Assembly (NCBI RefSeq): GCF_010994755.1
Contig: NZ_WHSB02000002.1
Span: forward strand, 310,001-374,000
Reading direction: 5' to 3'
DNA from: Shinella lacus
GTDB taxonomy: Bacteria > Pseudomonadota > Alphaproteobacteria > Rhizobiales > Rhizobiaceae
DNA: 64,000 nt
Position numbers and translations under genes: made by a program. Shown in pieces: positions 1 through 64,000 of this stretch. The notes beneath the pieces are model-generated. The model was not told where the DNA came from. It searched no databases and saw only the letters and a list, made by a program, of their open reading frames with translations. Each line of letters starts with the position of its first letter. The first letter of the stretch is position 1.

Positions 1-194
1 GTCAATCCCGATTCTTCCTCCGCCTCGCGGCGGGCGGAATCGACGGCGCGTTCCATATGGTCGACCTTGCCGCCGACGATGTTCCATGAGCCGGCTTCGG
101 GTGCACGAAGGCGCCGGTAGAGCAGGAGCCTACCCTCACGCAAAATGGCCAGGCCGCAACCGAGGCCTGGCACATCGATGCCTGGAATGGACAT
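1..194 (-). CDS. Nudix hydrolase, C-terminus cut off by window edge
   Basis: The first 64 residues are visible, read leftward from the ATG at 194. A complete Nudix box lies at residues 42-64: G42, E48, R56-E57, E60-E61, G63 and a hydrophobic L64, which is the metal-binding helix that hydrolyses nucleoside diphosphates linked to another moiety. The N-terminus has the usual Nudix strand order, including a short LLLYRR strand. The substrate cannot be told from the visible part. The gene starts nine bases after the rhlE stop on the same strand, so the two are probably co-transcribed. No strong Shine-Dalgarno sequence is seen, which would fit translational coupling to rhlE. Confidence 0.88.
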   Translation of the reverse strand, partial: MSIPGIDVPGLGCGLAILREGRLLLYRRLRAPEAGSWNIVGGKVDHMERAVDSARREAEEESGL

Positions 195-203
195 GCTAGT
201 AGA

Positions 204-1715
204 TCAGGCCTTGCCGGCGATCAGCATGAAGGCGGGGATCTCGTCGCCGAAGCCGAGCGGCGTCGGGCCGTCATCGTCGTCGCGGCGGTAGCGGTTGCGA
301 CGATCACGGTTGTCGTCGTTGGCCGGACGCGGGGCGGCATGGTTCGCGGCCCGCGGGTTGCTGCGAGCGGGAGTCTGCGGCCGCCCTTCCGTCTTGCGTT
401 CAGCTTTCACGGCTTCCACCTTCTCTTCGGTCTCGCTGGTCTCAATGCCGGGCGCGGGGCGTGTCTCGGTCACGCGGGCTTCGCCCTTGCGGCCACGGGA
501 GCGGTCACGATCACGACCGCCACGTTCGCGGCCGCTACGCGAGCGCTGTTCACGCTCCTCGCCTTCGGCCTGCGGCGGCAGGGCATCGAGGCCGCCGTTC
601 AGCCATTCGACCTTGCGGTCGATCAGCTTCTCGATGGCGTCGACGAACTTTCCGTCGCGCTTGGATACCAGGGTGAAAGCGGCGCCCGAGCGGCCGGCAC
701 GGCCAGTGCGGCCGATGCGGTGGACATAGTCCTCGGCATGGATCGGGACGTCGAAGTTGAAGACGTGGCTCACATCCGGAATGTCGAGGCCGCGGGCCGC
801 GACGTCGGATGCCACGAGGAGGGTAAGCTTGTTTTCCTTGAAATTGGCCAGCATCGTGGTGCGCGAGCGCTGGTCCATGTCGCCGTGCAGCGCGCCGACG
901 GAGAAGCCGTGGCGGTCGAGCGAACGGAAGAGGTCGGCAACGTCGACCTTGCGATTGCAGAAGATGATGGCGTTCTTCAGGTCTTCCTGGGCGCGGATGA
1001 GGTCGCGCAACGTTGCGCGCTTCTCGTAATCCTTGCTGTGCGTGGCGACGAGGCGCTGCGTCACGGTCGTCGCGGTCGAGGAGCGGACCGAGACTTCGAC
1101 GCGCTCCGGGTTCTGCAGGAAGCGGTCGGCCAGCTTCTGGATTTCCGGCGGCATGGTGGCCGAGAAGAACAGCGTCTGGCGCGTGAAGGGGATCAGCTTG
1201 GCGATGCGCTCGATATCCGGGATGAAGCCCATGTCGAGCATACGGTCGGCTTCGTCGATGACGAGGATTTCGACGCCGGTCATCAGGAGTTTGCCGCGCT
1301 CGCAATGGTCGAGCAGGCGGCCGGGCGTGCAGATCAGGACGTCCGCGCCGCGTTCCAGCTTGCGGTCCTGTTCGTCGAAGGACACGCCGCCGATGAGCAG
1401 CGCGACGTTCAGCTTGTGGTTCTTGCCGTATTTCTCGAAGTTTTCCGCAACCTGGGCTGCGAGTTCGCGCGTCGGCTCCAGAATGAGCGTGCGGGGCATG
1501 CGTGCCCGGGCGCGGCCTTTTTCGAGGAGCGTCAGCATCGGCAGAACGAAAGAGGCAGTCTTGCCGGTGCCCGTCTGGGCGATGCCGAGGATGTCGCGCC
1601 GTGCCAGAGCCGGCGGAATGGCGCCTGCCTGGATGGGAGTCGGGATCGTATAGCCCGAATCCGTGACGGCAGACAGGACTTTCGGGCTCAGGCCAAGATC
1701 AGCAAAAGTGGTCAA
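204..1715 (-). CDS. rhlE: DEAD-box ATP-dependent RNA helicase RhlE
   Basis: A 503-residue RNA helicase of the RhlE/RhlB group, which unwinds RNA in ribosome assembly, decay and cold adaptation. Visible motifs are the Q motif near residues 21-29, Walker A AQTGTGKT at 46-53, DEAD at 154-157, SAT at 185-187 and HRIGRTGR in the second RecA domain. The C-terminal 120 residues are a low-complexity arginine, glutamate and glycine tail, typical of RhlE and probably RNA-binding. The frame has no upstream ATG, so translation appears to begin at a TTG at 1715; an ATG further in would delete the Q motif region. About 190 non-coding bases upstream should hold its promoter. Confidence 0.95.
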   Translation of the reverse strand: MTTFADLGLSPKVLSAVTDSGYTIPTPIQAGAIPPALARRDILGIAQTGTGKTASFVLPMLTLLEKGRARARMPRTLILEPTRELAAQVAENFEKYGKNHKLNVALLIGGVSFDEQDRKLERGADVLICTPGRLLDHCERGKLLMTGVEILVIDEADRMLDMGFIPDIERIAKLIPFTRQTLFFSATMPPEIQKLADRFLQNPERVEVSVRSSTATTVTQRLVATHSKDYEKRATLRDLIRAQEDLKNAIIFCNRKVDVADLFRSLDRHGFSVGALHGDMDQRSRTTMLANFKENKLTLLVASDVAARGLDIPDVSHVFNFDVPIHAEDYVHRIGRTGRAGRSGAAFTLVSKRDGKFVDAIEKLIDRKVEWLNGGLDALPPQAEGEEREQRSRSGRERGGRDRDRSRGRKGEARVTETRPAPGIETSETEEKVEAVKAERKTEGRPQTPARSNPRAANHAAPRPANDDNRDRRNRYRRDDDDGPTPLGFGDEIPAFMLIAGKA

Positions 1716-1908
1716 AGGGAAAACTATTTCCGTTCCGGTTCTTGCGAACGCAATGGGTTTCAGCGGTCGACGCGCCGCTAGGATGCAGCGCAGATATGCC
1801 GAAAGTGCCGGAAAGTCAAGGAAATCAGCGAATTTGGTGAATCACCGAGCAATTTGAACTGTGTGGCGGATGCTTTTGCCATCCGCAAGCCCTCGGTCTT
1901 GCGTTACG

Positions 1909-3198
1909 TCAATCCATATAGGTGGTCAACTTCATGCCCGCGGTGAGGAAGCGCATGGGGTCTATGGCCTTGCCGTCGCGGCGCACTTCGTAGTGCAGGT
2001 GGGGGCCGGTGGAGCGGCCCGTCGTGCCGGAAAGGCCGACCGGATCGGCCTCGTCCACATGGTCGCCGACCTTGACGAGAACGCGGGAAAGGTGGGCGTA
2101 GCGGGTCGTCAGGCCGTCGCCATGGTCGATTTCCACCATGTTGCCGTAACCGCCGTTGCGGCCGGCGACGACGACCGTGCCGGCACCGGTGGCGTGGATT
2201 TCCGTGCCCGTGCGGGCGCGAAAATCAATGCCGGCATGCAGCGCCAGCCGGCCAAGGAACGGATCGGTGCGGTTGCCGAAGCGGCTGGTGATGCTGCTTT
2301 GGGGCGAGGGGTTGCCGAAGGGCAGTTTCCGGGCGGTGCGACGGGCGCTATCGAGGCGTTCCAGCGCGACGTCGAGGTCGTTTATGGATTCTTCGAACGG
2401 ATCGGTGAAGGCGACGGGCTCGACGAACGGGCCGCCGATCGCGAGATCCGAATCGGTAGCCGGCTTCTCGGCCGTTTCCTCGGCGACGTCGAAACCGGTG
2501 CGGCGCAGGATGGTCTGGATCGCGTCGGCGGTTTCAGAAGCCCCGGCGGTCAGCGACTGGATGCGGTTGATCTGCTCGTGTTCGAGGTCCTTCAGCGACA
2601 GCGTGACCTTGGAGAACAGGCGGTCGGCGCGGTCGGCAACCGATTCGCTGGTGGCGGCATAGGCAAGTTGCGTCGTCTTCAGCGGCGCCGCGCCCGCGCC
2701 GCCCATGATCGCATCGATGGCGCCGGCGGCGTCCGCCCGACGGCCGTCGATCACTGGCGTCTCTTCGGTAAGGGGGGCGGTTGCCTCCACGCCGCTGTTT
2801 TCGGCGCGGCTCAAAAGCGCGTCGAGCTTGCCGTGACGGGCAGAGAGGGCGGATTGCTGCTGCATCAGCTTCTCCACCTTCTCCTCCACCACCTGCTGGT
2901 CGAGGAGCTGGCGGCTCGTGACGCGATCGACCTGCGCGCGAAGGGCGGAAATGCGGTCCTCGTAGTCGTGCTGCATGCGCGCCTGGCGCGCCATGGTGGC
3001 GCCGATCAGGTCGTCGCGCAGCACCAAGTAAGAGGTGGCGGCGAGATAGCCGACGGTGAACATGCCGGCGAAACAGAACGTAACGGCAGCCATCCACGGA
3101 CGGATGGTCATGTGGCGGATCTTGTCGCCGCTCGCGAAGATCACGACGTGCTGCTTCGCGCGCTTTCCGAAGATGCGGTTTTCAGGACGCTCCGCCAC
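1909..3198 (-). CDS. Membrane-anchored M23 family metallopeptidase
   Basis: A 429-residue protein of the LytM/M23 peptidase group. It has a short cytoplasmic N-terminus, one membrane segment at about residues 33-58, and a coiled-coil stretch at about 65-120. The C-terminal M23 domain spans about residues 310-420. The domain shows the expected H-x3-D pair (HAGID) and the HxH triplet (HLHYE), so the zinc ligands are present and it may cleave peptidoglycan cross-links itself. The alternative is a regulator of amidases like EnvC, but those usually lack ligands. The frame opens at a GTG (3198); an in-frame ATG about 30 codons later, at the membrane segment, is possible. Confidence 0.9.
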   Translation of the reverse strand: MAERPENRIFGKRAKQHVVIFASGDKIRHMTIRPWMAAVTFCFAGMFTVGYLAATSYLVLRDDLIGATMARQARMQHDYEDRISALRAQVDRVTSRQLLDQQVVEEKVEKLMQQQSALSARHGKLDALLSRAENSGVEATAPLTEETPVIDGRRADAAGAIDAIMGGAGAAPLKTTQLAYAATSESVADRADRLFSKVTLSLKDLEHEQINRIQSLTAGASETADAIQTILRRTGFDVAEETAEKPATDSDLAIGGPFVEPVAFTDPFEESINDLDVALERLDSARRTARKLPFGNPSPQSSITSRFGNRTDPFLGRLALHAGIDFRARTGTEIHATGAGTVVVAGRNGGYGNMVEIDHGDGLTTRYAHLSRVLVKVGDHVDEADPVGLSGTTGRSTGPHLHYEVRRDGKAIDPMRFLTAGMKLTTYMD

Positions 3199-3295
3199 AG
3201 TTGATACCCCCGACCGGTTGTGCTGGTCTCGTGCGGGGAATTACACATTGTTAGGGTTAATAAAGCCTTTCCCGGCGGCGTTTTGGCGCCAAATA

Positions 3296-4123
3296 TCAGC
3301 TCTGGCTGACAGAAACGAGCGAGCGGTAGAACGACGGCGTGAGGCCGGCCTCGGCGCGCGCTACGTCGTTGAACGGCGGCTTCAGCGGCCCGCGGAAATT
3401 GGTGCGCACCAGCTCCCTGAAGGTGGCCGACGGGTCCTTCTTCTCGCGGGCGCAGAGGAAGCGGAACCACTTTGCGCCCACCGCCACATGGCCCTTCTCG
3501 TCGTTGTAGATGATGTCGAGAATGTCGGCGCTTGCGTCGTCGCCGGTCTCGCGCATCTTGGCCTGCAGCGTCGGCGTCACGTCGAGGCCGCGGGCTTCGA
3601 GAATCAGCGGCACCACGGCGAGGCGGGCTGTCAGGTCGTTGCGCGTGTCATGCGCGGCCTGCCACAGCCCGTCATGCGCCGGCAGGTCGCCATAGTCCGC
3701 GCCGAGATCGCGCAGGCGATCGCGGATGAGGCGGAAATGTTTCGCCTCCTCGAAGGCCACCTGCATCCAGCCGTCGAAGAAGGAATGCGGCACGCGCTCG
3801 GTGGTGAAGCGGGCGACGATGTCGAGCGCGAGATCCACGGCGTTGAGCTCGATATGGGCGAGCGCATGGAGCAGCGCGATGCGGCCCTTCTCGGTGTGCA
3901 GCGAGCGCTTCTTCATGTGCTTGGGCGGAATGAGCTCCGGCTTTTCCGGCCGGCCGGGCCGCGAGGGCAACGCCGGATCGCGCGGCGAGCGCATCGAAAG
4001 CGTGCGGGCGAACCAGCGGCGCGCCGTCTCCTGCGCGAGCTCCGTCTTCAGGTCGAGATCGGCGGCAGAGATTGCCGCCGTGGTGCCGCCGCGTAGGCTT
4101 TCGATATGCGGAAGTTTTATCAT
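3296..4123 (-). CDS. DUF455 family ferritin-like protein
   Basis: A 275-residue helical protein matching the DUF455 family (PF04305), a ferritin-like diiron fold of unknown substrate. Glutamate and histidine pairs of the kind that bind the two metals occur in HIELNAVDLALD, FEEAKHFRLI and DEKGHVAVG. The arrangement of these ExxH motifs supports a diiron oxidase-type protein. It starts 21 bases before the peroxiredoxin gene is reached from the other side: bcp (4612-4145) is transcribed first, then this gene, on the same strand. That pairing suggests a role linked to oxidative stress, which is inference only. Confidence 0.88.
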   Translation of the reverse strand: MIKLPHIESLRGGTTAAISAADLDLKTELAQETARRWFARTLSMRSPRDPALPSRPGRPEKPELIPPKHMKKRSLHTEKGRIALLHALAHIELNAVDLALDIVARFTTERVPHSFFDGWMQVAFEEAKHFRLIRDRLRDLGADYGDLPAHDGLWQAAHDTRNDLTARLAVVPLILEARGLDVTPTLQAKMRETGDDASADILDIIYNDEKGHVAVGAKWFRFLCAREKKDPSATFRELVRTNFRGPLKPPFNDVARAEAGLTPSFYRSLVSVSQS

Positions 4124-4144
4124 TCCAATGCCTTATGCGGGGTT

Positions 4145-4612
4145 TTATAGTTTCCTGGCGGCGTCGAGCACGGCCGCGACATGGTCCTTGACCTTCACCT
4201 TCGGCCAGATTTCCGCAATCTTGCCTTCGGCGTCGACGAGCACCGTCGTGCGCTCGACGCCCATATAGGTGCGGCCATACATGCTCTTTTCCTTCCACAC
4301 GCCATAGGCTTGCAGCGTCTCCAGGCCTTCGTCGGAGGCGAGCGGCACGTCGAGTTCGTGTTTCTTGACGAACTTGTCGTGCTTCTTCACCGGGTCCGGC
4401 GAAAGGCCGACGAGGGCGACGCCGGCGGCCTCAAAATCCGCCTTGGCGGCGGTAAAATCCTTCGCTTCCGTCGTGCAGGCTTCCGTGTCATCTTTCGGAT
4501 AGAAGAACAGCACGACGGGCCGGCCGCGCAATGCGGAGAGCGAAATGGTGCCGCCGCCGTCACGCGGGAGGGTGAAGTCCGGGGCCGCAGCGCCTGGGAC
4601 GAGTTCTGCCAT
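4145..4612 (-). CDS. bcp: Thioredoxin-dependent peroxiredoxin, BCP type
   Basis: A 155-residue AhpC/TSA-fold thiol peroxidase that reduces hydrogen peroxide and organic peroxides. The peroxidatic cysteine is C46 in the TEACTTEA motif, preceded by the family strand VVLFFYPKDD. It is the only cysteine in the protein. Classical E. coli BCP has a resolving cysteine five residues later; here that position is lysine, so this is a one-cysteine type that must be resolved by an external thiol such as glutathione or thioredoxin. A good Shine-Dalgarno (AAAGGAAA) precedes the ATG at 4612. The DUF455 gene follows at 21 bases. Confidence 0.94.
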   Translation of the reverse strand: MAELVPGAAAPDFTLPRDGGGTISLSALRGRPVVLFFYPKDDTEACTTEAKDFTAAKADFEAAGVALVGLSPDPVKKHDKFVKKHELDVPLASDEGLETLQAYGVWKEKSMYGRTYMGVERTTVLVDAEGKIAEIWPKVKVKDHVAAVLDAARKL

Positions 4613-4761
4613 GGGATTTCCTTTCTTTGGCCGGCTTTTTGAGTCAAGGACCCGGCCTCCCGCATATATAGTGGCAGACAGAATCGTCCAACGGCCACTG
4701 GACGATGCGCACCGATTCCGTGGGATAGGGTGCGCGCAGGGGCAAAGGAAACAAGCGCGAG

Positions 4762-7700
4762 ATGGGAGATATCCGCGGCGAGAGAGTCGTGTTCCGCAAG
4801 CAGGACATCGTTCCGCTGCATGAATTGCCGTCCGCGCAGGCGCACGAACCCATCGTCCTGCATGCGGCGCAGGCCAGCCGCACGGGCATCGCCTGCCGCA
4901 TCGTCGCCGCGACCGTCGCCCTCGTCCTGTTTCTCGGCGCCGTGCTGATCGGCCTGGTCGAGACCGGGCTTTTCGACAGCACGTTGAATGCCCGCGCCGT
5001 CGCCGCCCTCAACCAGGCGCTCGGCCCCCGCTACCGCGCGTCGGTCGATCATACCGTGCTGCGCCTTGCCGGCTTCAACGGGTTTGCGCTGAAGGCGGAA
5101 AATGTCCGCATCATTGAGCTTCAATCGGACAAGGAACTGGCGACGACCGATTCGATCGGCATCGTGCTCGATCCGCTGGGGCTCGCCTCCGGCCGTCTCG
5201 CCGTCTCGCGGCTCGATGTGGACGGCGTCATGTTCAATGCGGCGCTGCTGCCGAAGAGCAAGCCGCTCGATCTTGCGGCGCTGCGCATTTCCGACGTACC
5301 GGACTATCTCGAAACCACGTTCGAGCGGCTCGACGGCGTCAACCGCCTGATCGACGCCAACGGCATGCAGACCGTCAGCATTTCCGACCTTGGTGCGGCA
5401 TTCCAGGGGCCGGACGGCAAGCCAATCACGCTTGCCATCGCCAGCCTGCAATTCACCCGCGACGGCGACGGCACCATGTCGATCGACGGTCATTTTTCGC
5501 TGGACGGTTCGGAAGGCGAGATCGACCTCACTGCCTCGGGCACGGAGGGCGCGATCCGCACGCTGGACGGCTCGATCCGCAACGTGGCGCTGGCAAAATT
5601 CCTGCTCGGCAACGACGTCAACGGCAATGTGCATGCCGGCATCGACACGACGGCGGATGTCTCGGTCAACTCCGTGCGCGAGATCGCCGGCACGAAACCG
5701 GTGCTCGGGCTGACCATCAACGTCGCCGCCGGCGCGGTCTATGGCGATGGCATTGCGGCGGAGCTGCGCCCTTCCACCCTCAAGGCCGTCTATAATTTCG
5801 ACAAGGGATCGATCGAGCTTGCCTCGCCGGATGCAAGCGTCGGCCAGTCGCATTTCCCCTTTACCGGCGGCCTCATCGATCTCGACCGCGTCTCCGACCG
5901 GGCGGACAAGGGCTTTGCCATCGATCTGGTCTTCAGCAATGCGATCAGCCGGCCGGTCGATTCCACCGAGGCGCCGATCCGCTTCGACGCCAAGGTCAAC
6001 GGCTACTACCTGCCGAAGACGAAGAACCTGCTGTTCGAGCAGATGGCCGTTTCCAGCGAGAAGGGCAATGTCGCGGGCTCCCTTGCCATGCGCTTCAGCG
6101 ATCGTGCGCCGGAAGTCAGCTTCGTGATGATCGCCAGCGAACTGGAATCGGCGGCCGTCAAGCAGTTCTGGCCGTTCTGGATGGCCAAGACCGCGCGAAG
6201 CTGGGTGATCAAGAACATCTTTGGCGGCACCGTCACCAATGGCCGCATCGAATTCTACCTTGCCGAGGGCCGCGAGCGCCTGCCGGGCGTGCCGATGCAT
6301 CTCGGTCCGGACGAGCTGAAGATCGACTTCGACATCGAGGGCGCGCGCATGAACGTGGCGGGAGAGATCCCGCCCTTGCGCGATACGTCCGGGAAGTTCC
6401 GTCTGCGCGGGCCGCGCACCGAGATCCAGATTACCGGCGGTGCTGCCTATTTCCCGTCCGGCCGCTCGGTTGCGCTGAAGGGCGGCACGTTCGTTTTGCC
6501 GGACAACTATACCAAGCCGCTGATGGCCGACATGGACATCGGCGTCGCCGGCAATGCCGATGCGATTGCGGAGCTCGTGACCTACCGGCCGATCCGCGCG
6601 CTGCCGGCGACCGGTTTTGCGCCCGATGATTTCACCGGGGAGGTCGAGGCGAAGGTGAAGGCGCATTTCGGCGTCATCTCCTCGCACAATCCGCCGCCAC
6701 CAGAATGGACTGCCGCGCTCACCCTCAACGACGTGGATGTCGCCAAGCCGATCGCCGGGCGCGAGGTCACCGGCCTTCACGGCCTGCTGGCGATCGATCC
6801 CAAGAAGGCCGACCTGAAGGCCAAGGCTGATATCGACGGCGTGACGCTCGATCTCGAACTGCTCGAGCCCGTCGGCAAGGCGAGCACGATCAAGCGCAAG
6901 ACGATCCTGTCCGGCACGCTCGACAACAAGGACCGCCGCAAGCTGTTGCCCGGCCTGGAGGATGTGCTGGATGGCGCGATCGCCATGCGGATGGAGCAGG
7001 ACGGCGACGGGCCGCGCCAGGTGGAGGCGGATGTGGGCGCTGCCGCGGTCTCCATTCCCTGGATCGGCTGGACCAAGGGTGCGGGCATCGGCGGCAAGGT
7101 CACGCTGACGGCGGACACCAAGGAAGGCGTCACTCGGGTTTCCGATTTCCGCTTTGCCGGCGACGGGTTCAATGTTGCGGGCGATCTCACCTTCCGCGGT
7201 GCAAGGCTGGATGCGGCAAACTTTTCCACCGTCCGCCTTTCGGCCGATGATCGGTTCCGGCTGAAGCTGGAGCGCGGCAAATCCGGCTATTCCGTCGTGG
7301 CGGATGGTGAGGCGGCCGACGTGCGCTCGGTGCTGGCGCGCCTCAAGAACGCCGGCAGCGGCGAAAGCGGCGGCGACAAGCAGGGCATCACCGTGCAGGC
7401 CAACCTGTCGCGGGCCGTCGGTTTCAACGGCGAAAGCCTCTCCAATGTCAGCCTGCGCTATGCCACGACCGGCAGCCGCATTTCCGGTGTCGACCTTTCG
7501 GCGGTGACGGCTGGCGGCGCGCCCGTGGTGGCGCAGCTTGCCCGCAATGGCGGCTCGGACGCCATCCAGCTCACCAGCGGCGATGCCGGCGCGGTGGCGC
7601 GCTTCGCCGATGTTTACAGCCACATGCGCGGCGGCCTGCTGAACGTCCGCCTGCGGGAAACCTCCAACAGCGGCTGGCGCGGCTCCGTCGACATCCGCAA

Positions 7701-8154
7701 TTTCTCGCTCGTCGGCGAAGAGCGCCTGCGCTCGCTCGTGTCTACGCCGGCCGGCGAGGACGGGCGCAGCCTCAACCAGGCGGTGCGCCGCGAAATCGAC
7801 GTCAGCGCCGTACGCTTCTCCCGCGGTTTTGCGCAGGTGCGCACCGGCGGCGGCTCGCTCAGCCTGGAAAACGGCGTGGTGCGCGGCGAGGCGGTGGGCG
7901 CGACCTTCCAGGGCACCGTGCGCGACGCCAACGGCCGCATCGACATGACCGGCACCTTCATGCCCGCCTATGGCCTCAACCGGCTCTTCGCCGAATTGCC
8001 GCTGATCGGCATCATCCTCGGCAACGGCAACGACCGCGGCCTGATCGGCATCACCTTCAAGCTGGCCGGTCCCTTCGACAAGCCGAAACTGACCATCAAC
8101 CCGCTGTCGATCATCGCGCCCGGCGTCTTCCGCAACATCTTTGAGTTCCAATGA
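4762..8154 (+). CDS. AsmA-like / DUF3971 domain envelope protein
   Basis: An 1130-residue protein with one membrane segment at about residues 45-70. A very long periplasmic region of repetitive beta-strand character follows, and an AsmA-like C-terminal domain fills the last 130 residues. This is the architecture of the AsmA/YhdP/TamB superfamily, thought to form beta-groove bridges that carry phospholipid between inner and outer membrane. The rhizobial members are annotated DUF3971. It is divergent from bcp and stands alone. The first ATG in frame (4762) has only a weak Shine-Dalgarno. The antisense strand is also open over the whole gene, which is a high-GC artefact. Confidence 0.88.
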   Translation: MGDIRGERVVFRKQDIVPLHELPSAQAHEPIVLHAAQASRTGIACRIVAATVALVLFLGAVLIGLVETGLFDSTLNARAVAALNQALGPRYRASVDHTVLRLAGFNGFALKAENVRIIELQSDKELATTDSIGIVLDPLGLASGRLAVSRLDVDGVMFNAALLPKSKPLDLAALRISDVPDYLETTFERLDGVNRLIDANGMQTVSISDLGAAFQGPDGKPITLAIASLQFTRDGDGTMSIDGHFSLDGSEGEIDLTASGTEGAIRTLDGSIRNVALAKFLLGNDVNGNVHAGIDTTADVSVNSVREIAGTKPVLGLTINVAAGAVYGDGIAAELRPSTLKAVYNFDKGSIELASPDASVGQSHFPFTGGLIDLDRVSDRADKGFAIDLVFSNAISRPVDSTEAPIRFDAKVNGYYLPKTKNLLFEQMAVSSEKGNVAGSLAMRFSDRAPEVSFVMIASELESAAVKQFWPFWMAKTARSWVIKNIFGGTVTNGRIEFYLAEGRERLPGVPMHLGPDELKIDFDIEGARMNVAGEIPPLRDTSGKFRLRGPRTEIQITGGAAYFPSGRSVALKGGTFVLPDNYTKPLMADMDIGVAGNADAIAELVTYRPIRALPATGFAPDDFTGEVEAKVKAHFGVISSHNPPPPEWTAALTLNDVDVAKPIAGREVTGLHGLLAIDPKKADLKAKADIDGVTLDLELLEPVGKASTIKRKTILSGTLDNKDRRKLLPGLEDVLDGAIAMRMEQDGDGPRQVEADVGAAAVSIPWIGWTKGAGIGGKVTLTADTKEGVTRVSDFRFAGDGFNVAGDLTFRGARLDAANFSTVRLSADDRFRLKLERGKSGYSVVADGEAADVRSVLARLKNAGSGESGGDKQGITVQANLSRAVGFNGESLSNVSLRYATTGSRISGVDLSAVTAGGAPVVAQLARNGGSDAIQLTSGDAGAVARFADVYSHMRGGLLNVRLRETSNSGWRGSVDIRNFSLVGEERLRSLVSTPAGEDGRSLNQAVRREIDVSAVRFSRGFAQVRTGGGSLSLENGVVRGEAVGATFQGTVRDANGRIDMTGTFMPAYGLNRLFAELPLIGIILGNGNDRGLIGITFKLAGPFDKPKLTINPLSIIAPGVFRNIFEFQ

Positions 8155-8156
8155 AA

Positions 8157-8178
8157 AAGGCCGCCCGAAGGCGGCCTT
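8157..8178 (-). terminator. Intrinsic terminator of tyrS
   Basis: A perfect nine-base-pair stem (8157-8165 with 8170-8178). Read on the minus strand the loop is TTCG and the stem runs into a T5 tract. It lies 24 bases past the tyrS stop. On the plus strand, where the AsmA-like gene ends at 8154, the hairpin is not followed by a T-run, so it may act weakly in that direction. Confidence 0.85.
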
Positions 8179-8201
8179 GATCTGGGGCGCTGCGCGGCCG
8201 A

Positions 8202-9455
8202 TCAGGCCGGGCGGATGAGGATGTGCTTCTTCTTGCCAAGCGACAGTTTTACGACGCCATCGTCGGAGACGTCCGAAGTGCCGATCATGCGGCGCTCGTC
8301 GGACACTGCGGCATCGTTGATGCGCACCGCGCCGCCCTGGACGTGGCGGCGGGCTTCCCCGTTTGAGGTGGCGAGGCCGGCCTTGACGATGAGGTTCAGG
8401 AGGCCGATGCCGGCTGTGAGTTCACTCGCGGTGACGTCGATCGTCGGCAGGTTTTCGGCGATTGCGCCTTCCTCGAAAGTCTTGCGCGCGGTTTCGGCGG
8501 CCTGTTCGGCGGCCTCGCGGCCATGCAGCATCGCGGTGACTTCCGTGGCGAGGATCTTCTTCACCTCGTTGATTTCGGCACCGCCAAGGGCTGAAAGGCG
8601 GGCGATCTCGTCCATCGGCAGCGTCGTGTAGAGCTTAAGGAAGCGCGAGACGTCGGCGTCTTCCGTGTTGCGCCAGTATTGCCAGAAATCGTAGGCCGAG
8701 AGCATGTCCGGGTTGAGCCAGACGGCGCCGGAGAGCGACTTGCCCATCTTGGCGCCGGACGCGGTCGTCAGCAGCGGCGAGGTCATCGCGTAGAGCTGCG
8801 GCGTGCCCATGCGGTGGCCGAGGTCGATGCCGTTGATGATGTTGCCCCACTGGTCGGAGCCGCCCATCTGCAGGCGCACGTCGTAGCGCTTGTTCAGTTC
8901 GACGAAATCGTAGGCCTGCAGGATCATGTAGTTGAATTCGAGAAAGGACAGCGACTGTTCGCGGTCGAGGCGCGTCTTCACGCTGTCGAAGGAGAGCATG
9001 CGGTTGACGGAAAAATGGCGGCCGACGTCGCGCAGGAATTCCAGGTAGTTGATGCCGAGCAGCCAGTCGGCATTGTTGATCATCAGCGCGTCCTTCGGAC
9101 CATCACCATAAGTCAGGTAGCTCGAAAAGACCTTCTTGATGCTGGCGATATTGCTGTTGATCGTTTCCGGCGTCATCAGCTGGCGCGCATCGTCCTTGAA
9201 GGACGGGTCGCCGACCATGCCGGTGCCGCCGCCCATCAGCGAGATCGGCCGGTGGCCGGTCTTCTGGAACCAGTGCAGCAGCATGATCTGGATGAGGCCG
9301 CCGGCATGCAGGCTCGGCGCCGTCGGGTCGAAGCCGATATAGGCGGTCACGGTTTCCTTGGCGAGAAGGTCGTCGAGGCCGGTTTCATCGGAGATCTGGT
9401 GGATGAAACCGCGCTCTTTCAGCGTGCGAAGGAAATCTGACTTGAATTCGGACAT
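8202..9455 (-). CDS. tyrS: Tyrosyl-tRNA synthetase
   Basis: A 417-residue class I aminoacyl-tRNA synthetase that charges tRNA-Tyr. The HIGH-equivalent motif is HAGG at residues 50-53, the tyrosine pocket motif [10 protein letters not shown] is at about 196-205, and the KMSKS loop is KMGKS at 236-240. An S4 RNA-binding domain occupies the last 70 residues. Length matches bacterial TyrS. The gene is divergent from anmK across 132 bases. I see no T-box leader, as expected outside Firmicutes. Confidence 0.97.
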
Positions 9456-9554
9456 GGCCTGTCTCTCTCGGCGGGAATGCTATGGACGGGATGTTTTTTG
9501 GCCGGATGCAATTTTCCGGCGGACCGCCGGGCGTTTATCACTGTTTCACCGCAT

Positions 9555-9573
9555 AATCACTCCAAAAGTGATT
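9555..9573. promoter_or_regulatory. Inverted repeat upstream of anmK
   Basis: AATCACT and AGTGATT, perfect seven-base arms five bases apart, lie just before the anmK Shine-Dalgarno (TGGAG at 9575). This could be an operator for a regulator of cell-wall sugar recycling or an RNA hairpin near the ribosome site. No regulator gene for it is in the window. Confidence 0.4.
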
Positions 9574-9587
9574 CTGGAGCGCACGAG

Positions 9588-10721
9588 ATGACGGCACTGC
9601 GGACGGCAATCGGTCTGATGAGCGGCACGAGCCTGGACGGCATCGATGTCGCGCTGCTGCGCACGGATGGCGAGGCCGTCGTCGAGCGCGGGCCATCCAT
9701 GGGGCGCCCCTACGATGCCGCCTTCCGCCGCCGCCTGCAAGGTGCCTTGGAGACCGCCAAGGCGATCGACAGACGCGAGGAGCGGCCGGGTGACCTAGGG
9801 GAAATCGAGCGCGAACTGACGCTGCGCCATGCCGAGGCCGTCAACGCCTTCCTCGCCGAAAACAACCTGAAGGCAGGCGATATCGAGGTCATCGGCTTTC
9901 ACGGCCAGACCGTATTGCATCGGCCCGATGCGGGTGTGACCGTACAGCTCGGCGACGGCGGGCTTCTGGCACGCGAGACGGGCATCGCCGTCGTCTACGA
10001 TATGCGGGCGAACGACATGGCCCATGGCGGCCAGGGCGCGCCGCTCATTCCCGTTTATCATGCAGCCTTGGCGGCCGGCCTTTCCCGCTCCACCGGCCGG
10101 GCGGTCGTCTTCGTCAATATTGGTGGCATCTCCAACATAACGTTCATCGGCAGCGGCGGCGAGATCGTCGCCTTCGACAGCGGCCCCGGCAACACGCTGA
10201 TCGACCAATGGGTCGAGGCCCATGCCGGCATTCCCTATGACCAGGGCGGCATGATCGCCTCGGAGGGCCGTGTCGATCCGGACCTCGCCAACCGCTACCT
10301 CAGCCACGACTTCTTCACCGCTCCGGTGCGCCGCTCGCTCGACCGCAACGATTTTCGCCCACCGGCAGGCACGGATGCCAGCCTCGAAGACGGTGCGCGC
10401 ACGCTGGCCCATGTCACGGCGGCGGCCATCCTGCGCTCCGCCCGTCACCTGCCGGAGCGACCGAAACTCTACGTCGTCTGCGGCGGTGGCCGGCTGAACC
10501 GGGTGATCATGGGCGATCTCGCAGCCCTTGCCGAGGTCGAAGGGGCGGAGGTGGTTGTGGCCGAGGCGGTCGATCTCAACGGCGACAGCATGGAGGCGGA
10601 GGCCTGGGCCTATCTCGCCGTGCGCTCTCTCCGCGGCCTGCCGCTCACTTTCCCGGGCACAACCGGCGTCAAGGCACCCGTCAGCGGCGGTGTATTGCAG
10701 AAACCGACCCTTGAAGATTAA
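9588..10721 (+). CDS. anmK: Anhydro-N-acetylmuramic acid kinase
   Basis: A 377-residue sugar kinase of the hexokinase/actin fold. It hydrates and phosphorylates 1,6-anhydroMurNAc to MurNAc-6-phosphate, a step in peptidoglycan recycling. The family signature [14 protein letters not shown] sits at residues 8-21, the substrate and phosphate loops GFHGQT and DSGPGN follow, and the C-terminal CGGGRLN is present. The start at 9588 is chosen because the family begins a few residues before GLMSGTS and a TGGAG ribosome site lies seven bases upstream; the frame is open further upstream but without family sequence. Its partner genes for recycling are not in the window. Confidence 0.96.
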
Positions 10722-10815
10722 CGCTTTTTTGGCGGCGGCCTCTTAGCATCGTGGCGGACCATTCCGCGTTTTCCGCACGGGATGCTTATCCAATGTGTCT
10801 TGCGTAAGGTGACCG

Positions 10816-11994
10816 ATGAGTGGCGCGGGCTTCCTGATGGCGGCGAACTTTTTCATCGCGCAATGTTTCTGCTTTTTCTTCCTCGCGGTGTCCGTCAGGA
10901 GCCGCAATCGTATTGCCGCGCAATGGTTTGCCGGCACCTTTGCTGTCTCCTCGCTTTCCATTGTTTTCGAGTTTCTTCTTGCCAATTTCCCCCCACCGAG
11001 GCTCTGGACGGTCCTGGCCTTCGCATCGATACTCGGCGGAGCGTTCATGCTTCGGGTCGGCATCGGTCATCTTTACGGCTTGCAGGCCAATCGTAGGCAT
11101 CTGGCCGCGCTCTTTTCCGGCTTCGTGCTTTTCAACTACGTGATCTACGATCTGCCGCGTGGAACGCTGGTCCATGCTTTCACATATCAGGCACCGCTGG
11201 CTATCGCGGTCGCCATGAGCGCCTGGGCCGTCTCGCGCGCACGCGCCGCTGCCTTCGTTGACCGGATGCTCGTCGTTCTGTTGGTCATGACAAGCGTACA
11301 TTTTCCACTTAAGGCTGCGATCGCGGTCCATGCCGGGTCAGGCAGCGTCGCCAGTGACTACCTTTCCAGCCGGTTCGCGCTCTATTCGCAGAGCATCGGA
11401 GCCGTTCTCATCGTCACTATCGGCCTCGTTCTGTTATGTGTGCTGGTGCTGGAAATCATGGCGGACGAAAAGGCCAATGCGGAAGTCGATGTTCTCTCCG
11501 GCGTCTTGAACCGTCGCGGCTTCGACAGTCGCGTCGATGCGTTGATCGCAAGGCGAGGGCCGCACAGCATCGTTCTTTGCGACCTCGATCGCTTCAAGTC
11601 GGTAAACGATACCTATGGACACCAGGGCGGCGACGCCGTGATCCGCGCGTTCGGGGAGATGCTGAAGGCGGCGGCGCCGGCGGACGCCCTTGTCGCGCGC
11701 ATCGGCGGAGAGGAGTTCGTGATTTTTCTGCCGTTCACCGCCAAGGATGCGGCCCTTCTCTTCGCGCATGCTCTCCGGGCCGCAAGAGCGGTGTCGCCGG
11801 TTCCAGGCCTGCCGGAGGCGCTTCGCGTCACCTCAAGCTTCGGTGTCGCGGAAATCGGCCAGAACGAACCGCTGCGCTTCGCCATGCGCCGTGCCGACGA
11901 TGCGCTCTACGCCGCCAAGAATGCCGGGCGCGATTGCGTGCGCGAGGCGGAGTCGCCGGCCGTGGTGCTCGAAGTTTTCAAGCTGGCAAATTGA
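10816..11994 (+). CDS. Membrane diguanylate cyclase (GGDEF)
   Basis: A 392-residue protein with about seven hydrophobic segments in residues 1-215 and a GGDEF domain in residues 220-385. The active-site loop is GGEEF at 297-301, so GTP to c-di-GMP activity is likely. The product-inhibition I-site (RxxD five residues before the loop) is absent: residues 288-291 read PADA. Feedback inhibition at the primary site is therefore unlikely. The sensory membrane part has no domain I recognise. The gene stands between anmK and a convergent hydrolase. No EAL domain is present. Confidence 0.93.
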   Translation: MSGAGFLMAANFFIAQCFCFFFLAVSVRSRNRIAAQWFAGTFAVSSLSIVFEFLLANFPPPRLWTVLAFASILGGAFMLRVGIGHLYGLQANRRHLAALFSGFVLFNYVIYDLPRGTLVHAFTYQAPLAIAVAMSAWAVSRARAAAFVDRMLVVLLVMTSVHFPLKAAIAVHAGSGSVASDYLSSRFALYSQSIGAVLIVTIGLVLLCVLVLEIMADEKANAEVDVLSGVLNRRGFDSRVDALIARRGPHSIVLCDLDRFKSVNDTYGHQGGDAVIRAFGEMLKAAAPADALVARIGGEEFVIFLPFTAKDAALLFAHALRAARAVSPVPGLPEALRVTSSFGVAEIGQNEPLRFAMRRADDALYAAKNAGRDCVREAESPAVVLEVFKLAN

Positions 11995-12000
11995 AGGCAA

Positions 12001-12031
12001 GAAAAAAGCCCGGTGGCGGACCATCGGGCTT
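12001..12031 (-). terminator. Intrinsic terminator between convergent genes
   Basis: An 11-base-pair stem with one G-U pair (12006-12016 with 12021-12031) and a four-base loop. On the minus strand it is followed by T6, so it ends the hydrolase transcript. It may also slow transcription of the diguanylate cyclase from the other side. Confidence 0.8.
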
Positions 12032-12052
12032 GGTATTCACGTTTTCGGCCGC

Positions 12053-12730
12053 TCAGCGGATGCGCTTGGCGGCCGGTTCCGGCGTCAGTTCGCCGGCGAG
12101 GCGGCGGTCGAGGTAATCCTCGCATTCCGCCATCAGGGTTTCCGTCTGGCTGTTGAAGAAGTGGTTGGCGCCCGGCACCAGGCGGTGCGTGATCAGGATG
12201 CCCTTCTGCGTCTTCAGCTTTTCGACGAGACCGTTGACGTCCTTTTCCGGTGCCACCTTGTCCGCATCACCGTTGATGATGAGGCCGGACGACGGGCAGG
12301 GGGCGAGGAACGAGAAGTCGTAGATGTTCGGCTGTGGGGCGATCGACATGAAACCTTCGATCTCCGGGCGGCGCATCAGGAGCTGCATGCCGATCCAGGC
12401 GCCGAAGGAATAGCCGGCGACCCAGCAGCTCTTCGAATCGGGATGCAGGCTCTGCACCCAGTCGAGCGCGGAGGCCGCATCCGACAGTTCACCCGCGCCA
12501 TGGTCGAATTCGCCCTGGCTGCGGCCGATGCCGCGGAAGTTGAAGCGCAGCGTCGTAAAGCCGCGCTTCTGGAACATGTAGAAGAGCTGGTAGACGATCT
12601 GGTTGTTCATCGTGCCGCCGAACTGCGGGTGCGGATGCAACACGATGGCGATGGGGGCGTTCTTCTGCTTGGACGGCTGGTAACGGCCTTCGAGGCGACC
12701 GGCGGGTCCGTTGAAGATGATTTCGGGCAT
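12053..12730 (-). CDS. Alpha/beta hydrolase
   Basis: A 225-residue alpha/beta hydrolase of the small dienelactone-hydrolase or YfbB-like type. The nucleophile elbow is GYSFG with S108; an aspartate in NGDAD near 161 and a histidine in GANHFF near 192 complete the triad. HPHPQFGG near the N-terminus supplies the oxyanion hole. The substrate is unknown. The ATG at 12730 is chosen because GGAGTGAGA directly precedes it; an in-frame ATG nine codons upstream lacks such a site. The gene is divergent from the suf operon, so the iron-responsive sites in between could also affect it. Confidence 0.88.
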   Translation of the reverse strand: MPEIIFNGPAGRLEGRYQPSKQKNAPIAIVLHPHPQFGGTMNNQIVYQLFYMFQKRGFTTLRFNFRGIGRSQGEFDHGAGELSDAASALDWVQSLHPDSKSCWVAGYSFGAWIGMQLLMRRPEIEGFMSIAPQPNIYDFSFLAPCPSSGLIINGDADKVAPEKDVNGLVEKLKTQKGILITHRLVPGANHFFNSQTETLMAECEDYLDRRLAGELTPEPAAKRIR

Positions 12731-12782
12731 TCTCACTCCGGCAAGTTCGGATTCCAAAACGGATTCTTGTCAACTGAAGTCT

Positions 12783-12831
12783 TGACGAAACCAGTCAGCT
12801 TTTCTAGAACCTAGTTTAGAACCATTCGAAA
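12783..12831 (+). promoter_or_regulatory. Iron-responsive operator region of suf (IRO and ICE motifs)
   Basis: Two motifs lie in the 212-base gap before sufS2. TGA-N9-TCA at 12783-12797 fits the IRO box recognised by RirA. TTTAGAACCATTCGAAA at 12815-12831 is a palindrome with one mismatch and fits the ICE element recognised by Irr. In Agrobacterium the equivalent suf operon is known to be under Irr/RirA-type iron control. The IRO consensus is short and could occur by chance; the ICE match is stronger. Confidence 0.6.
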
Positions 12832-12942
12832 CTGTATGGGCGCATCGGGCGCCGTGAGATTGGTGTCATAAGGCAAGCCCGACGGAAATTTCAAGAAAAA
12901 TGCACGCCGCTTTGTGAGATGCCCGGCGGGTACGGATAAAGA

Positions 12943-14100
12943 ATGACGAAGACGGAGCGCACATATCTGGACTGGAACGCCACCGCGCCGCTTTCGGCTG
13001 CGGCGCGCGTGGCCGTTCTCGCTGCACTCGATACGGTCGGCAATCCGTCCTCCGTGCACGGCGAGGGCCGGGCGCTGCGCATGCTGGTGGAAGCCGCGCG
13101 CCGCGACGTCGCCGCTCTGGTCCATGCCGCCCCGGCGCATGTGATCTTCACAAGCGGTGCGACGGAAGCCGCAAACCTCGTCCTGACGCCCGATTACCGC
13201 ATGGGCCGCACGCCGCTTGCCATCGGCCATCTCTACCATTCCGAGATCGAACATCCGGCGATTCGCGAAGGCGGACGGTTTTCGCGCGACAAGCTGACAT
13301 CCATTCCGGTCACGCCGGCCGGTCTGGTCGATCTCGCCGCGCTGGAAACGCTGCTTGTGGGCCACGACAAGGCAAAAGGCCTGCCGATGGTCGCCGTCAT
13401 GCTCGTCAATAACGAGACGGGAATCGTTCAGCCGGTAAAATCGGCGGCTGAAATCGTGCACCGCCACGGCGGGCTGTTCGTCGTCGACGCGGTGCAGGCA
13501 GCCGGCCGTATCCCGGTCGATATCGAGGCGCTGGATGCGGACTTTTTGATCCTCTCCTCGCACAAGCTCGGCGGCCCGAAGGGCGCCGGCGCGCTTGTGT
13601 CTCGCGGCGAGGTGCTGATGCCCGTGCCGCTGATCCGCGGCGGCGGGCAGGAGAAGGGGCATCGCTCCGGCACGGAAAATCCGGCCGCTCTCGCCGGCTT
13701 TGCCGCGGCTGCGCGCGCTGCCGCTGCCGATTTTGCGGATCGCAACGCCCGGATCGGCGGGCTGCGCGATACGCTGGAGGCCGGCATGCGCATGGCGACA
13801 AACGACGTTATCATCCACGGCGCGGATATCGAACGTGTCGCCAACACCTCCTTCTTCAGCCTGCCGGGCCTGAAGTCGGAAACGGGGCAGATCGCCTTCG
13901 ATCTCGAAGGCATTGCGCTGTCGGCCGGTTCCGCCTGCTCCTCCGGCAAGGTCGGGCAGAGCCATGTGCTGACGGCCATGGGCTTCGATGCGGCCCTTGG
14001 CGCCTTGCGTGTGTCGTTGGGTTCAGGCTCTACGCAGGCGGATGTGGACTGCTTTCTCGCGGCCTTTTCGCGTGTCGTCTCACGGCGGCGCGCGGCCTGA
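12943..14100 (+). CDS. sufS2: Cysteine desulfurase, NifS/IscS class (first suf gene)
   Basis: A 385-residue PLP enzyme that takes sulfur from cysteine for Fe-S cluster synthesis. The PLP lysine is K208 in [10 protein letters not shown] and the catalytic cysteine C332 in [10 protein letters not shown]. The SAC-SSGK loop places it in the IscS/NifS class (group I), unlike the second desulfurase of this operon at 18101, which is group II. It leads the suf operon, 139 bases ahead of sufB, and sits behind the iron-responsive region. The order matches the rhizobial operon usually written sufS2BCDS1XA, from which the symbol is taken. Confidence 0.93.
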
Positions 14101-14239
14101 GGGGAATCTTGCGGAAACTCAAGTTTTCGCTTGCCAAAAGGTGGGAAAGTCCGCCTTTGGCGCCTACATAAGCGGCGGGAGGTCCCGCCAGACGTTGACA
14201 AACTGCCGGACCTTGTATCCGGCAAGATTGGAGAACGAT

Positions 14240-15709
14240 ATGCCTGCGGTGCAGGAAACGATCGATCAGGTCCGTCAGATAGACGTCGACCAGTACAAAT
14301 ACGGTTTCGAGACGACGATCGAAATGGAGAAGGCTCCGAAGGGGCTTTCCGAGGAGATCATCCGTTTCATCTCGGCCAAGAAGGGCGAGCCCGACTGGAT
14401 GCTCGAATGGCGTCTTGCGGCCTATCAGCGTTGGCTGACGCTCGAAGAGCCGACCTGGGCGCGCGTCGAATACCCGAAGATCGACTTCAACGACCTCTAT
14501 TATTATGCGGCTCCGAAGAACCAGAGCGGCCCGAAGTCGATTGACGAAGTCGACCCCGAACTTCTGAAAATGTACGAAAAACTCGGCATTCCGCTGCGCG
14601 AGCAGGAAATCCTGGCCGGCGTGCAGACCTCGAAGATCGCCGTCGATGCCGTGTTCGATTCGGTCTCGGTCGTCACGACCTTCAAGGAAGAGCTGAAGAA
14701 GGCCGGCGTGATCTTCATGTCGATCTCGGAAGCGATCCGCGAATATCCCGATCTCGTGAAGAAGTATCTCGGCACCGTCGTGCCGACGTCCGACAATTTC
14801 TACGCGACGCTGAACTCGGCTGTCTTCACTGACGGCTCGTTCGTCTTCGTGCCGAAGGGCGTCCGTTGCCCGATGGAACTGTCGACCTACTTCCGCATCA
14901 ACGAGAAGAACACGGGCCAGTTCGAGCGCACGCTGATCATCGCGGAAGAGGGCGCCTACGTCTCCTACCTCGAAGGCTGCACCGCGCCGCAGCGCGACGA
15001 AAACCAGCTTCACGCTGCCGTCGTCGAGCTCGTTGCGCTGGATGATGCCGAGATCAAGTACTCCACCGTCCAGAACTGGTATCCGGGCGACAAGGACGGC
15101 AAGGGCGGCATCTACAACTTCGTCACCAAGCGCGGCGATTGCCGGGGCAAGAATTCCAAGATTTCGTGGACGCAGGTTGAGACCGGCTCTGCGATCACCT
15201 GGAAGTACCCGTCCTGCATCCTGCGCGGCGATGGTTCGCGCGGCGAGTTCTACTCGATCGCGGTGTCGAACGGCCACCAGCAGATCGACAGCGGCACCAA
15301 GATGATCCATCTCGGCAAGAACACGTCGAGCCGCATCGTCTCGAAGGGTATTTCCGCCGGCTTCTCCAACAACACCTATCGCGGCCAGGTTTCGGCCCAC
15401 CGCAAGGCGGAGAACGCGCGCAACTTCACCCAGTGCGATTCGCTGCTGATCGGCGACAAGTGCGGCGCGCATACCGTGCCCTATATCGAGGCGAAGAACG
15501 CGACGGCGCAGTTCGAGCACGAGGCGACCACCTCGAAGATCTCGGAAGACCAGCTGTTCTACTGCCTGCAGCGCGGCATCCCGACCGAAGCGGCGATCGC
15601 GCTGATCGTCAACGGCTTCGTCAAGGAAGTCATCCAGGAACTGCCGATGGAATTCGCCGTCGAGGCGCAGAAGCTGATCGGCATCTCGCTGGAAGGTTCG
15701 GTCGGCTGA
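14240..15709 (+). CDS. sufB: Fe-S cluster assembly protein SufB
   Basis: A 489-residue scaffold subunit of the SufBC2D complex, where new Fe-S clusters are built. The sequence runs through the family landmarks, including the beta-helix core with [15 protein letters not shown] and the C-terminal [15 protein letters not shown] segment that holds a conserved cysteine. The ATG at 14240 follows TTGGAGAACG and matches the usual SufB N-terminus; the frame is open upstream but that would overlap the desulfurase. The 139 bases between sufS2 and sufB could hold an internal promoter. Confidence 0.97.
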
Positions 15710-15724
15710 CCGGGTAAGGAATAT

Positions 15725-15744
15725 CCCGGCGGATTTCCGCCGGG
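15725..15744 (+). other. Strong RNA hairpin after sufB
   Basis: CCCGGCGG and CCGCCGGG form a perfect eight-base-pair stem with a four-base loop, 15 bases past the sufB stop. There is no T-run, so it is not a standard terminator. It may protect the 3' end of upstream mRNA or lower expression of later genes. Confidence 0.5.
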
Positions 15745-15823
15745 CGGCCGGACAGGTCTTTCGATGAAGTTCCCGCGTGATCCGTTATATTAGACGGTGC
15801 GGTTCTCATCGGGAGAAGACGAC

Positions 15824-15985
15824 ATGGATCCGGTCAATTTGACGTATTATGCCGTGGTTTGCGGTGGACTGGCAGCGTATGCGCCCAATGTTCGGAATTT
15901 GGCGGTACGCACGGTAGTGGGGCTTGGCCTCGGCGGTTTCTCCGCCATGATGCTTCCGGTGGTCCATTTTTTCCTCGGCTTCTGA
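15824..15985 (+). CDS. Small membrane protein between sufB and sufC
   Basis: A 53-residue hypothetical protein with two short hydrophobic stretches (about residues 6-20 and 28-50) rich in glycine. The ATG at 15824 has a good ribosome site (GGGAGAAGACGAC). It sits inside the suf operon on the same strand, 38 bases before the sufC ribosome site, so it is co-transcribed with the Fe-S machinery. I do not recognise the family. It could be a lineage-specific passenger or a membrane partner of the Suf complex; nothing in its sequence binds metal, as it has one cysteine only. Confidence 0.65.
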   Translation: MDPVNLTYYAVVCGGLAAYAPNVRNLAVRTVVGLGLGGFSAMMLPVVHFFLGF

Positions 15986-16033
15986 AACCAAGACGGGAGC
16001 GTTTGAGCGCTCCGAACGCAGGACCGAGAAACC

Positions 16034-16789
16034 ATGCTTGAAATCAAGAATCTGCACGCCCGCATCGCCGAAGACGGCACCGAGATCATCCGCGGCCTGA
16101 ACCTCACCGTGAAGGCGGGCGAAGTCGCCGCCATCATGGGTCCGAACGGCTCCGGCAAGTCGACGCTCTCCTATATCCTCGCCGGCCGAGAAGACTACGA
16201 AGTCACCGAAGGCGAGATCCTCTATAACGGCGAGAGCATCCTGGAACTCGACCCGTCCGAGCGCGCCGCCAAGGGCATCTTCCTGGCCTTCCAGTACCCG
16301 GTCGAAATTCCGGGCGTCGCCACCATGCAGTTCCTCAAGGTCGCGATGAACGAGCAGCGCAAGGCGCGCGGCGAGGCGGAACTGACGACGCCGGACTTCA
16401 TGCGCCGCGTCAAGGAATCGGCCGCCGAACTGAAGATCGCGCCGGAAATGCTGCGCCGTCCGCTCAACGTCGGTTTCTCCGGCGGTGAGAAGAAGCGCGC
16501 GGAAATCCTGCAGATGTCGCTGCTGGAGCCGAAGCTGTGCATCCTTGACGAGACGGATTCCGGCCTCGACATCGACGCGCTGAAGATCGTCGCCGACGGC
16601 GTCAACGCGCTGCGTTCGCCCGACCGCGCCGTCGTCGTCATCACGCACTACCAGCGCCTGCTCGACTATATCGTGCCGGATACGGTTCACGTCCTCTACA
16701 AGGGCCAGGTCATCAAGTCCGGCGACAAGACGCTGGCCCATGAGCTGGAAGCAAACGGCTATGCCGACATCATCGATGCTGCTGCCTGA
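16034..16789 (+). CDS. sufC: Fe-S cluster assembly ATPase SufC
   Basis: A 251-residue ABC-type ATPase that powers the SufBC2D scaffold. Walker A is GPNGSGKS at residues 36-43, the signature FSGGEKKR, Walker B LCILDETDSGLD, and the H-loop histidine is in ITHYQR. The DETDSGLD sequence is characteristic of SufC rather than transport ATPases. It is soluble with no membrane partner. The gene lies 21 bases ahead of sufD in the operon. Confidence 0.97.
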   Translation: MLEIKNLHARIAEDGTEIIRGLNLTVKAGEVAAIMGPNGSGKSTLSYILAGREDYEVTEGEILYNGESILELDPSERAAKGIFLAFQYPVEIPGVATMQFLKVAMNEQRKARGEAELTTPDFMRRVKESAAELKIAPEMLRRPLNVGFSGGEKKRAEILQMSLLEPKLCILDETDSGLDIDALKIVADGVNALRSPDRAVVVITHYQRLLDYIVPDTVHVLYKGQVIKSGDKTLAHELEANGYADIIDAAA

Positions 16790-16810
16790 GCACGGTGAAG
16801 GAGTGATCTC

Positions 16811-18085
16811 ATGAACATGCAGACAGGCATGAAGCTGTCCGTCGCCGAAACGGCGCTCTGCGAAGCCTACGACCACGCGATCGGCGAACTGCCGGGCGAT
16901 GGCGCCGTGCTCGCGGCCCGCGACGTGCTGATCAGCGACTTCAAGGATGCCGGCCTTCCGACGCGCCGCGTCGAGGCCTGGCACTATACGGACCTCAAGG
17001 CGCTGCTGCGCGCCGTGCCGGCTTTCGATCCGGCGGCCTCTGCCGCCAAGGTCGGCCCGCTCGTCGAGGGCGCGACGGTGCTTTCGGTCGTCAACGGCGT
17101 TGCCGATAGCCGCGCTTCGGCCGAGGGCGTGACGCTGCGCACCTTCGCCGATGCGCTTGCCGACGGCACCGCCGCGGAGGGCCTCACCGCCCGCGACAGC
17201 GACGACACGATCGGCCGCATCAACGGCGCCTTCGTGCGCGACGGTTTCGTGCTCGATTTCCCGGCCGGGACCGAGCTTGAAGCCCCGCTCGAAATCCAGG
17301 CGATCCAGAATGCCGGCCAGACGCACACGCGCTTCCCGGCAACCTTCGGCGCCAACACCAAGGCGACCGTCATCGAGCGCTACCTGGCCGTCAGCGACAA
17401 CGCGGCCCTGGTGACGTCTGTCAGCGACATTTCGCTCGCCGATGGCGCGGAAATCACCTGGATCATCTTCCAGGGCCAAGGTCTTGCCGATACCCATCTC
17501 GGCCAGATCCGCATCACGCTCGGCACCGATGCGAAACTGCGCCTTTACGTCATCAATGCCGGCGGCAAGCTCGTGCGGCAGGAAATCCACGTCGTGGTGG
17601 CGGGCGAGGGCTCGGACCTCATCCTACGCGGCATCAACCTGCTCGGCGGCGAGACGCACAATGACGTGACCTTCACGGTCGGCCACAACGTGCCGAACAC
17701 GACCTCTACCGAGGTGATCCGCAACGTGATCTTCGATCGCGCCCGCGGCGTCTTCCAGGGCCAGATCCGCGTGGCGCCGGATGCGCAGAAGACCGACGCG
17801 AAGATGTCGTGCAACACACTGCTCCTGTCGGACGAAGCGGATTTCTCGGCCAAGCCGGAACTCGAAATCTTCGCCGACGACGTGCAGTGCGGCCATGGTG
17901 CGACCGTGATCGACATCGACCACGTGCAGCTCTTCTACCTGATGGCCCGCGGCATTCCGGAGAACAAGGCGCGCGCCATGCTGGTCAACGCCTTCGTCGC
18001 CGAGATCGTCGAGGAGCTGGAAGACGAGCCGCTGGTCGAGGCGCTGGAAGGCGTCATCGCCGCCTGGCTCGAAAAGCACGCCTAG
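16811..18085 (+). CDS. sufD: Fe-S cluster assembly protein SufD
   Basis: A 424-residue beta-helix protein, the SufB paralogue of the SufBC2D complex, thought to aid iron entry and cluster formation. The C-terminal region shows the shared SufB/SufD core (CGHGATVIDID and FYLMARGIP). The ATG at 16811 follows GAAGGAGTG. Fifteen bases separate it from sufS, in keeping with one mRNA. Confidence 0.95.
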   Translation: MNMQTGMKLSVAETALCEAYDHAIGELPGDGAVLAARDVLISDFKDAGLPTRRVEAWHYTDLKALLRAVPAFDPAASAAKVGPLVEGATVLSVVNGVADSRASAEGVTLRTFADALADGTAAEGLTARDSDDTIGRINGAFVRDGFVLDFPAGTELEAPLEIQAIQNAGQTHTRFPATFGANTKATVIERYLAVSDNAALVTSVSDISLADGAEITWIIFQGQGLADTHLGQIRITLGTDAKLRLYVINAGGKLVRQEIHVVVAGEGSDLILRGINLLGGETHNDVTFTVGHNVPNTTSTEVIRNVIFDRARGVFQGQIRVAPDAQKTDAKMSCNTLLLSDEADFSAKPELEIFADDVQCGHGATVIDIDHVQLFYLMARGIPENKARAMLVNAFVAEIVEELEDEPLVEALEGVIAAWLEKHA

Positions 18086-18100
18086 TAAAGGACCGACGAG

Positions 18101-19342
18101 ATGGAACATGCGTTGCCCACAGCAGGCTATGACGTCGAGGCGATCCGCAAGGATTTCCCGATCCTGTCGAAGACGGTCTATGGCAAGTCGCTGGTCTATC
18201 TCGACAACGGCGCCTCGGCGCAGAAGCCGCAGTCGGTGATCGACGCGATTTCGCATGCCTATTCGAACGAATATGCAAACGTGCATCGCGGCCTGCACTT
18301 CCTCTCCAATGCGGCGACGGACGCCTATGAGGCGGCGCGCGAAAAGGTGCGCCGTTTCCTGAATGCATCTTCGGTCGACGAGATCATCTTCACGAAATCC
18401 TCGACCGAGGCGATCAACACGGTCGCCTACGGCTACGGCATGCCGAAGATCGGCGAGGGCGACGAGATCGTGCTCTCGATCATGGAGCACCACTCCAACA
18501 TCGTGCCGTGGCATTTCATCCGCGAACGGCAGGGCGCCAAGCTGGTCTGGGCGCCGGTGGACGATGCGGGTGCGTTCCACATCGAAGATTTCGAAAAATG
18601 CCTGACGGAGCGCACCAAGCTCATCGCCATCACGCATATGTCGAATGCGCTCGGCACCATCGTGCCCGTCAAGGAGATTTGCCGCATCGCCCGCGAGCGC
18701 GGCATTCCGGTGCTGGTCGATGGCTCGCAGGGCGCCGTGCACATGCCGGTCGACGTGCGCGACATCGATTGCGACTGGTACGTGATGACCGGCCACAAGC
18801 TCTACGGCCCCTCCGGCATCGGCGTGCTCTACGGCAAGATGGACCGCCTCAAGGAGATGCGCCCCTTCCAGGGCGGCGGCGAGATGATCGTCGACGTGAC
18901 GGAAGACATCGTCACCTACAACGACCCGCCGCACCGTTTTGAAGCCGGCACGCCGCCGATCGTGCAGGCGATCGGCCTCGGCCATGCGCTCGACTATATG
19001 GAAAAGATCGGCCGCGCGGCAATCTCGACGCACGAGGCGGATCTGCGCGACTATGCCCACGAGCGGCTCTCGGCGATCAATTCGCTGAAGATCTTCGGCA
19101 CGGCGCCGGGTAAGGGCTCGATCTTCTCCTTCGAGCTCGAAGGTATTCACGCGCACGACGTCTCGATGGTCATCGACCGGGCGGGTGTGGCGGTGCGCGC
19201 TGGCACCCATTGTGCGCAGCCGCTCTTGAAACGCTTCGGCGTCACCTCCACATGCCGTGCATCGTTCGGCCTGTACAATACGCGCGCCGAGGTGGATGCT
19301 CTCGCCGATGCGCTTGATCATGCCCGCAAGTTTTTTGCCTGA
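18101..19342 (+). CDS. sufS: Cysteine desulfurase SufS (group II)
   Basis: A 413-residue PLP-dependent desulfurase of the SufS/CsdA class, which provides sulfur to the Suf scaffold. The PLP lysine is K233 in MTGHKLYGPSG and the catalytic cysteine C371 in RAGTHCAQP. Group II enzymes usually pass persulfide to SufE or SufU; no sufE-like gene is in this operon, so the acceptor is elsewhere or is the SufT or IscU-like protein. It is the second desulfurase of the operon. Confidence 0.96.
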   Translation: MEHALPTAGYDVEAIRKDFPILSKTVYGKSLVYLDNGASAQKPQSVIDAISHAYSNEYANVHRGLHFLSNAATDAYEAAREKVRRFLNASSVDEIIFTKSSTEAINTVAYGYGMPKIGEGDEIVLSIMEHHSNIVPWHFIRERQGAKLVWAPVDDAGAFHIEDFEKCLTERTKLIAITHMSNALGTIVPVKEICRIARERGIPVLVDGSQGAVHMPVDVRDIDCDWYVMTGHKLYGPSGIGVLYGKMDRLKEMRPFQGGGEMIVDVTEDIVTYNDPPHRFEAGTPPIVQAIGLGHALDYMEKIGRAAISTHEADLRDYAHERLSAINSLKIFGTAPGKGSIFSFELEGIHAHDVSMVIDRAGVAVRAGTHCAQPLLKRFGVTSTCRASFGLYNTRAEVDALADALDHARKFFA

Positions 19343-19354
19343 GGAGGTGGACCC

Positions 19355-19735
19355 ATGTCCCTCGACGCAACGGAAGACAAGATCGACGTCCGCGACGGCA
19401 TCGTGCATTCGGCAATCCCGGCCGACGAACTGGCGCGCCTCAGCGACGACGTCATTTCCGCGCTGAAGACGGTCTACGACCCGGAAATCCCGGCCGACAT
19501 CTTCGAGCTCGGCCTGATCTACAAGATCGACATCGAAGACGACCGCATGGTGAAGATCGACATGACGCTGACGGCGCCCGGCTGCCCCGTGGCCGGCGAG
19601 ATGCCGGGCTGGGTCGAGAATGCCGTCGGCGCGGTCGAGGGCGTTTCCGGCGTTGAGGTCCGCATGACCTTCGATCCGCCGTGGACGCCCGATCGCATGT
19701 CGGAAGAGGCGCAGGTTGCTGTCGGCTGGTATTGA
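19355..19735 (+). CDS. sufT: SUF maturation protein SufT (DUF59/MIP18)
   Basis: A 126-residue protein of the DUF59 (MIP18) family. The domain covers about residues 27-125 and carries DPEIPADIFELGLIY, the conserved TAPGCPVAGEMP cysteine motif, and a PPWTPDRMSEEAQ end. SufT-type proteins help mature Fe-S proteins under high demand for lipoic acid or iron limitation. In rhizobial literature the equivalent gene is sufX. It lies 12 bases after sufS, preceded by GAGGAGG. Confidence 0.92.
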   Translation: MSLDATEDKIDVRDGIVHSAIPADELARLSDDVISALKTVYDPEIPADIFELGLIYKIDIEDDRMVKIDMTLTAPGCPVAGEMPGWVENAVGAVEGVSGVEVRMTFDPPWTPDRMSEEAQVAVGWY

Positions 19736-19813
19736 TCCCTTAACGCGGGGTCACTAGATTTAGATTCGGAAACCGCCGGGCCTTGAACCCGGTCGGCGAG
19801 GGAGAAACGGCCC

Positions 19814-20206
19814 ATGGCCTTTGCAGTTATGAAGCTCACCGATGCGGCGGCAGACCGCGTCAAGGCGATCGTCGACAATGCCGGCGGTGACGCCAAGGGC
19901 ATCCGCGTCGGCATCAAGAAGGGCGGTTGCGCGGGCATGGAATATTCCATCGACCTCGTCACCGAAGCAAACGCCAAGGACGACCTCATCGAGCGCAACG
20001 GTGCGCGCGTCTGGGTCGCGCCGGAAGCTGTGCTCTATCTGCTCGGCACCGAGATGGATTTCGAGGTGACGACGCTGCGCTCCGGCTTCACCTTCCACAA
20101 CCCGAACCAGACGTCTGCCTGTGGCTGCGGCGAATCGGTCGAGCTGAAGCCCGCCGACCTCGCGGCCCTTGCCGCCGCCGGCCAGCCCACGGTGCGCGCC
20201 GGCTGA
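19814..20206 (+). CDS. sufA: A-type Fe-S carrier protein SufA
   Basis: A 130-residue A-type carrier (HesB/IscA family) that moves clusters from SufBCD to target proteins. The three cysteines are in GGCAGMEY and in the C-terminal ACGCGES pair. A tail of about 20 residues extends beyond the usual 107-residue family length. It is the last suf gene. A short CCCGG-AAAG-CCGGG hairpin follows the stop (20207-20220), but without a T-run, so the operon end is not certain. Confidence 0.94.
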   Translation: MAFAVMKLTDAAADRVKAIVDNAGGDAKGIRVGIKKGGCAGMEYSIDLVTEANAKDDLIERNGARVWVAPEAVLYLLGTEMDFEVTTLRSGFTFHNPNQTSACGCGESVELKPADLAALAAAGQPTVRAG

Positions 20207-20332
20207 CCCGGAAAGCCGGGGGCGCAGGACTGCAAAACCTCACGACTTTCCTTCGCCGCCGGATTTGCCTAGTCTCCGACGCGCGGCACCCGGATCGGGT
20301 GCCGGCGGATCGCCAGGGAGGGGACGCGCGCG

Positions 20333-22198
20333 ATGACCGGCTTTGCCGCGGCACTTTACCAGAACCTGCCCTTTCCGGCCTTGATCGTCGATGCCGAGGC
20401 GCGTGTCGTCTCGTTCAATGAGGCGGCTGCGCGCACTTTTGGCTGGAATCGCGATGGCCGGAAGCCCGCCGAATCGGCCGTCATCGACGGGCCGGCCCCC
20501 GCCGCAATCCTCGCCCGCTACGCATCTGCCGGGCGCGAGAATGCGCACGCCTTTTCCTTCCGCCACGACAACGGCTCGCTCTTCGATGCGACCGCGCATG
20601 TTATCGCCGTGCCGGACGAGGGCACCGGCGCCTGTTACGCGCTTCTCCTGCGCAGCCTGCTTTCCGGCGGCAGCCATGGCGAGCAGATCCTGCTCGGCCA
20701 GCGCTTCGATGCGGCGCTCGACACCATGCCGGAAGGCTTTGCCGTCTTCGACCAGGAAGAGCGGCTGATGATGTTCAACCGGACCTTCAAGGAGCGTTGC
20801 GGCCCCGCAAAAGAGAATGTGCGGGTCGGCGCGAGCCTCGAAAGCATCATTCGGGCAAACATCAGGGCAGGCGTCTATACGAATATCGAGGAGGGCACGC
20901 CGGAGGCGGAGGCGCTGGTGGAAGAACGTCTGCGCGATCACCGCACACCCGATTCGGGCGGCACGGTCTTTGCGTATGGCGGCGACCGGTGGATGCGCTC
21001 GGAAAGCCACGTCACGGAAACCGGCGATATCGTCGCGCTGCGCGTCGACGTTACGGACCTCAAGCGCGTCGAGGCGGCGCTGGAGGAGAAGCGCCGCGAC
21101 TATCTCTCGCTGCTGCAGATCCTGCCGGACATGATTTTGCGCTTCGACAAGAAGCTCATGGTGCGTTTTGCCAATGACAAATATGCCAGCCATGTCGGCT
21201 CGACGACCGATGCCCTGATCGGCCGCTATCTGCCGGACGTCGCCTGCGCGCCGGAGCAGACGGCCGAACTGATGAACATCGCGAACTATACGCCCGAGCA
21301 ACCCATCAAGACCCTGGAAATCTGCATCGACAACCATGACGGCCACGAGATGTGGATGCACTGGACGGCGGTGGCGAGCTTCGACGGGGAAAGCGTCAGC
21401 GAGGTCGTCAGCGTCGGCCGCGACATTACCGAGGCGAAGCGCCAGCAGCAGCAGGTGGAGGCGCAGACGAACGAGCTGCGCCGCAAGAACGAGGCGCTCG
21501 ACCAGTTCACCGCCACCGTCTCGCATGACCTGAAGGCGCCGCTGCGCCACCTCTCCATGTTCGCCGAGATGATTTCCGAAGACCTGCACCGCGGCGAGTT
21601 CGCCGAACTGCAGCACTATGCCGATCATGTGCGCAAGAGTGCCGTGCGTATGCGCCGCATCATCGACAGCCTACTCGAATTCTCGCAGATCGCCTATCGC
21701 ATCACCGCCCCGAAGCCGGTCGCGCTGTCCGATGTGGTGCGCGATGCGCTGGTGCTGCTGGAAGGCCATGTGCAGGAAAGCGGCGGCAGGATCGAGGTTG
21801 CGGCCCTGCCGGACGTCCAGGGCGATCCGGAGCTTCTGAAGCGCTTGGCGCAGAATCTGATCGGCAATGCGCTGAAATATTGCCGGCCCGGCGAAGCGCC
21901 GGTCGTTCGCGTCTATAGCCGGGACAATGACGGCGCCATCGATTTCGTCGTGGAGGATGACGGCATCGGCATCGACCCGCAGCATGTGGGACGGATTTTC
22001 GAGGTGTTTCAACGGCTTCACCGAGATGAGTCGGTCTACCAGGGCACCGGCGTCGGCCTTGCGCTGGCGCGCCGGATCGTCGAGAGCCACAATGGCGTGA
22101 TAGCGCTTGACACGAGCTATGCTCCGGGCGCACGCTTCATCGTGACGTTTCCACATCCGGTGAAATCAAGGGGGAACGATCGTGGCAAGCCTGCTTAG
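20333..22198 (+). CDS. PAS-domain sensor histidine kinase
   Basis: A 621-residue soluble kinase without membrane segments. Three PAS regions can be traced at about residues 8-110, 122-245 (ending in a DVTDLKR PAC-like tail) and 258-370 (ending GRDITEAKR). A HisKA domain follows with phospho-acceptor H398 in SHDLKAPLRHL, then the HATPase with N box NLIGNALKY, G1 box DDGIGI and G2 box GTGVGLAL. This SHDLKAPLR type is common in phytochrome-like and cyanobacterial kinases that pair with a single-domain regulator, which is what follows. The signal is unknown. Confidence 0.93.
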   Translation: MTGFAAALYQNLPFPALIVDAEARVVSFNEAAARTFGWNRDGRKPAESAVIDGPAPAAILARYASAGRENAHAFSFRHDNGSLFDATAHVIAVPDEGTGACYALLLRSLLSGGSHGEQILLGQRFDAALDTMPEGFAVFDQEERLMMFNRTFKERCGPAKENVRVGASLESIIRANIRAGVYTNIEEGTPEAEALVEERLRDHRTPDSGGTVFAYGGDRWMRSESHVTETGDIVALRVDVTDLKRVEAALEEKRRDYLSLLQILPDMILRFDKKLMVRFANDKYASHVGSTTDALIGRYLPDVACAPEQTAELMNIANYTPEQPIKTLEICIDNHDGHEMWMHWTAVASFDGESVSEVVSVGRDITEAKRQQQQVEAQTNELRRKNEALDQFTATVSHDLKAPLRHLSMFAEMISEDLHRGEFAELQHYADHVRKSAVRMRRIIDSLLEFSQIAYRITAPKPVALSDVVRDALVLLEGHVQESGGRIEVAALPDVQGDPELLKRLAQNLIGNALKYCRPGEAPVVRVYSRDNDGAIDFVVEDDGIGIDPQHVGRIFEVFQRLHRDESVYQGTGVGLALARRIVESHNGVIALDTSYAPGARFIVTFPHPVKSRGNDRGKPA

Positions 22199-22589
22199 GA
22201 AGCTGATCGTCGTCGATGACGACCCCGTGGATGTGCGCTTCGTGATGCGCGCCTTCAGCGATGCCGGCAGCCCCATCGAGATCACCCATGTCGCCGATGC
22301 GGAAGTCGCAAGCGACCGGCTTGCGACGGAAGCCTTCGATTACATCCTGCTCGACATCAACATGCCCGGCACCAACGGCATGGACCTGCTCAAACGGCTG
22401 CGCGGGCGCACGCGCACGGCGGTGACGCCGGTCATCATGCTCTCCTCCTCCTCGAACACCTCCGACGTCAACAGCGCCTACGAGAACGGCGCCAATGCCT
22501 ATGCGGTCAAACCCTCGACGCTCAGCGGCTACCGCGATTTCGCGGAAGGTTTTACCCGCTTCTGGGTGGACGTCGCCGTCTCGCCCTGA
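22182..22589 (+). CDS. Single-domain response regulator
   Basis: A 135-residue CheY-like receiver with no output domain. The acidic pocket DDD is at residues 12-14, phospho-acceptor D58 is in LLDINMP, and the conserved lysine is in AVKPS. It resembles Rcp1-type partners of phytochrome-like kinases. Its ATG overlaps the end of the kinase gene by 17 bases, so the two are translationally coupled and almost certainly a pair. The target must be another protein, not DNA. Confidence 0.93.
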   Translation: MASLLRKLIVVDDDPVDVRFVMRAFSDAGSPIEITHVADAEVASDRLATEAFDYILLDINMPGTNGMDLLKRLRGRTRTAVTPVIMLSSSSNTSDVNSAYENGANAYAVKPSTLSGYRDFAEGFTRFWVDVAVSP

Positions 22590-22612
22590 GCCTTTCCCTC
22601 CCTGCCCGAAAT

Positions 22613-22650
22613 GAAAAAGCCCCGGCCGATGGATCGGCCGGGGCTCAAAA
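22613..22650. terminator. Bidirectional terminator between response regulator and gcvP
   Basis: A 13-base-pair GC-rich palindrome (22618-22630 with 22633-22645). On the minus strand it ends in T5 and on the plus strand it leads into CAAAATT. It lies between two convergent genes, so it likely serves both, best on the gcvP side. Confidence 0.8.
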
Positions 22651-22662
22651 TTCGTGCCGTGA

Positions 22663-25523
<2,861 letters not shown>

Positions 25524-25524
<1 letters not shown>

Positions 25525-25886
25525 CAGCCGACAAGCTCCTTGTAGGCGGCTTCGTCCAGCAGGCCGTCGGCATCCGCCGCATTGGCGAGTTTCAGCTTGA
25601 AGAACCAGCCGGCGCCCTGCGGATCGCTGTTGACGAGGGAGGGATCGGCAACGATCGCCTCGTTGACTTCGACGATTTCCCCATCAAGTGGACAATAGAC
25701 GTCCGAGGCCGCCTTGACGCTCTCGACGGTGGCCGCATCGCCGCCCTTTTCGAAGGTGGAGCCGACCTCGGGCAGTTCGACGAAGACGAGGTCGCCGAGC
25801 TGTTCGGCGGCGTGCGTGGTGATGCCCACGGTCGCAACGCCGGCTTCGATCTTCAGCCACTCGTGTTCTTCGGTAAATTTCAGCAT
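25524..25886 (-). CDS. gcvH: Glycine cleavage system H protein
   Basis: A 120-residue lipoyl carrier. The lipoyl-lysine is K58 in the ESVKAAS motif. The start at 25886 gives the standard N-terminus ([10 protein letters not shown]); the open frame upstream is part of the gcvT end in another frame. It shuttles the aminomethyl group from GcvP to GcvT. It is 16 bases downstream of gcvT and overlaps gcvP by one base. LipB encoded at 42841-42095 supplies its octanoyl precursor. Confidence 0.97.
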
Positions 25887-25902
25887 GGACGAACCTTTCT
25901 GG

Positions 25903-27042
25903 TCAGCGTTTGAAGGTGTTCTTGACGAAGGGCAGGGCCGATACGGTGATCGGAAGAAATTTTCCGCGCACACCGGCGTAAAGCTGGGTGCCGGGCGCGG
26001 ACGCGGCCTTGGTGACGTAGCCCATGGCGACGGGGCCATCGGCATTCGGGCCGAAGCCGCCGGAGGTTACGGTGCCGACGACGTCCTCGCCCTCGGCATC
26101 GGTGGCAAGCACGGCGCCGCCGCGCACGGGCGCACGGCCTTCCGGCTTGAGGCCGACGCGACGACGGTCCGTGCCGTTTTCGAGCTGGTCGAGGATGATA
26201 TCGGCGCCCGGGAAACCGCCGGCACGCTCGCCGCCCTTGCGGCGGACCTTCTGCATCGCCCATTCGAGCGCCGCTTCGACCGGCGTCGTGCCGGTGTCGA
26301 TGTCGTTGCCGTAGAGGCAGAGGCCGGCTTCGAGGCGCAGAGAATCGCGGGCGCCAAGACCGATCGGCAGCACGTCCGGATGGTCAAGCAGGCGGCGACA
26401 GACAGCTTCGGCGAGGTTTGTCGGAATGGAGATCTCGAACCCGTCCTCGCCCGTATAGCCGGAACGCGAGACGATGCAGTCGGCGTCGTGCAGGTCGCAG
26501 GCGCGCACGTCCATGAAACGCATCGAGGAGATATCGGCCCAGAGCTCGGCGACCACGGACTCGGCATGCGGCCCCTGGAGCGCGACCAGTGCACGGTCGT
26601 CATGCAGCGTCAGCTCGCAGGTATCGCCGATCTTCGCCTGCATATGAGCGAAATCCGCCTCCTTGCAGGCCGCGTTGACGACGACGTAAAAGTGGTCGCC
26701 GCGGTTGGCGATCATCAGGTCGTCGAGAATGCCGCCATCGTCATTGGTAAAAAGCGCATAGCGCTGGCGGCCTTCGCCGAGGCCCAGCACATCGACCGGC
26801 ACCAGCGTTTCGAGCGCGCGCGCGGCATCTGCATTGTCGCCCGAGCGGGCGCGCACCGTGACCTGGCCCATATGGGACACGTCGAACAGGCCGGCGGCCG
26901 CGCGGGTGTGGAGATGTTCCTTCATCACGCCGGCCGCATATTGCACCGGCATTTCATAGCCGGCGAACGGCACCATGCGGGCGCCGAGCGACAGGTTCAG
27001 CGCATGAAGCGGGGTTTTCTTGAGGTCTGACGATACGTCCAA
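25903..27042 (-). CDS. gcvT: Aminomethyltransferase, T protein
   Basis: A tetrahydrofolate-dependent T protein that releases ammonia and methylene-THF from GcvH. The fold signatures [20 protein letters not shown] and [10 protein letters not shown] are present. The start is uncertain. A TTG at 27042 is preceded at seven bases by GGGAGG and gives 379 residues, close to the family length. An in-frame ATG at 27072 (389 residues) has a weaker GGAAG site and lies inside the riboswitch expression platform. I favour the TTG. It is first in gcvTHP. Confidence 0.93.
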
Positions 27043-27044
27043 AA

Positions 27045-27088
27045 GGCGCCCTCCCAGTCTTTGGGCGCCCATGATTCTTCCGGGCGCC
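27045..27088 (-). promoter_or_regulatory. Expression platform of the glycine riboswitch
   Basis: Three copies of the same palindromic heptamer lie at 27082-27088 (C), 27063-27070 (B) and 27045-27051 (A). In the RNA, C can pair with B, or B with A, but not both. The B-A hairpin holds the gcvT ribosome site in its loop and 3' arm and is followed by UUUU and the TTG start. The C-B hairpin would free it. This is seen in sequence; which state glycine favours is inferred. Confidence 0.6.
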
Positions 27089-27128
27089 GGCTCACAATCC
27101 AGGCGCACCTGCGCCGTTCTCCTGAGCC

Positions 27129-27293
27129 CCCTCTGTCCCTTCGCCTGAGATTGTTATCCCTTCGGCGAGCGCTTTCACGCTTCTCTCCAGAGTTCCGACG
27201 GCACCTTGCTGGTCCTTTTGCCTGAGAGTTTCCGGGGCGGTTGCTCCTTCGGCACCGGTCTTGCCTAGTAAAAGGCGACCGGTTTCTCCCAGC
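27129..27293 (-). promoter_or_regulatory. Tandem glycine riboswitch
   Basis: Two aptamers in the RNA upstream of gcvT. Aptamer I (about 27293-27207) has CTGGGAGA, GCCGAAGGAGCAA and CTCTCAGGCAAAAGGACC. Aptamer II (about 27203-27129) has CTCTGGAGAGA, CGCCGAAGGGATAAC and ATCTCAGGCGAAGGGACAGAG split by the same conserved bulges. These are the GCVT-element signatures. Glycine binding is expected to turn on gcvTHP. Confidence 0.95.
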
Positions 27294-27380
27294 GAGGTCG
27301 GCCCCAGATAACGACCTTGCCTGCGCTTTGGCAAGAGCGCTGCGTCGCTGCCGAGCAATTTTTTGTCGTAGGGGGAAAGG

Positions 27381-27411
27381 AGCAAAGAAAAGGCCCCGGG
27401 GCGGGGGCCTT
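27381..27411 (-). terminator. Intrinsic terminator ahead of the gcv leader
   Basis: An eight-base-pair stem AAGGCCCC/GGGGCCTT (27390-27397 with 27404-27411), followed on the minus strand by TTCTTTGC. It ends the small gene at 27738-27451 and separates it from the riboswitch transcript. Confidence 0.7.
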
Positions 27412-27450
27412 CAAGAAAGTTGGAGGACGGCTGATTTTTCTGAGGGAGGA

Positions 27451-27738
27451 TCAGACGGTTTCCGGCAGTGGGGGAGATCCGTTTTCGCCATAGAGGCGCT
27501 GCGCCTCGGCTACGGTCACCTGCGGCGTGCTGCCGGGCGCCGTGATAAGCGCCAGCGCGAGCGCCGGCGGATGAATGACGTTGAGCACGGCCAGCACACG
27601 GGCATCGCCGCGGATCTTGGCGTCTTCGCTCCAGTGGTGGATGCGCTCCTCGAACAGCGTGTTCGCACGCACCTGCGGTCGCATTCCCTGCGAGGCATAG
27701 GCGGCGGTGGCGGACGAGACTGTCACGATCTGAGTCAT
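27451..27738 (-). CDS. Hypothetical protein
   Basis: A 95-residue protein I do not recognise. It has an alanine-rich N-terminal half, a charged middle (RANTLFEERIHHWSED), a hydrophobic run HPPALALALI and no signal peptide or cysteine. The ATG at 27738 is preferred over an upstream in-frame TTG at 27771, although neither has a clear ribosome site. A terminator follows at 27411, which supports it being transcribed. It lies upstream of the gcv operon on the same strand. Confidence 0.55.
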   Translation of the reverse strand: MTQIVTVSSATAAYASQGMRPQVRANTLFEERIHHWSEDAKIRGDARVLAVLNVIHPPALALALITAPGSTPQVTVAEAQRLYGENGSPPLPETV

Positions 27739-28005
27739 GGCGTTCAACGGGGTTGGTTTGAGTTGGTGCAATTTATCAGTTGCGCCTTTCCCGCATGTAA
27801 AACTTCATGGTTGTATTTTCATCGAATTTTAACAGTCTGTGCGACTTTCGGTCGGCCTTGCCATCGGCGGGGCAATTCCGCCATAACAGGCGCAGAATGC
27901 CGCCGGAATCGGGCGGACAAAGCGGTTTCAGCAAAAGTGTGAAGCGGTTTTGCACCCGGAACTGCGTCAAGACAAAATCATGCCGCCAATGGCGCGGGAG
28001 GACTA

Positions 28006-28242
28006 ATGAAGCCGATTTTCGTGCAATTGCAATGCGCTCCGGGCAAGACCTACGAGGTCGCGGATGCGCTTTACGCTACGGAACTCATCTCGGAACTTTA
28101 TTCCACCAGCGGCGAGTACGATCTGCTCCTGAAGATCTATGTCGACAGCGAGGAAGAGATCGGCAAGTTCATCAACGACCATGTCGCCTCCATTCCCGGC
28201 ATCGTGCGCTCGCTGACCACGCTGACTTTCCGCGCTTTCTAA
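28006..28242 (+). CDS. Stand-alone Lrp/AsnC ligand-binding (RAM) domain protein
   Basis: A 78-residue protein consisting only of the Lrp/AsnC C-terminal RAM domain, a ferredoxin-like fold that binds amino acids and forms oligomers. No helix-turn-helix precedes it; the ATG at 28006 follows a good GGGAGGAC site. The GEYDLLLKIYVDSEEEIGKFI segment, longer than a half of the protein, is the typical RAM core. Such solo proteins are small-molecule sensors of unknown partner. It leads a group with rluC, a phosphatase and atp12. Confidence 0.85.
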   Translation: MKPIFVQLQCAPGKTYEVADALYATELISELYSTSGEYDLLLKIYVDSEEEIGKFINDHVASIPGIVRSLTTLTFRAF

Positions 28243-28299
28243 GCTGTTCCCCTCCGCCCGTTCTTGCGCTAAAGCACGGCGCAACGAAAGAAGGCGAAG

Positions 28300-29292
28300 A
28301 TGGCAGGCATCGAACACAGGCAGGTGGACAACGACGAGGCGGGCATGCGCCTCGACCGGTGGTTCAAGGTCCACTATCCGGGCCTCGGCTTCGGCCAACT
28401 CCAGAAATTGCTGCGCTCCGGCCAGGTGCGCGTCGATGGCGGGCGCGTGAAGAGCGACACCCGCATTCAGCCGGGGCAGGTGGTCCGCGTGCCCCCGATG
28501 GAGGTCGATGCCAAGGTGAAGTCCGGGCCGATCGCCGGTCGCGACCTCAGGCATTCGCCGGATGGCGAGCTCCTGTCGCGCATGCTGCTGCATGAGGACG
28601 ACAAGGTTATCGTGCTGAACAAGCCGGCCGGAATAGCCGTGCAGGGCGGTTCCGGCGTCAACCGGCATATCGACCAGATGCTGGAAGCCTGGACGAGCCA
28701 GAAGGGCGAGAAGCCGCGCCTCGTGCACCGCCTCGACCGCGATACGTCCGGCGTGCTCGTCGTCGCCCGCACGCGCGGCGCCGCGCAAAAACTTACCGCC
28801 GCCTTCCGCGAGCGCGACACCAAGAAGACCTACTGGTCGCTGGTGATGGGCGTGCCGAAGAAGCGCGAGGACAAGATTTCCACCTGGCTCGTCAAGGAGC
28901 AGACGCCGGACGGCGACCGCATGCGCATCGCCAAGCATGGCGAGGACGGCGCCGACCACGCGGTATCCTTCTACCGCATCATCGAGCAGGCCGCGCAGAA
29001 CTTCGCCTGGCTGGAGATGGAGCCCTATACCGGCCGCACGCACCAGCTGCGCGTGCACGCCGCCCATATCGGCCATCCGATCCTCGGCGATCCGAAATAT
29101 TTCGATGCGGACGTCAACTGGAACTTCCCGGGCGGCGTGCAGAACAAGCTGCATCTCCATGCTCGCCAGATCGACATTCCGCATCCCTCCGGGGGGCGCC
29201 TCAAGATCACCGCGCCGCTGCCGCCGCACATGGTGCAGACCTGGAACCTCTTCGGCTTCGACCTGAGTGCTGCGGAAGGGGACGACGACTGA
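28300..29292 (+). CDS. rluC: Ribosomal large subunit pseudouridine synthase, RluC type
   Basis: A 330-residue RluA-family pseudouridine synthase. An S4 domain covers about residues 14-70. The catalytic aspartate is D146 in HRLDRDTSGVLVVAR, and the family motif GRTHQLRVH lies further on. RluC modifies positions in 23S rRNA in E. coli; family assignment between RluC and RluD is by overall look and is less sure than the reaction. The stop overlaps the next ATG by one base. Confidence 0.9.
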   Translation: MAGIEHRQVDNDEAGMRLDRWFKVHYPGLGFGQLQKLLRSGQVRVDGGRVKSDTRIQPGQVVRVPPMEVDAKVKSGPIAGRDLRHSPDGELLSRMLLHEDDKVIVLNKPAGIAVQGGSGVNRHIDQMLEAWTSQKGEKPRLVHRLDRDTSGVLVVARTRGAAQKLTAAFRERDTKKTYWSLVMGVPKKREDKISTWLVKEQTPDGDRMRIAKHGEDGADHAVSFYRIIEQAAQNFAWLEMEPYTGRTHQLRVHAAHIGHPILGDPKYFDADVNWNFPGGVQNKLHLHARQIDIPHPSGGRLKITAPLPPHMVQTWNLFGFDLSAAEGDDD

Positions 29293-29957
29293 TGCGGCTC
29301 GTTCTTTTCGATTGCGACGGCACGCTGGTCGACAGCGTCGGGCTGATCCATGAGGTCATGGCGCGCACCTTCGTCGATTTCGGCCATGCGCGGCCGGACG
29401 TTGCCGAGACCAAGGCGATCATCGGGCTGACGCTCGACATCGCGATCGCCCGCATGCAGGGCAAGCCGCATGTCGACGACGAGGCGCTGGCGATGACCGC
29501 GCATTACAAGGCGATCTATGGCGGCGTGCGTGCCGAGGCCGGCTTCCAGGAGCCGCTCTTCCCCGGCATCGCCGACCTGATGGCGCGGCTGGAGCGCGAG
29601 GACGACCTCATCCTCGGCGCCGTCACCGGCAAGTCGCGCCGCGGCCTCGATCTCATCCGCGCCTCGCATGGCTTCGAAAAGACCTTCTTCGTCTCGCGCA
29701 CGGCGGACGATTGCCCCTCCAAGCCACATCCGGGCATGGTGACGGAATGCTGCAGCGAAGCGGGCATCGATGCGGCCCAGACCATTGTGGTCGGCGATGC
29801 GATCTACGATATGCAGATGGCCAAGGCGGCGGGCGCCAAGGCCATGGGTGTCGCCTGGGGTTATGCCAGCGTGCCCGAACTGGTGGAGGCGGGGGCGGAC
29901 TACATCCTGCGCACGCCCGCCGACCTCCTCGACTGGTTGGAGATTTCCGATGCGTGA
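29292..29957 (+). CDS. HAD-family phosphatase (phosphoglycolate phosphatase-like)
   Basis: A 221-residue haloacid dehalogenase-fold phosphatase. Motif I is FDCDGTLVDS with nucleophile D7 and acid D9, motif II lies in AVTGKSRRG, and motifs III and IV are in PSKPHPG and VVGDAIYDMQMAKAAG. It has the alpha-helical type 1 cap of the Gph/PGP group. The substrate is not certain. It is coupled to rluC by a one-base overlap and to atp12 by an eight-base overlap. Confidence 0.9.
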   Translation: MRLVLFDCDGTLVDSVGLIHEVMARTFVDFGHARPDVAETKAIIGLTLDIAIARMQGKPHVDDEALAMTAHYKAIYGGVRAEAGFQEPLFPGIADLMARLEREDDLILGAVTGKSRRGLDLIRASHGFEKTFFVSRTADDCPSKPHPGMVTECCSEAGIDAAQTIVVGDAIYDMQMAKAAGAKAMGVAWGYASVPELVEAGADYILRTPADLLDWLEISDA

Positions 29958-30735
29958 TATCCTGAGCGACCTTTCCGACGCGATGAGCGACCCCGATCCG
30001 GTGCGCCGCGCACAGATCCAGATGAAGCGCCCGCTGCCGAAGCGTTTCTACAAGGACGTCTCTACCGATTTGGCGGACGAAGGCTTCCGTATTCTGCTCG
30101 ACGGTCGCCCGGTGCGCACGCCGGCCAAGAAACTGCTCGCGGTGCCGGCACAGCCGATCGCCGATCGCCTGAAGGCGGAGTGGGACGGGCAGGGCGAGGA
30201 AATCGACCCGGCAAAGATGCCGGTGACCCGCCTCGTCAACACCGCCGTCGATGGCGTCGCCGACAATTTCGACGCCGTCTTCGAGGAGATCGTGCGCTTC
30301 GCCGGCACGGATCTCCTCTGCTATCGCGCCGATTCGCCCGAAGGCCTCGTCGAGCGCCAGCGCGACGGCTGGGATCCGGTCATCCGCTGGGCGGCCGATG
30401 CCAAGGGCGCACGCTTCATCCTCGTCGAGGGCGTCATCCACCAGGAACAGCCGGCGCCGGCGATTGCGGCCTTTTCTGCGGCCCTTTCCGCGTGGCGCCA
30501 TCCGCTGGCGCTCGCCTGCCTCCACACGGTCACCACGCTCACCGGCTCGGCGCTGCTGGCGCTGGCGCTGGCCGAAGGTGTCATCGATGTCGACAAGGCT
30601 TGGTCGCTCGCCCATGTCGACGAGGACTGGCAGATCGAGCATTGGGGCATGGACGACGAAGCCTTCCGCCGCCGTGAACTGCGCCGCGAGGAGATGGACG
30701 TGGCCGCCTCCGTGCTTGTGGAAATCCCGCGCTGA
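29950..30735 (+). CDS. ATP12 family F1-ATPase assembly chaperone
   Basis: A 261-residue ATP12-domain protein. In mitochondria ATP12 binds the F1 alpha subunit before assembly; alphaproteobacteria keep the gene. The match rests on the KRFYKDVS start, the EIDPAKMPVTRLVNTAVDG segment shortened here to its key words, and the C-terminal WGMDDEAFRRRE region. The ATG at 29950 overlaps the phosphatase stop by eight bases. It is the last gene of this tight group. Confidence 0.92.
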   Translation: MRDILSDLSDAMSDPDPVRRAQIQMKRPLPKRFYKDVSTDLADEGFRILLDGRPVRTPAKKLLAVPAQPIADRLKAEWDGQGEEIDPAKMPVTRLVNTAVDGVADNFDAVFEEIVRFAGTDLLCYRADSPEGLVERQRDGWDPVIRWAADAKGARFILVEGVIHQEQPAPAIAAFSAALSAWRHPLALACLHTVTTLTGSALLALALAEGVIDVDKAWSLAHVDEDWQIEHWGMDDEAFRRRELRREEMDVAASVLVEIPR

Positions 30736-30806
30736 AAAGACTTTGTTAAGACTTCCGCACCATTTTGGCACGCGGCCGAAATCCGACATCGCATACCGGT
30801 AGTTTC

Positions 30807-31457
30807 ATGCACATCCTTGTCCGCGCTCTCCTCTCCGCCTGCCTCTTCGTTTCCACCGCCGCCCATGCCGATGACGGCTATCCCGTCCGCGATATCCGCA
30901 AGGTCGTGGTGAGCGGCGATGATAGCGTGCCCAACACGGTGCTGAAGCGCACCGGCGAACACCTGAAGCGCGCCGCCAAGGCGACCCGCCGCCCGGTGCA
31001 GATCGATCGCGCCGCCATGGATATCCGCATTATCGGCGTGAAGCAGGCGGGCGATGGCCACAGTTCCGCAAAGGTCACGGTGACGCTCGCCGATCTCGGC
31101 GGCGGCGCCTCGTCGCGCAAGACGCTGACGGTCAACAGCTTCATGCCGGCCCGCAAGGGCCGCGAGGCGGCACTTGGCGATGCCATCGCCAAGCGTGTGG
31201 CGCTCGCCTACCATCTGGCGCCGGTCGCTGCGGGCAAGGCCTCCTATGGCAAGCGGCCCGGCAAGGGCCGCAAATATGCCGGCGGCAAGCGTCGCACGGC
31301 GACGGTGCGCTCCGTCCAGGCCTATTCCGGCGCGCCGAAGCGCGCGCTCGTCATTCCGTCCGAAGCGGCGCTGACGGTGCGCTCGCGCGCGCTGGCTGAA
31401 GGCTCGACGAAGAAGGTCGCACCCTGCGTGGTGACCCAGTCGATCAGCTGCGATTGA
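30807..31457 (+). CDS. Periplasmic hypothetical protein
   Basis: A 216-residue protein with a clear Sec signal peptide: a basic start, LLSACLFVSTAA, then AHA at about residue 20. The mature part is basic and repetitive, with a glycine, lysine and arginine-rich linker near residues 145-170 and two cysteines at the end (PCVVTQSISCD) that could form a disulfide. I do not recognise a domain. It is between atp12 and pccB on the same strand, 71 and 90 bases from each. Confidence 0.75.
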   Translation: MHILVRALLSACLFVSTAAHADDGYPVRDIRKVVVSGDDSVPNTVLKRTGEHLKRAAKATRRPVQIDRAAMDIRIIGVKQAGDGHSSAKVTVTLADLGGGASSRKTLTVNSFMPARKGREAALGDAIAKRVALAYHLAPVAAGKASYGKRPGKGRKYAGGKRRTATVRSVQAYSGAPKRALVIPSEAALTVRSRALAEGSTKKVAPCVVTQSISCD

Positions 31458-31547
31458 TCGTCTAGACCATCGATCTGGCGAACGCCCCTTCAAAGCCCCC
31501 GGTTCCGCGTGCTAAGTCCTTGGTGACACGGGAGGAACCGAGGCATC

Positions 31548-33080
31548 ATGAAGGAAATTCTCCACGAGCTCGAAGTCCGGCGCGAGCGCGCCCGCATGGG
31601 CGGCGGTGCGGCGCGCATCGATGCGCAGCATAAGCGCGGCAAGCTGACGGCGCGCGAGCGCATCGAGGTGTTTCTCGACGAGGGCTCGTTCGAGGAGTTC
31701 GACATGTTCGTCGAGCACCGCTCGACCGATTTCGGCATGGAGAAGACGAAGATCGCCGGCGACGGCGTCGTCACCGGCTGGGGCACGGTCAACGGCCGCA
31801 CCGTCTTCGTCTTCGCCAAGGATTTTACTGTTTTCGGCGGTTCGCTCTCCGAAACCCATGCCCAGAAGATCATGAAGGTCCAGGACATGGCGCTGAAGAA
31901 CCGCGCGCCGATCATCGGCCTTTACGATGCGGGTGGCGCGCGCATTCAGGAGGGCGTGGCGGCACTCGGCGGTTATGCGGAAGTGTTCCAGCGCAATGTG
32001 CTCGCCTCCGGCGTCATCCCGCAGATTTCCGTGATCATGGGGCCATGTGCGGGCGGCGACGTCTATTCGCCGGCCATGACAGACCTCATCTTCATGGTGC
32101 GCGACACGTCCTACATGTTCGTGACCGGCCCGGACGTGGTGAAGACCGTCACGAACGAGACGGTGACATCCGAACAGCTCGGCGGCGCCTCCGTGCACAC
32201 GACGAAATCCTCGATCGCCGATGGCGCATACGACAATGACGTCGATACGCTGTTGCAGGTCCGCCGCCTCATCGACTTCCTGCCGCAGTCCAACACGTCG
32301 CCCGTGCCGGAGATCGAGTGTTTCCAGTCGGTCGAGGAGATCGACGAATCGCTCGACACGCTCATCCCGGCCAATGCCAACAAGCCCTATGACATCAAGG
32401 AACTGATCCTCAAGACCGTCGACGAGGGTGATTTTTTCGAGATCCAGGAGAGCTTTGCCAAGAACATCGTCTGCGGTTTCGGGCGCATCGAAGGCTCGAC
32501 GGTCGGGTTCGTCGCCAACCAGCCGATGGTACTGGCCGGCGTGCTCGATTCGGACGCCAGCCGAAAGGCGGCGCGCTTCGTGCGCTTCTGCGACTGCTTC
32601 GGCATTCCGGTCGTCACCTTCGTCGATGTGCCGGGCTTCCTGCCGGGCACGGCGCAGGAATATGGCGGGCTCATCAAACACGGCGCCAAGCTGCTCTTCG
32701 CTTTTGCGGAAGCGACCGTGCCGAAGGTTACGCTGATCACGCGAAAGGCCTATGGTGGCGCTTACGACGTCATGTCGTCAAAACACCTGCGCGGCGACTT
32801 CAACTATGCCTGGCCGACGGCACAGATCGCGGTGATGGGCGCCAAGGGCGCCGTCGAGATCATCTTCCGCAAGGATATCGCCGATCCGGAGAAGATCGCG
32901 GCGCACACCAAGATGTACGAGGACCGGTTCCTGTCACCCTTCGTGGCGGCCGAGCGCGGCTATATCGACGAGGTGATCATGCCGCATTCGACGCGCAAGC
33001 GCATCGCGCGTGCGCTCCGTTTGCTGCGCAATAAGGATCTGGAAAATCCCTGGAAGAAACACGATAACATTCCGCTCTGA
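31548..33080 (+). CDS. pccB: Propionyl-CoA carboxylase beta chain
   Basis: A 510-residue carboxyltransferase that moves carboxybiotin CO2 to propionyl-CoA, giving methylmalonyl-CoA. Both crotonase-like halves are present with the conserved [13 protein letters not shown] and [12 protein letters not shown] glycine-rich loops and the second-half [10 protein letters not shown] and [13 protein letters not shown] motifs. It pairs with pccA at 38850 and is separated from it by about 5.8 kb of mostly leftward genes. The pathway uses odd-chain acids and branched amino acids. Confidence 0.95.
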
Positions 33081-33104
33081 CTGAAACGGAAGGGACGTCC
33101 ACGC

Positions 33105-33488
33105 ATGTTCGATCGGTTCTCCGCTTACCAGCCGCAGGCGCTTTCAGCACTCAGGATCATGGCAGCATTGCTTTTCATCGAGCATGGCACGCAAAAATTC
33201 TTCAATTTTCCGCCCGCGGAGCAGCCTTTCGGCGACCTGATGAATCTCATCGGCGCTGCGGGTCTGTTGGAGGTCGTCGGCGGTCTGCTGATCCTCGTAG
33301 GGCTTTTCACGCGGCCGGTGGCCTTCGTGCTCTGCGGCTTCATGGCTGTCGCCTATTTCATGGCGCATGCGCCGCAGAGCTTCTTCCCGATCAACAACCG
33401 CGGCGATGCCGCGGTATTGTTCTGCTTCGTCTTCCTGTATCTGACGACCGCGGGCCCGGGGGCTTTCGCCCTCGACAACCGGCGTTAA
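33105..33488 (+). CDS. DoxX family membrane protein
   Basis: A 127-residue DoxX-family protein with four membrane helices. The first holds the family hallmark ALLFIEHGTQKFFNFP. DoxX proteins are linked to thiol and oxidative stress in other bacteria; here the role is unknown. It lies 24 bases after pccB and so shares its transcript. The stop codon overlaps the convergent sugE by four bases. Confidence 0.9.
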   Translation: MFDRFSAYQPQALSALRIMAALLFIEHGTQKFFNFPPAEQPFGDLMNLIGAAGLLEVVGGLLILVGLFTRPVAFVLCGFMAVAYFMAHAPQSFFPINNRGDAAVLFCFVFLYLTTAGPGAFALDNRR

Positions 33489-33799
33489 GCCGCGAACTTC
33501 AACCCAAGAATGCCGGTGACGATGAGCGCGATACAGCCCATGCGGATCGCCGTCACCGGTTCGGCGAAGAGGAAGATGCCGAGCATCACCGTGCCGACCG
33601 TGCCGATACCGGTCCAGATGGCATAGGCCGTGCCGATCGGCAGCGTCTTCACGGCAAGGCCGAGCAGCACGATGGATATGACCATCGAGCCGGCGGTGAG
33701 CGCGGTCGGAAGGGGTTTGGTGAAGCCGTCGGTAAATTTGAGGCCGATCGCCCAGCCGATTTCAAAAAGGCCGGCAAGCGTCAGAAGAATCCAGGGCAT
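33485..33799 (-). CDS. sugE: SMR-family guanidinium exporter SugE/Gdx
   Basis: A 104-residue four-helix small multidrug resistance protein. The essential glutamate is E13 in LFEIGWAIGLK, and GTAYAIWTGIG is diagnostic of the SugE/Gdx branch rather than EmrE. Gdx exports guanidinium in exchange for protons as an antiparallel dimer. The ATG at 33799 has GGAG eight bases upstream. A two-hairpin guanidine-II riboswitch in the leader independently supports the guanidinium role. Confidence 0.93.
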   Translation of the reverse strand: MPWILLTLAGLFEIGWAIGLKFTDGFTKPLPTALTAGSMVISIVLLGLAVKTLPIGTAYAIWTGIGTVGTVMLGIFLFAEPVTAIRMGCIALIVTGILGLKFAA

Positions 33800-33821
33800 G
33801 GTGCCACTCCGTTTCAAAGGA

Positions 33822-33878
33822 GCGAGGCCGTCCCCGCGATCGTGACCGGACGAAACGTCCGGCGGTAGCCGTCTACCG
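33822..33878 (-). promoter_or_regulatory. Guanidine-II (mini-ykkC) riboswitch
   Basis: On the minus strand, hairpin P1 (33878-33863) has stem CGGTAG/CTACCG and loop ACGG. Hairpin P2 (33837-33822) has stem GCGGGG/CCTCGC with one G-U pair and the same loop ACGG. The ACGR loops in two hairpins, a 25-base linker, and P2 ending 11 bases before the sugE ribosome site are the defining features. The linker itself can form a CGGACG/CGTCCG stem. Confidence 0.88.
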
Positions 33879-33959
33879 GGCGGACTATTGACGATCCGCA
33901 CGGCAAGGGCAAGGGCAGGGGTGGCATGTCAGCCATGCACCCCCGCCATATCAAGTCTT

Positions 33960-34793
33960 TTAGCCGAGGCGTTCGGCATGCCACTTCAGGTGATCGTCCA
34001 TGAAGGTCGAGATGAAGTAGTAGGAATGGTCGTAACGCTCCTGCAGTCGCAGCGTCAGGCCGATATCGGTGCCCTTGATCGCCTCTTCGAACAGCCAGGG
34101 GCGTAGGCCGTTTTCCAAAAAGCCGTCCGCCTTGCCCTGGTCGATCAGGAATTCCGGGAAACGCGCGCCATCCTCGACGAGCGCGCAGGCGTCATACTGG
34201 CGCCAGGTCGCCTTGTCGGCGCCAAGGTATTTTTCGAAGGCGGGGGCCGACCAGTCGGCGGTCGAGGGTCCGACGATCGGCGCGAAGGCCGAGCAGCTCT
34301 TGAAGCGCTCCGGGTTGCGGAGCGCGATCGTCATGGCGCCGTGGCCGCCCATGGAATGGCCGAAAATGCCCTGGCGCGACATGTCCATGCGGAAGTGCTG
34401 GCTTGCGAAGTTCGGCAGTTCCTCCGTGATGTAGCTGTACATCTGGTAGTGTTCTGCCCACGGCGCTTCCGTGGCGTCGAGGTAGAAGCCGGCGCCCTTG
34501 CCCATCTGCCAGTTGGTCATTTCGTCGGGCACGTCGTTGCCGCGCGGGCTGGTATCCGGGCAGACGATGATGAGGCCGAGTTCAGCGGCCATGCGGCGGT
34601 ATTCGCCCTTTTCCATCACGTTGGCATGGCTGCAGGTGAGGCCGGAGAGATACCAGAGCACCGGGCGCGGCTCGCGGATTGCCTGCGGCGGCACGAAGAC
34701 CGCGAAGGTCATCTCGCAATTGCAGGCTTCGGAATCATGGGCGAACACGCCCTGCATGCCGCTGAAGGCGGTGTTCTGGGAAAGCACTTTCAT
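33960..34793 (-). CDS. fghA: S-formylglutathione hydrolase
   Basis: A 277-residue esterase D-type enzyme that splits S-formylglutathione to formate and glutathione, the second step of glutathione-dependent formaldehyde detoxification. The nucleophile is the serine of GHSMGGHG; the family words YLSGLTC and PDTSPRG are present, and the C-terminal histidine is in RYDHSYYF. The ATG at 34793 follows GGAGTTTCTTG. It works with adhC at 37181-36054 on the same strand, with two unrelated genes between. Confidence 0.95.
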   Translation of the reverse strand: MKVLSQNTAFSGMQGVFAHDSEACNCEMTFAVFVPPQAIREPRPVLWYLSGLTCSHANVMEKGEYRRMAAELGLIIVCPDTSPRGNDVPDEMTNWQMGKGAGFYLDATEAPWAEHYQMYSYITEELPNFASQHFRMDMSRQGIFGHSMGGHGAMTIALRNPERFKSCSAFAPIVGPSTADWSAPAFEKYLGADKATWRQYDACALVEDGARFPEFLIDQGKADGFLENGLRPWLFEEAIKGTDIGLTLRLQERYDHSYYFISTFMDDHLKWHAERLG

Positions 34794-34811
34794 CAAGAAA
34801 CTCCGGTTGTA

Positions 34812-35468
34812 TCAAGAGGCGAGCGCCACGGCCGCATTCACGGCGGCGGCGACCAGCACGGTGTTGAAGAAGAAGGAGACGATCGCGTGCAGCAGGTTGA
34901 CCTTGCGCATCGGCGTGGAGGTGATCGCGACGTCGGAGGTCTGCGCCGTCATACCGATCACGAAGGCGAAATAGAGGAAATCATAGGCGCCGGGCGCGGC
35001 ATCGCCCGGGAAATCCAGGCTTCTGCCGACATCGGGGCTGGTCTCCGTGCTGCCCGGCCGCCAGTAGAGATGGGCATAGTGCATGGCGGCCATCGTGTGG
35101 ATGGTGAGCCAGCCGAGCGCCACGGAGGCGAAGGCGAGGACGAATTCAGCCGCTGAGGCGGCCGGCCGGTTCAGCACGACGAAGAGCGAGCCCATCGAGA
35201 CGGCGACGGCTGCGAAGGTCACGGCGAAGATGATCGCCACCGGCTCGTCGCTGTCCGTCGCGTAATGTTCGAGATGGGCGGCCGTCAGGCGCGGCACGCG
35301 CCAGCCCGTCAGCAGCAGATAGCAGAGGAAGAAGGCGACGGCCCCGATATCGATGGCGAAATCCGGCTTCAGCCAGAGTGCTGCGACCAGGCTGAAGGCG
35401 GCGGCGCCGATGCCGACATAAAAGGGCACATGGCGCCCATAGATCCTGGGTCCAGGCCCTTCCTTCAT
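34812..35468 (-). CDS. DUF1345 membrane protein
   Basis: A 218-residue protein with about five membrane helices matching DUF1345. The conserved C-terminal stretch FLYFAFVIGMTAQTSDV is the family hallmark. Function unknown. Its ATG overlaps the stop of the DUF188 gene (ATGA), so the two are translationally coupled, and it ends 18 bases before fghA. Confidence 0.9.
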   Translation of the reverse strand: MKEGPGPRIYGRHVPFYVGIGAAAFSLVAALWLKPDFAIDIGAVAFFLCYLLLTGWRVPRLTAAHLEHYATDSDEPVAIIFAVTFAAVAVSMGSLFVVLNRPAASAAEFVLAFASVALGWLTIHTMAAMHYAHLYWRPGSTETSPDVGRSLDFPGDAAPGAYDFLYFAFVIGMTAQTSDVAITSTPMRKVNLLHAIVSFFFNTVLVAAAVNAAVALAS

Positions 35469-35944
35469 GCCGCTGGTCCCGCCTTGGCATTTTTTGCCCG
35501 GCGGCAGAGGCGGTCGAGCGTTTCAAGGAAGGCGGAGCGATCGCGCTGCGAAAAAGCAGCGTTGTAGCCCTTGCTTTCGCCGGTTTCGCGCAGGTGCGCG
35601 CCAAGATCGCGCATGGCGCTCGCCATGCCGATATTCGCCTTGTCGAAGAGGCGCCCAGTCGGCCCGGTCACATGCGCGCCCTTTTCGACACACCGCACCG
35701 CCAGCGGCACATCGGCCGTGACCACTATGTCGTCCGCGCCGACATTATCGGCGATCCAGTTGTCCGCGGCATCGAAGGCGCCGGAAACGATGACGTTCTT
35801 CACCATGGGGTCACGCGAGGGCCGCAGGCCGGAATTCGCGACAAAAGTCACCGGCATGCCATGGCGCTCTGCAACCTTCAGGATTTCCGGCTTCACCGGG
35901 CAAGCGTCGGCGTCGACATAGATGGTGGGCATGGCGTCAGTCAT
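35465..35944 (-). CDS. DUF188 (YaiI/YqxD) family protein
   Basis: A 159-residue protein of the YaiI/YqxD family, related to PIN-like nucleases. Conserved words are YVDADACPVK, DNWIADNV and DIVVTADVPLA, which supply the acidic residues of the presumed active site. No activity is established. It is coupled to the DUF1345 gene downstream by an ATGA overlap and lies 109 bases after adhC. Confidence 0.93.
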   Translation of the reverse strand: MTDAMPTIYVDADACPVKPEILKVAERHGMPVTFVANSGLRPSRDPMVKNVIVSGAFDAADNWIADNVGADDIVVTADVPLAVRCVEKGAHVTGPTGRLFDKANIGMASAMRDLGAHLRETGESKGYNAAFSQRDRSAFLETLDRLCRRAKNAKAGPAA

Positions 35945-36053
35945 TAAAGGTCAGCGATACGGCAATGCCCTGCGACATGGTGGCGTCCTGAAACGATGCT
36001 GCCGGAAGTCTAGCAACTCCCGGCAGGCGAGAACAGCAAAAGCGGCGCTGTTG

Positions 36054-37181
36054 TCAGTATACCACAACGCTGCGGATCGACTTGCCCTCGTGCATGAGGT
36101 CGAAGCCCTTGTTGATGTCTTCGAGCGGCATGGTGTGGGTGATCATCGGGTCGATCTGGATCTTGCCCTCCATGTACCACTCGACGATCTTCGGCACGTC
36201 AGTCCGGCCGCGCGCGCCGCCGAAGGCCGTGCCCATCCAGTTGCGGCCGGTGACGAGCTGGAATGGACGGGTGGAGATCTCCTGGCCGGCACCGGCCACG
36301 CCGATGATCACCGACTTGCCCCAGCCGCGATGCGAGGATTCGAGCGCCTGGCGCATCACCTTGGTGTTGCCCGTGCAGTCGAACGTGTAGTCCGCCCCGC
36401 CGATCGTATCGCCGTTGCGCTTGGTCAGGTTGACGAGATAGGGCACGATGTCGTCGCCGATGTCCTTCGGATTGACGAAATGCGTCATGCCGAACTTTTC
36501 GCCCCAGGCCTTGCGGTCGTTGTTGATGTCGACACCGATGATCATGTCCGCACCGGCAAGGCGCAGGCCCTGCAGCACGTTGAGGCCGATGCCGCCGAGA
36601 CCGAAGACGATCGCCGTCGATCCGACTTCCACCTTAGCCGTGTTGATGACCGCGCCGATGCCGGTGGTCACACCGCAGCCGATATAGCAGATCTTGTCGA
36701 AGGGCGCGTCCGGGTTGACCTTGGCGAGCGCGATCTCGGGCAGCACCGTATAGTTCGCGAAGGTCGAGCAGCCCATGTAGTGGAAGATCTTGTCCTTGCC
36801 GATCGAGAAGCGCGAGGTGCCGTCGGGCATCAGGCCCTGGCCCTGGGTGGCACGGATCGACGTGCAGAGATTGGTCTTGCGCGACAGGCAGGAATAACAT
36901 TCGCGGCATTCCGGCGTGTAGAGCGGAATGACGTGGTCGCCCTTCTTGAGCGAGGTGACGCCCGGGCCGACATCGACGACGATGCCGGCGCCCTCATGGC
37001 CGAGGATCGCCGGAAAAAGGCCTTCCGGGTCGGCGCCCGACAGGGTGAATTCGTCCGTGTGGCAAATGCCGGTGGCCTTCACCTCGACCAGCACTTCGCC
37101 GGCCTTCGGGCCGTCGAGCTGCACGGTCATGACTTCCAGCGGTTTTCCGGCCTGAACGGCAACGGCGGCGCGTACGTCCAT
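36054..37181 (-). CDS. adhC: S-(hydroxymethyl)glutathione dehydrogenase, class III ADH
   Basis: A 375-residue zinc alcohol dehydrogenase that oxidises the formaldehyde-glutathione adduct to S-formylglutathione. Catalytic zinc ligands are in ICHTDEF and GHEGAG plus a later cysteine; the four structural zinc cysteines are in [15 protein letters not shown]. The NAD-binding GLGGIGLNV glycine motif is intact. The name frmA is used in E. coli. It lies 84 bases after a helix-turn-helix gene on the same strand and feeds fghA. Confidence 0.97.
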
Positions 37182-37265
37182 CTTCGTCTCTCCTCATGCG
37201 GATTCTTTTCGGGCGGACCATTGCAGAGCCGGCCCGAGGCCTCAAGTGCGGCAAATGGAAAAAAG

Positions 37266-37670
37266 TCAGCCCTGATCTTTTTTGATCAAATTGGCGATCT
37301 CCGCCTCCAGAGCGGCGATGGCCTTGCCGGTCTGGTCGTGAAGCCGGTGGACCTCGTTGAGCTGGCGCAGCAGCGGATGCAGGTGCTCGTCGCCGGACGG
37401 GTCCGCTGGCGCTTCGCCGATGCCCGCGATCAGCCAGGAGGGCGAGACGGACAGCACGCCGGCCAGCATGAACATCGCCTTGGTATCGGGCTCGGCGTGG
37501 TCGCGTTCCCAGCCGCTCACCGTGTCTTCCGGCAGGCCGAGGCGGGAAGCGACGCCTTCGAGCGACAGGGCCAGCGCATCGCGGGCGCGCCAGATGCGCC
37601 CGCCGAGCGTGTCGCCGTCGGCGCGGCCCGAGGGGAAGGGGATGGTGTTGTTTTCGCCGGGAAACGTCAT
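37266..37670 (-). CDS. Helix-turn-helix (XRE-type) regulator
   Basis: A 134-residue protein with an HTH_3 domain at about residues 24-84: SLEGVASRLGLPEDTVSGWE contains the helix-turn-helix. A coiled-coil-like tail of 40 residues follows (LLRQLNEVHRLHDQTGK). The ATG at 37670 is chosen because GGAGGCCGTG directly precedes it. It is upstream of adhC and divergent from a DMT transporter, so either may be a target. A short inverted repeat AATGC-N6-GCATT (37707-37722) lies in the divergent gap. Confidence 0.88.
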   Translation of the reverse strand: MTFPGENNTIPFPSGRADGDTLGGRIWRARDALALSLEGVASRLGLPEDTVSGWERDHAEPDTKAMFMLAGVLSVSPSWLIAGIGEAPADPSGDEHLHPLLRQLNEVHRLHDQTGKAIAALEAEIANLIKKDQG

Positions 37671-37836
37671 CACGGCCTCCATTTCTTATCAGGCGAGTTT
37701 ACAGGCAATGCGGGATTGCATTCTACCTCAAATGCGCCGCTTCGCGCCGCCCGCACGCCGGCATTCCGGGGCTGGATTTCCGGCATTGCCTGTCGGTGGA
37801 AAAGAGCTATGCAGGGGTGAACGAGGGAGTCGCATC

Positions 37837-38787
37837 ATGAACGCTGCAACCGGCACCAACCAGCAGGCGGGCGGAGGCACCATGCAGGGCGTGATGCTCA
37901 TGGCGGTCGCCATGCTGCTGCTTCCCTGCATGGATGCGATCGCCAAATACATGGCAACCTTCGCCGACATGTCGCCGGGGCAGGTGACCTTCTATCGCTT
38001 CTTCTTCCAGGTCGTCTGCACGATCCCGCTGATCTTCACAGCAGCCGGCAGCGCAACGCTTCGGCCGAAACGCCCCTGGCTGAACCTGCTGCGCGGCGTC
38101 ATCCACGGCGCGGCGAGCCTGCTGTTCTTCGCGGCCGTCAAATACATGCCGCTTGCCGACGTGTTCGCGATCTATTTCGTGGAGCCCTTCATCCTCACCG
38201 CCATGTCCGCGGCGTTCCTGGGCGACAAGGTCGGCTGGCGGCGCTGGCTGGCCATCGTCGTCGGCTTCGGCGGCGCGCTCATCGTCATCCAGCCGAGCTT
38301 CGTGCTCTTCGGCTGGACCGCGCTGTTGCCGGTCGCCTGCGCCTTCCTCTATTCGATCTACCTCTTCATGAACCGCGCCATCGGCGACGCCGATTCCCCG
38401 CTGACCATGCAGACGATCGCCGGCTTCGGCGGCACGATCTTCATGGGCGTGGCCCTGTTCGCCGGTCACTCGGCCGGCATCGCCGATTTTGCGCCCTCGC
38501 TGCCGGCATCCGCCTTCGCACTGGTGCTGCTCGTCATCCTCGGCGCGCTGTCGGGTTATGCGCATATGCTGGTCGTGCGCGCCTTCCGCATGGCGCCGCT
38601 CTCGTTGCTGGCCCCCTTCCAGTATTTCGAGATCATTTCCGCGACCGTGCTCGGATATGCGATCTTCGGCGATTTCCCGACGCCGTCGAAATGGCTCGGC
38701 ATCGCTGTCATCGTCGCCTCCGGTCTGTTCATCATTTGGCGCGAGCACCGGACCCGCAGGGTCGCCGCTGAGATCGCCTTCGACTGA
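37837..38787 (+). CDS. EamA/DMT-superfamily transporter
   Basis: A 316-residue protein with ten predicted membrane helices in two EamA repeats. It resembles RhaT/YdcZ-like drug and metabolite exporters of alphaproteobacteria; FYRFFFQ and the repeat-two FQYFEIISA are typical. The substrate is unknown. It is divergent from the HTH gene and lies 62 bases before pccA, perhaps in the same transcript. Confidence 0.92.
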   Translation: MNAATGTNQQAGGGTMQGVMLMAVAMLLLPCMDAIAKYMATFADMSPGQVTFYRFFFQVVCTIPLIFTAAGSATLRPKRPWLNLLRGVIHGAASLLFFAAVKYMPLADVFAIYFVEPFILTAMSAAFLGDKVGWRRWLAIVVGFGGALIVIQPSFVLFGWTALLPVACAFLYSIYLFMNRAIGDADSPLTMQTIAGFGGTIFMGVALFAGHSAGIADFAPSLPASAFALVLLVILGALSGYAHMLVVRAFRMAPLSLLAPFQYFEIISATVLGYAIFGDFPTPSKWLGIAVIVASGLFIIWREHRTRRVAAEIAFD

Positions 38788-38849
38788 GGTGCCTTGAGCG
38801 CTTCCTGTTGAGTGGCTAAGACTCGCTTTAGAGACTGCCGGAGGAAAGC

Positions 38850-40802
38850 ATGTTCAAGAAAATCCTGATTGCCAATCGCGGCGAGATCGCCTGCCGCGTG
38901 ATCAAGACGGCACGCAGGATGGGCATCGCCACCGTCGCGGTCTATTCCGATGCGGACCGCGACGCGCTGCATGTCGAGATGGCGGACGAGGCCGTGCATA
39001 TCGGCCCGGCGCCGGCCGCTGACAGTTACCTCGCCGCGGAAAAGATCATCGCCGCCTGCAAGGAAACGGGTGCGCAGGCCGTGCATCCGGGCTACGGCTT
39101 CCTTTCCGAGCGTGCAAGCTTCTGCGAGGCGCTGGAGGCGGAGGGCATTATCTTCATCGGCCCCAAGCCGAAGGCGATCCGCGCCATGGGCGACAAGATC
39201 GAATCGAAGAAATTCGCCAATGCGGCAAAGGTCTCGACCGTGCCCGGCTTCCTCGGTGTCATCGAGGATGGCGCGCATGCCGAGCGCATTGCCGGCGAGA
39301 TCGGCTACCCGGTGATGATCAAGGCGTCCGCCGGCGGTGGCGGCAAGGGCATGCGCATCGCCTGGGACGAAACCGAGGTGCGCGACGGTTTCGAGCGCGC
39401 CCGCTCGGAGGCGAAGAATTCCTTCGGCGATGACCGCGTGTTCATCGAAAAATACATCGTCGATCCGCGCCATATCGAAATCCAGGTGCTGGCCGATGCC
39501 CATGGCACGACGCTCTATCTCGGTGAGCGCGAATGCTCCATCCAGCGGCGAAACCAGAAGGTCGTGGAAGAGGCGCCGTCGCCCTTCCTTGACGCGGCGA
39601 CGCGGCGCGCGATGGGCGAGCAGTCGGTGGCGCTCGCCAAGGCCGTGGACTACCAGAGCGCCGGCACGGTGGAGTTCATCGTCGACCGCGAGCGCAATTT
39701 CTACTTCCTCGAAATGAACACGCGCCTGCAGGTCGAGCATCCGGTCACCGAACTTATCACCGGCATCGACCTCGTCGAACAGATGATCCGCATCGCCGCC
39801 GGTGAAAAGCTGGCGCTGGCGCAGGCCGACATCAAGCTGAACGGCTGGGCAGTGGAAAGCCGGCTTTACGCCGAGGACCCGTACCGCAACTTCCTGCCCT
39901 CGATCGGCCGGCTCACCCGCTACCGCCCGCCCGTTGAAGGCAAGAGCGGCGAGGCGATCGTGCGCAACGACACGGGCGTCTACGAAGGCGCCGAGATTTC
40001 GATGTATTACGACCCGATGGTCGCCAAGCTCTGCACCTGGGCGCCGACGCGGCTCCAGGCGATCGACGCGATGAGCGATGCGCTGGATGGTTTTACGGTC
40101 GACGGTATCGAGCACAACGTGCCCTTCCTCGCCGCCCTGATGCGCCATCCGCGCTGGCGGGAAGGCCGGCTTTCCACCGGCTTCATCGCCGAGGAATATC
40201 CGGACGGTTTTGCGCCCATGGCGCCGACAGATGAGGAGGCCGCCATCCTCGCCCGCGTCTCTCTGTCGACCCATCTCGTCGATGCCGAGCGCCGTGCCAA
40301 CCATGTCGACCGGCTGCGCCCGACAATGCCGGCGCGCAGGGACTGGGTGGTAAAGATCGGCGATGCCTACCATGCGCTCACCGCCGGCGATGCCGTCGCC
40401 GCCGACTGGCGGCCGGGCCAATCGGTTTGGCGCGGCGAGATCGACGGACGTCGCTTGACGGCGCAGCTTCGACCTTTCGCGAACGGCCTGCGCATCGACT
40501 GGCAGGGGCTTTCCGTGCGCACCCGCGTCTTCACGCCGCGCCTTGCCGAACTTGACGCGCTGATGCCGAAAAAACTGCCGCCGGACACGTCGAAGATGCT
40601 GCTCTGCCCGATGCCGGGTCTCGTCGTGTCGATCGCCGTCAGCGAGGGGCAGGAGGTGAAGGCGGGCGAGACGCTGGCCGTCGTCGAGGCGATGAAGATG
40701 GAAAACGTGCTGCGGGCCGAGCGCGACCTGACGGTTGGCTCGATCCGCGCCAAGCCGGGCGAGAGCCTCGCGGTCGACGCGGTCATCATGGATTTTGCGT
40801 GA
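38850..40802 (+). CDS. pccA: Propionyl-CoA carboxylase alpha chain (biotin carboxylase)
   Basis: A 650-residue biotin enzyme. The biotin carboxylase N-terminus (ILIANRGEIACRV), the ATP-grasp glycine loop GGGGKGM, the catalytic EMNTRLQVEH and the PccA-type BT domain are visible. The biotinyl lysine is K616 in EAMKMEN, 35 residues from the end as usual. It works with PccB at 31548. Length and the linker before the biotinyl domain support propionyl- over acetyl-CoA, with methylcrotonyl-CoA carboxylase less likely. Confidence 0.94.
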   Translation: MFKKILIANRGEIACRVIKTARRMGIATVAVYSDADRDALHVEMADEAVHIGPAPAADSYLAAEKIIAACKETGAQAVHPGYGFLSERASFCEALEAEGIIFIGPKPKAIRAMGDKIESKKFANAAKVSTVPGFLGVIEDGAHAERIAGEIGYPVMIKASAGGGGKGMRIAWDETEVRDGFERARSEAKNSFGDDRVFIEKYIVDPRHIEIQVLADAHGTTLYLGERECSIQRRNQKVVEEAPSPFLDAATRRAMGEQSVALAKAVDYQSAGTVEFIVDRERNFYFLEMNTRLQVEHPVTELITGIDLVEQMIRIAAGEKLALAQADIKLNGWAVESRLYAEDPYRNFLPSIGRLTRYRPPVEGKSGEAIVRNDTGVYEGAEISMYYDPMVAKLCTWAPTRLQAIDAMSDALDGFTVDGIEHNVPFLAALMRHPRWREGRLSTGFIAEEYPDGFAPMAPTDEEAAILARVSLSTHLVDAERRANHVDRLRPTMPARRDWVVKIGDAYHALTAGDAVAADWRPGQSVWRGEIDGRRLTAQLRPFANGLRIDWQGLSVRTRVFTPRLAELDALMPKKLPPDTSKMLLCPMPGLVVSIAVSEGQEVKAGETLAVVEAMKMENVLRAERDLTVGSIRAKPGESLAVDAVIMDFA

Positions 40803-40877
40803 GGCCGGTTCTTAACATTTGTTAGGACTTTGCCGTTAGCGTCGTTTCTGCCTGCCATGACGGTCGGGGAGGACGGC

Positions 40878-42122
40878 ATGTCGATATCGTTTTCGGTGAT
40901 CCTGCTTCTGACGATCAATCTCGGGCTGATCTGGCTGTTGATCGCCGCACCGGTCGGCAGGCGCACCCTCCATCTCACCCGCGTCTTCCACGCGCCGCCG
41001 GGCCGCATCGCCGCCCTGGTCAGCCCGCTCGGTGAACAGGCGGACTGGCATCCCTCGGTCGTTTCCAGTGAGCGGCTGGCCGGCGACCGCGTGAAGCAGA
41101 CCTTTTCCTATCCCGACCGCCGCGGCGATCCGATCACGCGCACGCTCTCGGTCAGCGAGGCGACGGATGCCGATGGCATCGCCTGCGAGACGCGGGTGGT
41201 CGAGGACAGCGCGCTCGATGCCTCCTTCTGGCGGAATTATGTGGAGCGGCGTTTTCTGCGCGCGGTTCCGGGCGGCACGGCGCTTACCGTCGAGCAGACC
41301 GACCGCTATCGCGGTATCGCCTTCCTGCTGTTCCGCTACATCCAGCTGCGCCGGGAAATGAAGGCGCTCGACCGGTGGCTGGCGACCGGCAAGGGCGAGG
41401 TGCACGGCGTTCTGGAGCACCCGTTGACCCAGGTGGGCCTTGCCGTGCTTTCGACGCTGCTGCTCTGGCCGTTCTTCGGGCTCGGCCCGCGCGGATTGCT
41501 GCTGTCCACCATGCTCACCGTGGTGATCGTGCTGCACGAACTCGGCCACATGGCGGCCTATCGGGCTTTCGGGCACCAGCGGGTGCGCATGATCTTCGTG
41601 CCGCTGCTGGGCGGCATCGCCGTTGGCGGACGACCCTACAATTCGACCTTCGAGGTGGCGGTCTGCGCGCTGATGGGCGCCGGCATGTCGGCCTTTCTCG
41701 TACCGCCTCTGGTGGCCTTGCACGATGCTTCGGGCCACGCGGCGAGCGGCGTGCTGGTCGTCTTCCTCCTGATCCTCGGTGCCTTCAACCTGCTGAACCT
41801 GCTGCCGATGCACCGGTTCGACGGCGGCCAGTTGCTGCGCCAGGTCTTCTCGACACGCCGCGGCCTGCTTGTCGCAAGTTTCCTCGTGACGCTGGCGATC
41901 CTTTGGGTCGGCTGGCGGATCGGATTGCCGCTCCAGCTCCTGATCGCCGGCCTTGCCGTTTTCACCGCGCTGAGCCTGATCGGCGCCGGCGGCGTCAAAC
42001 CGCGCCGGGCGCTCGATCCGATGACGGCGCCGCAGCGCCTGCTGGCAGGCTTCGGCCTCTACGCCGCCATCGTGCTGCACGGCTATGCGATCATCTATGC
42101 CTGCGAAAGGCTGCTCGGCTGA
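40878..42122 (+). CDS. SRPBCC domain fused to M50-type membrane protease
   Basis: A 414-residue membrane protein. After one N-terminal helix (residues 5-25), residues 30-165 read as a SRPBCC (START-like) ligand-binding domain ([16 protein letters not shown] start). Residues 185-410 hold several helices with HELGH at 220-224 and [10 protein letters not shown] at 308-317, the two zinc motifs of site-2 protease-type M50 peptidases, with D315 as third ligand. The ATG at 40878 has a strong GGGGAGGA site. Its 3' end overlaps the convergent lipB by 28 bases. Substrate unknown. Confidence 0.85.
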
Positions 42123-42841
42123 CAGTCCGCTTCTGAAACGGTGTCTCCGAACACCCGCTCGAACGAATCGCGGATGCGCATGTCGACGTCGCTCATCATA
42201 ACCGGCAGGCCGAGATCGACGAGGCTCGTCACGCCATAGCCGCGGATGCCGCAGGGCACGATGCCGGAGAAATGTTCGAGCTCGGGATCGACGTTGAGCG
42301 AAAAGCCGTGAAAACTCACCCAGCGACGCAGCCGGATGCCGATCGCCGCGATCTTATCCTCGGCCGGCGAACCATCCGGCAGGGCCGGGCGCTCCGGCCG
42401 GCGCACCCAGACGCCGACGCGATCCTCGCGCCGCTCGCCGCGCACGTTCATCGAATCGAGCGCATCGATCACCACCGCCTCCAGCGCCGCCACGAAGGCG
42501 CGCACGTCCTGCCGGCGGCGTTTCAGATCCAGCATGACATAGACGACCCGCTGGCCGGGGCCGTGATAGGTGTATTCGCCGCCGCGGCCTGTGGAAAACA
42601 CCGGGAACCGATCCGGCGCCATGAGGTCGGCGGCGTTCGCGCTCGTGCCGGCGGTGTAGAGGGGCGGGTGTTCGACCAGCCAGACGAGTTCATCAGCCTC
42701 GCCATTGGCGATGGCGGCAGCCTCTTTTTCCATGGTTTCGATGGCCACGTCATAGGGAACGAGGTCCGGCGCGATGCGCCAGCGCACCGGCGGCGAGCCG
42801 GGAACCGCGAGAAGGGAAATGGAGATGTCCTGCCGCTGCAT
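42095..42841 (-). CDS. lipB: Lipoyl(octanoyl) transferase LipB
   Basis: A 248-residue octanoyltransferase that moves octanoate from acyl carrier protein to GcvH and the E2 subunits of 2-oxoacid dehydrogenases. The family words [13 protein letters not shown], the lysine in DKIAAIG and the catalytic cysteine in IVPCGI are present. The ATG at 42841 matches the family start and has AAAGGACG upstream; the frame extends further without family sequence. The last 28 bases overlap the convergent M50 gene. Confidence 0.95.
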
Positions 42842-43036
42842 GAGGCCCGTCCTTTTCGTTCCGTTCTGCCAGATATAGGGGCGATCATGCAAGGATTTCA
42901 GGGGTTTCCGGGGCTGTGCACAGGACCTGTTGAAATTGTTTCGCTTTCCGTCATTTTTCTTTCGCATCAGCCTTGTGCACCCCAAATGCTTTTGCTACAT
43001 GCACCTCCGTCGCCGCAAGACGACGCCTACCACGAT

Positions 43037-43121
43037 GCGGTCGTGGCGGAATTGGTAGACGCGCAGCGTTGAGGTCGCTGTGGGGCAACCCGTGGAAGTT
43101 CGAGTCTTCTCGACCGCACCA
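43037..43121 (+). tRNA. tRNA-Leu (anticodon GAG)
   Basis: A class II tRNA of 85 bases including an encoded CCA. The acceptor arms GCGGTCG and CGACCGC pair fully (43037-43043 with 43111-43117). The anticodon stem CAGCG/CGCTG encloses TTGAGGT, anticodon GAG at 43071-43073, which reads CUC and CUU leucine codons. The long variable arm is typical of leucine. Confidence 0.97.
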
Positions 43122-43122
43122 A

Positions 43123-43158
43123 AAAAGAGACCCGCTTCGGCGGGTCTCTTTTGTTTTG
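43123..43158. terminator. Bidirectional intrinsic terminator after tRNA-Leu
   Basis: A 13-base-pair stem (43123-43135 with 43140-43152) with a TTCG loop, flanked by A-runs and T-runs on both sides. It ends tRNA-Leu on the plus strand and the leftward hypothetical gene at 43188 on the minus strand. Confidence 0.92.
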
Positions 43159-43187
43159 GGCCTTTGATGCTGATTGACGCCTTCCCA

Positions 43188-43484
43188 TCAGGGAACGAAG
43201 CGCGGCCCATCCGGCGGTCGTCCCGCATCCGCGGCGAGCGCCTCGTCGATCTCTTTCGACGTGACCTGCAGGAACTGGCGCTTCCCGGTGGCGATGGCGA
43301 TCGCGGGGATTTCCAGATGCGTGGCGACCCGCCTGTAGGCCGGGAAGCTGAGGCCTTCGATCAGTTCTTCGTCGACGACGAGGCGATAGGTTCCCGCCTG
43401 CAACGCCTCCACGAGGGAATCCAGCGAGAAGGCGTGGGCGAAGGTGATTTCCGTTTCAGTCGTTCGTTCCGTCATTTCCGTCAT
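43188..43484 (-). CDS. Hypothetical protein, third of a three-gene set
   Basis: A 98-residue acidic protein of unknown family. It starts MTEMTERT with a GGAAAG site upstream, has a core ALQAGTYRLVVDEEL and an end PPDGPRFVP. There are no cysteines, membrane helices or signal peptide. The first 29 bases overlap the end of the small membrane ORF at 43456-43626 in another frame, so the two are probably coupled. Terminator at 43123-43152 follows. Confidence 0.65.
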   Translation of the reverse strand: MTEMTERTTETEITFAHAFSLDSLVEALQAGTYRLVVDEELIEGLSFPAYRRVATHLEIPAIAIATGKRQFLQVTSKEIDEALAADAGRPPDGPRFVP

Positions 43485-43626
43485 CGCTTTCCTGTTGCGC
43501 GGAAATCGGCTGGCGAAGCGCCGCGGGGTTCAGTCGTTCATATCTGCTTTGGTCCGGGCTATAGGACCAGATGAGGCCGATCGAGAACACGACGAGCAGG
43601 ATCGACATCGTCAAACGGGAAGACAT
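43456..43626 (-). CDS. Small membrane-anchored hypothetical protein
   Basis: A 56-residue ORF starting MSSRLTMS with one hydrophobic segment (SILLVVFSIGLIWSY) and a polar, acidic tail ending DDGNDGTND. It begins three bases before the stop of the upstream gene (43629) is passed and overlaps the next gene by 29 bases, which is a typical coupled arrangement. The N-terminal helix could be a signal anchor. Unknown family. Confidence 0.6.
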   Translation of the reverse strand: MSSRLTMSILLVVFSIGLIWSYSPDQSRYERLNPAALRQPISAQQESDDGNDGTND

Positions 43627-43628
43627 GT

Positions 43629-44006
43629 CTATGCTCCGCTGGTCGAGCCGCCCTCGTTCTCCCAGCTTTTCAGCTCTTTGAGATTGGTGCGGCGGCGCTT
43701 TTCGATCGGGCGCATCAGCGCCTTGGCGACCACCGGCAAACCCTGGATCGCGTAGCGCGGGAGGAGCGGCGCAAAGAGCACCTTGTATTTGGTGGAGCGG
43801 CCGAACCGGTCGTCGAGATAGGCTTCGAGCGCCACCGCGGATGTCTCTTCGGTGCGAATCTTCTGCATCAACAGAAGTGCGGCCGCGCTATATTTGTAGT
43901 CGTCGCCGATTCCGGAGCCCACGTCGTAACCTGCGCGGAAGAGGACCGACTGGATCGTCTGCATGTCTGTTTCGGAAATAGCGGCAAGTTTGGCGTCGGA
44001 AGACAT
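43629..44006 (-). CDS. Hypothetical protein, first of a three-gene set
   Basis: A 125-residue protein with a very strong ribosome site (AAGGAAGGAGGACGTC before the ATG at 44006). The sequence is helical, with YKYSAAALLLMQKIRTEETS in the middle, FGRSTKYKVLFAPLLPRYAI and a basic region ALMRPIEKRRRTNLKEL near the end. I do not recognise it. No signal peptide or metal motif is seen. It heads the set of three small genes read leftward to 43188. Confidence 0.7.
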   Translation of the reverse strand: MSSDAKLAAISETDMQTIQSVLFRAGYDVGSGIGDDYKYSAAALLLMQKIRTEETSAVALEAYLDDRFGRSTKYKVLFAPLLPRYAIQGLPVVAKALMRPIEKRRRTNLKELKSWENEGGSTSGA

Positions 44007-44178
44007 GACGTCCTCCTTCCTTTTGGGGCCAGGGTAACCAACCCTCAAACAACAGCGCCCGTGGCAATGGCTGCTGGAGCCATCACACTGGGCTTGTTGT
44101 CGCGCATTGACAAGGAATCAATTGGGGCCGTTTCAAGGCCCGCCCGAACCCTGTCAACACCGGTTTCCCGTGTCCGAT

Positions 44179-44673
44179 TCAGCCCTTGTTTTTGTTGTAT
44201 TTCTTGACGAGGCGTTCGCGTTTCAGGCGGGAGAGGCGGTCGATCCAGAAAATGCCGTCGAGCTGGTCGATCTCGTGCTGAAGGCAGACGGAGAGCAGGC
44301 CGTCGGCTTCCTCGCTGTGCGTGCCGCCCGCGAGGTCCTGATAGGTGAGGCGGATGCGGGCAGGGCGCTCCACCTCGTCCGTCATGCCGGGCATGGAAAC
44401 GCTGCCCTCGGTGTGGCGTTGCAGCTCCGGCGAAAACCATTCGATTTCCGGGTTCACATAGACGCGGAGCGAGCCCGGCCCTTCGAGCTCGATCACCGTC
44501 AGCCGTTCAAGCACGCCGACATGGGCGGCGGTGATGCCGATGCCGGGTGCTGCGCGCATCGTGGCGGCGAGATCGTCGGCGAGCGTCGCCAGCCGCGCAT
44601 CGAACAGCTCCACCTTGCGGCAGGGCGAACGCAGACGCGGATCGGGGTAGCGCAGGATGGGAAGGATCGCCAT
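44179..44673 (-). CDS. Peptide deformylase-like protein with altered metal site
   Basis: A 164-residue PDF-fold protein. All three PDF motifs are recognisable but changed. Motif 1 is GIGITAAH (44-51), with H in place of Q. Motif 2 is EGSVS (89-93), where the metal-binding cysteine is serine S91. Motif 3 is HEIDQ (133-137), where the second metal histidine is glutamine Q137; E134 and H133 remain. Two of three metal ligands are lost, so classical deformylase activity is doubtful. The ATG at 44673 matches the family start. The main def gene must lie elsewhere. Confidence 0.88.
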   Translation of the reverse strand: MAILPILRYPDPRLRSPCRKVELFDARLATLADDLAATMRAAPGIGITAAHVGVLERLTVIELEGPGSLRVYVNPEIEWFSPELQRHTEGSVSMPGMTDEVERPARIRLTYQDLAGGTHSEEADGLLSVCLQHEIDQLDGIFWIDRLSRLKRERLVKKYNKNKG

Positions 44674-44974
44674 GGTTTCTCCGGCTGTGTCTGGGCTCCC
44701 ATCCCTAGCCTGTTTGCGGCAGGCGGGAAATCCCGGGTGCTTCCGGGCGCCGCGAATCGTGTGATTTTCATGAAATTGCAACAGCTTGCGAAATTTTTGT
44801 CCCACGCCGGCTTTTGCCGCTTTCGGTGATGGACCGGCCGCGCGCTTTGCTTTAGCACGATGGTGAGCGGCGCGCCCGGCGAGGGGCGCTTCGAGGAAAC
44901 CCTGCACGTAATCCCTGTCGTTTCTGCTCGGCCGGCGCGCCAGGTGGGACGATCCCGACGCAAGGAGCGGCCCG
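44674..44974. other. Intergenic region before mgtE
   Basis: About 300 bases between the divergent deformylase-like gene and mgtE. I see no gene, no magnesium-responsive leader of the known M-box type and no clear palindrome. The mgtE ribosome site AAGGAGCGG lies at the right end. Confidence 0.5.
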
Positions 44975-46405
44975 ATGGAAAACACCGGCGACGACCACCG
45001 CATCCATAAGGGACAGGCAGAACACAGTACCTTCGACGGCGAGGACATCTACGCCGAGGACGGCTCGATCCGCTCGGATTTCCTGATGTATGTCGGCGCG
45101 GCGATTGCCGATCGCGACCTGCTCTTCCTGCGCCGCCACGTCGCGCGCCTGCATGAATCGGAAATGGGCGACCTGCTGGAGGCGATCCAGCCGGAACAGC
45201 GCCGCCAGCTCGTCTCTCTGCTCGGCGACGACTTCGACCTTGCGGCCCTGACCGAGGTCGACGAGGCGATCCGTCTCGACATCGTAGAGCACATGCCGAA
45301 TGACCAGATCGCCGCGGCGCTTGGCGAGATGGATTCGGACGACGCCGTCTACATCCTGGAAGACCTCGACCAGGAGGACCAGGAGGAGATCCTCTCCAAG
45401 CTGCCGTTCACCGAGCGGATCCGGCTCCGCCGTTCGCTCGACTATCCGGAAAGCACGGCCGGCCGACGCATGCAGACGGAATTCGTCGCCGTGCCGCCGT
45501 TCTGGACGATTGGCCAGACGATCGACTACCTGCGCGAGGACGCCGACCTGCCGGAGAGCTTTTCGCAGATCTTCGTCATCGACCCGACCTTCCGCCTGCT
45601 CGGCGCGATCGATCTCGACCGCGTGCTGCGCACCTCGCGCAACACGAAGATCGAAGCGATCATGCGCGAGACGAACCACCCGATCCCGGCCGAGATGGAC
45701 CAGGAAGAGGCCGCCCAGCTCTTCGAGCAGTACGACCTTCTCTCCGCCGCCGTCGTCGACGAGAACGGCCGCCTGGTCGGCGTGCTGACCATCGACGACG
45801 TGGTCGACGTCATCCAGGAAGAGGCCGAGGAAGACCTGATGCGCCTCGGCGGCGTCGGCGACGAAGAACTGTCGGACAAGACCATCGAGACCGTGCGGTC
45901 CCGCGCGCCGTGGCTGCTGGTCAACCTGCTGACGGCCTTCCTCGCGGCCTCCGTCATTTCGCTGTTCGAGGCGACGATCGAGGAGATCGTGGCGCTTGCC
46001 GTGCTGATGCCGATCGTCGCCGGCATGGGCGGCAATGCCGGCTCGCAGACGATGACCGTGACGGTGCGCGCGCTTGCGACCCGTGACCTCGACATCCACA
46101 ATGCCTGGCGCGTCGTGCGACGCGAGGCCGGCGTCGGCCTGCTGCATGGCGTCGCCTTCGGTATCGTGATCGGCTGCGTGGCGGCACTCTGGTTCCACGA
46201 CGTCAACATCGGCGGCGTCATTGCGGTCGCCATGCTGATCAACATGTGCGCCGCAGCGCTCGCCGGCATCACCATCCCCATGCTGCTCGACCGCGCCGGC
46301 GCCGACCCGGCGGTCTCCTCCAGCGTCTTCGTCACGGCGGTCACCGATATCGTCGGGTTCTTTGCGTTTCTGGGCCTCGCAACATGGTGGTTTGCGATAA
46401 GATAG
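44975..46405 (+). CDS. mgtE: Magnesium transporter MgtE
   Basis: A 476-residue MgtE channel. An N domain of helical repeats (about 40-155), tandem CBS domains (about 165-285) and a plug helix lead to five membrane helices (about 310-475) containing PIVAGMGGNAGSQT, the pore-lining motif. Intracellular magnesium is known to close such channels through the N and CBS domains. Strong AAGGAG ribosome site. A MerR regulator follows 63 bases later. Confidence 0.96.
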   Translation: MENTGDDHRIHKGQAEHSTFDGEDIYAEDGSIRSDFLMYVGAAIADRDLLFLRRHVARLHESEMGDLLEAIQPEQRRQLVSLLGDDFDLAALTEVDEAIRLDIVEHMPNDQIAAALGEMDSDDAVYILEDLDQEDQEEILSKLPFTERIRLRRSLDYPESTAGRRMQTEFVAVPPFWTIGQTIDYLREDADLPESFSQIFVIDPTFRLLGAIDLDRVLRTSRNTKIEAIMRETNHPIPAEMDQEEAAQLFEQYDLLSAAVVDENGRLVGVLTIDDVVDVIQEEAEEDLMRLGGVGDEELSDKTIETVRSRAPWLLVNLLTAFLAASVISLFEATIEEIVALAVLMPIVAGMGGNAGSQTMTVTVRALATRDLDIHNAWRVVRREAGVGLLHGVAFGIVIGCVAALWFHDVNIGGVIAVAMLINMCAAALAGITIPMLLDRAGADPAVSSSVFVTAVTDIVGFFAFLGLATWWFAIR

Positions 46406-46413
46406 GCAAAAAA

Positions 46414-46435
46414 TTGACTTATACGTAAAAGTCAA
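46414..46435 (+). promoter_or_regulatory. Palindromic MerR-type operator
   Basis: A 22-base palindrome with one mismatch; half-sites TTGACTTATAC and GTAAAAGTCAA meet at the centre. It lies nine bases after the mgtE stop and 33 bases before the GTG of the MerR gene. Its TTGACT could also serve as a -35 element, so it is probably the autoregulatory site of that regulator. Confidence 0.65.
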
Positions 46436-46468
46436 TAAAATGCCCGCTCAGACGAGATCGGAGCAGGC

Positions 46469-46855
46469 GTGGACAAGTTTTATACCATAACCGAGCTGAC
46501 GCGCGAATTCGGGGTTTCCACCCGCACCCTGCGCTTCTACGAGGACGAGGGGCTGATCCATCCCGAGCGCCGCGGCCGCACGCGTCTGTTCCGTCCGGCC
46601 GACCGTCGTCTGATCCAGGAAATCCTGCGCGGGCGCCGCATCGGCTTCACCATTGCGGAAATCCGCGACATCATCCGCGTCTACAAGGACCCGCCGGGTG
46701 AAGTCGGTCAGCTCGAATTGCTGATGGCCAAGGTCAGTGAAAAGCGCGAGGAGTTGCGCCAGAAGCGGCGTGACATCGAGGAAACGCTGACCGAACTCGA
46801 CAATGTCGAGGAAGCGTGTCTGACGCGCCTAGCCGAGATCGGCGTCGGCACTTAA
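46469..46855 (+). CDS. MerR family transcriptional regulator
   Basis: A 128-residue MerR protein starting with GTG. The winged helix (YTITELTREFGVSTRTLRFYEDEGL, given here by its ends only: residues 5-30) is followed by a dimerisation coiled coil at about 80-118. There are no cysteines in the metal-site positions; the single cysteine is near the end, so it is not a metal sensor. It resembles LiuR/SoxR-like regulators of branched-chain acid use. A near-perfect palindrome upstream is its likely operator. Convergent with the next gene at seven bases. Confidence 0.9.
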   Translation: MDKFYTITELTREFGVSTRTLRFYEDEGLIHPERRGRTRLFRPADRRLIQEILRGRRIGFTIAEIRDIIRVYKDPPGEVGQLELLMAKVSEKREELRQKRRDIEETLTELDNVEEACLTRLAEIGVGT

Positions 46856-46862
46856 TCCCCAT

Positions 46863-47336
46863 TCAGATCCAGCGCGACGTGCCGGTGCAGTAGCGCTCGA
46901 AATCGATGCCGAAGCGCGAGAGCAGGTGCAGTTCCTCGCGCTTGATCGCCACGATACTGGTGACGACGGCGGCGACCGTCGCCGTGACCAGGCACCAGGG
47001 ATTGAGCATGGCAAGGCCCATGCCGGCCGTCGCCAGCGTATAGCCGAGATAGATCGGATTGCGGGTAAAGCGGTAGGGGCCGGAGGTCACGAGATGGGTC
47101 GAGCAGCGGTTCGGCATGATCGTTGTGTGGCTGTCGAGCAGCGTGCGCATGGCCCAGACATCCAGAACGATCGCCGTGATGATCAACGCACCGCCGGCCG
47201 CGCGCGCAATCCAGATATTCGTGTCGGACACCGCCAGCGGAAACCACGCCTGCAGCAGGAAGGCCGCCGCTATGGCCGCGCCGTAGATCAGCGGGGGCCA
47301 GGGAAAGGCCAGCGGCTTCATGCGATAGGCATTCAT
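46863..47336 (-). CDS. Isoprenylcysteine carboxyl methyltransferase-family protein
   Basis: A 157-residue membrane protein with about four helices. The SGPYRFTRNPIYLGY motif and the end KREELHLLSRFGIDFERYC fit the ICMT/PEMT family of membrane methyltransferases that use S-adenosylmethionine. Bacterial members have unknown targets. The start may be at the first ATG (47336) or five codons later. It ends next to the MerR stop and follows the DUF1624 gene by four bases. Confidence 0.85.
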   Translation of the reverse strand: MNAYRMKPLAFPWPPLIYGAAIAAAFLLQAWFPLAVSDTNIWIARAAGGALIITAIVLDVWAMRTLLDSHTTIMPNRCSTHLVTSGPYRFTRNPIYLGYTLATAGMGLAMLNPWCLVTATVAAVVTSIVAIKREELHLLSRFGIDFERYCTGTSRWI

Positions 47337-47340
47337 GATC

Positions 47341-48360
47341 CTATTCCTTCAGCTCGGTTTCCGTTTCGGCATTTGCCGTGCATTGCGACGAGATCGCAGC
47401 GATGCGCTCATCCTTCGTCACGTCGATCGCGCCGCGGTTCAGGTCGGCGAAGAGATTTTGCTCCATCAGCCGGGTGAGCGTGCAGCCGCAAAAGCTCTGG
47501 CAGAAGCCGGCGCCGCGTTCGTTGACGCAGGCGCTGACGCAGCTCTTGGTGTAGCTCTCGACGGGGTCGGCCGCAGGCGCCGGCACCACGAGGGAAAAGC
47601 CATAGACGAGCGCGATCAGCACGGGCTGGTGAATAAGATAGATGGCGAGACTGTGGCGGCCCGCTTTTTCCAGCAGGCTTTTCCACCAGACTTTCGTTGT
47701 AGCGCCATAGCCGGCAAGCCGTTCCGGCAGCGGGCTGGCGACGAAAAGCCGGGCCATCGCGATGCCCAGCAGTACCGGTGCCAGCCACGGCAGCAGCGGC
47801 ACATAGTCGTTCGAGCGCGGCACGTTGACCGAGAGCCCGACCCACCAGAGCGCCGGATGGTCGAACAGCGGTGCGCGCAGGTAAAAGGGAGCGGCGACGG
47901 CCGCCGCGGCGACCAGCAGCGTGACGACGACCGGCAGGCGCACGAAGAGAAGGCCGATGAGGCTCGCGGCGGCGATGGCGTGCAGGATGCCGAAGAAGAT
48001 GAACGTGTCGGGGAAGGCGAACCAGGTGGCGACGCTGATGATCGCTGCCGCCAGCCCGATCTTGCCGAACCGGATGAAAAACGCCCGCGGGCGAAAACCC
48101 TGCGCGTGACCGAGCACCAAGCTGAAACCGGCGAGGAACAGGAAGCTCCCGGCGATCACCCGCGCAAAAATCTTCCAGCCGCCGGTCGTGGCGGTCTCCG
48201 GCGCGATATAGCCGAAAAAGCCGAGATCCCAGGTGAAATGATAGATCGCCATGGCGATCAGCGCGATGGCGCGGAGCTGGTCGATCAACGGGATGCGGGG
48301 CAGGCGGCGCGTTGCGGCGCTTCCTTCTGCCAAATTGCCGTCAATCACCGTCGTCGTCAT
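47341..48360 (-). CDS. DUF1624 acyltransferase-like membrane protein with cysteine-rich tail
   Basis: A 339-residue protein with about eight membrane helices matching DUF1624 (heparan-alpha-glucosaminide N-acetyltransferase, HGSNAT-like). Conserved words are LIDQLRAIALIAMAIYHFTWDL near the start, quoted only by residues 22-43, and AIYLIHQPV in the last helix. The final 60 residues are an added soluble tail with C-x3-C-x8-C-x3-C-x-C and a terminal cysteine, as if for disulfides in the periplasm. The ATG at 48360 was chosen over one six codons earlier. Confidence 0.82.
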   Translation of the reverse strand: MTTTVIDGNLAEGSAATRRLPRIPLIDQLRAIALIAMAIYHFTWDLGFFGYIAPETATTGGWKIFARVIAGSFLFLAGFSLVLGHAQGFRPRAFFIRFGKIGLAAAIISVATWFAFPDTFIFFGILHAIAAASLIGLLFVRLPVVVTLLVAAAAVAAPFYLRAPLFDHPALWWVGLSVNVPRSNDYVPLLPWLAPVLLGIAMARLFVASPLPERLAGYGATTKVWWKSLLEKAGRHSLAIYLIHQPVLIALVYGFSLVVPAPAADPVESYTKSCVSACVNERGAGFCQSFCGCTLTRLMEQNLFADLNRGAIDVTKDERIAAISSQCTANAETETELKE

Positions 48361-48456
48361 GGTTCGGGGTCGCTGCATTGCTTTGGTCCATGGGAGAATG
48401 TCACGCCAAGCTTGCGCCGGGCGGATGGCCGAAAGGTGGCCGGTGAGAGATCCTTG

Positions 48457-49146
48457 TCAGTCCAGGCGTTCCAGCACAGCAAGGCGCGCTTCCGAATAGA
48501 ACTGCCGGCGGACGAGCACGATGATGATGCCGAAGGTGGTCGCGATGAAGAGATAGGGGCTGATGAACCAGCCGAGATAGCCGATCGACAGGAAGATGGC
48601 GCGCAGGCCCATGTTGAAATGTTTCGCCGCAAGGATGTTCATGCGGATCACCTTGTCGGCGGCAAGGTCCGCGCCGGCCGGGTCCTTGTGCACGTCGCCG
48701 CTCATCGGGATGGCGCCGAGCAGGATCGTGCAATAATTGAAGAGCCGGTAGGACCAGCCGAACTTGAAGAAGGCGTAGCCGAAGATCACCGCAAGCCCGC
48801 CGACCTTCAGCTCGAAGCCGGCGCGGCTGCCCTGGAACACCAGCGGCAGGTCGCTGAAAATGGCAAAGACCTGCTCCGTGGCGCCGAGCAGCGCAAAGCA
48901 GCCGCCGAGCGCGAAGATCGAGGTGGAGGCGAAGAAGGCCGTGCCGTTCTGCAGGCCGGCCATGATCTGCGTGTCGATCATGCGCAGGTCGCGGTGCATG
49001 GCATTGCGGATCCAAACCGCGCGCTGCGAACTCATCGCCCTTGTGAGGCTGACGCGGTCGAACAGCTTTGCCCGCTCCGTGATCCAGGAATATCCCGTCC
49101 ACAGGAGGATGAAGATGGCGAGGGCGACGAGATCGGGTGTGCTCAT
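48457..49146 (-). CDS. DUF599 membrane protein
   Basis: A 229-residue protein with four to five membrane helices matching DUF599. Family words include WIRNAMHRDLRMIDTQIMAGLQ (residues about 46-67) and AAKHFNMGLRAIF. Unknown function. It is 96 bases ahead of DUF1624 on the same strand, so ICMT, DUF1624 and DUF599 genes could be one operon of membrane proteins. Confidence 0.9.
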   Translation of the reverse strand: MSTPDLVALAIFILLWTGYSWITERAKLFDRVSLTRAMSSQRAVWIRNAMHRDLRMIDTQIMAGLQNGTAFFASTSIFALGGCFALLGATEQVFAIFSDLPLVFQGSRAGFELKVGGLAVIFGYAFFKFGWSYRLFNYCTILLGAIPMSGDVHKDPAGADLAADKVIRMNILAAKHFNMGLRAIFLSIGYLGWFISPYLFIATTFGIIIVLVRRQFYSEARLAVLERLD

Positions 49147-49416
49147 GGCTCAGCGTTTTGCCATGGATCGCGCATTTTGCAAGCGCCGCCGCAGGCTTGT
49201 TTAGACCTTGGGCGGAATGACGGCGGCCTCAAAAGGCGGCACGAAACGATAACTGTCTGATTTTGCGACAGGTCATGCAATTTGCGCGGGGCTCCTATGT
49301 GCCCGGAGCCTTGGTTTCGCCATTTTTCGCGATTGCGGTTTCATGAAATCTTCATTAAACAGGGCGCCATGCGGGGCCGAACACGCCATCGCGATAGTCT
49401 TCCAATCGGGGAAATC

Positions 49417-49518
49417 ATGGAAAGCACTGTTCAGAAATCCTGCTGGGGCGTCACCGCCCGTGCAGTCCTTGGTTTTGGCGCAGTCCTGGTTATCGCCTAT
49501 CTCTTCGGCGGCATCTGA
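49417..49518 (+). CDS. 33-residue single-helix membrane protein
   Basis: A tiny ORF starting MESTVQKSCWG and continuing into ARAVLGFGAVLVIAYLFGGI, one hydrophobic helix. The ribosome site CGGGGAAATC and a perfect terminator 26 bases after the stop (49544-49580) make a complete small transcription unit. The reading frame extends further upstream but with no ribosome site. I do not recognise it. Confidence 0.55.
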   Translation: MESTVQKSCWGVTARAVLGFGAVLVIAYLFGGI

Positions 49519-49543
49519 AAACACCGGGCCATCGTCCTTACAT

Positions 49544-49580
49544 AAACAGCGCGCTCTCCCAGGCGCGCTGTTTTTGTTTT
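49544..49580 (+). terminator. Intrinsic terminator after the small membrane ORF
   Basis: An 11-base-pair perfect stem (49544-49554 with 49563-49573), loop of eight bases, then TTGTTTTT. It is one of the best terminators in the window, and its only upstream gene on that strand is the 33-residue ORF at 49417. Confidence 0.93.
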
Positions 49581-49710
49581 TATCGTCCGATCCTGAAGGC
49601 AATGTCGCGCACGTAAAACCCGATGTCGGGAGATCGCCTTATGCGCGGCGCATGATAACGTAGCTTCAAGGATCAAAGCGTGGCCTGCCGCGGCAAGGAG
49701 AAGTCCGGGA

Positions 49711-51111
49711 ATGTTTCTTTCGGTATTTGATGTCTTCAAGATTGGTATCGGGCCTTCGAGCTCCCACACGATGGGGCCGATGTCGGCGGCGAACCGCTTT
49801 CTCGACCTCATCCTCTCGTCCGACTGGCCGCGCCCCGCCGGCGCGCAGGTCGCGACCATCCGCATGAGCCTGCACGGCTCGCTCGCCTATACCGGCGTCG
49901 GCCATGGTTCCGACCGCGCCGTCGTGCTCGGCCTGATGGGCGAGCGGCCCGATTCGGTCGATCCGGACCGGATGGACGCCATTATCGGCGAGGTGGAGCG
50001 CACCGGTCGCATCACGCCGCCCGGCCATCCCGGCTACGCCTTCCAGCCGAAGACCGACCTGATCTTCGACAAGAAGAACCCGCTGCCGGGCCATGCCAAC
50101 GGCATGACCTTCTCCGCCTACGACCGCGACGACCGGCTGCTCCTTAAGCGCATCTACTATTCCGTCGGCGGCGGCTTCGTCGTCACCGATACCGAGCTCG
50201 AACAGATGCGCGCCAGCAAGGCGCGCGCCGGCGACAAGAAAGTGCCGTTCCCCTTCGCCTCCGCCAAGCAGATGCTGGAAATGGCTGGGCGCTCCGGCAT
50301 GACGATCGCCCAGATGAAGCGGGCGAACGAGGAAGCGACCATGTCGCGCATGGAGTTGGATTCCGGCCTCGACCGCATCTGGGGCGCGATGAAGAGCTGC
50401 ATCGACCGTGGCCTGAAAAACGAAGGCATCATGCCGGGCGGGCTGAAGGTGCGCCGGCGTGCCCGCTCGATCCACGACAAGCTGCAGGAGGAGTGGCGCT
50501 CCAACAAGGCGAACCCGCTGCTCGCCAACGACTGGCTTTCCGTCTACGCCATGGCCGTCAACGAGGAGAATGCCGCGGGCGGCCGCGTCGTCACCTCGCC
50601 GACCAATGGTGCGGCCGGCGTCGTGCCCGCCACGATCCGTTACTATCTGCATTTCCATGAGGATGCCGATCAGGACGGCATTCGCGACTACCTGCTGACG
50701 GCAGCGGCCGTCGGCGGCATCATCAAGCACAATGCCTCGATCTCGGGCGCCGAAGTCGGCTGTCAGGGGGAGGTGGGCTCCGCCTCCGCCATGGCCGCCG
50801 CCGGCCTCGCCGCCGTCATGGGCGGCACGCCGGAACAGGTGGAGAATGCCGCGGAAATCGCGCTGGAACACCATCTCGGCATGACCTGCGATCCCATTGC
50901 CGGCCTCGTGCAGGTGCCCTGCATCGAGCGCAACGCACTGGGCGCCGTCAAGGCCGTCACCGCCGCGTCGCTCGCGCTGAAGGGCGATGGCGTGCATTTC
51001 GTGCCGCTCGATGCCTGTATCGAGACGATGCGCCAGACCGGCGTCGACATGAACGAGAAGTACAAGGAAACCTCCACCGGCGGCCTCGCCGTCAACGTGG
51101 TGGAGTGCTGA
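49711..51111 (+). CDS. sdaA: L-serine ammonia-lyase (dehydratase)
   Basis: A 466-residue single-chain Fe-S L-serine dehydratase that converts serine to pyruvate and ammonia. The beta-part start [19 protein letters not shown] and the alpha-part cysteines that hold the 4Fe-4S cluster ([23 protein letters not shown]) are all present. It draws on the Fe-S assembly system and removes serine, linking with the glycine cleavage system through the serine-glycine pool. The symbol sdaA is by family; tdcG would be equally valid. Confidence 0.95.
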
Positions 51112-51142
51112 GGCTCCTTACTTCTTCCCTGTGGAGTGCGAC

Positions 51143-51169
51143 GCGGCGGCCCCTTGACCCGGCCGCCGC
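51143..51169 (+). other. Hairpin between sdaA and DUF1489 gene
   Basis: GCGGCGGCC and GGCCGCCGC form a perfect nine-base-pair stem with a nine-base loop. No T-run follows, so it may be a stability element or a weak terminator rather than a strong stop. Confidence 0.35.
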
Positions 51170-51187
51170 AAGAGCGTTCAAAGAGCC

Positions 51188-51625
51188 ATGGCCCTGCATC
51201 TCATCAAACTCTGTGTCGGCGCGGACTCGATCGAGGACCTGCGCGAATGGGTGTCCGAACGCTCGCTGATCGCGATCGCGGCGGGCATGGAGCCGCATTC
51301 CAGCCATATCACACGCATGATCCCCAAGCGCGACCAGGAGCTGCTCGACGGCGGCTCGCTCTATTGGGTGATCAAGGGCCAGGTGCAGGCGCGCCAGCCG
51401 CTGCTCGGCCTGAAGAGTTTTACCGATGTGGATGGCATTTCGCGCTGCGAACTGGTGCTGGGGCCGGAGGTCATCGAGACCGAATACCAGCCGCGCCGCG
51501 CCTTTCAAGGCTGGCGCTATCTCACCGACGACGATGCGCCGCGTGACCTGAAGAACATGGGCGACGGCACGGCCGACCTGCCGCTGGAGCTTCGGCGCGA
51601 ACTTGCCGAACTCGGACTTCTCTAA
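51188..51625 (+). CDS. DUF1489 family protein
   Basis: A 145-residue protein of the alphaproteobacterial DUF1489 family. Conserved words are LIKLCVGADSIEDLREW at the start, HITRMIPKR, YWVIKGQVQARQ and GWRYL. Function unknown; similarity to RNA-related proteins has been proposed for this family but I cannot judge it here. It is 76 bases after sdaA on the same strand. Confidence 0.92.
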   Translation: MALHLIKLCVGADSIEDLREWVSERSLIAIAAGMEPHSSHITRMIPKRDQELLDGGSLYWVIKGQVQARQPLLGLKSFTDVDGISRCELVLGPEVIETEYQPRRAFQGWRYLTDDDAPRDLKNMGDGTADLPLELRRELAELGLL

Positions 51626-51637
51626 GCGTTTTTTGGC

Positions 51638-51910
51638 TCAGCGTATGCGCAGGCGCACCGGATGGCGACGTCCGCTGACGCCGACGTGGAGATGGATCCC
51701 GGCGGCGGGCTGCCCGGAGCGCCAGGCGCGGGCGCCGTGCGCGAGCAGCATGCCGACGAGATCCTTCGTCTTGTTGCGTGAACGGCCGAGCCCGATATCC
51801 GCAATCCGCATCGCCGCCTCGTGCAGCGGGTGAAGCGTTCCCTTCAGCGACTTGCGCTTTTCGTCGCGCGCTTCCGGGGGGACATCGAACTGGTTTTCGT
51901 TCATCGCCAT
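51638..51910 (-). CDS. Hypothetical protein
   Basis: A 90-residue basic protein starting MAMNENQF with a GAGGCAGATC site upstream. It contains a helical segment HEAAMRIADIGLGRSRN and ends HPVRLRIR. It has no membrane segment or cysteine. I do not recognise it. It converges with the DUF1489 gene, whose stop is 12 bases away, and the last part of the frame could also be a shadow of nothing annotated, so the call is moderate. Confidence 0.55.
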   Translation of the reverse strand: MAMNENQFDVPPEARDEKRKSLKGTLHPLHEAAMRIADIGLGRSRNKTKDLVGMLLAHGARAWRSGQPAAGIHLHVGVSGRRHPVRLRIR

Positions 51911-52081
51911 GATCTGCCTCGTACGCAATACCAAATCGAGGATGGCAGAACCGTCTTCACGGTATCCGCCTGCCTTCGCCCCGCAGCCTCCGGTATGCAA
52001 AACCTGTCCGGTGGCCGTCGCGGGCGCAAGGCGGTAGTTTTTTGAAAGCGCGCCGAACACGCTGGCGCGCTCCGATCGTCT

Positions 52082-53548
52082 TTACTGCTGGCTGGCCCAG
52101 CAGGCGAAACCCTTGCGCTTCAGCACCTTGCAGGCTGCGGCAGCGCGATCCTGGCCATCGAAGCCGCCGAAGCGAGCACGATAGAGTTGCTGGCTGCCGC
52201 TGTTGACGGCGACCGTGAAGGGCTGTGCGCTGGAGAGCGCCTTGCCGCCCTGGTCCTTCGCCTTGGAAAGCAGGTCCTGCGCCTGGCCGCGGTCCGGCGT
52301 TGCGCCGATCTGGATCACCCAGCCCGAAGGCACGGATTCCGATGCGACGGCGGCAACGGTGGAGGATGTGGTCAGCTTGTCGACGTCGCCGCCGGTGTCG
52401 CCTTGTTCGGTCAGGTCTTCCGGCGGAACGGCGCTGTCGCGCTGGATCTTCAGCGTGGCGGCGAGCGCGCGCTTGCCGACGACTTCCGAGCCTTCGTCCG
52501 CCGTTGCGGCATAGGCCGTCTCGATGCGGGCTTCGTTGTAGCGATAGGTCGGGATCGGGCCGTTTTCCGGCAGGTCGAGACCGCCGGCGAGCGACGCGGT
52601 CGCCGTTTTCTTCGTCACGGCTTCGGCGGTCAGCGTCGGCGCATCCTTGGTTTCGGCGATCAGGTCGCCGCCGCCGCGGCGCGAGGCTTTCGGCATGTAG
52701 GTGGCGATCAGCTTGCGCATCTGCTGGTCGCGGGCCGCACCCGAACGGCCGCCGATGACGACGCCAACGACGCTGCGGCCATCGGCGACGGCCGAGGTCA
52801 CGAGATTGTAGCCGGAAGCGCGGGTATAACCGGTCTTGATGCCATCCACGCCACGCACGCTGCCGAGCAGGCGGTTATGGCCGTTGATGGTCTGCTTGCC
52901 GAAGCGGAAGCTGCGCACCGAAAAATAGGAATAGTATTGCGGAAAATGCTGGCGCAGCGCGATGCCGAGACGGGCCTGGTCGCGGGCGGTCGTCACCTGT
53001 GCCGTATTGGGAAGGCCGTTCGCGTTGCGGTAGACCGTGCGGGTCATGCCGAGCGCACGCGCCTTCTGCGTCATGATGCGGGCAAAACGCTCTTCCGAGC
53101 CGCCGAGGAATTCGGCAAGCGCCGTGGAAGCGTCATTCGCCGAACGGGTAATGAGCCCGAGCATGGCCTGCTCGACGGTGATGGAATTACCGGTGCCCAC
53201 GCCAAGCTTGGTCGGCGGTTCGCTGGAGGCATTCTTCGAGAAGGGAACGCGGGTGTTGAGGCGGATCTTTCCGGCCTCCAGCGCCTCGAAGGTCAGGTAC
53301 AGCGTCATCATCTTGGTAAGCGAAGCGGGATAACGCAGCGCATCGGCGTCTTCGCTGTAGAGTACCTTGCCGGTTTTCGCGTCGATGACGATGCCGGAAT
53401 ATTTCGGATTGGCCTCGGCCGGGGTCGCGACGGCTACGGTGGCGACCATCCCCACGATCACCAGACCTTTCGCCGCAGTGGCAATTGCCTGACAAGAGCG
53501 GGGGAGAAAATCGAGGAATACGGAACGGGACACTAGGCTACTCTTCAT
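52082..53548 (-). CDS. D-alanyl-D-alanine carboxypeptidase with SPOR domain
   Basis: A 488-residue penicillin-binding protein of the PBP5/DacA class (S11). After a long signal region ending about residue 46 (PAEA), the catalytic motifs are SLTK (S76), SAN and KTG. A SPOR domain in the last 75 residues (WVIQIGATPDRGQAQDLL) binds denuded peptidoglycan at division sites. Start at 53548 is chosen for a proper signal peptide; one at 53563 is possible. A hairpin AGCGCGCC/GGCGCGCT (52047-52071) follows the stop but without a T-run. Confidence 0.94.
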   Translation of the reverse strand: MKSSLVSRSVFLDFLPRSCQAIATAAKGLVIVGMVATVAVATPAEANPKYSGIVIDAKTGKVLYSEDADALRYPASLTKMMTLYLTFEALEAGKIRLNTRVPFSKNASSEPPTKLGVGTGNSITVEQAMLGLITRSANDASTALAEFLGGSEERFARIMTQKARALGMTRTVYRNANGLPNTAQVTTARDQARLGIALRQHFPQYYSYFSVRSFRFGKQTINGHNRLLGSVRGVDGIKTGYTRASGYNLVTSAVADGRSVVGVVIGGRSGAARDQQMRKLIATYMPKASRRGGGDLIAETKDAPTLTAEAVTKKTATASLAGGLDLPENGPIPTYRYNEARIETAYAATADEGSEVVGKRALAATLKIQRDSAVPPEDLTEQGDTGGDVDKLTTSSTVAAVASESVPSGWVIQIGATPDRGQAQDLLSKAKDQGGKALSSAQPFTVAVNSGSQQLYRARFGGFDGQDRAAAACKVLKRKGFACWASQQ

Positions 53549-53682
53549 GCTTGGATTGCACATGTGATCCGGAGGTGGACTTCCCGGAACGACCGTTCCC
53601 AGCACAGTAGTGGGATAGCGTTACCAATCGGTTTATGATGAATCATTGGTTTCTGAGATTGGCCGGGTTTTATCGACGGGGT

Positions 53683-54444
53683 TTATCGGTTCAGGCGGGC
53701 GGACGAGGGATGGCCGTCCTCGATGAAGGACTGGCCGAGATAGTCGCGAACGCGCGCCTCCATGGCCTGCCACTGCGGCAAAAGTCTGCTCGAAAAACGA
53801 TAAAGCACAGAAAGATCGCGGCCGATGTGGATATCGCGCTGGCAGTCGGCGCTCGTCGATTGCGACGGGTCGGCAGGCATCATGCAGCGCACCGCATAAT
53901 CGGACCCATCCGGCAGCACGCCGGTGAAGAACACCTCGCCGCCATAACCAGACGTGTCCTTCAGAGGCTGCAAAGTCAGCCCCGCCGGGCCGGGCTCGGG
54001 CCGGTCGTCGAAGAGGTGGCTGTAGATCGGTCCCAGCCGGCCGGACATGTCCTTCGACATTGTGCTTTGCGAAAGATTGAGGAAAATCAGGCTTTCGGGG
54101 CGGCTGGCATCGTTGAATTTTACGCGCTCGGCATTGGAATAGCCCTTCATTTCGGGCCAGGTCAGGTAGAGATCGACCCGTTCGGCGCGGCCGGTCTGGC
54201 GTTGTTCCTCGAAGCGGATCGTGTTGGCGGGAAGCCGGATCTGGTCCTGGCCGATGACGATATCGATCGGCTGGGCGCTTTCCGTATGGCCGGCAAGCGC
54301 GATGCGTTCGCCAAGCATGCGGCCGGCAAGGCTGATGGCGACGGTCACGCCGGCAAGAACCGCGACGGAAATCGTCAGGCGCGTCAGCAGGCGGTTGGAA
54401 AGCAGGGGGGCGTGTTCGTCACTGCCGGTCGCTGCCACTGTCAT
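53683..54444 (-). CDS. Membrane-anchored hypothetical protein
   Basis: A 253-residue protein with one membrane helix at about residues 22-43 and a periplasmic remainder. It contains YLTWPEMKGYS, a GPIYSHLFDDRPEPGP stretch and two cysteines (CMMPADPSQSTSADC) spaced for a disulfide. It resembles conserved rhizobial proteins of unknown role. It lies 134 bases ahead of the carboxypeptidase on the same strand and may share its transcript. Confidence 0.75.
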   Translation of the reverse strand: MTVAATGSDEHAPLLSNRLLTRLTISVAVLAGVTVAISLAGRMLGERIALAGHTESAQPIDIVIGQDQIRLPANTIRFEEQRQTGRAERVDLYLTWPEMKGYSNAERVKFNDASRPESLIFLNLSQSTMSKDMSGRLGPIYSHLFDDRPEPGPAGLTLQPLKDTSGYGGEVFFTGVLPDGSDYAVRCMMPADPSQSTSADCQRDIHIGRDLSVLYRFSSRLLPQWQAMEARVRDYLGQSFIEDGHPSSARLNR

Positions 54445-54554
54445 CTCGCATCCCTCGCTGTGCCTGGTCGGAGCCGGTTTTAAGGGGCGGCGACCTTTGC
54501 CGGAGCGTCTGCCAACAGGGTTAATTTTCGGTTGAGATCGGGCATAGGTGGGGT

Positions 54555-54599
54555 GCTGAAAAAGAAAGCGGCCGGTTCCGGGACAGCAGAACCGGCCGC
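54555..54599 (-). terminator. Intrinsic terminator of the cysteine peptidase gene
   Basis: An 11-base-pair stem (54568-54578 with 54589-54599) with a ten-base loop, followed on the minus strand by TTTCTTTTTC. It lies about 100 bases past the stop at 54703. A second GC hairpin (about 54649-54666) lies between. Confidence 0.85.
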
Positions 54600-54702
54600 A
54601 GGGCCATGGTCGGGACGGGGATTGGGGGACTGACCGGGCCCTTTATTACCCGGCGGGGCCGCCGGGCAATCTCGTCATGCGGCGCCGCTCTGGCGCCGGG
54701 GA

Positions 54703-55302
54703 TTACTTGACGCTACCGACGGCGTCGGCACGACCGTCTTGCAGCTTCACCCACTTGCCGGCATTCGCCGAGGACTGGCGCTTCAGGAAGCGGTATTCGG
54801 TCTGCGACCAGAGCAAGACCTTGTTGCGCATGTTGTCGAGCACGAAGTCGCCGCGGTCGGTGCGCACGGTCAGCACCGCATGGCCTTCGCCGTTCGGCTG
54901 GAGCACGACGGTGATCAGAAGGTTCGACGGCGAGATGCCGGCTTCGATCAGGCGCTTGCGCTTCAGGAGCACGTAGTCCTCGCAGTCGCCGACGGTGTCC
55001 GGATAGGTCCACTGTTCCTCGACGCCGTAGATCTCCATGTCGGTCAGCGGCTGCACGTCCGTGTTGACCGTGTAGTTGACGTTGAGGATCGTCTTCCAGC
55101 TTTCCTGCGTCAGCGCCAAGGGTCCCTTGTCCTTGCCGGTCGGGCCGCATTCGTCGCTGTATTGCTTGCAGAATTCGTAGTGGCCGATGGGCTGGTTGGT
55201 GCTGCCCGCCAGCGGAATATTGGCCGGCAGCGCCATCGCGGCGCCTGCGGCAGCCAGAGAGAAGAGAAAGGCAAACGTCCCTGTCTTGATCGTTTTTTTC
55301 AT
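54703..55302 (-). CDS. Transglutaminase-like cysteine peptidase (BTLCP, LapG-like family)
   Basis: A 199-residue secreted protein of the BTLCP family (PF06035, C93), which includes LapG, the periplasmic protease that releases biofilm adhesins. A signal peptide ends near AMA at residue 24. The triad is C107 in GDCEDY, H141 in GEGHAVL and D156 in VLDNM. No lapD or adhesin gene is visible nearby. The upstream region is unusually AT-rich. Ribosome site: ACGGGGACAC before the ATG. Confidence 0.93.
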   Translation of the reverse strand: MKKTIKTGTFAFLFSLAAAGAAMALPANIPLAGSTNQPIGHYEFCKQYSDECGPTGKDKGPLALTQESWKTILNVNYTVNTDVQPLTDMEIYGVEEQWTYPDTVGDCEDYVLLKRKRLIEAGISPSNLLITVVLQPNGEGHAVLTVRTDRGDFVLDNMRNKVLLWSQTEYRFLKRQSSANAGKWVKLQDGRADAVGSVK

Positions 55303-55734
55303 TGTGTGTGTCCCCGTTCGATGAGGTCACAATGACAGGGATGTTTTGAGCTTGCGCGAAAACCGGAAGTATAACTTAGTTCAAATCAAGGTGGTATAAG
55401 TATAAAACAAGAATAAAATTCGAGATGAATTTGAGTTGTACTTGAAATACATTTGATTAAAATTTGAATGAATTTTCGGTTGGACCGATCCTGGCGTAAT
55501 CGGCGCAATCTCTTGATTCCAAAGAAATTTCCGGCCGAGACCAAAGCGATATTCGGTGCGATAATGGGGGGCGATGCCGTTGGAGCACATGGGACGAAGT
55601 CCGACGTTGCTGCCGGCGACGGGGCTACGGCACCCCTTTCGTCGTGCGAGGGGGCCTGAAGGCGCTTTTGGCGGCCAAAAATATTTTTGCGATTATTTTT
55701 GAGAAGGGTGCGCTGTCTCGTCCTGAAACAGCAA
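55303..55734. other. Long intergenic region with AT-rich core
   Basis: About 430 bases with no convincing gene. The core 55371-55480 is strikingly AT-rich against a GC-rich genome and contains several copies of the short word TTTGA or TTGAA. It may hold the promoter of the cysteine peptidase and a site for an AT-binding regulator such as MucR. Short open frames here have no ribosome sites. Confidence 0.5.
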
Positions 55735-55752
55735 AGGGCCCTGCAGGGCCCT
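55731..55752 (-). terminator. Likely terminator of the PilZ gene
   Basis: AGGGCCC and GGGCCCT form a seven-base-pair stem with loop TGCA (55735-55752). On the minus strand TTGCTGTTT follows, a weak T-rich tract. It lies 36 bases past the PilZ stop. Confidence 0.6.
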
Positions 55753-55787
55753 CATGGTACAATACGAGCTGTGGTCGTCCCGAAATG

Positions 55788-56399
55788 CTACAGGAATGCG
55801 GTCAGCGCATCCTTCGACTGCACGGACGAAAACTCGATGGCGACGCCTTCCTGGAAATGGCGTACGACGCGGCCCTTCATATGGCCGAGCTGCACGGGCG
55901 TGCCGAGCGCCGGCCGCACGTCGATATCGACCGCCGCGCCGGACATCGAAAGGTCGATGATGCGGCAGGGGTAGCGCCGGCCGTCGTCGAGCGTCAGGTC
56001 GGTGCTGGTGTTGCGCGGCGTCAGGCGGTTGTGGCGGCGGTCTTCCGGCAGGCCCAGCTCGTGTTTGTTGGCGATCCAGGTGAGCTGTGCCGCCAGCTTT
56101 TCGCGCTTGCGGTCCGTCGCATTGAGCAGGATCGCGAAGCCGGCGTCGCTGAGGGCTGCGACGGTGCCCTCGATGCGGCCGAGATGATCGACATAGGCGA
56201 TGATGCGTTCGCCCATGCGCGGACGACCCAGGCAGATGAAGCTGGCATCGCCCGGCGACATGTCGAGCACGGTGCATTCATATTCTTCGTGATTGGCCAG
56301 CATCAGGCGGCCGGGCAGGTTCACCGAGACGCGCTGGAAGCTGCGCTGATCGGGCTGCGGTTTCCGGACGGCGGGCGATGCTTGCTGGAATGAATACAT
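55788..56399 (-). CDS. Tandem PilZ-domain protein
   Basis: A 203-residue protein with two PilZ domains, the receptors for c-di-GMP. The second (about residues 118-195) has intact binding motifs: RRHNR (RxxxR) and DLSMSG (DxSxxG). The first (about 18-95) has RSFQR but DMSPGD where the final glycine is displaced, so it may not bind. No output domain is attached. With the GGEEF cyclase at 10816 this is the second c-di-GMP component of the window. Confidence 0.9.
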   Translation of the reverse strand: MYSFQQASPAVRKPQPDQRSFQRVSVNLPGRLMLANHEEYECTVLDMSPGDASFICLGRPRMGERIIAYVDHLGRIEGTVAALSDAGFAILLNATDRKREKLAAQLTWIANKHELGLPEDRRHNRLTPRNTSTDLTLDDGRRYPCRIIDLSMSGAAVDIDVRPALGTPVQLGHMKGRVVRHFQEGVAIEFSSVQSKDALTAFL

Positions 56400-56545
56400 G
56401 TGCGCGCGTGCCTGATGATCTTATCTCTTTCCAACTCTTAATCTTTCGGGGTTAACAGAAGGTTTTCCCGCACATTGAAAAGTCGTTACACGCGTGCATT
56501 TCGACAACTTAGAGGCGTTTCGGGTTGTAGTCCGGCGTTTCTGCC

Positions 56546-57181
56546 TCACCCATCGTCACCCTGGCGACCGCCCTCGAAGATCCTCAGATGCAGCACGCGG
56601 CTCATCGTCTGGCCGAGGCCGGCCGGCCGGACCGCCATGATCGAGGTGGGCATAGGCACGGCCGGCCTGTTGCCGCCAAGATTCTTCGCCCGGCTCGGAT
56701 CGATGACCGAAAGCGCGCCGAGCGTCGCATAGCGGAAGGCCGAAAGCGGTTGCCGCTGGCCGGGCAGGGGCGCGAAAGCGCCGATGATGCGGTCTGCCGC
56801 CTTGCCCTTGGTGGCGAGCGGCAACAGCACGACTTCCGCCTCCGTCGTGTCCAGGCTGCCGTCGACGAGCGCGATCTGCATGATGGCAGGTGCCGCATGC
56901 GCCATCACATTTTCCGTGATCCGGGCGACGCGGTTACGCAGGTCCGGCGCGAAAAGCTTGTCGAAACCGGACCCCTTGAGCTCCCGCCCGAACTGCGCAC
57001 AGAGGCGCGTTCCGGCAAGGCGGAAGCGGGGATCGTCCAGCCTGTTGTGTTCCAGAATGAAGACATCGGGCAGGATGGGCGCAATGTCGGCGGGCTCTAT
57101 GGCGCTGCGCAGCGGCACGGCGCGCTCGCCCCGCTGCCGTGTCCAGTAATCATAAAGTGCCGTGACGGCCTTCGTCTGCAT
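56546..57181 (-). CDS. PAS_5 domain protein
   Basis: A 211-residue protein of the alphaproteobacterial PAS_5 family (PF07310). The start MQTKAVTALYDYW and the core RFRLAGTRLCAQFGREL fit it. No output domain is present. The upstream open frame to 57328 has no ribosome site and is ignored. It lies 146 bases ahead of the PilZ gene on the same strand and is divergent from the rhomboid gene. Confidence 0.85.
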   Translation of the reverse strand: MQTKAVTALYDYWTRQRGERAVPLRSAIEPADIAPILPDVFILEHNRLDDPRFRLAGTRLCAQFGRELKGSGFDKLFAPDLRNRVARITENVMAHAAPAIMQIALVDGSLDTTEAEVVLLPLATKGKAADRIIGAFAPLPGQRQPLSAFRYATLGALSVIDPSRAKNLGGNRPAVPMPTSIMAVRPAGLGQTMSRVLHLRIFEGGRQGDDG

Positions 57182-57249
57182 GCGCGCTTCCAATCGATTC
57201 TGTTCCGTTCCGGCACGAAAGGCCGTGCGTACGGTGGTTTTTCGAAGAG

Positions 57250-57432
57250 AGGAGCGAGTTTCGTGCCAGAGCGCCGTTAAGGTTAACCAATGCTTTCGAT
57301 TGCATCGTCGGCGTGGTTGGGGGAACATCCGGTCATCCCTCCACGAGGGAATGGTTTACTGCACATCATTTCAGCCCCGGGGATTGGGGGCACCGGCCGT
57401 CAGCGAAAGCTGCACGGCCTTTCTTTTCTCTG
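57250..57432 (+). ncRNA. Candidate small RNA ending in an orphan terminator
   Basis: The divergent gap between PAS_5 and rhomboid genes ends in a terminator on the plus strand with no gene ahead of it. The piece in front has several short stems and an exposed CCCTCC stretch (57345-57351) able to pair with Shine-Dalgarno sites, as in many alphaproteobacterial sRNAs. The 5' end is not determined. It could instead be an attenuator leader of the rhomboid gene. Confidence 0.35.
57395..57432 (+). terminator. Orphan intrinsic terminator
   Basis: GGCCGT-CAGC, loop GAAA, GCTG, one bulged C, then ACGGCC, followed by TTTCTTTTCTCTG. The stem is ten base pairs. It lies 42 bases before the rhomboid ATG and reads rightward. 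Confidence 0.75.
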
Positions 57433-57473
57433 TATAAGCGCGACTCGTATTTTATGAATTTGGTGGATCGGTC

Positions 57474-58214
57474 ATGACGGATGATGGCGGTGGAATGCAG
57501 GGCGGCGGGATGGACCTCCGCAAGCGGGAGCCGGCATTCAACCTGCCGGGCAGCCTCGTCGCGATCCTGGCCCTGCTCACCGTCATCCATGTCGTACGCA
57601 CCTATCTGATCTCGGCCCAGGCGGACGAGCTGGTGCTCCTGCATTTCGCCTTCATTCCCGGACGCTACTCCATTCCCTTTTCCGAGCAGGATCTCGGCTG
57701 GCTGTGGAGCCCGATCACCTATTCGCTGCTGCATGGCAGCTGGGAACACCTGATCTTCAACGCTTTCTGGATGGTCGCCTTCGGCGCGCCGGTCGTGCGG
57801 CGCATCGGCCTTTGGCGCTTCTTTCTCTTCTGGTGTCTCTCCGCCATTGCCGCCGTCGCCTTTCACGCGGCGCTGCATTGGGGGGCGATGATTCTCGTCG
57901 TCGGCGCGTCCGGCGTGGTGTCCGGCCTGATGGGGGCGGCGGCCCGCTTCGTCTTCTCGCCGAGCGGCCGCATCAGCCGGCAGTTCGCCCATCTCAACCG
58001 CCGCCTCACCATCCCCGAAGCGCTTTCCAACCGCTCCGTGCTGGTCTTTTCCGGCATCTGGTTCCTGACCAACTTTTCGATCGGCTTCGGCCAGATTTTT
58101 GGTTCGGTCGCCGGCGGCGCGATCGCCTGGGAAGCGCATATCGGCGGCTTCCTGTTCGGCTTCCTGTTCTTCCCGCTGTTCGACGTCGCGGTCGCCGAAA
58201 GCCGCCGGGATTAA
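57474..58214 (+). CDS. Rhomboid-family intramembrane serine protease
   Basis: A 246-residue protein with six membrane helices. The catalytic serine is S146 in GASG and the histidine H222 in AHIGGF; WSPITYSLLHGSWEHLIFNAFW (residues about 78-99) is the L1-loop and helix with the HxxxN oxyanion motif. It should cut single-pass membrane proteins in the bilayer. Target unknown. Alone in its transcript, behind an orphan terminator. Confidence 0.93.
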   Translation: MTDDGGGMQGGGMDLRKREPAFNLPGSLVAILALLTVIHVVRTYLISAQADELVLLHFAFIPGRYSIPFSEQDLGWLWSPITYSLLHGSWEHLIFNAFWMVAFGAPVVRRIGLWRFFLFWCLSAIAAVAFHAALHWGAMILVVGASGVVSGLMGAAARFVFSPSGRISRQFAHLNRRLTIPEALSNRSVLVFSGIWFLTNFSIGFGQIFGSVAGGAIAWEAHIGGFLFGFLFFPLFDVAVAESRRD

Positions 58215-58403
58215 CGATAGTCCATTAGCGGTCTTGCAATCGCCTCTATCGTGGCGCACCATGGACGTGTTCCGGTTCGCACATGCACACCGGAACGGGA
58301 GCGGCATAACGCGGGAGGAAGCGGATGTCGCGCCGGTTACTGGCAGGGCATCCCTGCACGGGTGTCCCGCCTCTCTGCGTTATGATGCACACGGGAGGTA
58401 CGC

Positions 58404-58832
58404 ATGTATGTAAAGACGATATTGGACGAAAAAGGCCGCAACGTCGTGACCGGCGGCCCGCAGCTCACAGTCAAGCAGGCTGCCGTCTATCTGCATGAAA
58501 ACCATATCGGCGCCATCGTCATCGTCGATCGCAACGACCGCATCGCCGGCATCGTGACCGAGCGTGATATCGTAGCTGCCGTCGCCCGCAACGGGGCGGA
58601 ATGCCTGGACAAACCCATTTCCTCCATCATGTGGGGCAACGTCCATCGCTGCGACGAGAACCAGACCGTCGAAGGCCTCATGGAAATGATGAGCAAGCTG
58701 CGTGCCCGCCATATCCCGGTGGAAAAGGAAGGGCGCCTTGTCGGCATCATCTCGATCGGCGACGTGGTGAAGTCCCATATACGGGCGATCAAGCACGAAG
58801 CGGAAGCCATCAAGGCCTATATCTCCGGCTAA
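58404..58832 (+). CDS. CBS-domain pair protein
   Basis: A 142-residue protein of two CBS domains (about residues 8-65 and 75-130), forming one Bateman module that senses adenine nucleotides. GIVTERDIVAAVA and GIISIGDVV are the two signature ends. No catalytic domain is attached, so it is a free-standing regulator of an unknown enzyme. GGGAGGTACGC precedes the ATG. It is widespread in Rhizobiales. Confidence 0.94.
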   Translation: MYVKTILDEKGRNVVTGGPQLTVKQAAVYLHENHIGAIVIVDRNDRIAGIVTERDIVAAVARNGAECLDKPISSIMWGNVHRCDENQTVEGLMEMMSKLRARHIPVEKEGRLVGIISIGDVVKSHIRAIKHEAEAIKAYISG

Positions 58833-58853
58833 TCGCCAGATCCTGAACGATTT

Positions 58854-58895
58854 CGGGCGGACCGATGTCAATCGCTCCGCCCGCTCGTGTTTTTG
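58854..58895 (+). terminator. Terminator after the CBS gene
   Basis: CGGGCGGA (58854-58861) pairs with TCCGCCCG (58876-58883); an inner CGAT/ATCG stem extends it. A T5 run follows six bases later. It lies 21 bases past the CBS stop. Confidence 0.65.
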
Positions 58896-58909
58896 CATGC
58901 TGAAAGCGC

Positions 58910-59872
58910 TCAGCGCATCAGCACGGCTTCCTGCATGCGCTTGATCTCGAAAATCCGCGCCTTGGCTTCCAGGTAGCCGCGGTCGATCGCTTCGCCGGCG
59001 CGGTGGAATTCCGAAAGGCCGATATCCGACAGTTTGGGATGCAGCGAGAGATCCGGCGGGTCTCCGGCAAGGCGTGCGCGGGAAATGCGGTCCTGGATGA
59101 TGTTGAAGGACTGCACCATGACGCTCGTCAGCCCGAGGCGCGCAGCACTGTCTTCCTGCTTGTGATCGTCGATCTTCTGCTGGCTTGCGCTGTGCTTGAT
59201 GACCGCCGAGCGGCCGTAGAGATCGTAGTTGAGGTTGACGGCGACGACCAGCGGCTCCTCGTGCGCGCGACAGACAGAGACCGGCACGGGATTGACCAGC
59301 GCGCCATCGACCAGCGTGCGGTTGTTGCACTTTATCGGCTCGAAAATGCCGGGGAGCGCATAGGAAGCGCGGATGGCGGTGATCAGCGAGCCACTGTTGA
59401 TCCAGACCTCGTGGCCGCTGTTGACTTCGGTCGCGACCGCCACGAAGGGCCGGTCGAGATCCTCGATCGACAGGTTTTCCAGGTGCTCCTGCATGCGCTT
59501 CGTCAGCCGCATGCCGCCGAACAGGCCGGAACCGCGAATGGTGAAATCGAGCAGGCTCGCGATGCGCCGCATGGTGAGCGAGCGGGCGAAGGCCTCCAGC
59601 TCGTCGAGCTTGCCGGCGAGGTAGCAGCCGCCGACGAGAGCACCGATCGAGGTGCCGGCGATCATGCCGACGGGGATGCCTTCCTCGTCGAGCGCCCGCA
59701 GCACGCCGATATGGGCCCAGCCTCGGGCGGCACCGCCGCCCAGCGCCAGAGCGATCTTGGGTTTGCGCGGCTGGGCCGGCGCGGGAATGTGAGACATGTC
59801 GTTCATGGAAGGGCCGCCCGGATCTGATGCATCCGCCGTTACGAGACTACGATTGAAACTCCAGTTCAGCAT
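58910..59872 (-). CDS. Patatin-like phospholipase (RssA type)
   Basis: A 320-residue serine hydrolase of the patatin family. The oxyanion loop GGGAARG, the nucleophile elbow GTSIG with S75 and the catalytic aspartate in VDGALVNP are present. It resembles RssA/YchK. The ATG at 59872 has the best ribosome site (GGAGG, six bases away), giving a 25-residue N-terminal extension; starts at 59806 or 59797 are the alternatives. Confidence 0.92.
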   Translation of the reverse strand: MLNWSFNRSLVTADASDPGGPSMNDMSHIPAPAQPRKPKIALALGGGAARGWAHIGVLRALDEEGIPVGMIAGTSIGALVGGCYLAGKLDELEAFARSLTMRRIASLLDFTIRGSGLFGGMRLTKRMQEHLENLSIEDLDRPFVAVATEVNSGHEVWINSGSLITAIRASYALPGIFEPIKCNNRTLVDGALVNPVPVSVCRAHEEPLVVAVNLNYDLYGRSAVIKHSASQQKIDDHKQEDSAARLGLTSVMVQSFNIIQDRISRARLAGDPPDLSLHPKLSDIGLSEFHRAGEAIDRGYLEAKARIFEIKRMQEAVLMR

Positions 59873-60235
59873 GCCGGGCCTCCGTTACGAAGAGGAATTC
59901 GCGCCGAAGCAATCAGTTCCAGAGCCTCGGGCCTATCCGCTACACAATAAATGACAGGATAGATGCAGACTGTGACGCGGGGAACTTTGGCGAGAAAAAC
60001 CCGTCTGCGGAGTTTCCCGTGTGCGTCCTGTCGAAACGGAAGGCGGGCGCTTGCCCGTCGGATCGTCGTCCCCTGCGGGGCGGCGTTGGAAACCGGTCGT
60101 GACGCACTACAGCGATTGGGTTCCATGGTCCTGATCCGTGGCGGGGATAGAGGCCGCCATGGCGTGCATTAGGCGTCCCGACCGGTTGCCAATTGGTGAA
60201 TCCGTGCCGTAACTGAACGGAATCCGCGCAGATGC
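59873..60235. other. Intergenic region with a long imperfect hairpin
   Basis: A 363-base gap between patatin and hisI. No gene is supported. It contains a nested inverted repeat: GACAGG (59953) with CCTGTC (60027), GACGC (59974) with GCGTC (60023), and GGGGAACT (59979) with AGTTTCCC (60011). Together these could fold into a structured RNA of about 80 bases. Confidence 0.5.
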
Positions 60236-60688
60236 TTAATTTTTACCGTAGATCGCCGCCGGATCGAACTGCGGTTCGCCGCCGGTAATGGTCAGCACCG
60301 CGCCTTCCGGGCCGTTCGAAACCGTGCGGTAGAAGCACGAGCGGCGCCCGGTGTGGCAGGTCGCGTCGTGGCCGGCGACCGAGACCTTCAGCCATACGGC
60401 ATCCTGGTCGCAATCGGTACGCAGCTCCACGACCGTCTGGAGGTTGCCGGAGGTTTCGCCCTTCTTCCAGAGCGAATTGCGCGAACGGCTCCAGTAATGC
60501 GCGATGCCGGTCTCCACGGTCAGCGCCAGCGATTCGGCATTCATGTGGGCGACCATCAGCAATTCGCCGTCCTTCGCATCCGTCACCACGGCCGTCACCA
60601 GGCCGTGTTCGTCGAAGCGCGGCGTGAAGTCCGGGCCGGTTTCGAGCTCGGCCTTGTCCTTGGAGGGGGATTTGAAGGTGATCGTCAT
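60236..60688 (-). CDS. hisI: Phosphoribosyl-AMP cyclohydrolase
   Basis: A 150-residue zinc enzyme for the third step of histidine synthesis, opening the PR-AMP ring. Conserved words are [26 protein letters not shown] (given by its ends), the metal motif DCDQDAV and the cysteine ligands in [11 protein letters not shown]. HisE is not fused. The ATG at 60688 has GGAG eight bases upstream. It follows folE by 36 bases. Confidence 0.96.
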
Positions 60689-60724
60689 GGCGGTCGGCTC
60701 CGTCGCGCGGAGCCGGCTTGTCGC

Positions 60725-61336
60725 CTAGCTCCGGATCATCGTCATGAACCGCACCTGTTCGGTCGGTTCGGTCTTGAAGGCACCGGTAAAGGTGGTGGTG
60801 AGCGTTGTCGAGCCCTGTTTCTGGATGCCGCGCATCGCCATGCACATATGCTCGGCCTCGATCATCACGGCCACGCCACGCGGGTTCAGCGTCTCGTCGA
60901 TCGAGCGCGCGATCTGCGCCGTCATGGTTTCCTGCGTCTGCAACCGGCGGCCGAAGATTTCGACGACGCGGGCGATCTTCGACAGACCCAGCACCCGACC
61001 ATTCGGCAGATAGGCGACATGCGCCTTGCCGATGATCGGCACCATATGGTGTTCGCAATGCGAGAAGAACGGAATGTCCTTCACCAGCACCATGTCGTCA
61101 TAGCCGGCAACTTCCTCGAAGGTGCGGCCGAGCACGTCCTCGGCGGCGAGGTCATAGCCGGAAAACAGCTCGCGATAGGATTTTGCGACGCGGGCAGGGG
61201 TGTCGAGCAGCCCCTCGCGCTCCGGATCGTCGCCCGCCCAGCGAAGCAGGACGCGAACGGCATCCTCCGCCTCTTTCTGCGAGGGGCGGCCGGACGGATC
61301 GTCGACACGCGGAAAATTGGTGACTATGGCGTCCAT
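60725..61336 (-). CDS. folE: GTP cyclohydrolase I
   Basis: A 203-residue type IA enzyme that makes dihydroneopterin triphosphate from GTP, the entry to folate, which the glycine cleavage system needs. The zinc and active-site sequence is [31 protein letters not shown] and the end GAFKTE match the family. It is the first gene of a folE-hisI pair on the minus strand. Confidence 0.96.
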
Positions 61337-61668
61337 GGACCCAATGACCTTTCTGCAGGCTACCTGACCTGTATATCGGACTCGCCACTGGCCATTCGCC
61401 TAACCCTGCAGGCTTGGGTTCCGTCGGCGGGCTCCGGGGCTTTCGGGTCTTCGCTTATCAGTGCGCTGACCGTCCGGCACGGTTTCCCAATCAACAGGTG
61501 AATGTTTTGCGCCTTGCAAAACGCTCACCCCAATACGAGTTATCATATAGTATCGAACGACGGCTGCGAAAGAGGCGCGATGCGACGCGGCATGCTTTTT
61601 TACCGACGACACCGGAATAATCTCCTCGGATCATTGAAGATTCCGCAAAAAATGCGAAAAACAGGGCC
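61337..61668. other. Divergent intergenic region with strong inverted repeat
   Basis: A 332-base gap between folE and the scaffold gene. At 61497-61529 arms of 14 bases (12 matching) face each other across five bases, with core TTTTGC and GCAAAA. No T-run follows on either side, so an operator is more likely than a terminator. No ORF with a ribosome site is seen. Confidence 0.55.
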
Positions 61669-62115
61669 ATGATGGACGATATCTATAACAGCCGCATCCT
61701 GGAATTCGCCGGCAATATCCCGCGCATCGGCACGCTCGCCGACGCGGATGCCGAGGCCGGCGCCCATTCCAAGCTCTGCGGCTCGCGCGTCAAGATCTAC
61801 CTGAAGCTCGATGGCGACCGCGTCACCGATTTCGCCCATGAGGTGAAGGCCTGCGCGCTCGGCCAGGCGTCCTCCTCGATCATGGCGCGCCACGTCATCG
61901 GCGCGACGACCGCCGAAATCCGCGACGCGCGCGAAAAAATGCTCGCCATGCTGAAGGCGGACGGCGAGGGGCCGGACGGCCGCTTCGAGGACATGCGCTT
62001 CCTGAAGCCCGTCAAGGACTACAAGGCCCGCCACGCCTCCACCATGCTGACCTTCGATGCCGTGGTGGATGCCATCGGCCAGATCGAGGCGAAGCGGCTG
62101 GAAAAGGCGGGGTGA
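61669..62115 (+). CDS. IscU/NifU-N-like Fe-S scaffold-family protein
   Basis: A 148-residue protein of the IscU/SufU fold. Two of the three cluster cysteines are present: C37 in KLCGS and C62 in ACALGQ. The third position reads RHAS (H122-A123) where IscU has HCS, so the third cysteine is alanine; the preceding histidine remains. It may still bind a cluster or sulfur with H122, or have another role. The suf operon at 12.9-20.2 kb has its own scaffold SufBCD. Second ATG three bases later is equally possible. Confidence 0.87.
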   Translation: MMDDIYNSRILEFAGNIPRIGTLADADAEAGAHSKLCGSRVKIYLKLDGDRVTDFAHEVKACALGQASSSIMARHVIGATTAEIRDAREKMLAMLKADGEGPDGRFEDMRFLKPVKDYKARHASTMLTFDAVVDAIGQIEAKRLEKAG

Positions 62116-62121
62116 GGCGCG

Positions 62122-62499
62122 GTGTGCGACGCCCCGGATTGCCGGCATGCCGGCGCGCGGCTCGCCTATAGGGGCCGCAACTGGCCGGGGCCGTTCCGCC
62201 GCACGCCGGGCCGCCTTGCCGGCATGGGCTTCATCCGGCTCTACCAGCTGACAATCTCCGGCTTCATCGGCCATGGCTGCCGGCACCTGCCGACCTGCTC
62301 GGAATATGGTTTTGAGGCGATCGCCCGCCACGGCCTGTGGCAGGGCGGGTTTTTGGCGCTGTTCCGCGTCGCCCGCTGCGGCCCCGGCGGCACGCATGGC
62401 TTCGATCCCGTGCCGGAGGCGCTGGAGAGCCGCTTTCGCTGGTGGGCGCCGTGGCGGCTGTGGCGCGTGGCAAAAAGCCGGGAAGGGGCAAGGCCGTGA
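62122..62499 (+). CDS. yidD: Membrane protein insertion efficiency factor YidD
   Basis: A 125-residue YidD-family protein, which helps YidC insert inner-membrane proteins. The core is IRLYQLTISGF, then CRHLPTCSEYGFEAI with the conserved cysteines and GGFLALFRVARC. It begins with GTG at 62122, six bases after the scaffold stop. The N-terminus is about 35 residues longer than usual and carries two extra cysteines (MCDAPDC). It is not next to rnpA or yidC here. Confidence 0.92.
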   Translation: MCDAPDCRHAGARLAYRGRNWPGPFRRTPGRLAGMGFIRLYQLTISGFIGHGCRHLPTCSEYGFEAIARHGLWQGGFLALFRVARCGPGGTHGFDPVPEALESRFRWWAPWRLWRVAKSREGARP

Positions 62500-62557
62500 C
62501 CGTGCCGATGAATTTTCGCCACGCCGCGCACGCTGCGCCACAGGATATCTGGCGCGC

Positions 62558-63085
62558 ATGATCAGCCATGTTGCCCTCCTGCACTCGATCGTGCTTGGCC
62601 CGGGCCGCCGCGTCGTGATGGCGGAGCTGAAGGCGATGGCCGAGAGGCTCGGCTTTGCCAATCCCCGCACGCTGGTCGCGACCGGCAACCTCGTCTTCGA
62701 TGCGCAGCACGCGGACCTCGCGACGCTGGAAAACCGGCTGGAAGCGGCATTCCGCGAAACATTCGGCAAACATGTCGATATCATCCTGCGCCGCGCCGAC
62801 GCCTGGAAACGGCTCGCCGCCGGCAATCCATTCCCGGGCGATGACGGCGCCAATGTCTGCGTGCGCGTGATGCGCGAACCGCTCGGCCCCGCGGCCCTCG
62901 AAAAACTCGAAAAGCTGGCCGCCCCGGAACTGCGCCTCGCCCTCGTCGACGGCGACCTCTGGATCGACTTTCGCGGCAAGCCGAGCGAAACGAAACTGCT
63001 CTCGCACCTGACGACCAAAAAACTCGGCATCGGCACGCTGCGCAACGCCAACACCGTCAACGGCCTCGCGGCGATGCTCGGCTGA
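62558..63085 (+). CDS. DUF1697 family protein
   Basis: A 175-residue DUF1697 protein. Typical features are the opening HVALLHSIVLGPGRRVVMAELK (by ends), the TLVATGNLVFDA strand and the C-terminal TTKKLGIGTLRNANTVNGLAAML, a segment also typical (named here by its ends). Function unknown. The ATG at 62558 gives the family start; the frame runs upstream in yidD as an overlap artefact. It is the last GC-rich gene before the compositional change. Confidence 0.9.
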   Translation: MISHVALLHSIVLGPGRRVVMAELKAMAERLGFANPRTLVATGNLVFDAQHADLATLENRLEAAFRETFGKHVDIILRRADAWKRLAAGNPFPGDDGANVCVRVMREPLGPAALEKLEKLAAPELRLALVDGDLWIDFRGKPSETKLLSHLTTKKLGIGTLRNANTVNGLAAMLG

Positions 63086-63431
63086 CGGGGCAGAGCGGCT
63101 TGCATGGCGGCTCTAAACCAACCTCGCGTACGCGGGGAAGCGGGAAGCCTGTCACAACGGAAATTCGCATTCCCGCAGCGTTTCGCGCCTCTTCCGCTCC
63201 TGCCACATGTCCCGGCAGTAAAAGAAAGTGTCTCCTCTCGCCCGCATCGACACGTTACGCGATCCGTCCGGCGTCGGAAGGAGGTTTTTAGGATACGGTA
63301 GGTTTGGGGGCAGAGAAAATTATGGAGGTGAATTTAGACGTTGAGGCCTGTGTTGCCCCTGTTTGTCGCGGGTTTTCGTTGACAGCCAAATTCTGGGATG
63401 CATTCTGTTCTCAACAACCAAGGGGTGAATT
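63086..63431. other. Junction region before an AT-richer gene
   Basis: A 346-base gap with changing base composition. It contains CGCGTACGCGGGGAAG (63125-63140), which resembles half of a type I-E CRISPR repeat but occurs once. A weak promoter-like pair (TTGACA at 63379, ATTCTG at 63402) lies just before the next gene. No ORF with a ribosome site is seen. Confidence 0.45.
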
Positions 63432-64000
63432 GTGGTAGACGTAAGGGATGTATCTAAAGAAGAATTTGGCGGAATTCTGGGGTTACAAGAGAGCTATTTT
63501 TGCGACCTTAAAAGTAAGCGAATTGCACCCGCAAAATTGTCTCGGTCAATTTCAGCATTCGCAAACGCAAGTGGCGGTGAAGTTTACGTTGGCATTGAAG
63601 AGCTCGACGTCGCAGATGGAAAAAAGCGTTCTTGGGATGGCTTTTCTGATCAGGAAGAGGCGAATGCCATATTTCAAGTGATGTCAGAATTAGACCCACT
63701 AGGAAGCAATTTTTCAGGCCAATTCCTTCGATATCAAGGCGCGCCTGGCTTAGTTCTTTATTTGGCAATTTCAAAGACACAAAGTGTCGCTCATTCAACT
63801 GATGGTGGCGTATATAGGCGAAATAATGCGTCTAACCTTCCGTTAAAAGATGAAGCGCTTGAACGCCTAAAATACGATAAGGGTGTCCGATCTTACGAAA
63901 ATGAGAAGATGGCAGTCGAGACTGACGAGGTTACAAACTCGAATATTGTTATCGAGTTTCTTATTGATGCGGTTCCGACGGGAGAACCTGCGGAGTGGCT
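63432..64000 (+). CDS. Schlafen/AlbA_2-type putative DNA- or RNA-binding protein, 3' end outside window
   Basis: The frame from GTG at 63432 stays open for 189 residues to the window edge. Residues 15-135 fit the AlbA_2 (Schlafen-like) domain: DLKSKR at 25-30, AFANASGG at 42-49, VYVGIEE at 51-57 and VYRRNNAS further on. AGGGGTGA precedes the GTG. Its A/T-ending codons are unlike all neighbours and suggest transfer. Such genes occur in mobile and defence loci, with or without ATPase domains; the C-terminal partner domain is not visible. Confidence 0.8.
   Translation, partial: MVDVRDVSKEEFGGILGLQESYFCDLKSKRIAPAKLSRSISAFANASGGEVYVGIEELDVADGKKRSWDGFSDQEEANAIFQVMSELDPLGSNFSGQFLRYQGAPGLVLYLAISKTQSVAHSTDGGVYRRNNASNLPLKDEALERLKYDKGVRSYENEKMAVETDEVTNSNIVIEFLIDAVPTGEPAEW

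Follow-up and report, generated by a model that had tools for sequence, protein, structure and literature searches.

The interval between yidD and thrS is a hotspot for accessory genes in Shinella, with the same core flanks enclosing different cargo in most genomes, and the AT-rich gene at the right edge of the window (the whole stretch of 64,000 nucleotides of Shinella lacus DNA analysed here) is the cargo in this genome. We put a probability of roughly 70% on the reading that a single defence gene of a phage-borne type landed in this recurrent slot between yidD/DUF1697 and the thrS promoter, and was later inactivated by a frame change. The slot provides a fixed and easily found address, running from yidD to the thrS promoter, for one or a few foreign genes in most of the Shinella species examined.

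The GC content of positions 63432–64000 is 0.445, against a mean of 0.636 (sd 0.030, minimum 0.487) for 1,249 equally long, overlapping windows within positions 1–63000. Third-position GC in the frame opening at 63432 is 0.40, compared with 0.87 in thrS and 0.84 in the DUF1697 gene. The sharp change in composition and codon usage that a preliminary description had noted in the last ∼570 bases is thus borne out; its true onset lies ∼110 bases before 63432, near 63324. The frame on the plus strand has a GTG start at 63432, remains open past 64000, and ends outside the window at a stop equivalent to 64268, giving 278 amino acids. Its residues 20–138 match the Pfam family SLFN_AlbA_2 (PF04326; E 4.8e-9) with 37.2 bits, above the gathering score of 25.3, so that the AlbA_2-type domain proposed from the letters is confirmed, and this gene is the only SLFN_AlbA_2 match in the whole 7.04-Mb genome (53 contigs; the window covers positions 310001–374000 of contig C13, which is 729,575 bp long). 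A second part, matching HATPase_c_4 (E 5.2e-20), follows in the –1 frame and extends outside the window to 64810 (L002:4265-4810). No match to the gene was returned by an NCBIfam profile search.

The DUF1697 gene (62552–63085, plus strand; PF08002, E 2e-31) is the left core neighbour, and is followed by a conserved low-copy element at 63098–63323, pieces of which are 73–85% identical in the slots of 12 relatives. The AT-rich cargo, as delimited by composition (GC 0.436), occupies 63324–64000 and continues outside the window to 64810 (L002:3324-4810), with its right edge ∼112 bp before thrS, which starts at 64955 (L002:4955), also outside the window. The AT-rich stretch is therefore ∼1.5 kb long and filled by the one Schlafen gene, after which thrS and core GC resume.

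These data bear directly on the suggestion that the composition change marks the boundary of an island. In the 35 kb past the AT-rich stretch the GC content of 500-base windows is an ordinary 0.55–0.71, and, depending on the junction tested, between 13 and 20 of the 20 relatives share the nearby gene order, so that core composition and conserved synteny largely prevail to the right. Because GC and synteny return within ∼1.5 kb, no large island begins here and the proposed boundary is not upheld. A large integrase-type island, tens of kb long with an integrase or a tRNA target, was considered and rejected on the length of the AT-rich DNA and on the finding of no tRNA in 20 kb of this genome; integration targeted to a tRNA was rejected on the latter count. 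A search for direct repeats as insertion scars gave only one 12-nt pair, internal to the gene. The expectation that an accessory system might be found at this place fared better, in that the place proved to be a hypervariable slot, albeit not the start of a large island, and the expected absence of the gene from close relatives held in all 20 genus relatives searched.

We compared the slot in 21 Shinella genomes (the S. lacus genome, G000, and 20 relatives), with one genome per species, such that the variation measured is that between species of one genus. All 21 have yidD upstream of thrS, at a distance from the end of the yidD match of between 153 and 8,697 bp; this exceeds 2 kb in 16 genomes and is below 1.5 kb in the other five. 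The DUF1697-thrS distance, measurable in 18 genomes, ranges from 669 to 8,166 bp, although not all of these are gaps between whole genes, because the DUF1697 match is partial in three of them, covering the last 25 codons in G013 and G019 and residues 5–107 in G020. As a control we scored 24 junctions between conserved genes across the 40 kb surrounding thrS; at each one, 0 to 7 of the 20 relatives were omitted because the junction was absent or rearranged. For the thrS junction an antisense ORF overlying yidD served as left marker, for position only, which makes the yidD-based distances above the cleaner count. Of 19 relatives, 15 have a gap of more than 1 kb at this junction. None of the other 23 nearby junctions matches this: 19 show no such gap in any relative, and the remainder do so in 7/13, 3/15, 1/13 and 1/13. 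The thrS junction is thus the most variable.

The slot has the same right edge in all 21 genomes aligned. Mean nucleotide identity among them is 0.83 within 112 bp of thrS and drops to 0.16 at 118–230 bp, against a random expectation of 0.20. A tblastx match of any kind within the 1.5 kb preceding the promoter is seen in only 18 of 210 genome pairs; going by coordinates only, we attribute these to slots that are almost empty, to the left element, to AAA genes, and to a short match between G007 and G012. Sinorhizobium meliloti has the order folE, scaffold gene, yidD, DUF2267, DUF1697, 111 bp, thrS, and so presents a near-empty form of the slot; two further Sinorhizobium records have the same DUF1697-thrS spacing. 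In a member of another Rhizobiaceae genus (G034, locus L140) the 1.5 kb before thrS are AT-rich (0.33–0.47) with a similar promoter block, and the slot may therefore be used outside Shinella too. A literature search found no published report of a thrS hotspot, and the main texts of PMC11476347, PMC10121019 and PMC10250203 do not mention thrS.

An AT-rich cargo gene precedes the thrS promoter in 17 genomes, and these genes are mostly different ones. A 432-bp stretch in G002 (GC 0.525) was not counted as cargo, while the stretches in G004 and G019 (0.55–0.58) were. PADLOC was run on 22 proteins from 17 genomes, the set excluding G002, G006, G011 and G013, and gave matches with E values of at most 1e-15 in 7 of the 17; the threshold was chosen after the results were seen, and the figure is a count for the slot alone. 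Besides the Schlafen-HATPase gene of G000, the strongest matches are to PDC-M07A (G008, 2e-153), HEC-01 A and B (G001, 6e-146 and 4e-59), AbiU (G018, 1e-105), a retron reverse transcriptase of RT_VI type with a 67-residue neighbour ORF (G014, L043:3328-4564; 1.4e-63), an AAA gene (G009, NsnB model, 8e-30), PDC-S31 (G016, 2e-28) and a PD-DExK model (G007, 5e-18). AAA-type matches are promiscuous, with G008 alone matching 107 models. The remaining cargo includes a partial PDC-M28C match (G010, 2e-14), a methyltransferase (G004, partial mad2 model, 6e-10), an ORC-CDC6-like ATPase (G020), an InsA-type zinc ribbon together with a weak EACC1 match under the cut-off (G012), a hydrolase-DUF4019 gene with a C39-like gene (G017), a GAD-like/Tdi1 immunity protein (G019) and DUF1508 (G005); the AT-rich gene of G015 and the cargo of G003 have no Pfam or PADLOC match. 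By these profile matches the slot appears to hold several genes of defence type; an enrichment for defence over accessory genes in general is not proven. Several slot genes thus match known or candidate anti-phage systems and several have no family match, and through guilt by address the latter would become candidates for new defence genes.

The sequence to the left of the cargo includes a second conserved feature of the slot. This left element is ∼226 bp long, and its 29-nt core gives 25 matches in 13 of the 21 Shinella genomes, 12 of which carry it at the thrS slot, doubled in G007 and G019. The S. lacus genome has another copy at G000:C53:230945-231169. Directly to the right of the copies in thrS slots the sequence is AT-rich in 10 of 14 cases, and in the other four the next 250 bases are not under 0.5 GC. 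We considered and rejected the element as a general insertion site, since the 11 copies elsewhere lack an AT-rich right side (GC at least 0.54, the lowest being G007 C1 at 0.54–0.57). The idea that it is a structured RNA gained no support; among 25 copies and 26 predicted pairs, none is changed on both sides. Rfam searches of the slot and around six of the copies gave matches only far below gathering scores.

The conserved 112-bp block on the right opens with a –35-like hexamer located 18 bases before a TATACC hexamer; this pair was not listed by a promoter consensus scan. From its conservation and the hexamer spacing we infer that the block is the thrS promoter. The Sinorhizobium genomes have a different sequence at this position.

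The slot of G014 (L043) bears on how cargo may arrive. Here, 891 bp upstream of thrS, the thrS promoter and leader recur together with the first 44 codons of the gene, and a 175-residue ORF without a PADLOC match follows this copy. This copy is 88% identical to the thrS of three other species as compared with 85% to its own thrS end, which suggests that incoming DNA carried the thrS end of its donor. Together with the doubled left elements, the copy fits a route in which one flank undergoes homologous recombination and the other is joined imprecisely, which is similar to what has been proposed for hotspots lacking mobile elements (PMC5635113). We picture a turnover of the slot in which homologous recombination would occur in the conserved flanks, accompanied by sloppy joining, and in which any insertion destroying the thrS promoter would be lost, thrS being needed; a loss of promoter-destroying events would account for the sharp right edge. 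The remnant in G014 gives a tangible starting point for understanding how cargo enters hotspots that lack integrases.

The shared right edge, the foreign-looking thrS 5' copy in G014, and the left element conserved in 12 genomes and doubled in two could also mean that the thrS 5' end is a dedicated target for site-specific insertion, used by elements that bring a copy of the promoter and the start of thrS. We think this very unlikely. A Pfam scan confined to 28 proteins from AT-rich ORFs in the slots of relatives found no recombinase or integrase domain, bar one InsA-type zinc ribbon; the second thrS 5' copy occurs in only one of 21 genomes; the left element is also present at 11 other places that have no AT-rich sequence on the right; and the divergence of the Sinorhizobium sequence at the promoter position is what is expected of a mere promoter. 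A bolder proposal makes the thrS 5' end a recombinase-free gene-capture site, at which incoming cargo, accompanied by the thrS promoter and start of its donor, would be joined at the promoter of the essential gene, with one- or two-gene cassettes distributed genus-wide and the unmatched AT-rich genes being mostly undescribed anti-phage systems. The thrS remnant of G014 and the doubled left elements of G007 and G019 would be traces of such events, although we consider the proposal as a whole quite improbable.

The state of the Schlafen gene is the next part of the preferred reading, that of a single defence gene that entered the slot and then lost its frame. The SLFN_AlbA_2 frame ends at 64268 and the HATPase_c_4 part lies in the –1 frame, whereas both parts are in one open frame in 24 of 27 loci examined (20 of 22 viral and 4 of 5 others). 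The exceptions are two viral loci without a match to the second part, and L033, which has an in-frame stop. Three plasmid relatives are each annotated as a single coding sequence that aligns over both halves. Because these 24 loci and the three plasmid genes read through, the split is particular to this genome, and from its sequence the gene looks inactivated by the frame change. The two frames do join in register with the relatives, with no residue lost at the joint relative to L033, as would be the case if programmed –1 frameshifting kept the gene alive by producing a full protein and otherwise a short form. However, all 25 relatives with both parts keep one shared frame and none requires a shift, and L033, the nearest by sequence, is also broken, at another position, which suggests decay; we regard frameshifting as highly improbable. 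An assembly or sequencing error, leaving the gene intact in the organism, would be compatible with the frame change being the sole defect seen, both parts being otherwise open, and we judge it unlikely.

Relatives of the gene are sparsely distributed. A search of 61 genomes, its own included, found the gene itself and one match in a genome of the same order, and an order-wide search found matches in 7 of 397 genomes, again counting itself. The nearest relative in the genome collection, L033 (7986–9392), is 60% identical, in a scan that reaches close relatives only. Six plasmid records have matches, all at less than 37% identity. Neighbourhoods were examined for three of these: the Vibrio relative has a DNA methyltransferase and TIR proteins nearby, the Cupriavidus one a DUF4062 protein and a transposase, and the Caballeronia one an integrase as well as an XRE/DUF4411 pair. 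Phage records gave two matches, both below 27% identity, and viral contigs gave 22 relatives, three of them at 57–59% identity. One of the viral relatives, L188, has an intact 483-residue frame 68 bp behind an integrase-type gene, with PF00589 in the same record. PF00589 integrase matches were found in 17 of the 20 viral records searched (the 22 less L207 and L209), and the presence of integrases suggests that the viral records carrying relatives are proviruses. IMG/VR records include proviruses, and integrases are thus expected there.

The structure of the intact protein was approached through an AlphaFold model of L188 (pLDDT 84.5, pTM 0.69), which suggests a domain resembling Schlafen nucleases at the N terminus, then a GHKL ATPase domain, and a winged helix at the end. 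Searched by sequence against the PDB, the family profile finds SLFN5, SLFN12, SLFN14 and SLFN13 (the last under the entry name Schlafen 8) with E values of 9e-7 to 1e-4. Residues ∼3–146 of the model align to SLFN5, SLFN11, SLFN13 and SLFN14 (Z 9.2–10.0, rmsd 2.9–3.8, 110–121 residues), residues 3–124 to residues 190–323 of SLFN13 (Z 9.6, rmsd 3.1, 112 residues), the model to the SAMD9 tRNase domain (Z 9.8), and residues 240–396 to SpoIIAB (Z 9.2–9.3), with a Z near 10 being not far above the scores of unrelated models. Residues 397–464 align to winged helices. The best whole-chain match is DIP2311 of Corynebacterium diphtheriae, a structural genomics entry whose title names no function (3lmm; 333 residues, Z 21.9, rmsd 13.3), but at ∼15–20% identity; the family profile also finds 3lmm through the ATPase part (E 1e-11). 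The GHKL ATPase and winged helix are in one chain with the nuclease domain in relatives, whereas the ATPase part of S. lacus is in another frame.

Candidate active-site residues are well conserved. E20, D25 and an acid at position 57 are present in the window gene and in all nine aligned rows, as is K27; in an 18-row set the E, the D/E and the K are present in 18 and the third acid in 17. In SLFN13 the nuclease residues are E205, E210 and D248, and mutation of any of them diminishes cleavage, as described in PMC5862951. The E-x4-acid spacing equals that of E205/E210, the match being one of spacing and fold region and not of residue-level superposition. The window gene type shares with the tRNA-cutting N-domain of SLFN13 (PMC5862951; PDB 5yd0) the fold of one of its lobes, with E-x4-acid and a later acid, but differs in that a single lobe, putatively a nuclease, precedes an ATPase and a winged helix. 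By analogy with these relatives, the ATPase domain and winged helix of the intact protein would hold the nuclease in check until infection is sensed, when tRNA or another RNA would be cut and growth would stop; RNA cutting, ATPase control and growth arrest or abortive infection are the functions we infer.

Alternatively, the gene could encode a transcription regulator acquired by chance, with no role in defence, as an old 'RecG-like' label would have it. The C-terminal winged helix of the L188 model, the PHROG label of the gene ('DNA helicase') and the PADLOC results, which are weak, partial matches to pAgo and fusion models (best 6.7e-12) and no full match, all lean this way. We nevertheless find it rather unlikely, since the nuclease-type acidic residues are retained in nine of nine aligned rows, relatives are carried on viral contigs, and proteins with a Schlafen-family RNase, a minimal histidine kinase and a wHTH occur near BREX. 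The latter are reported in PMC12839542, citing Taboada et al., to be linked to BREX in at least 1017 taxa and to serve as backup suicidal effectors. The domain order is the same, going by that paper's description and the L188 model; unlike the proteins described there, the window gene stands alone in its 1.5-kb slot and its frame is split. The Schlafen gene itself belongs to a known kind and is probably dead.

The slot also has parallels. In the account of PMC10250203, the cDHS1 and cDHS2 loci of P. aeruginosa are likewise slots between core genes with changing defence genes, and cDHS1 is not bound to any single type of mobile element; however, cDHS1 spans 1–224 kb (median 26 kb) and both loci are beside a tRNA or tmRNA, whereas the thrS cargo is small and no tRNA was found in 20 kb of this genome. 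The hotspots of Oliveira et al. 2017 (PMC5635113), as described there, resemble the thrS slot in that genes lying between core genes turn over rapidly and mobile elements often cannot be recognised, and double homologous recombination was proposed for those without. Those hotspots were defined within species, while the thrS slot is measured between species of one genus and without their statistical threshold.

We also observed a hairpin-like stretch upstream of thrS, at L002:4916-4935 (∼64916–64935, slightly beyond the window), in which CCCGC and GCGGG enclose an 8-base loop. It has no Rfam match, and the 91-nt fold around it is no more stable than those of shuffled sequences. The stretch is present in all 21 Shinella loci and in all 28 other loci of the family Rhizobiaceae examined. 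Its loop takes 12 forms in 28 loci, with CGT in the middle in 26 and GGT in two, and each of these centres is a tRNA-Thr anticodon. In E. coli, thrS is under feedback control by ThrRS through an operator resembling the anticodon arm, and by analogy the hairpin may be such an operator.
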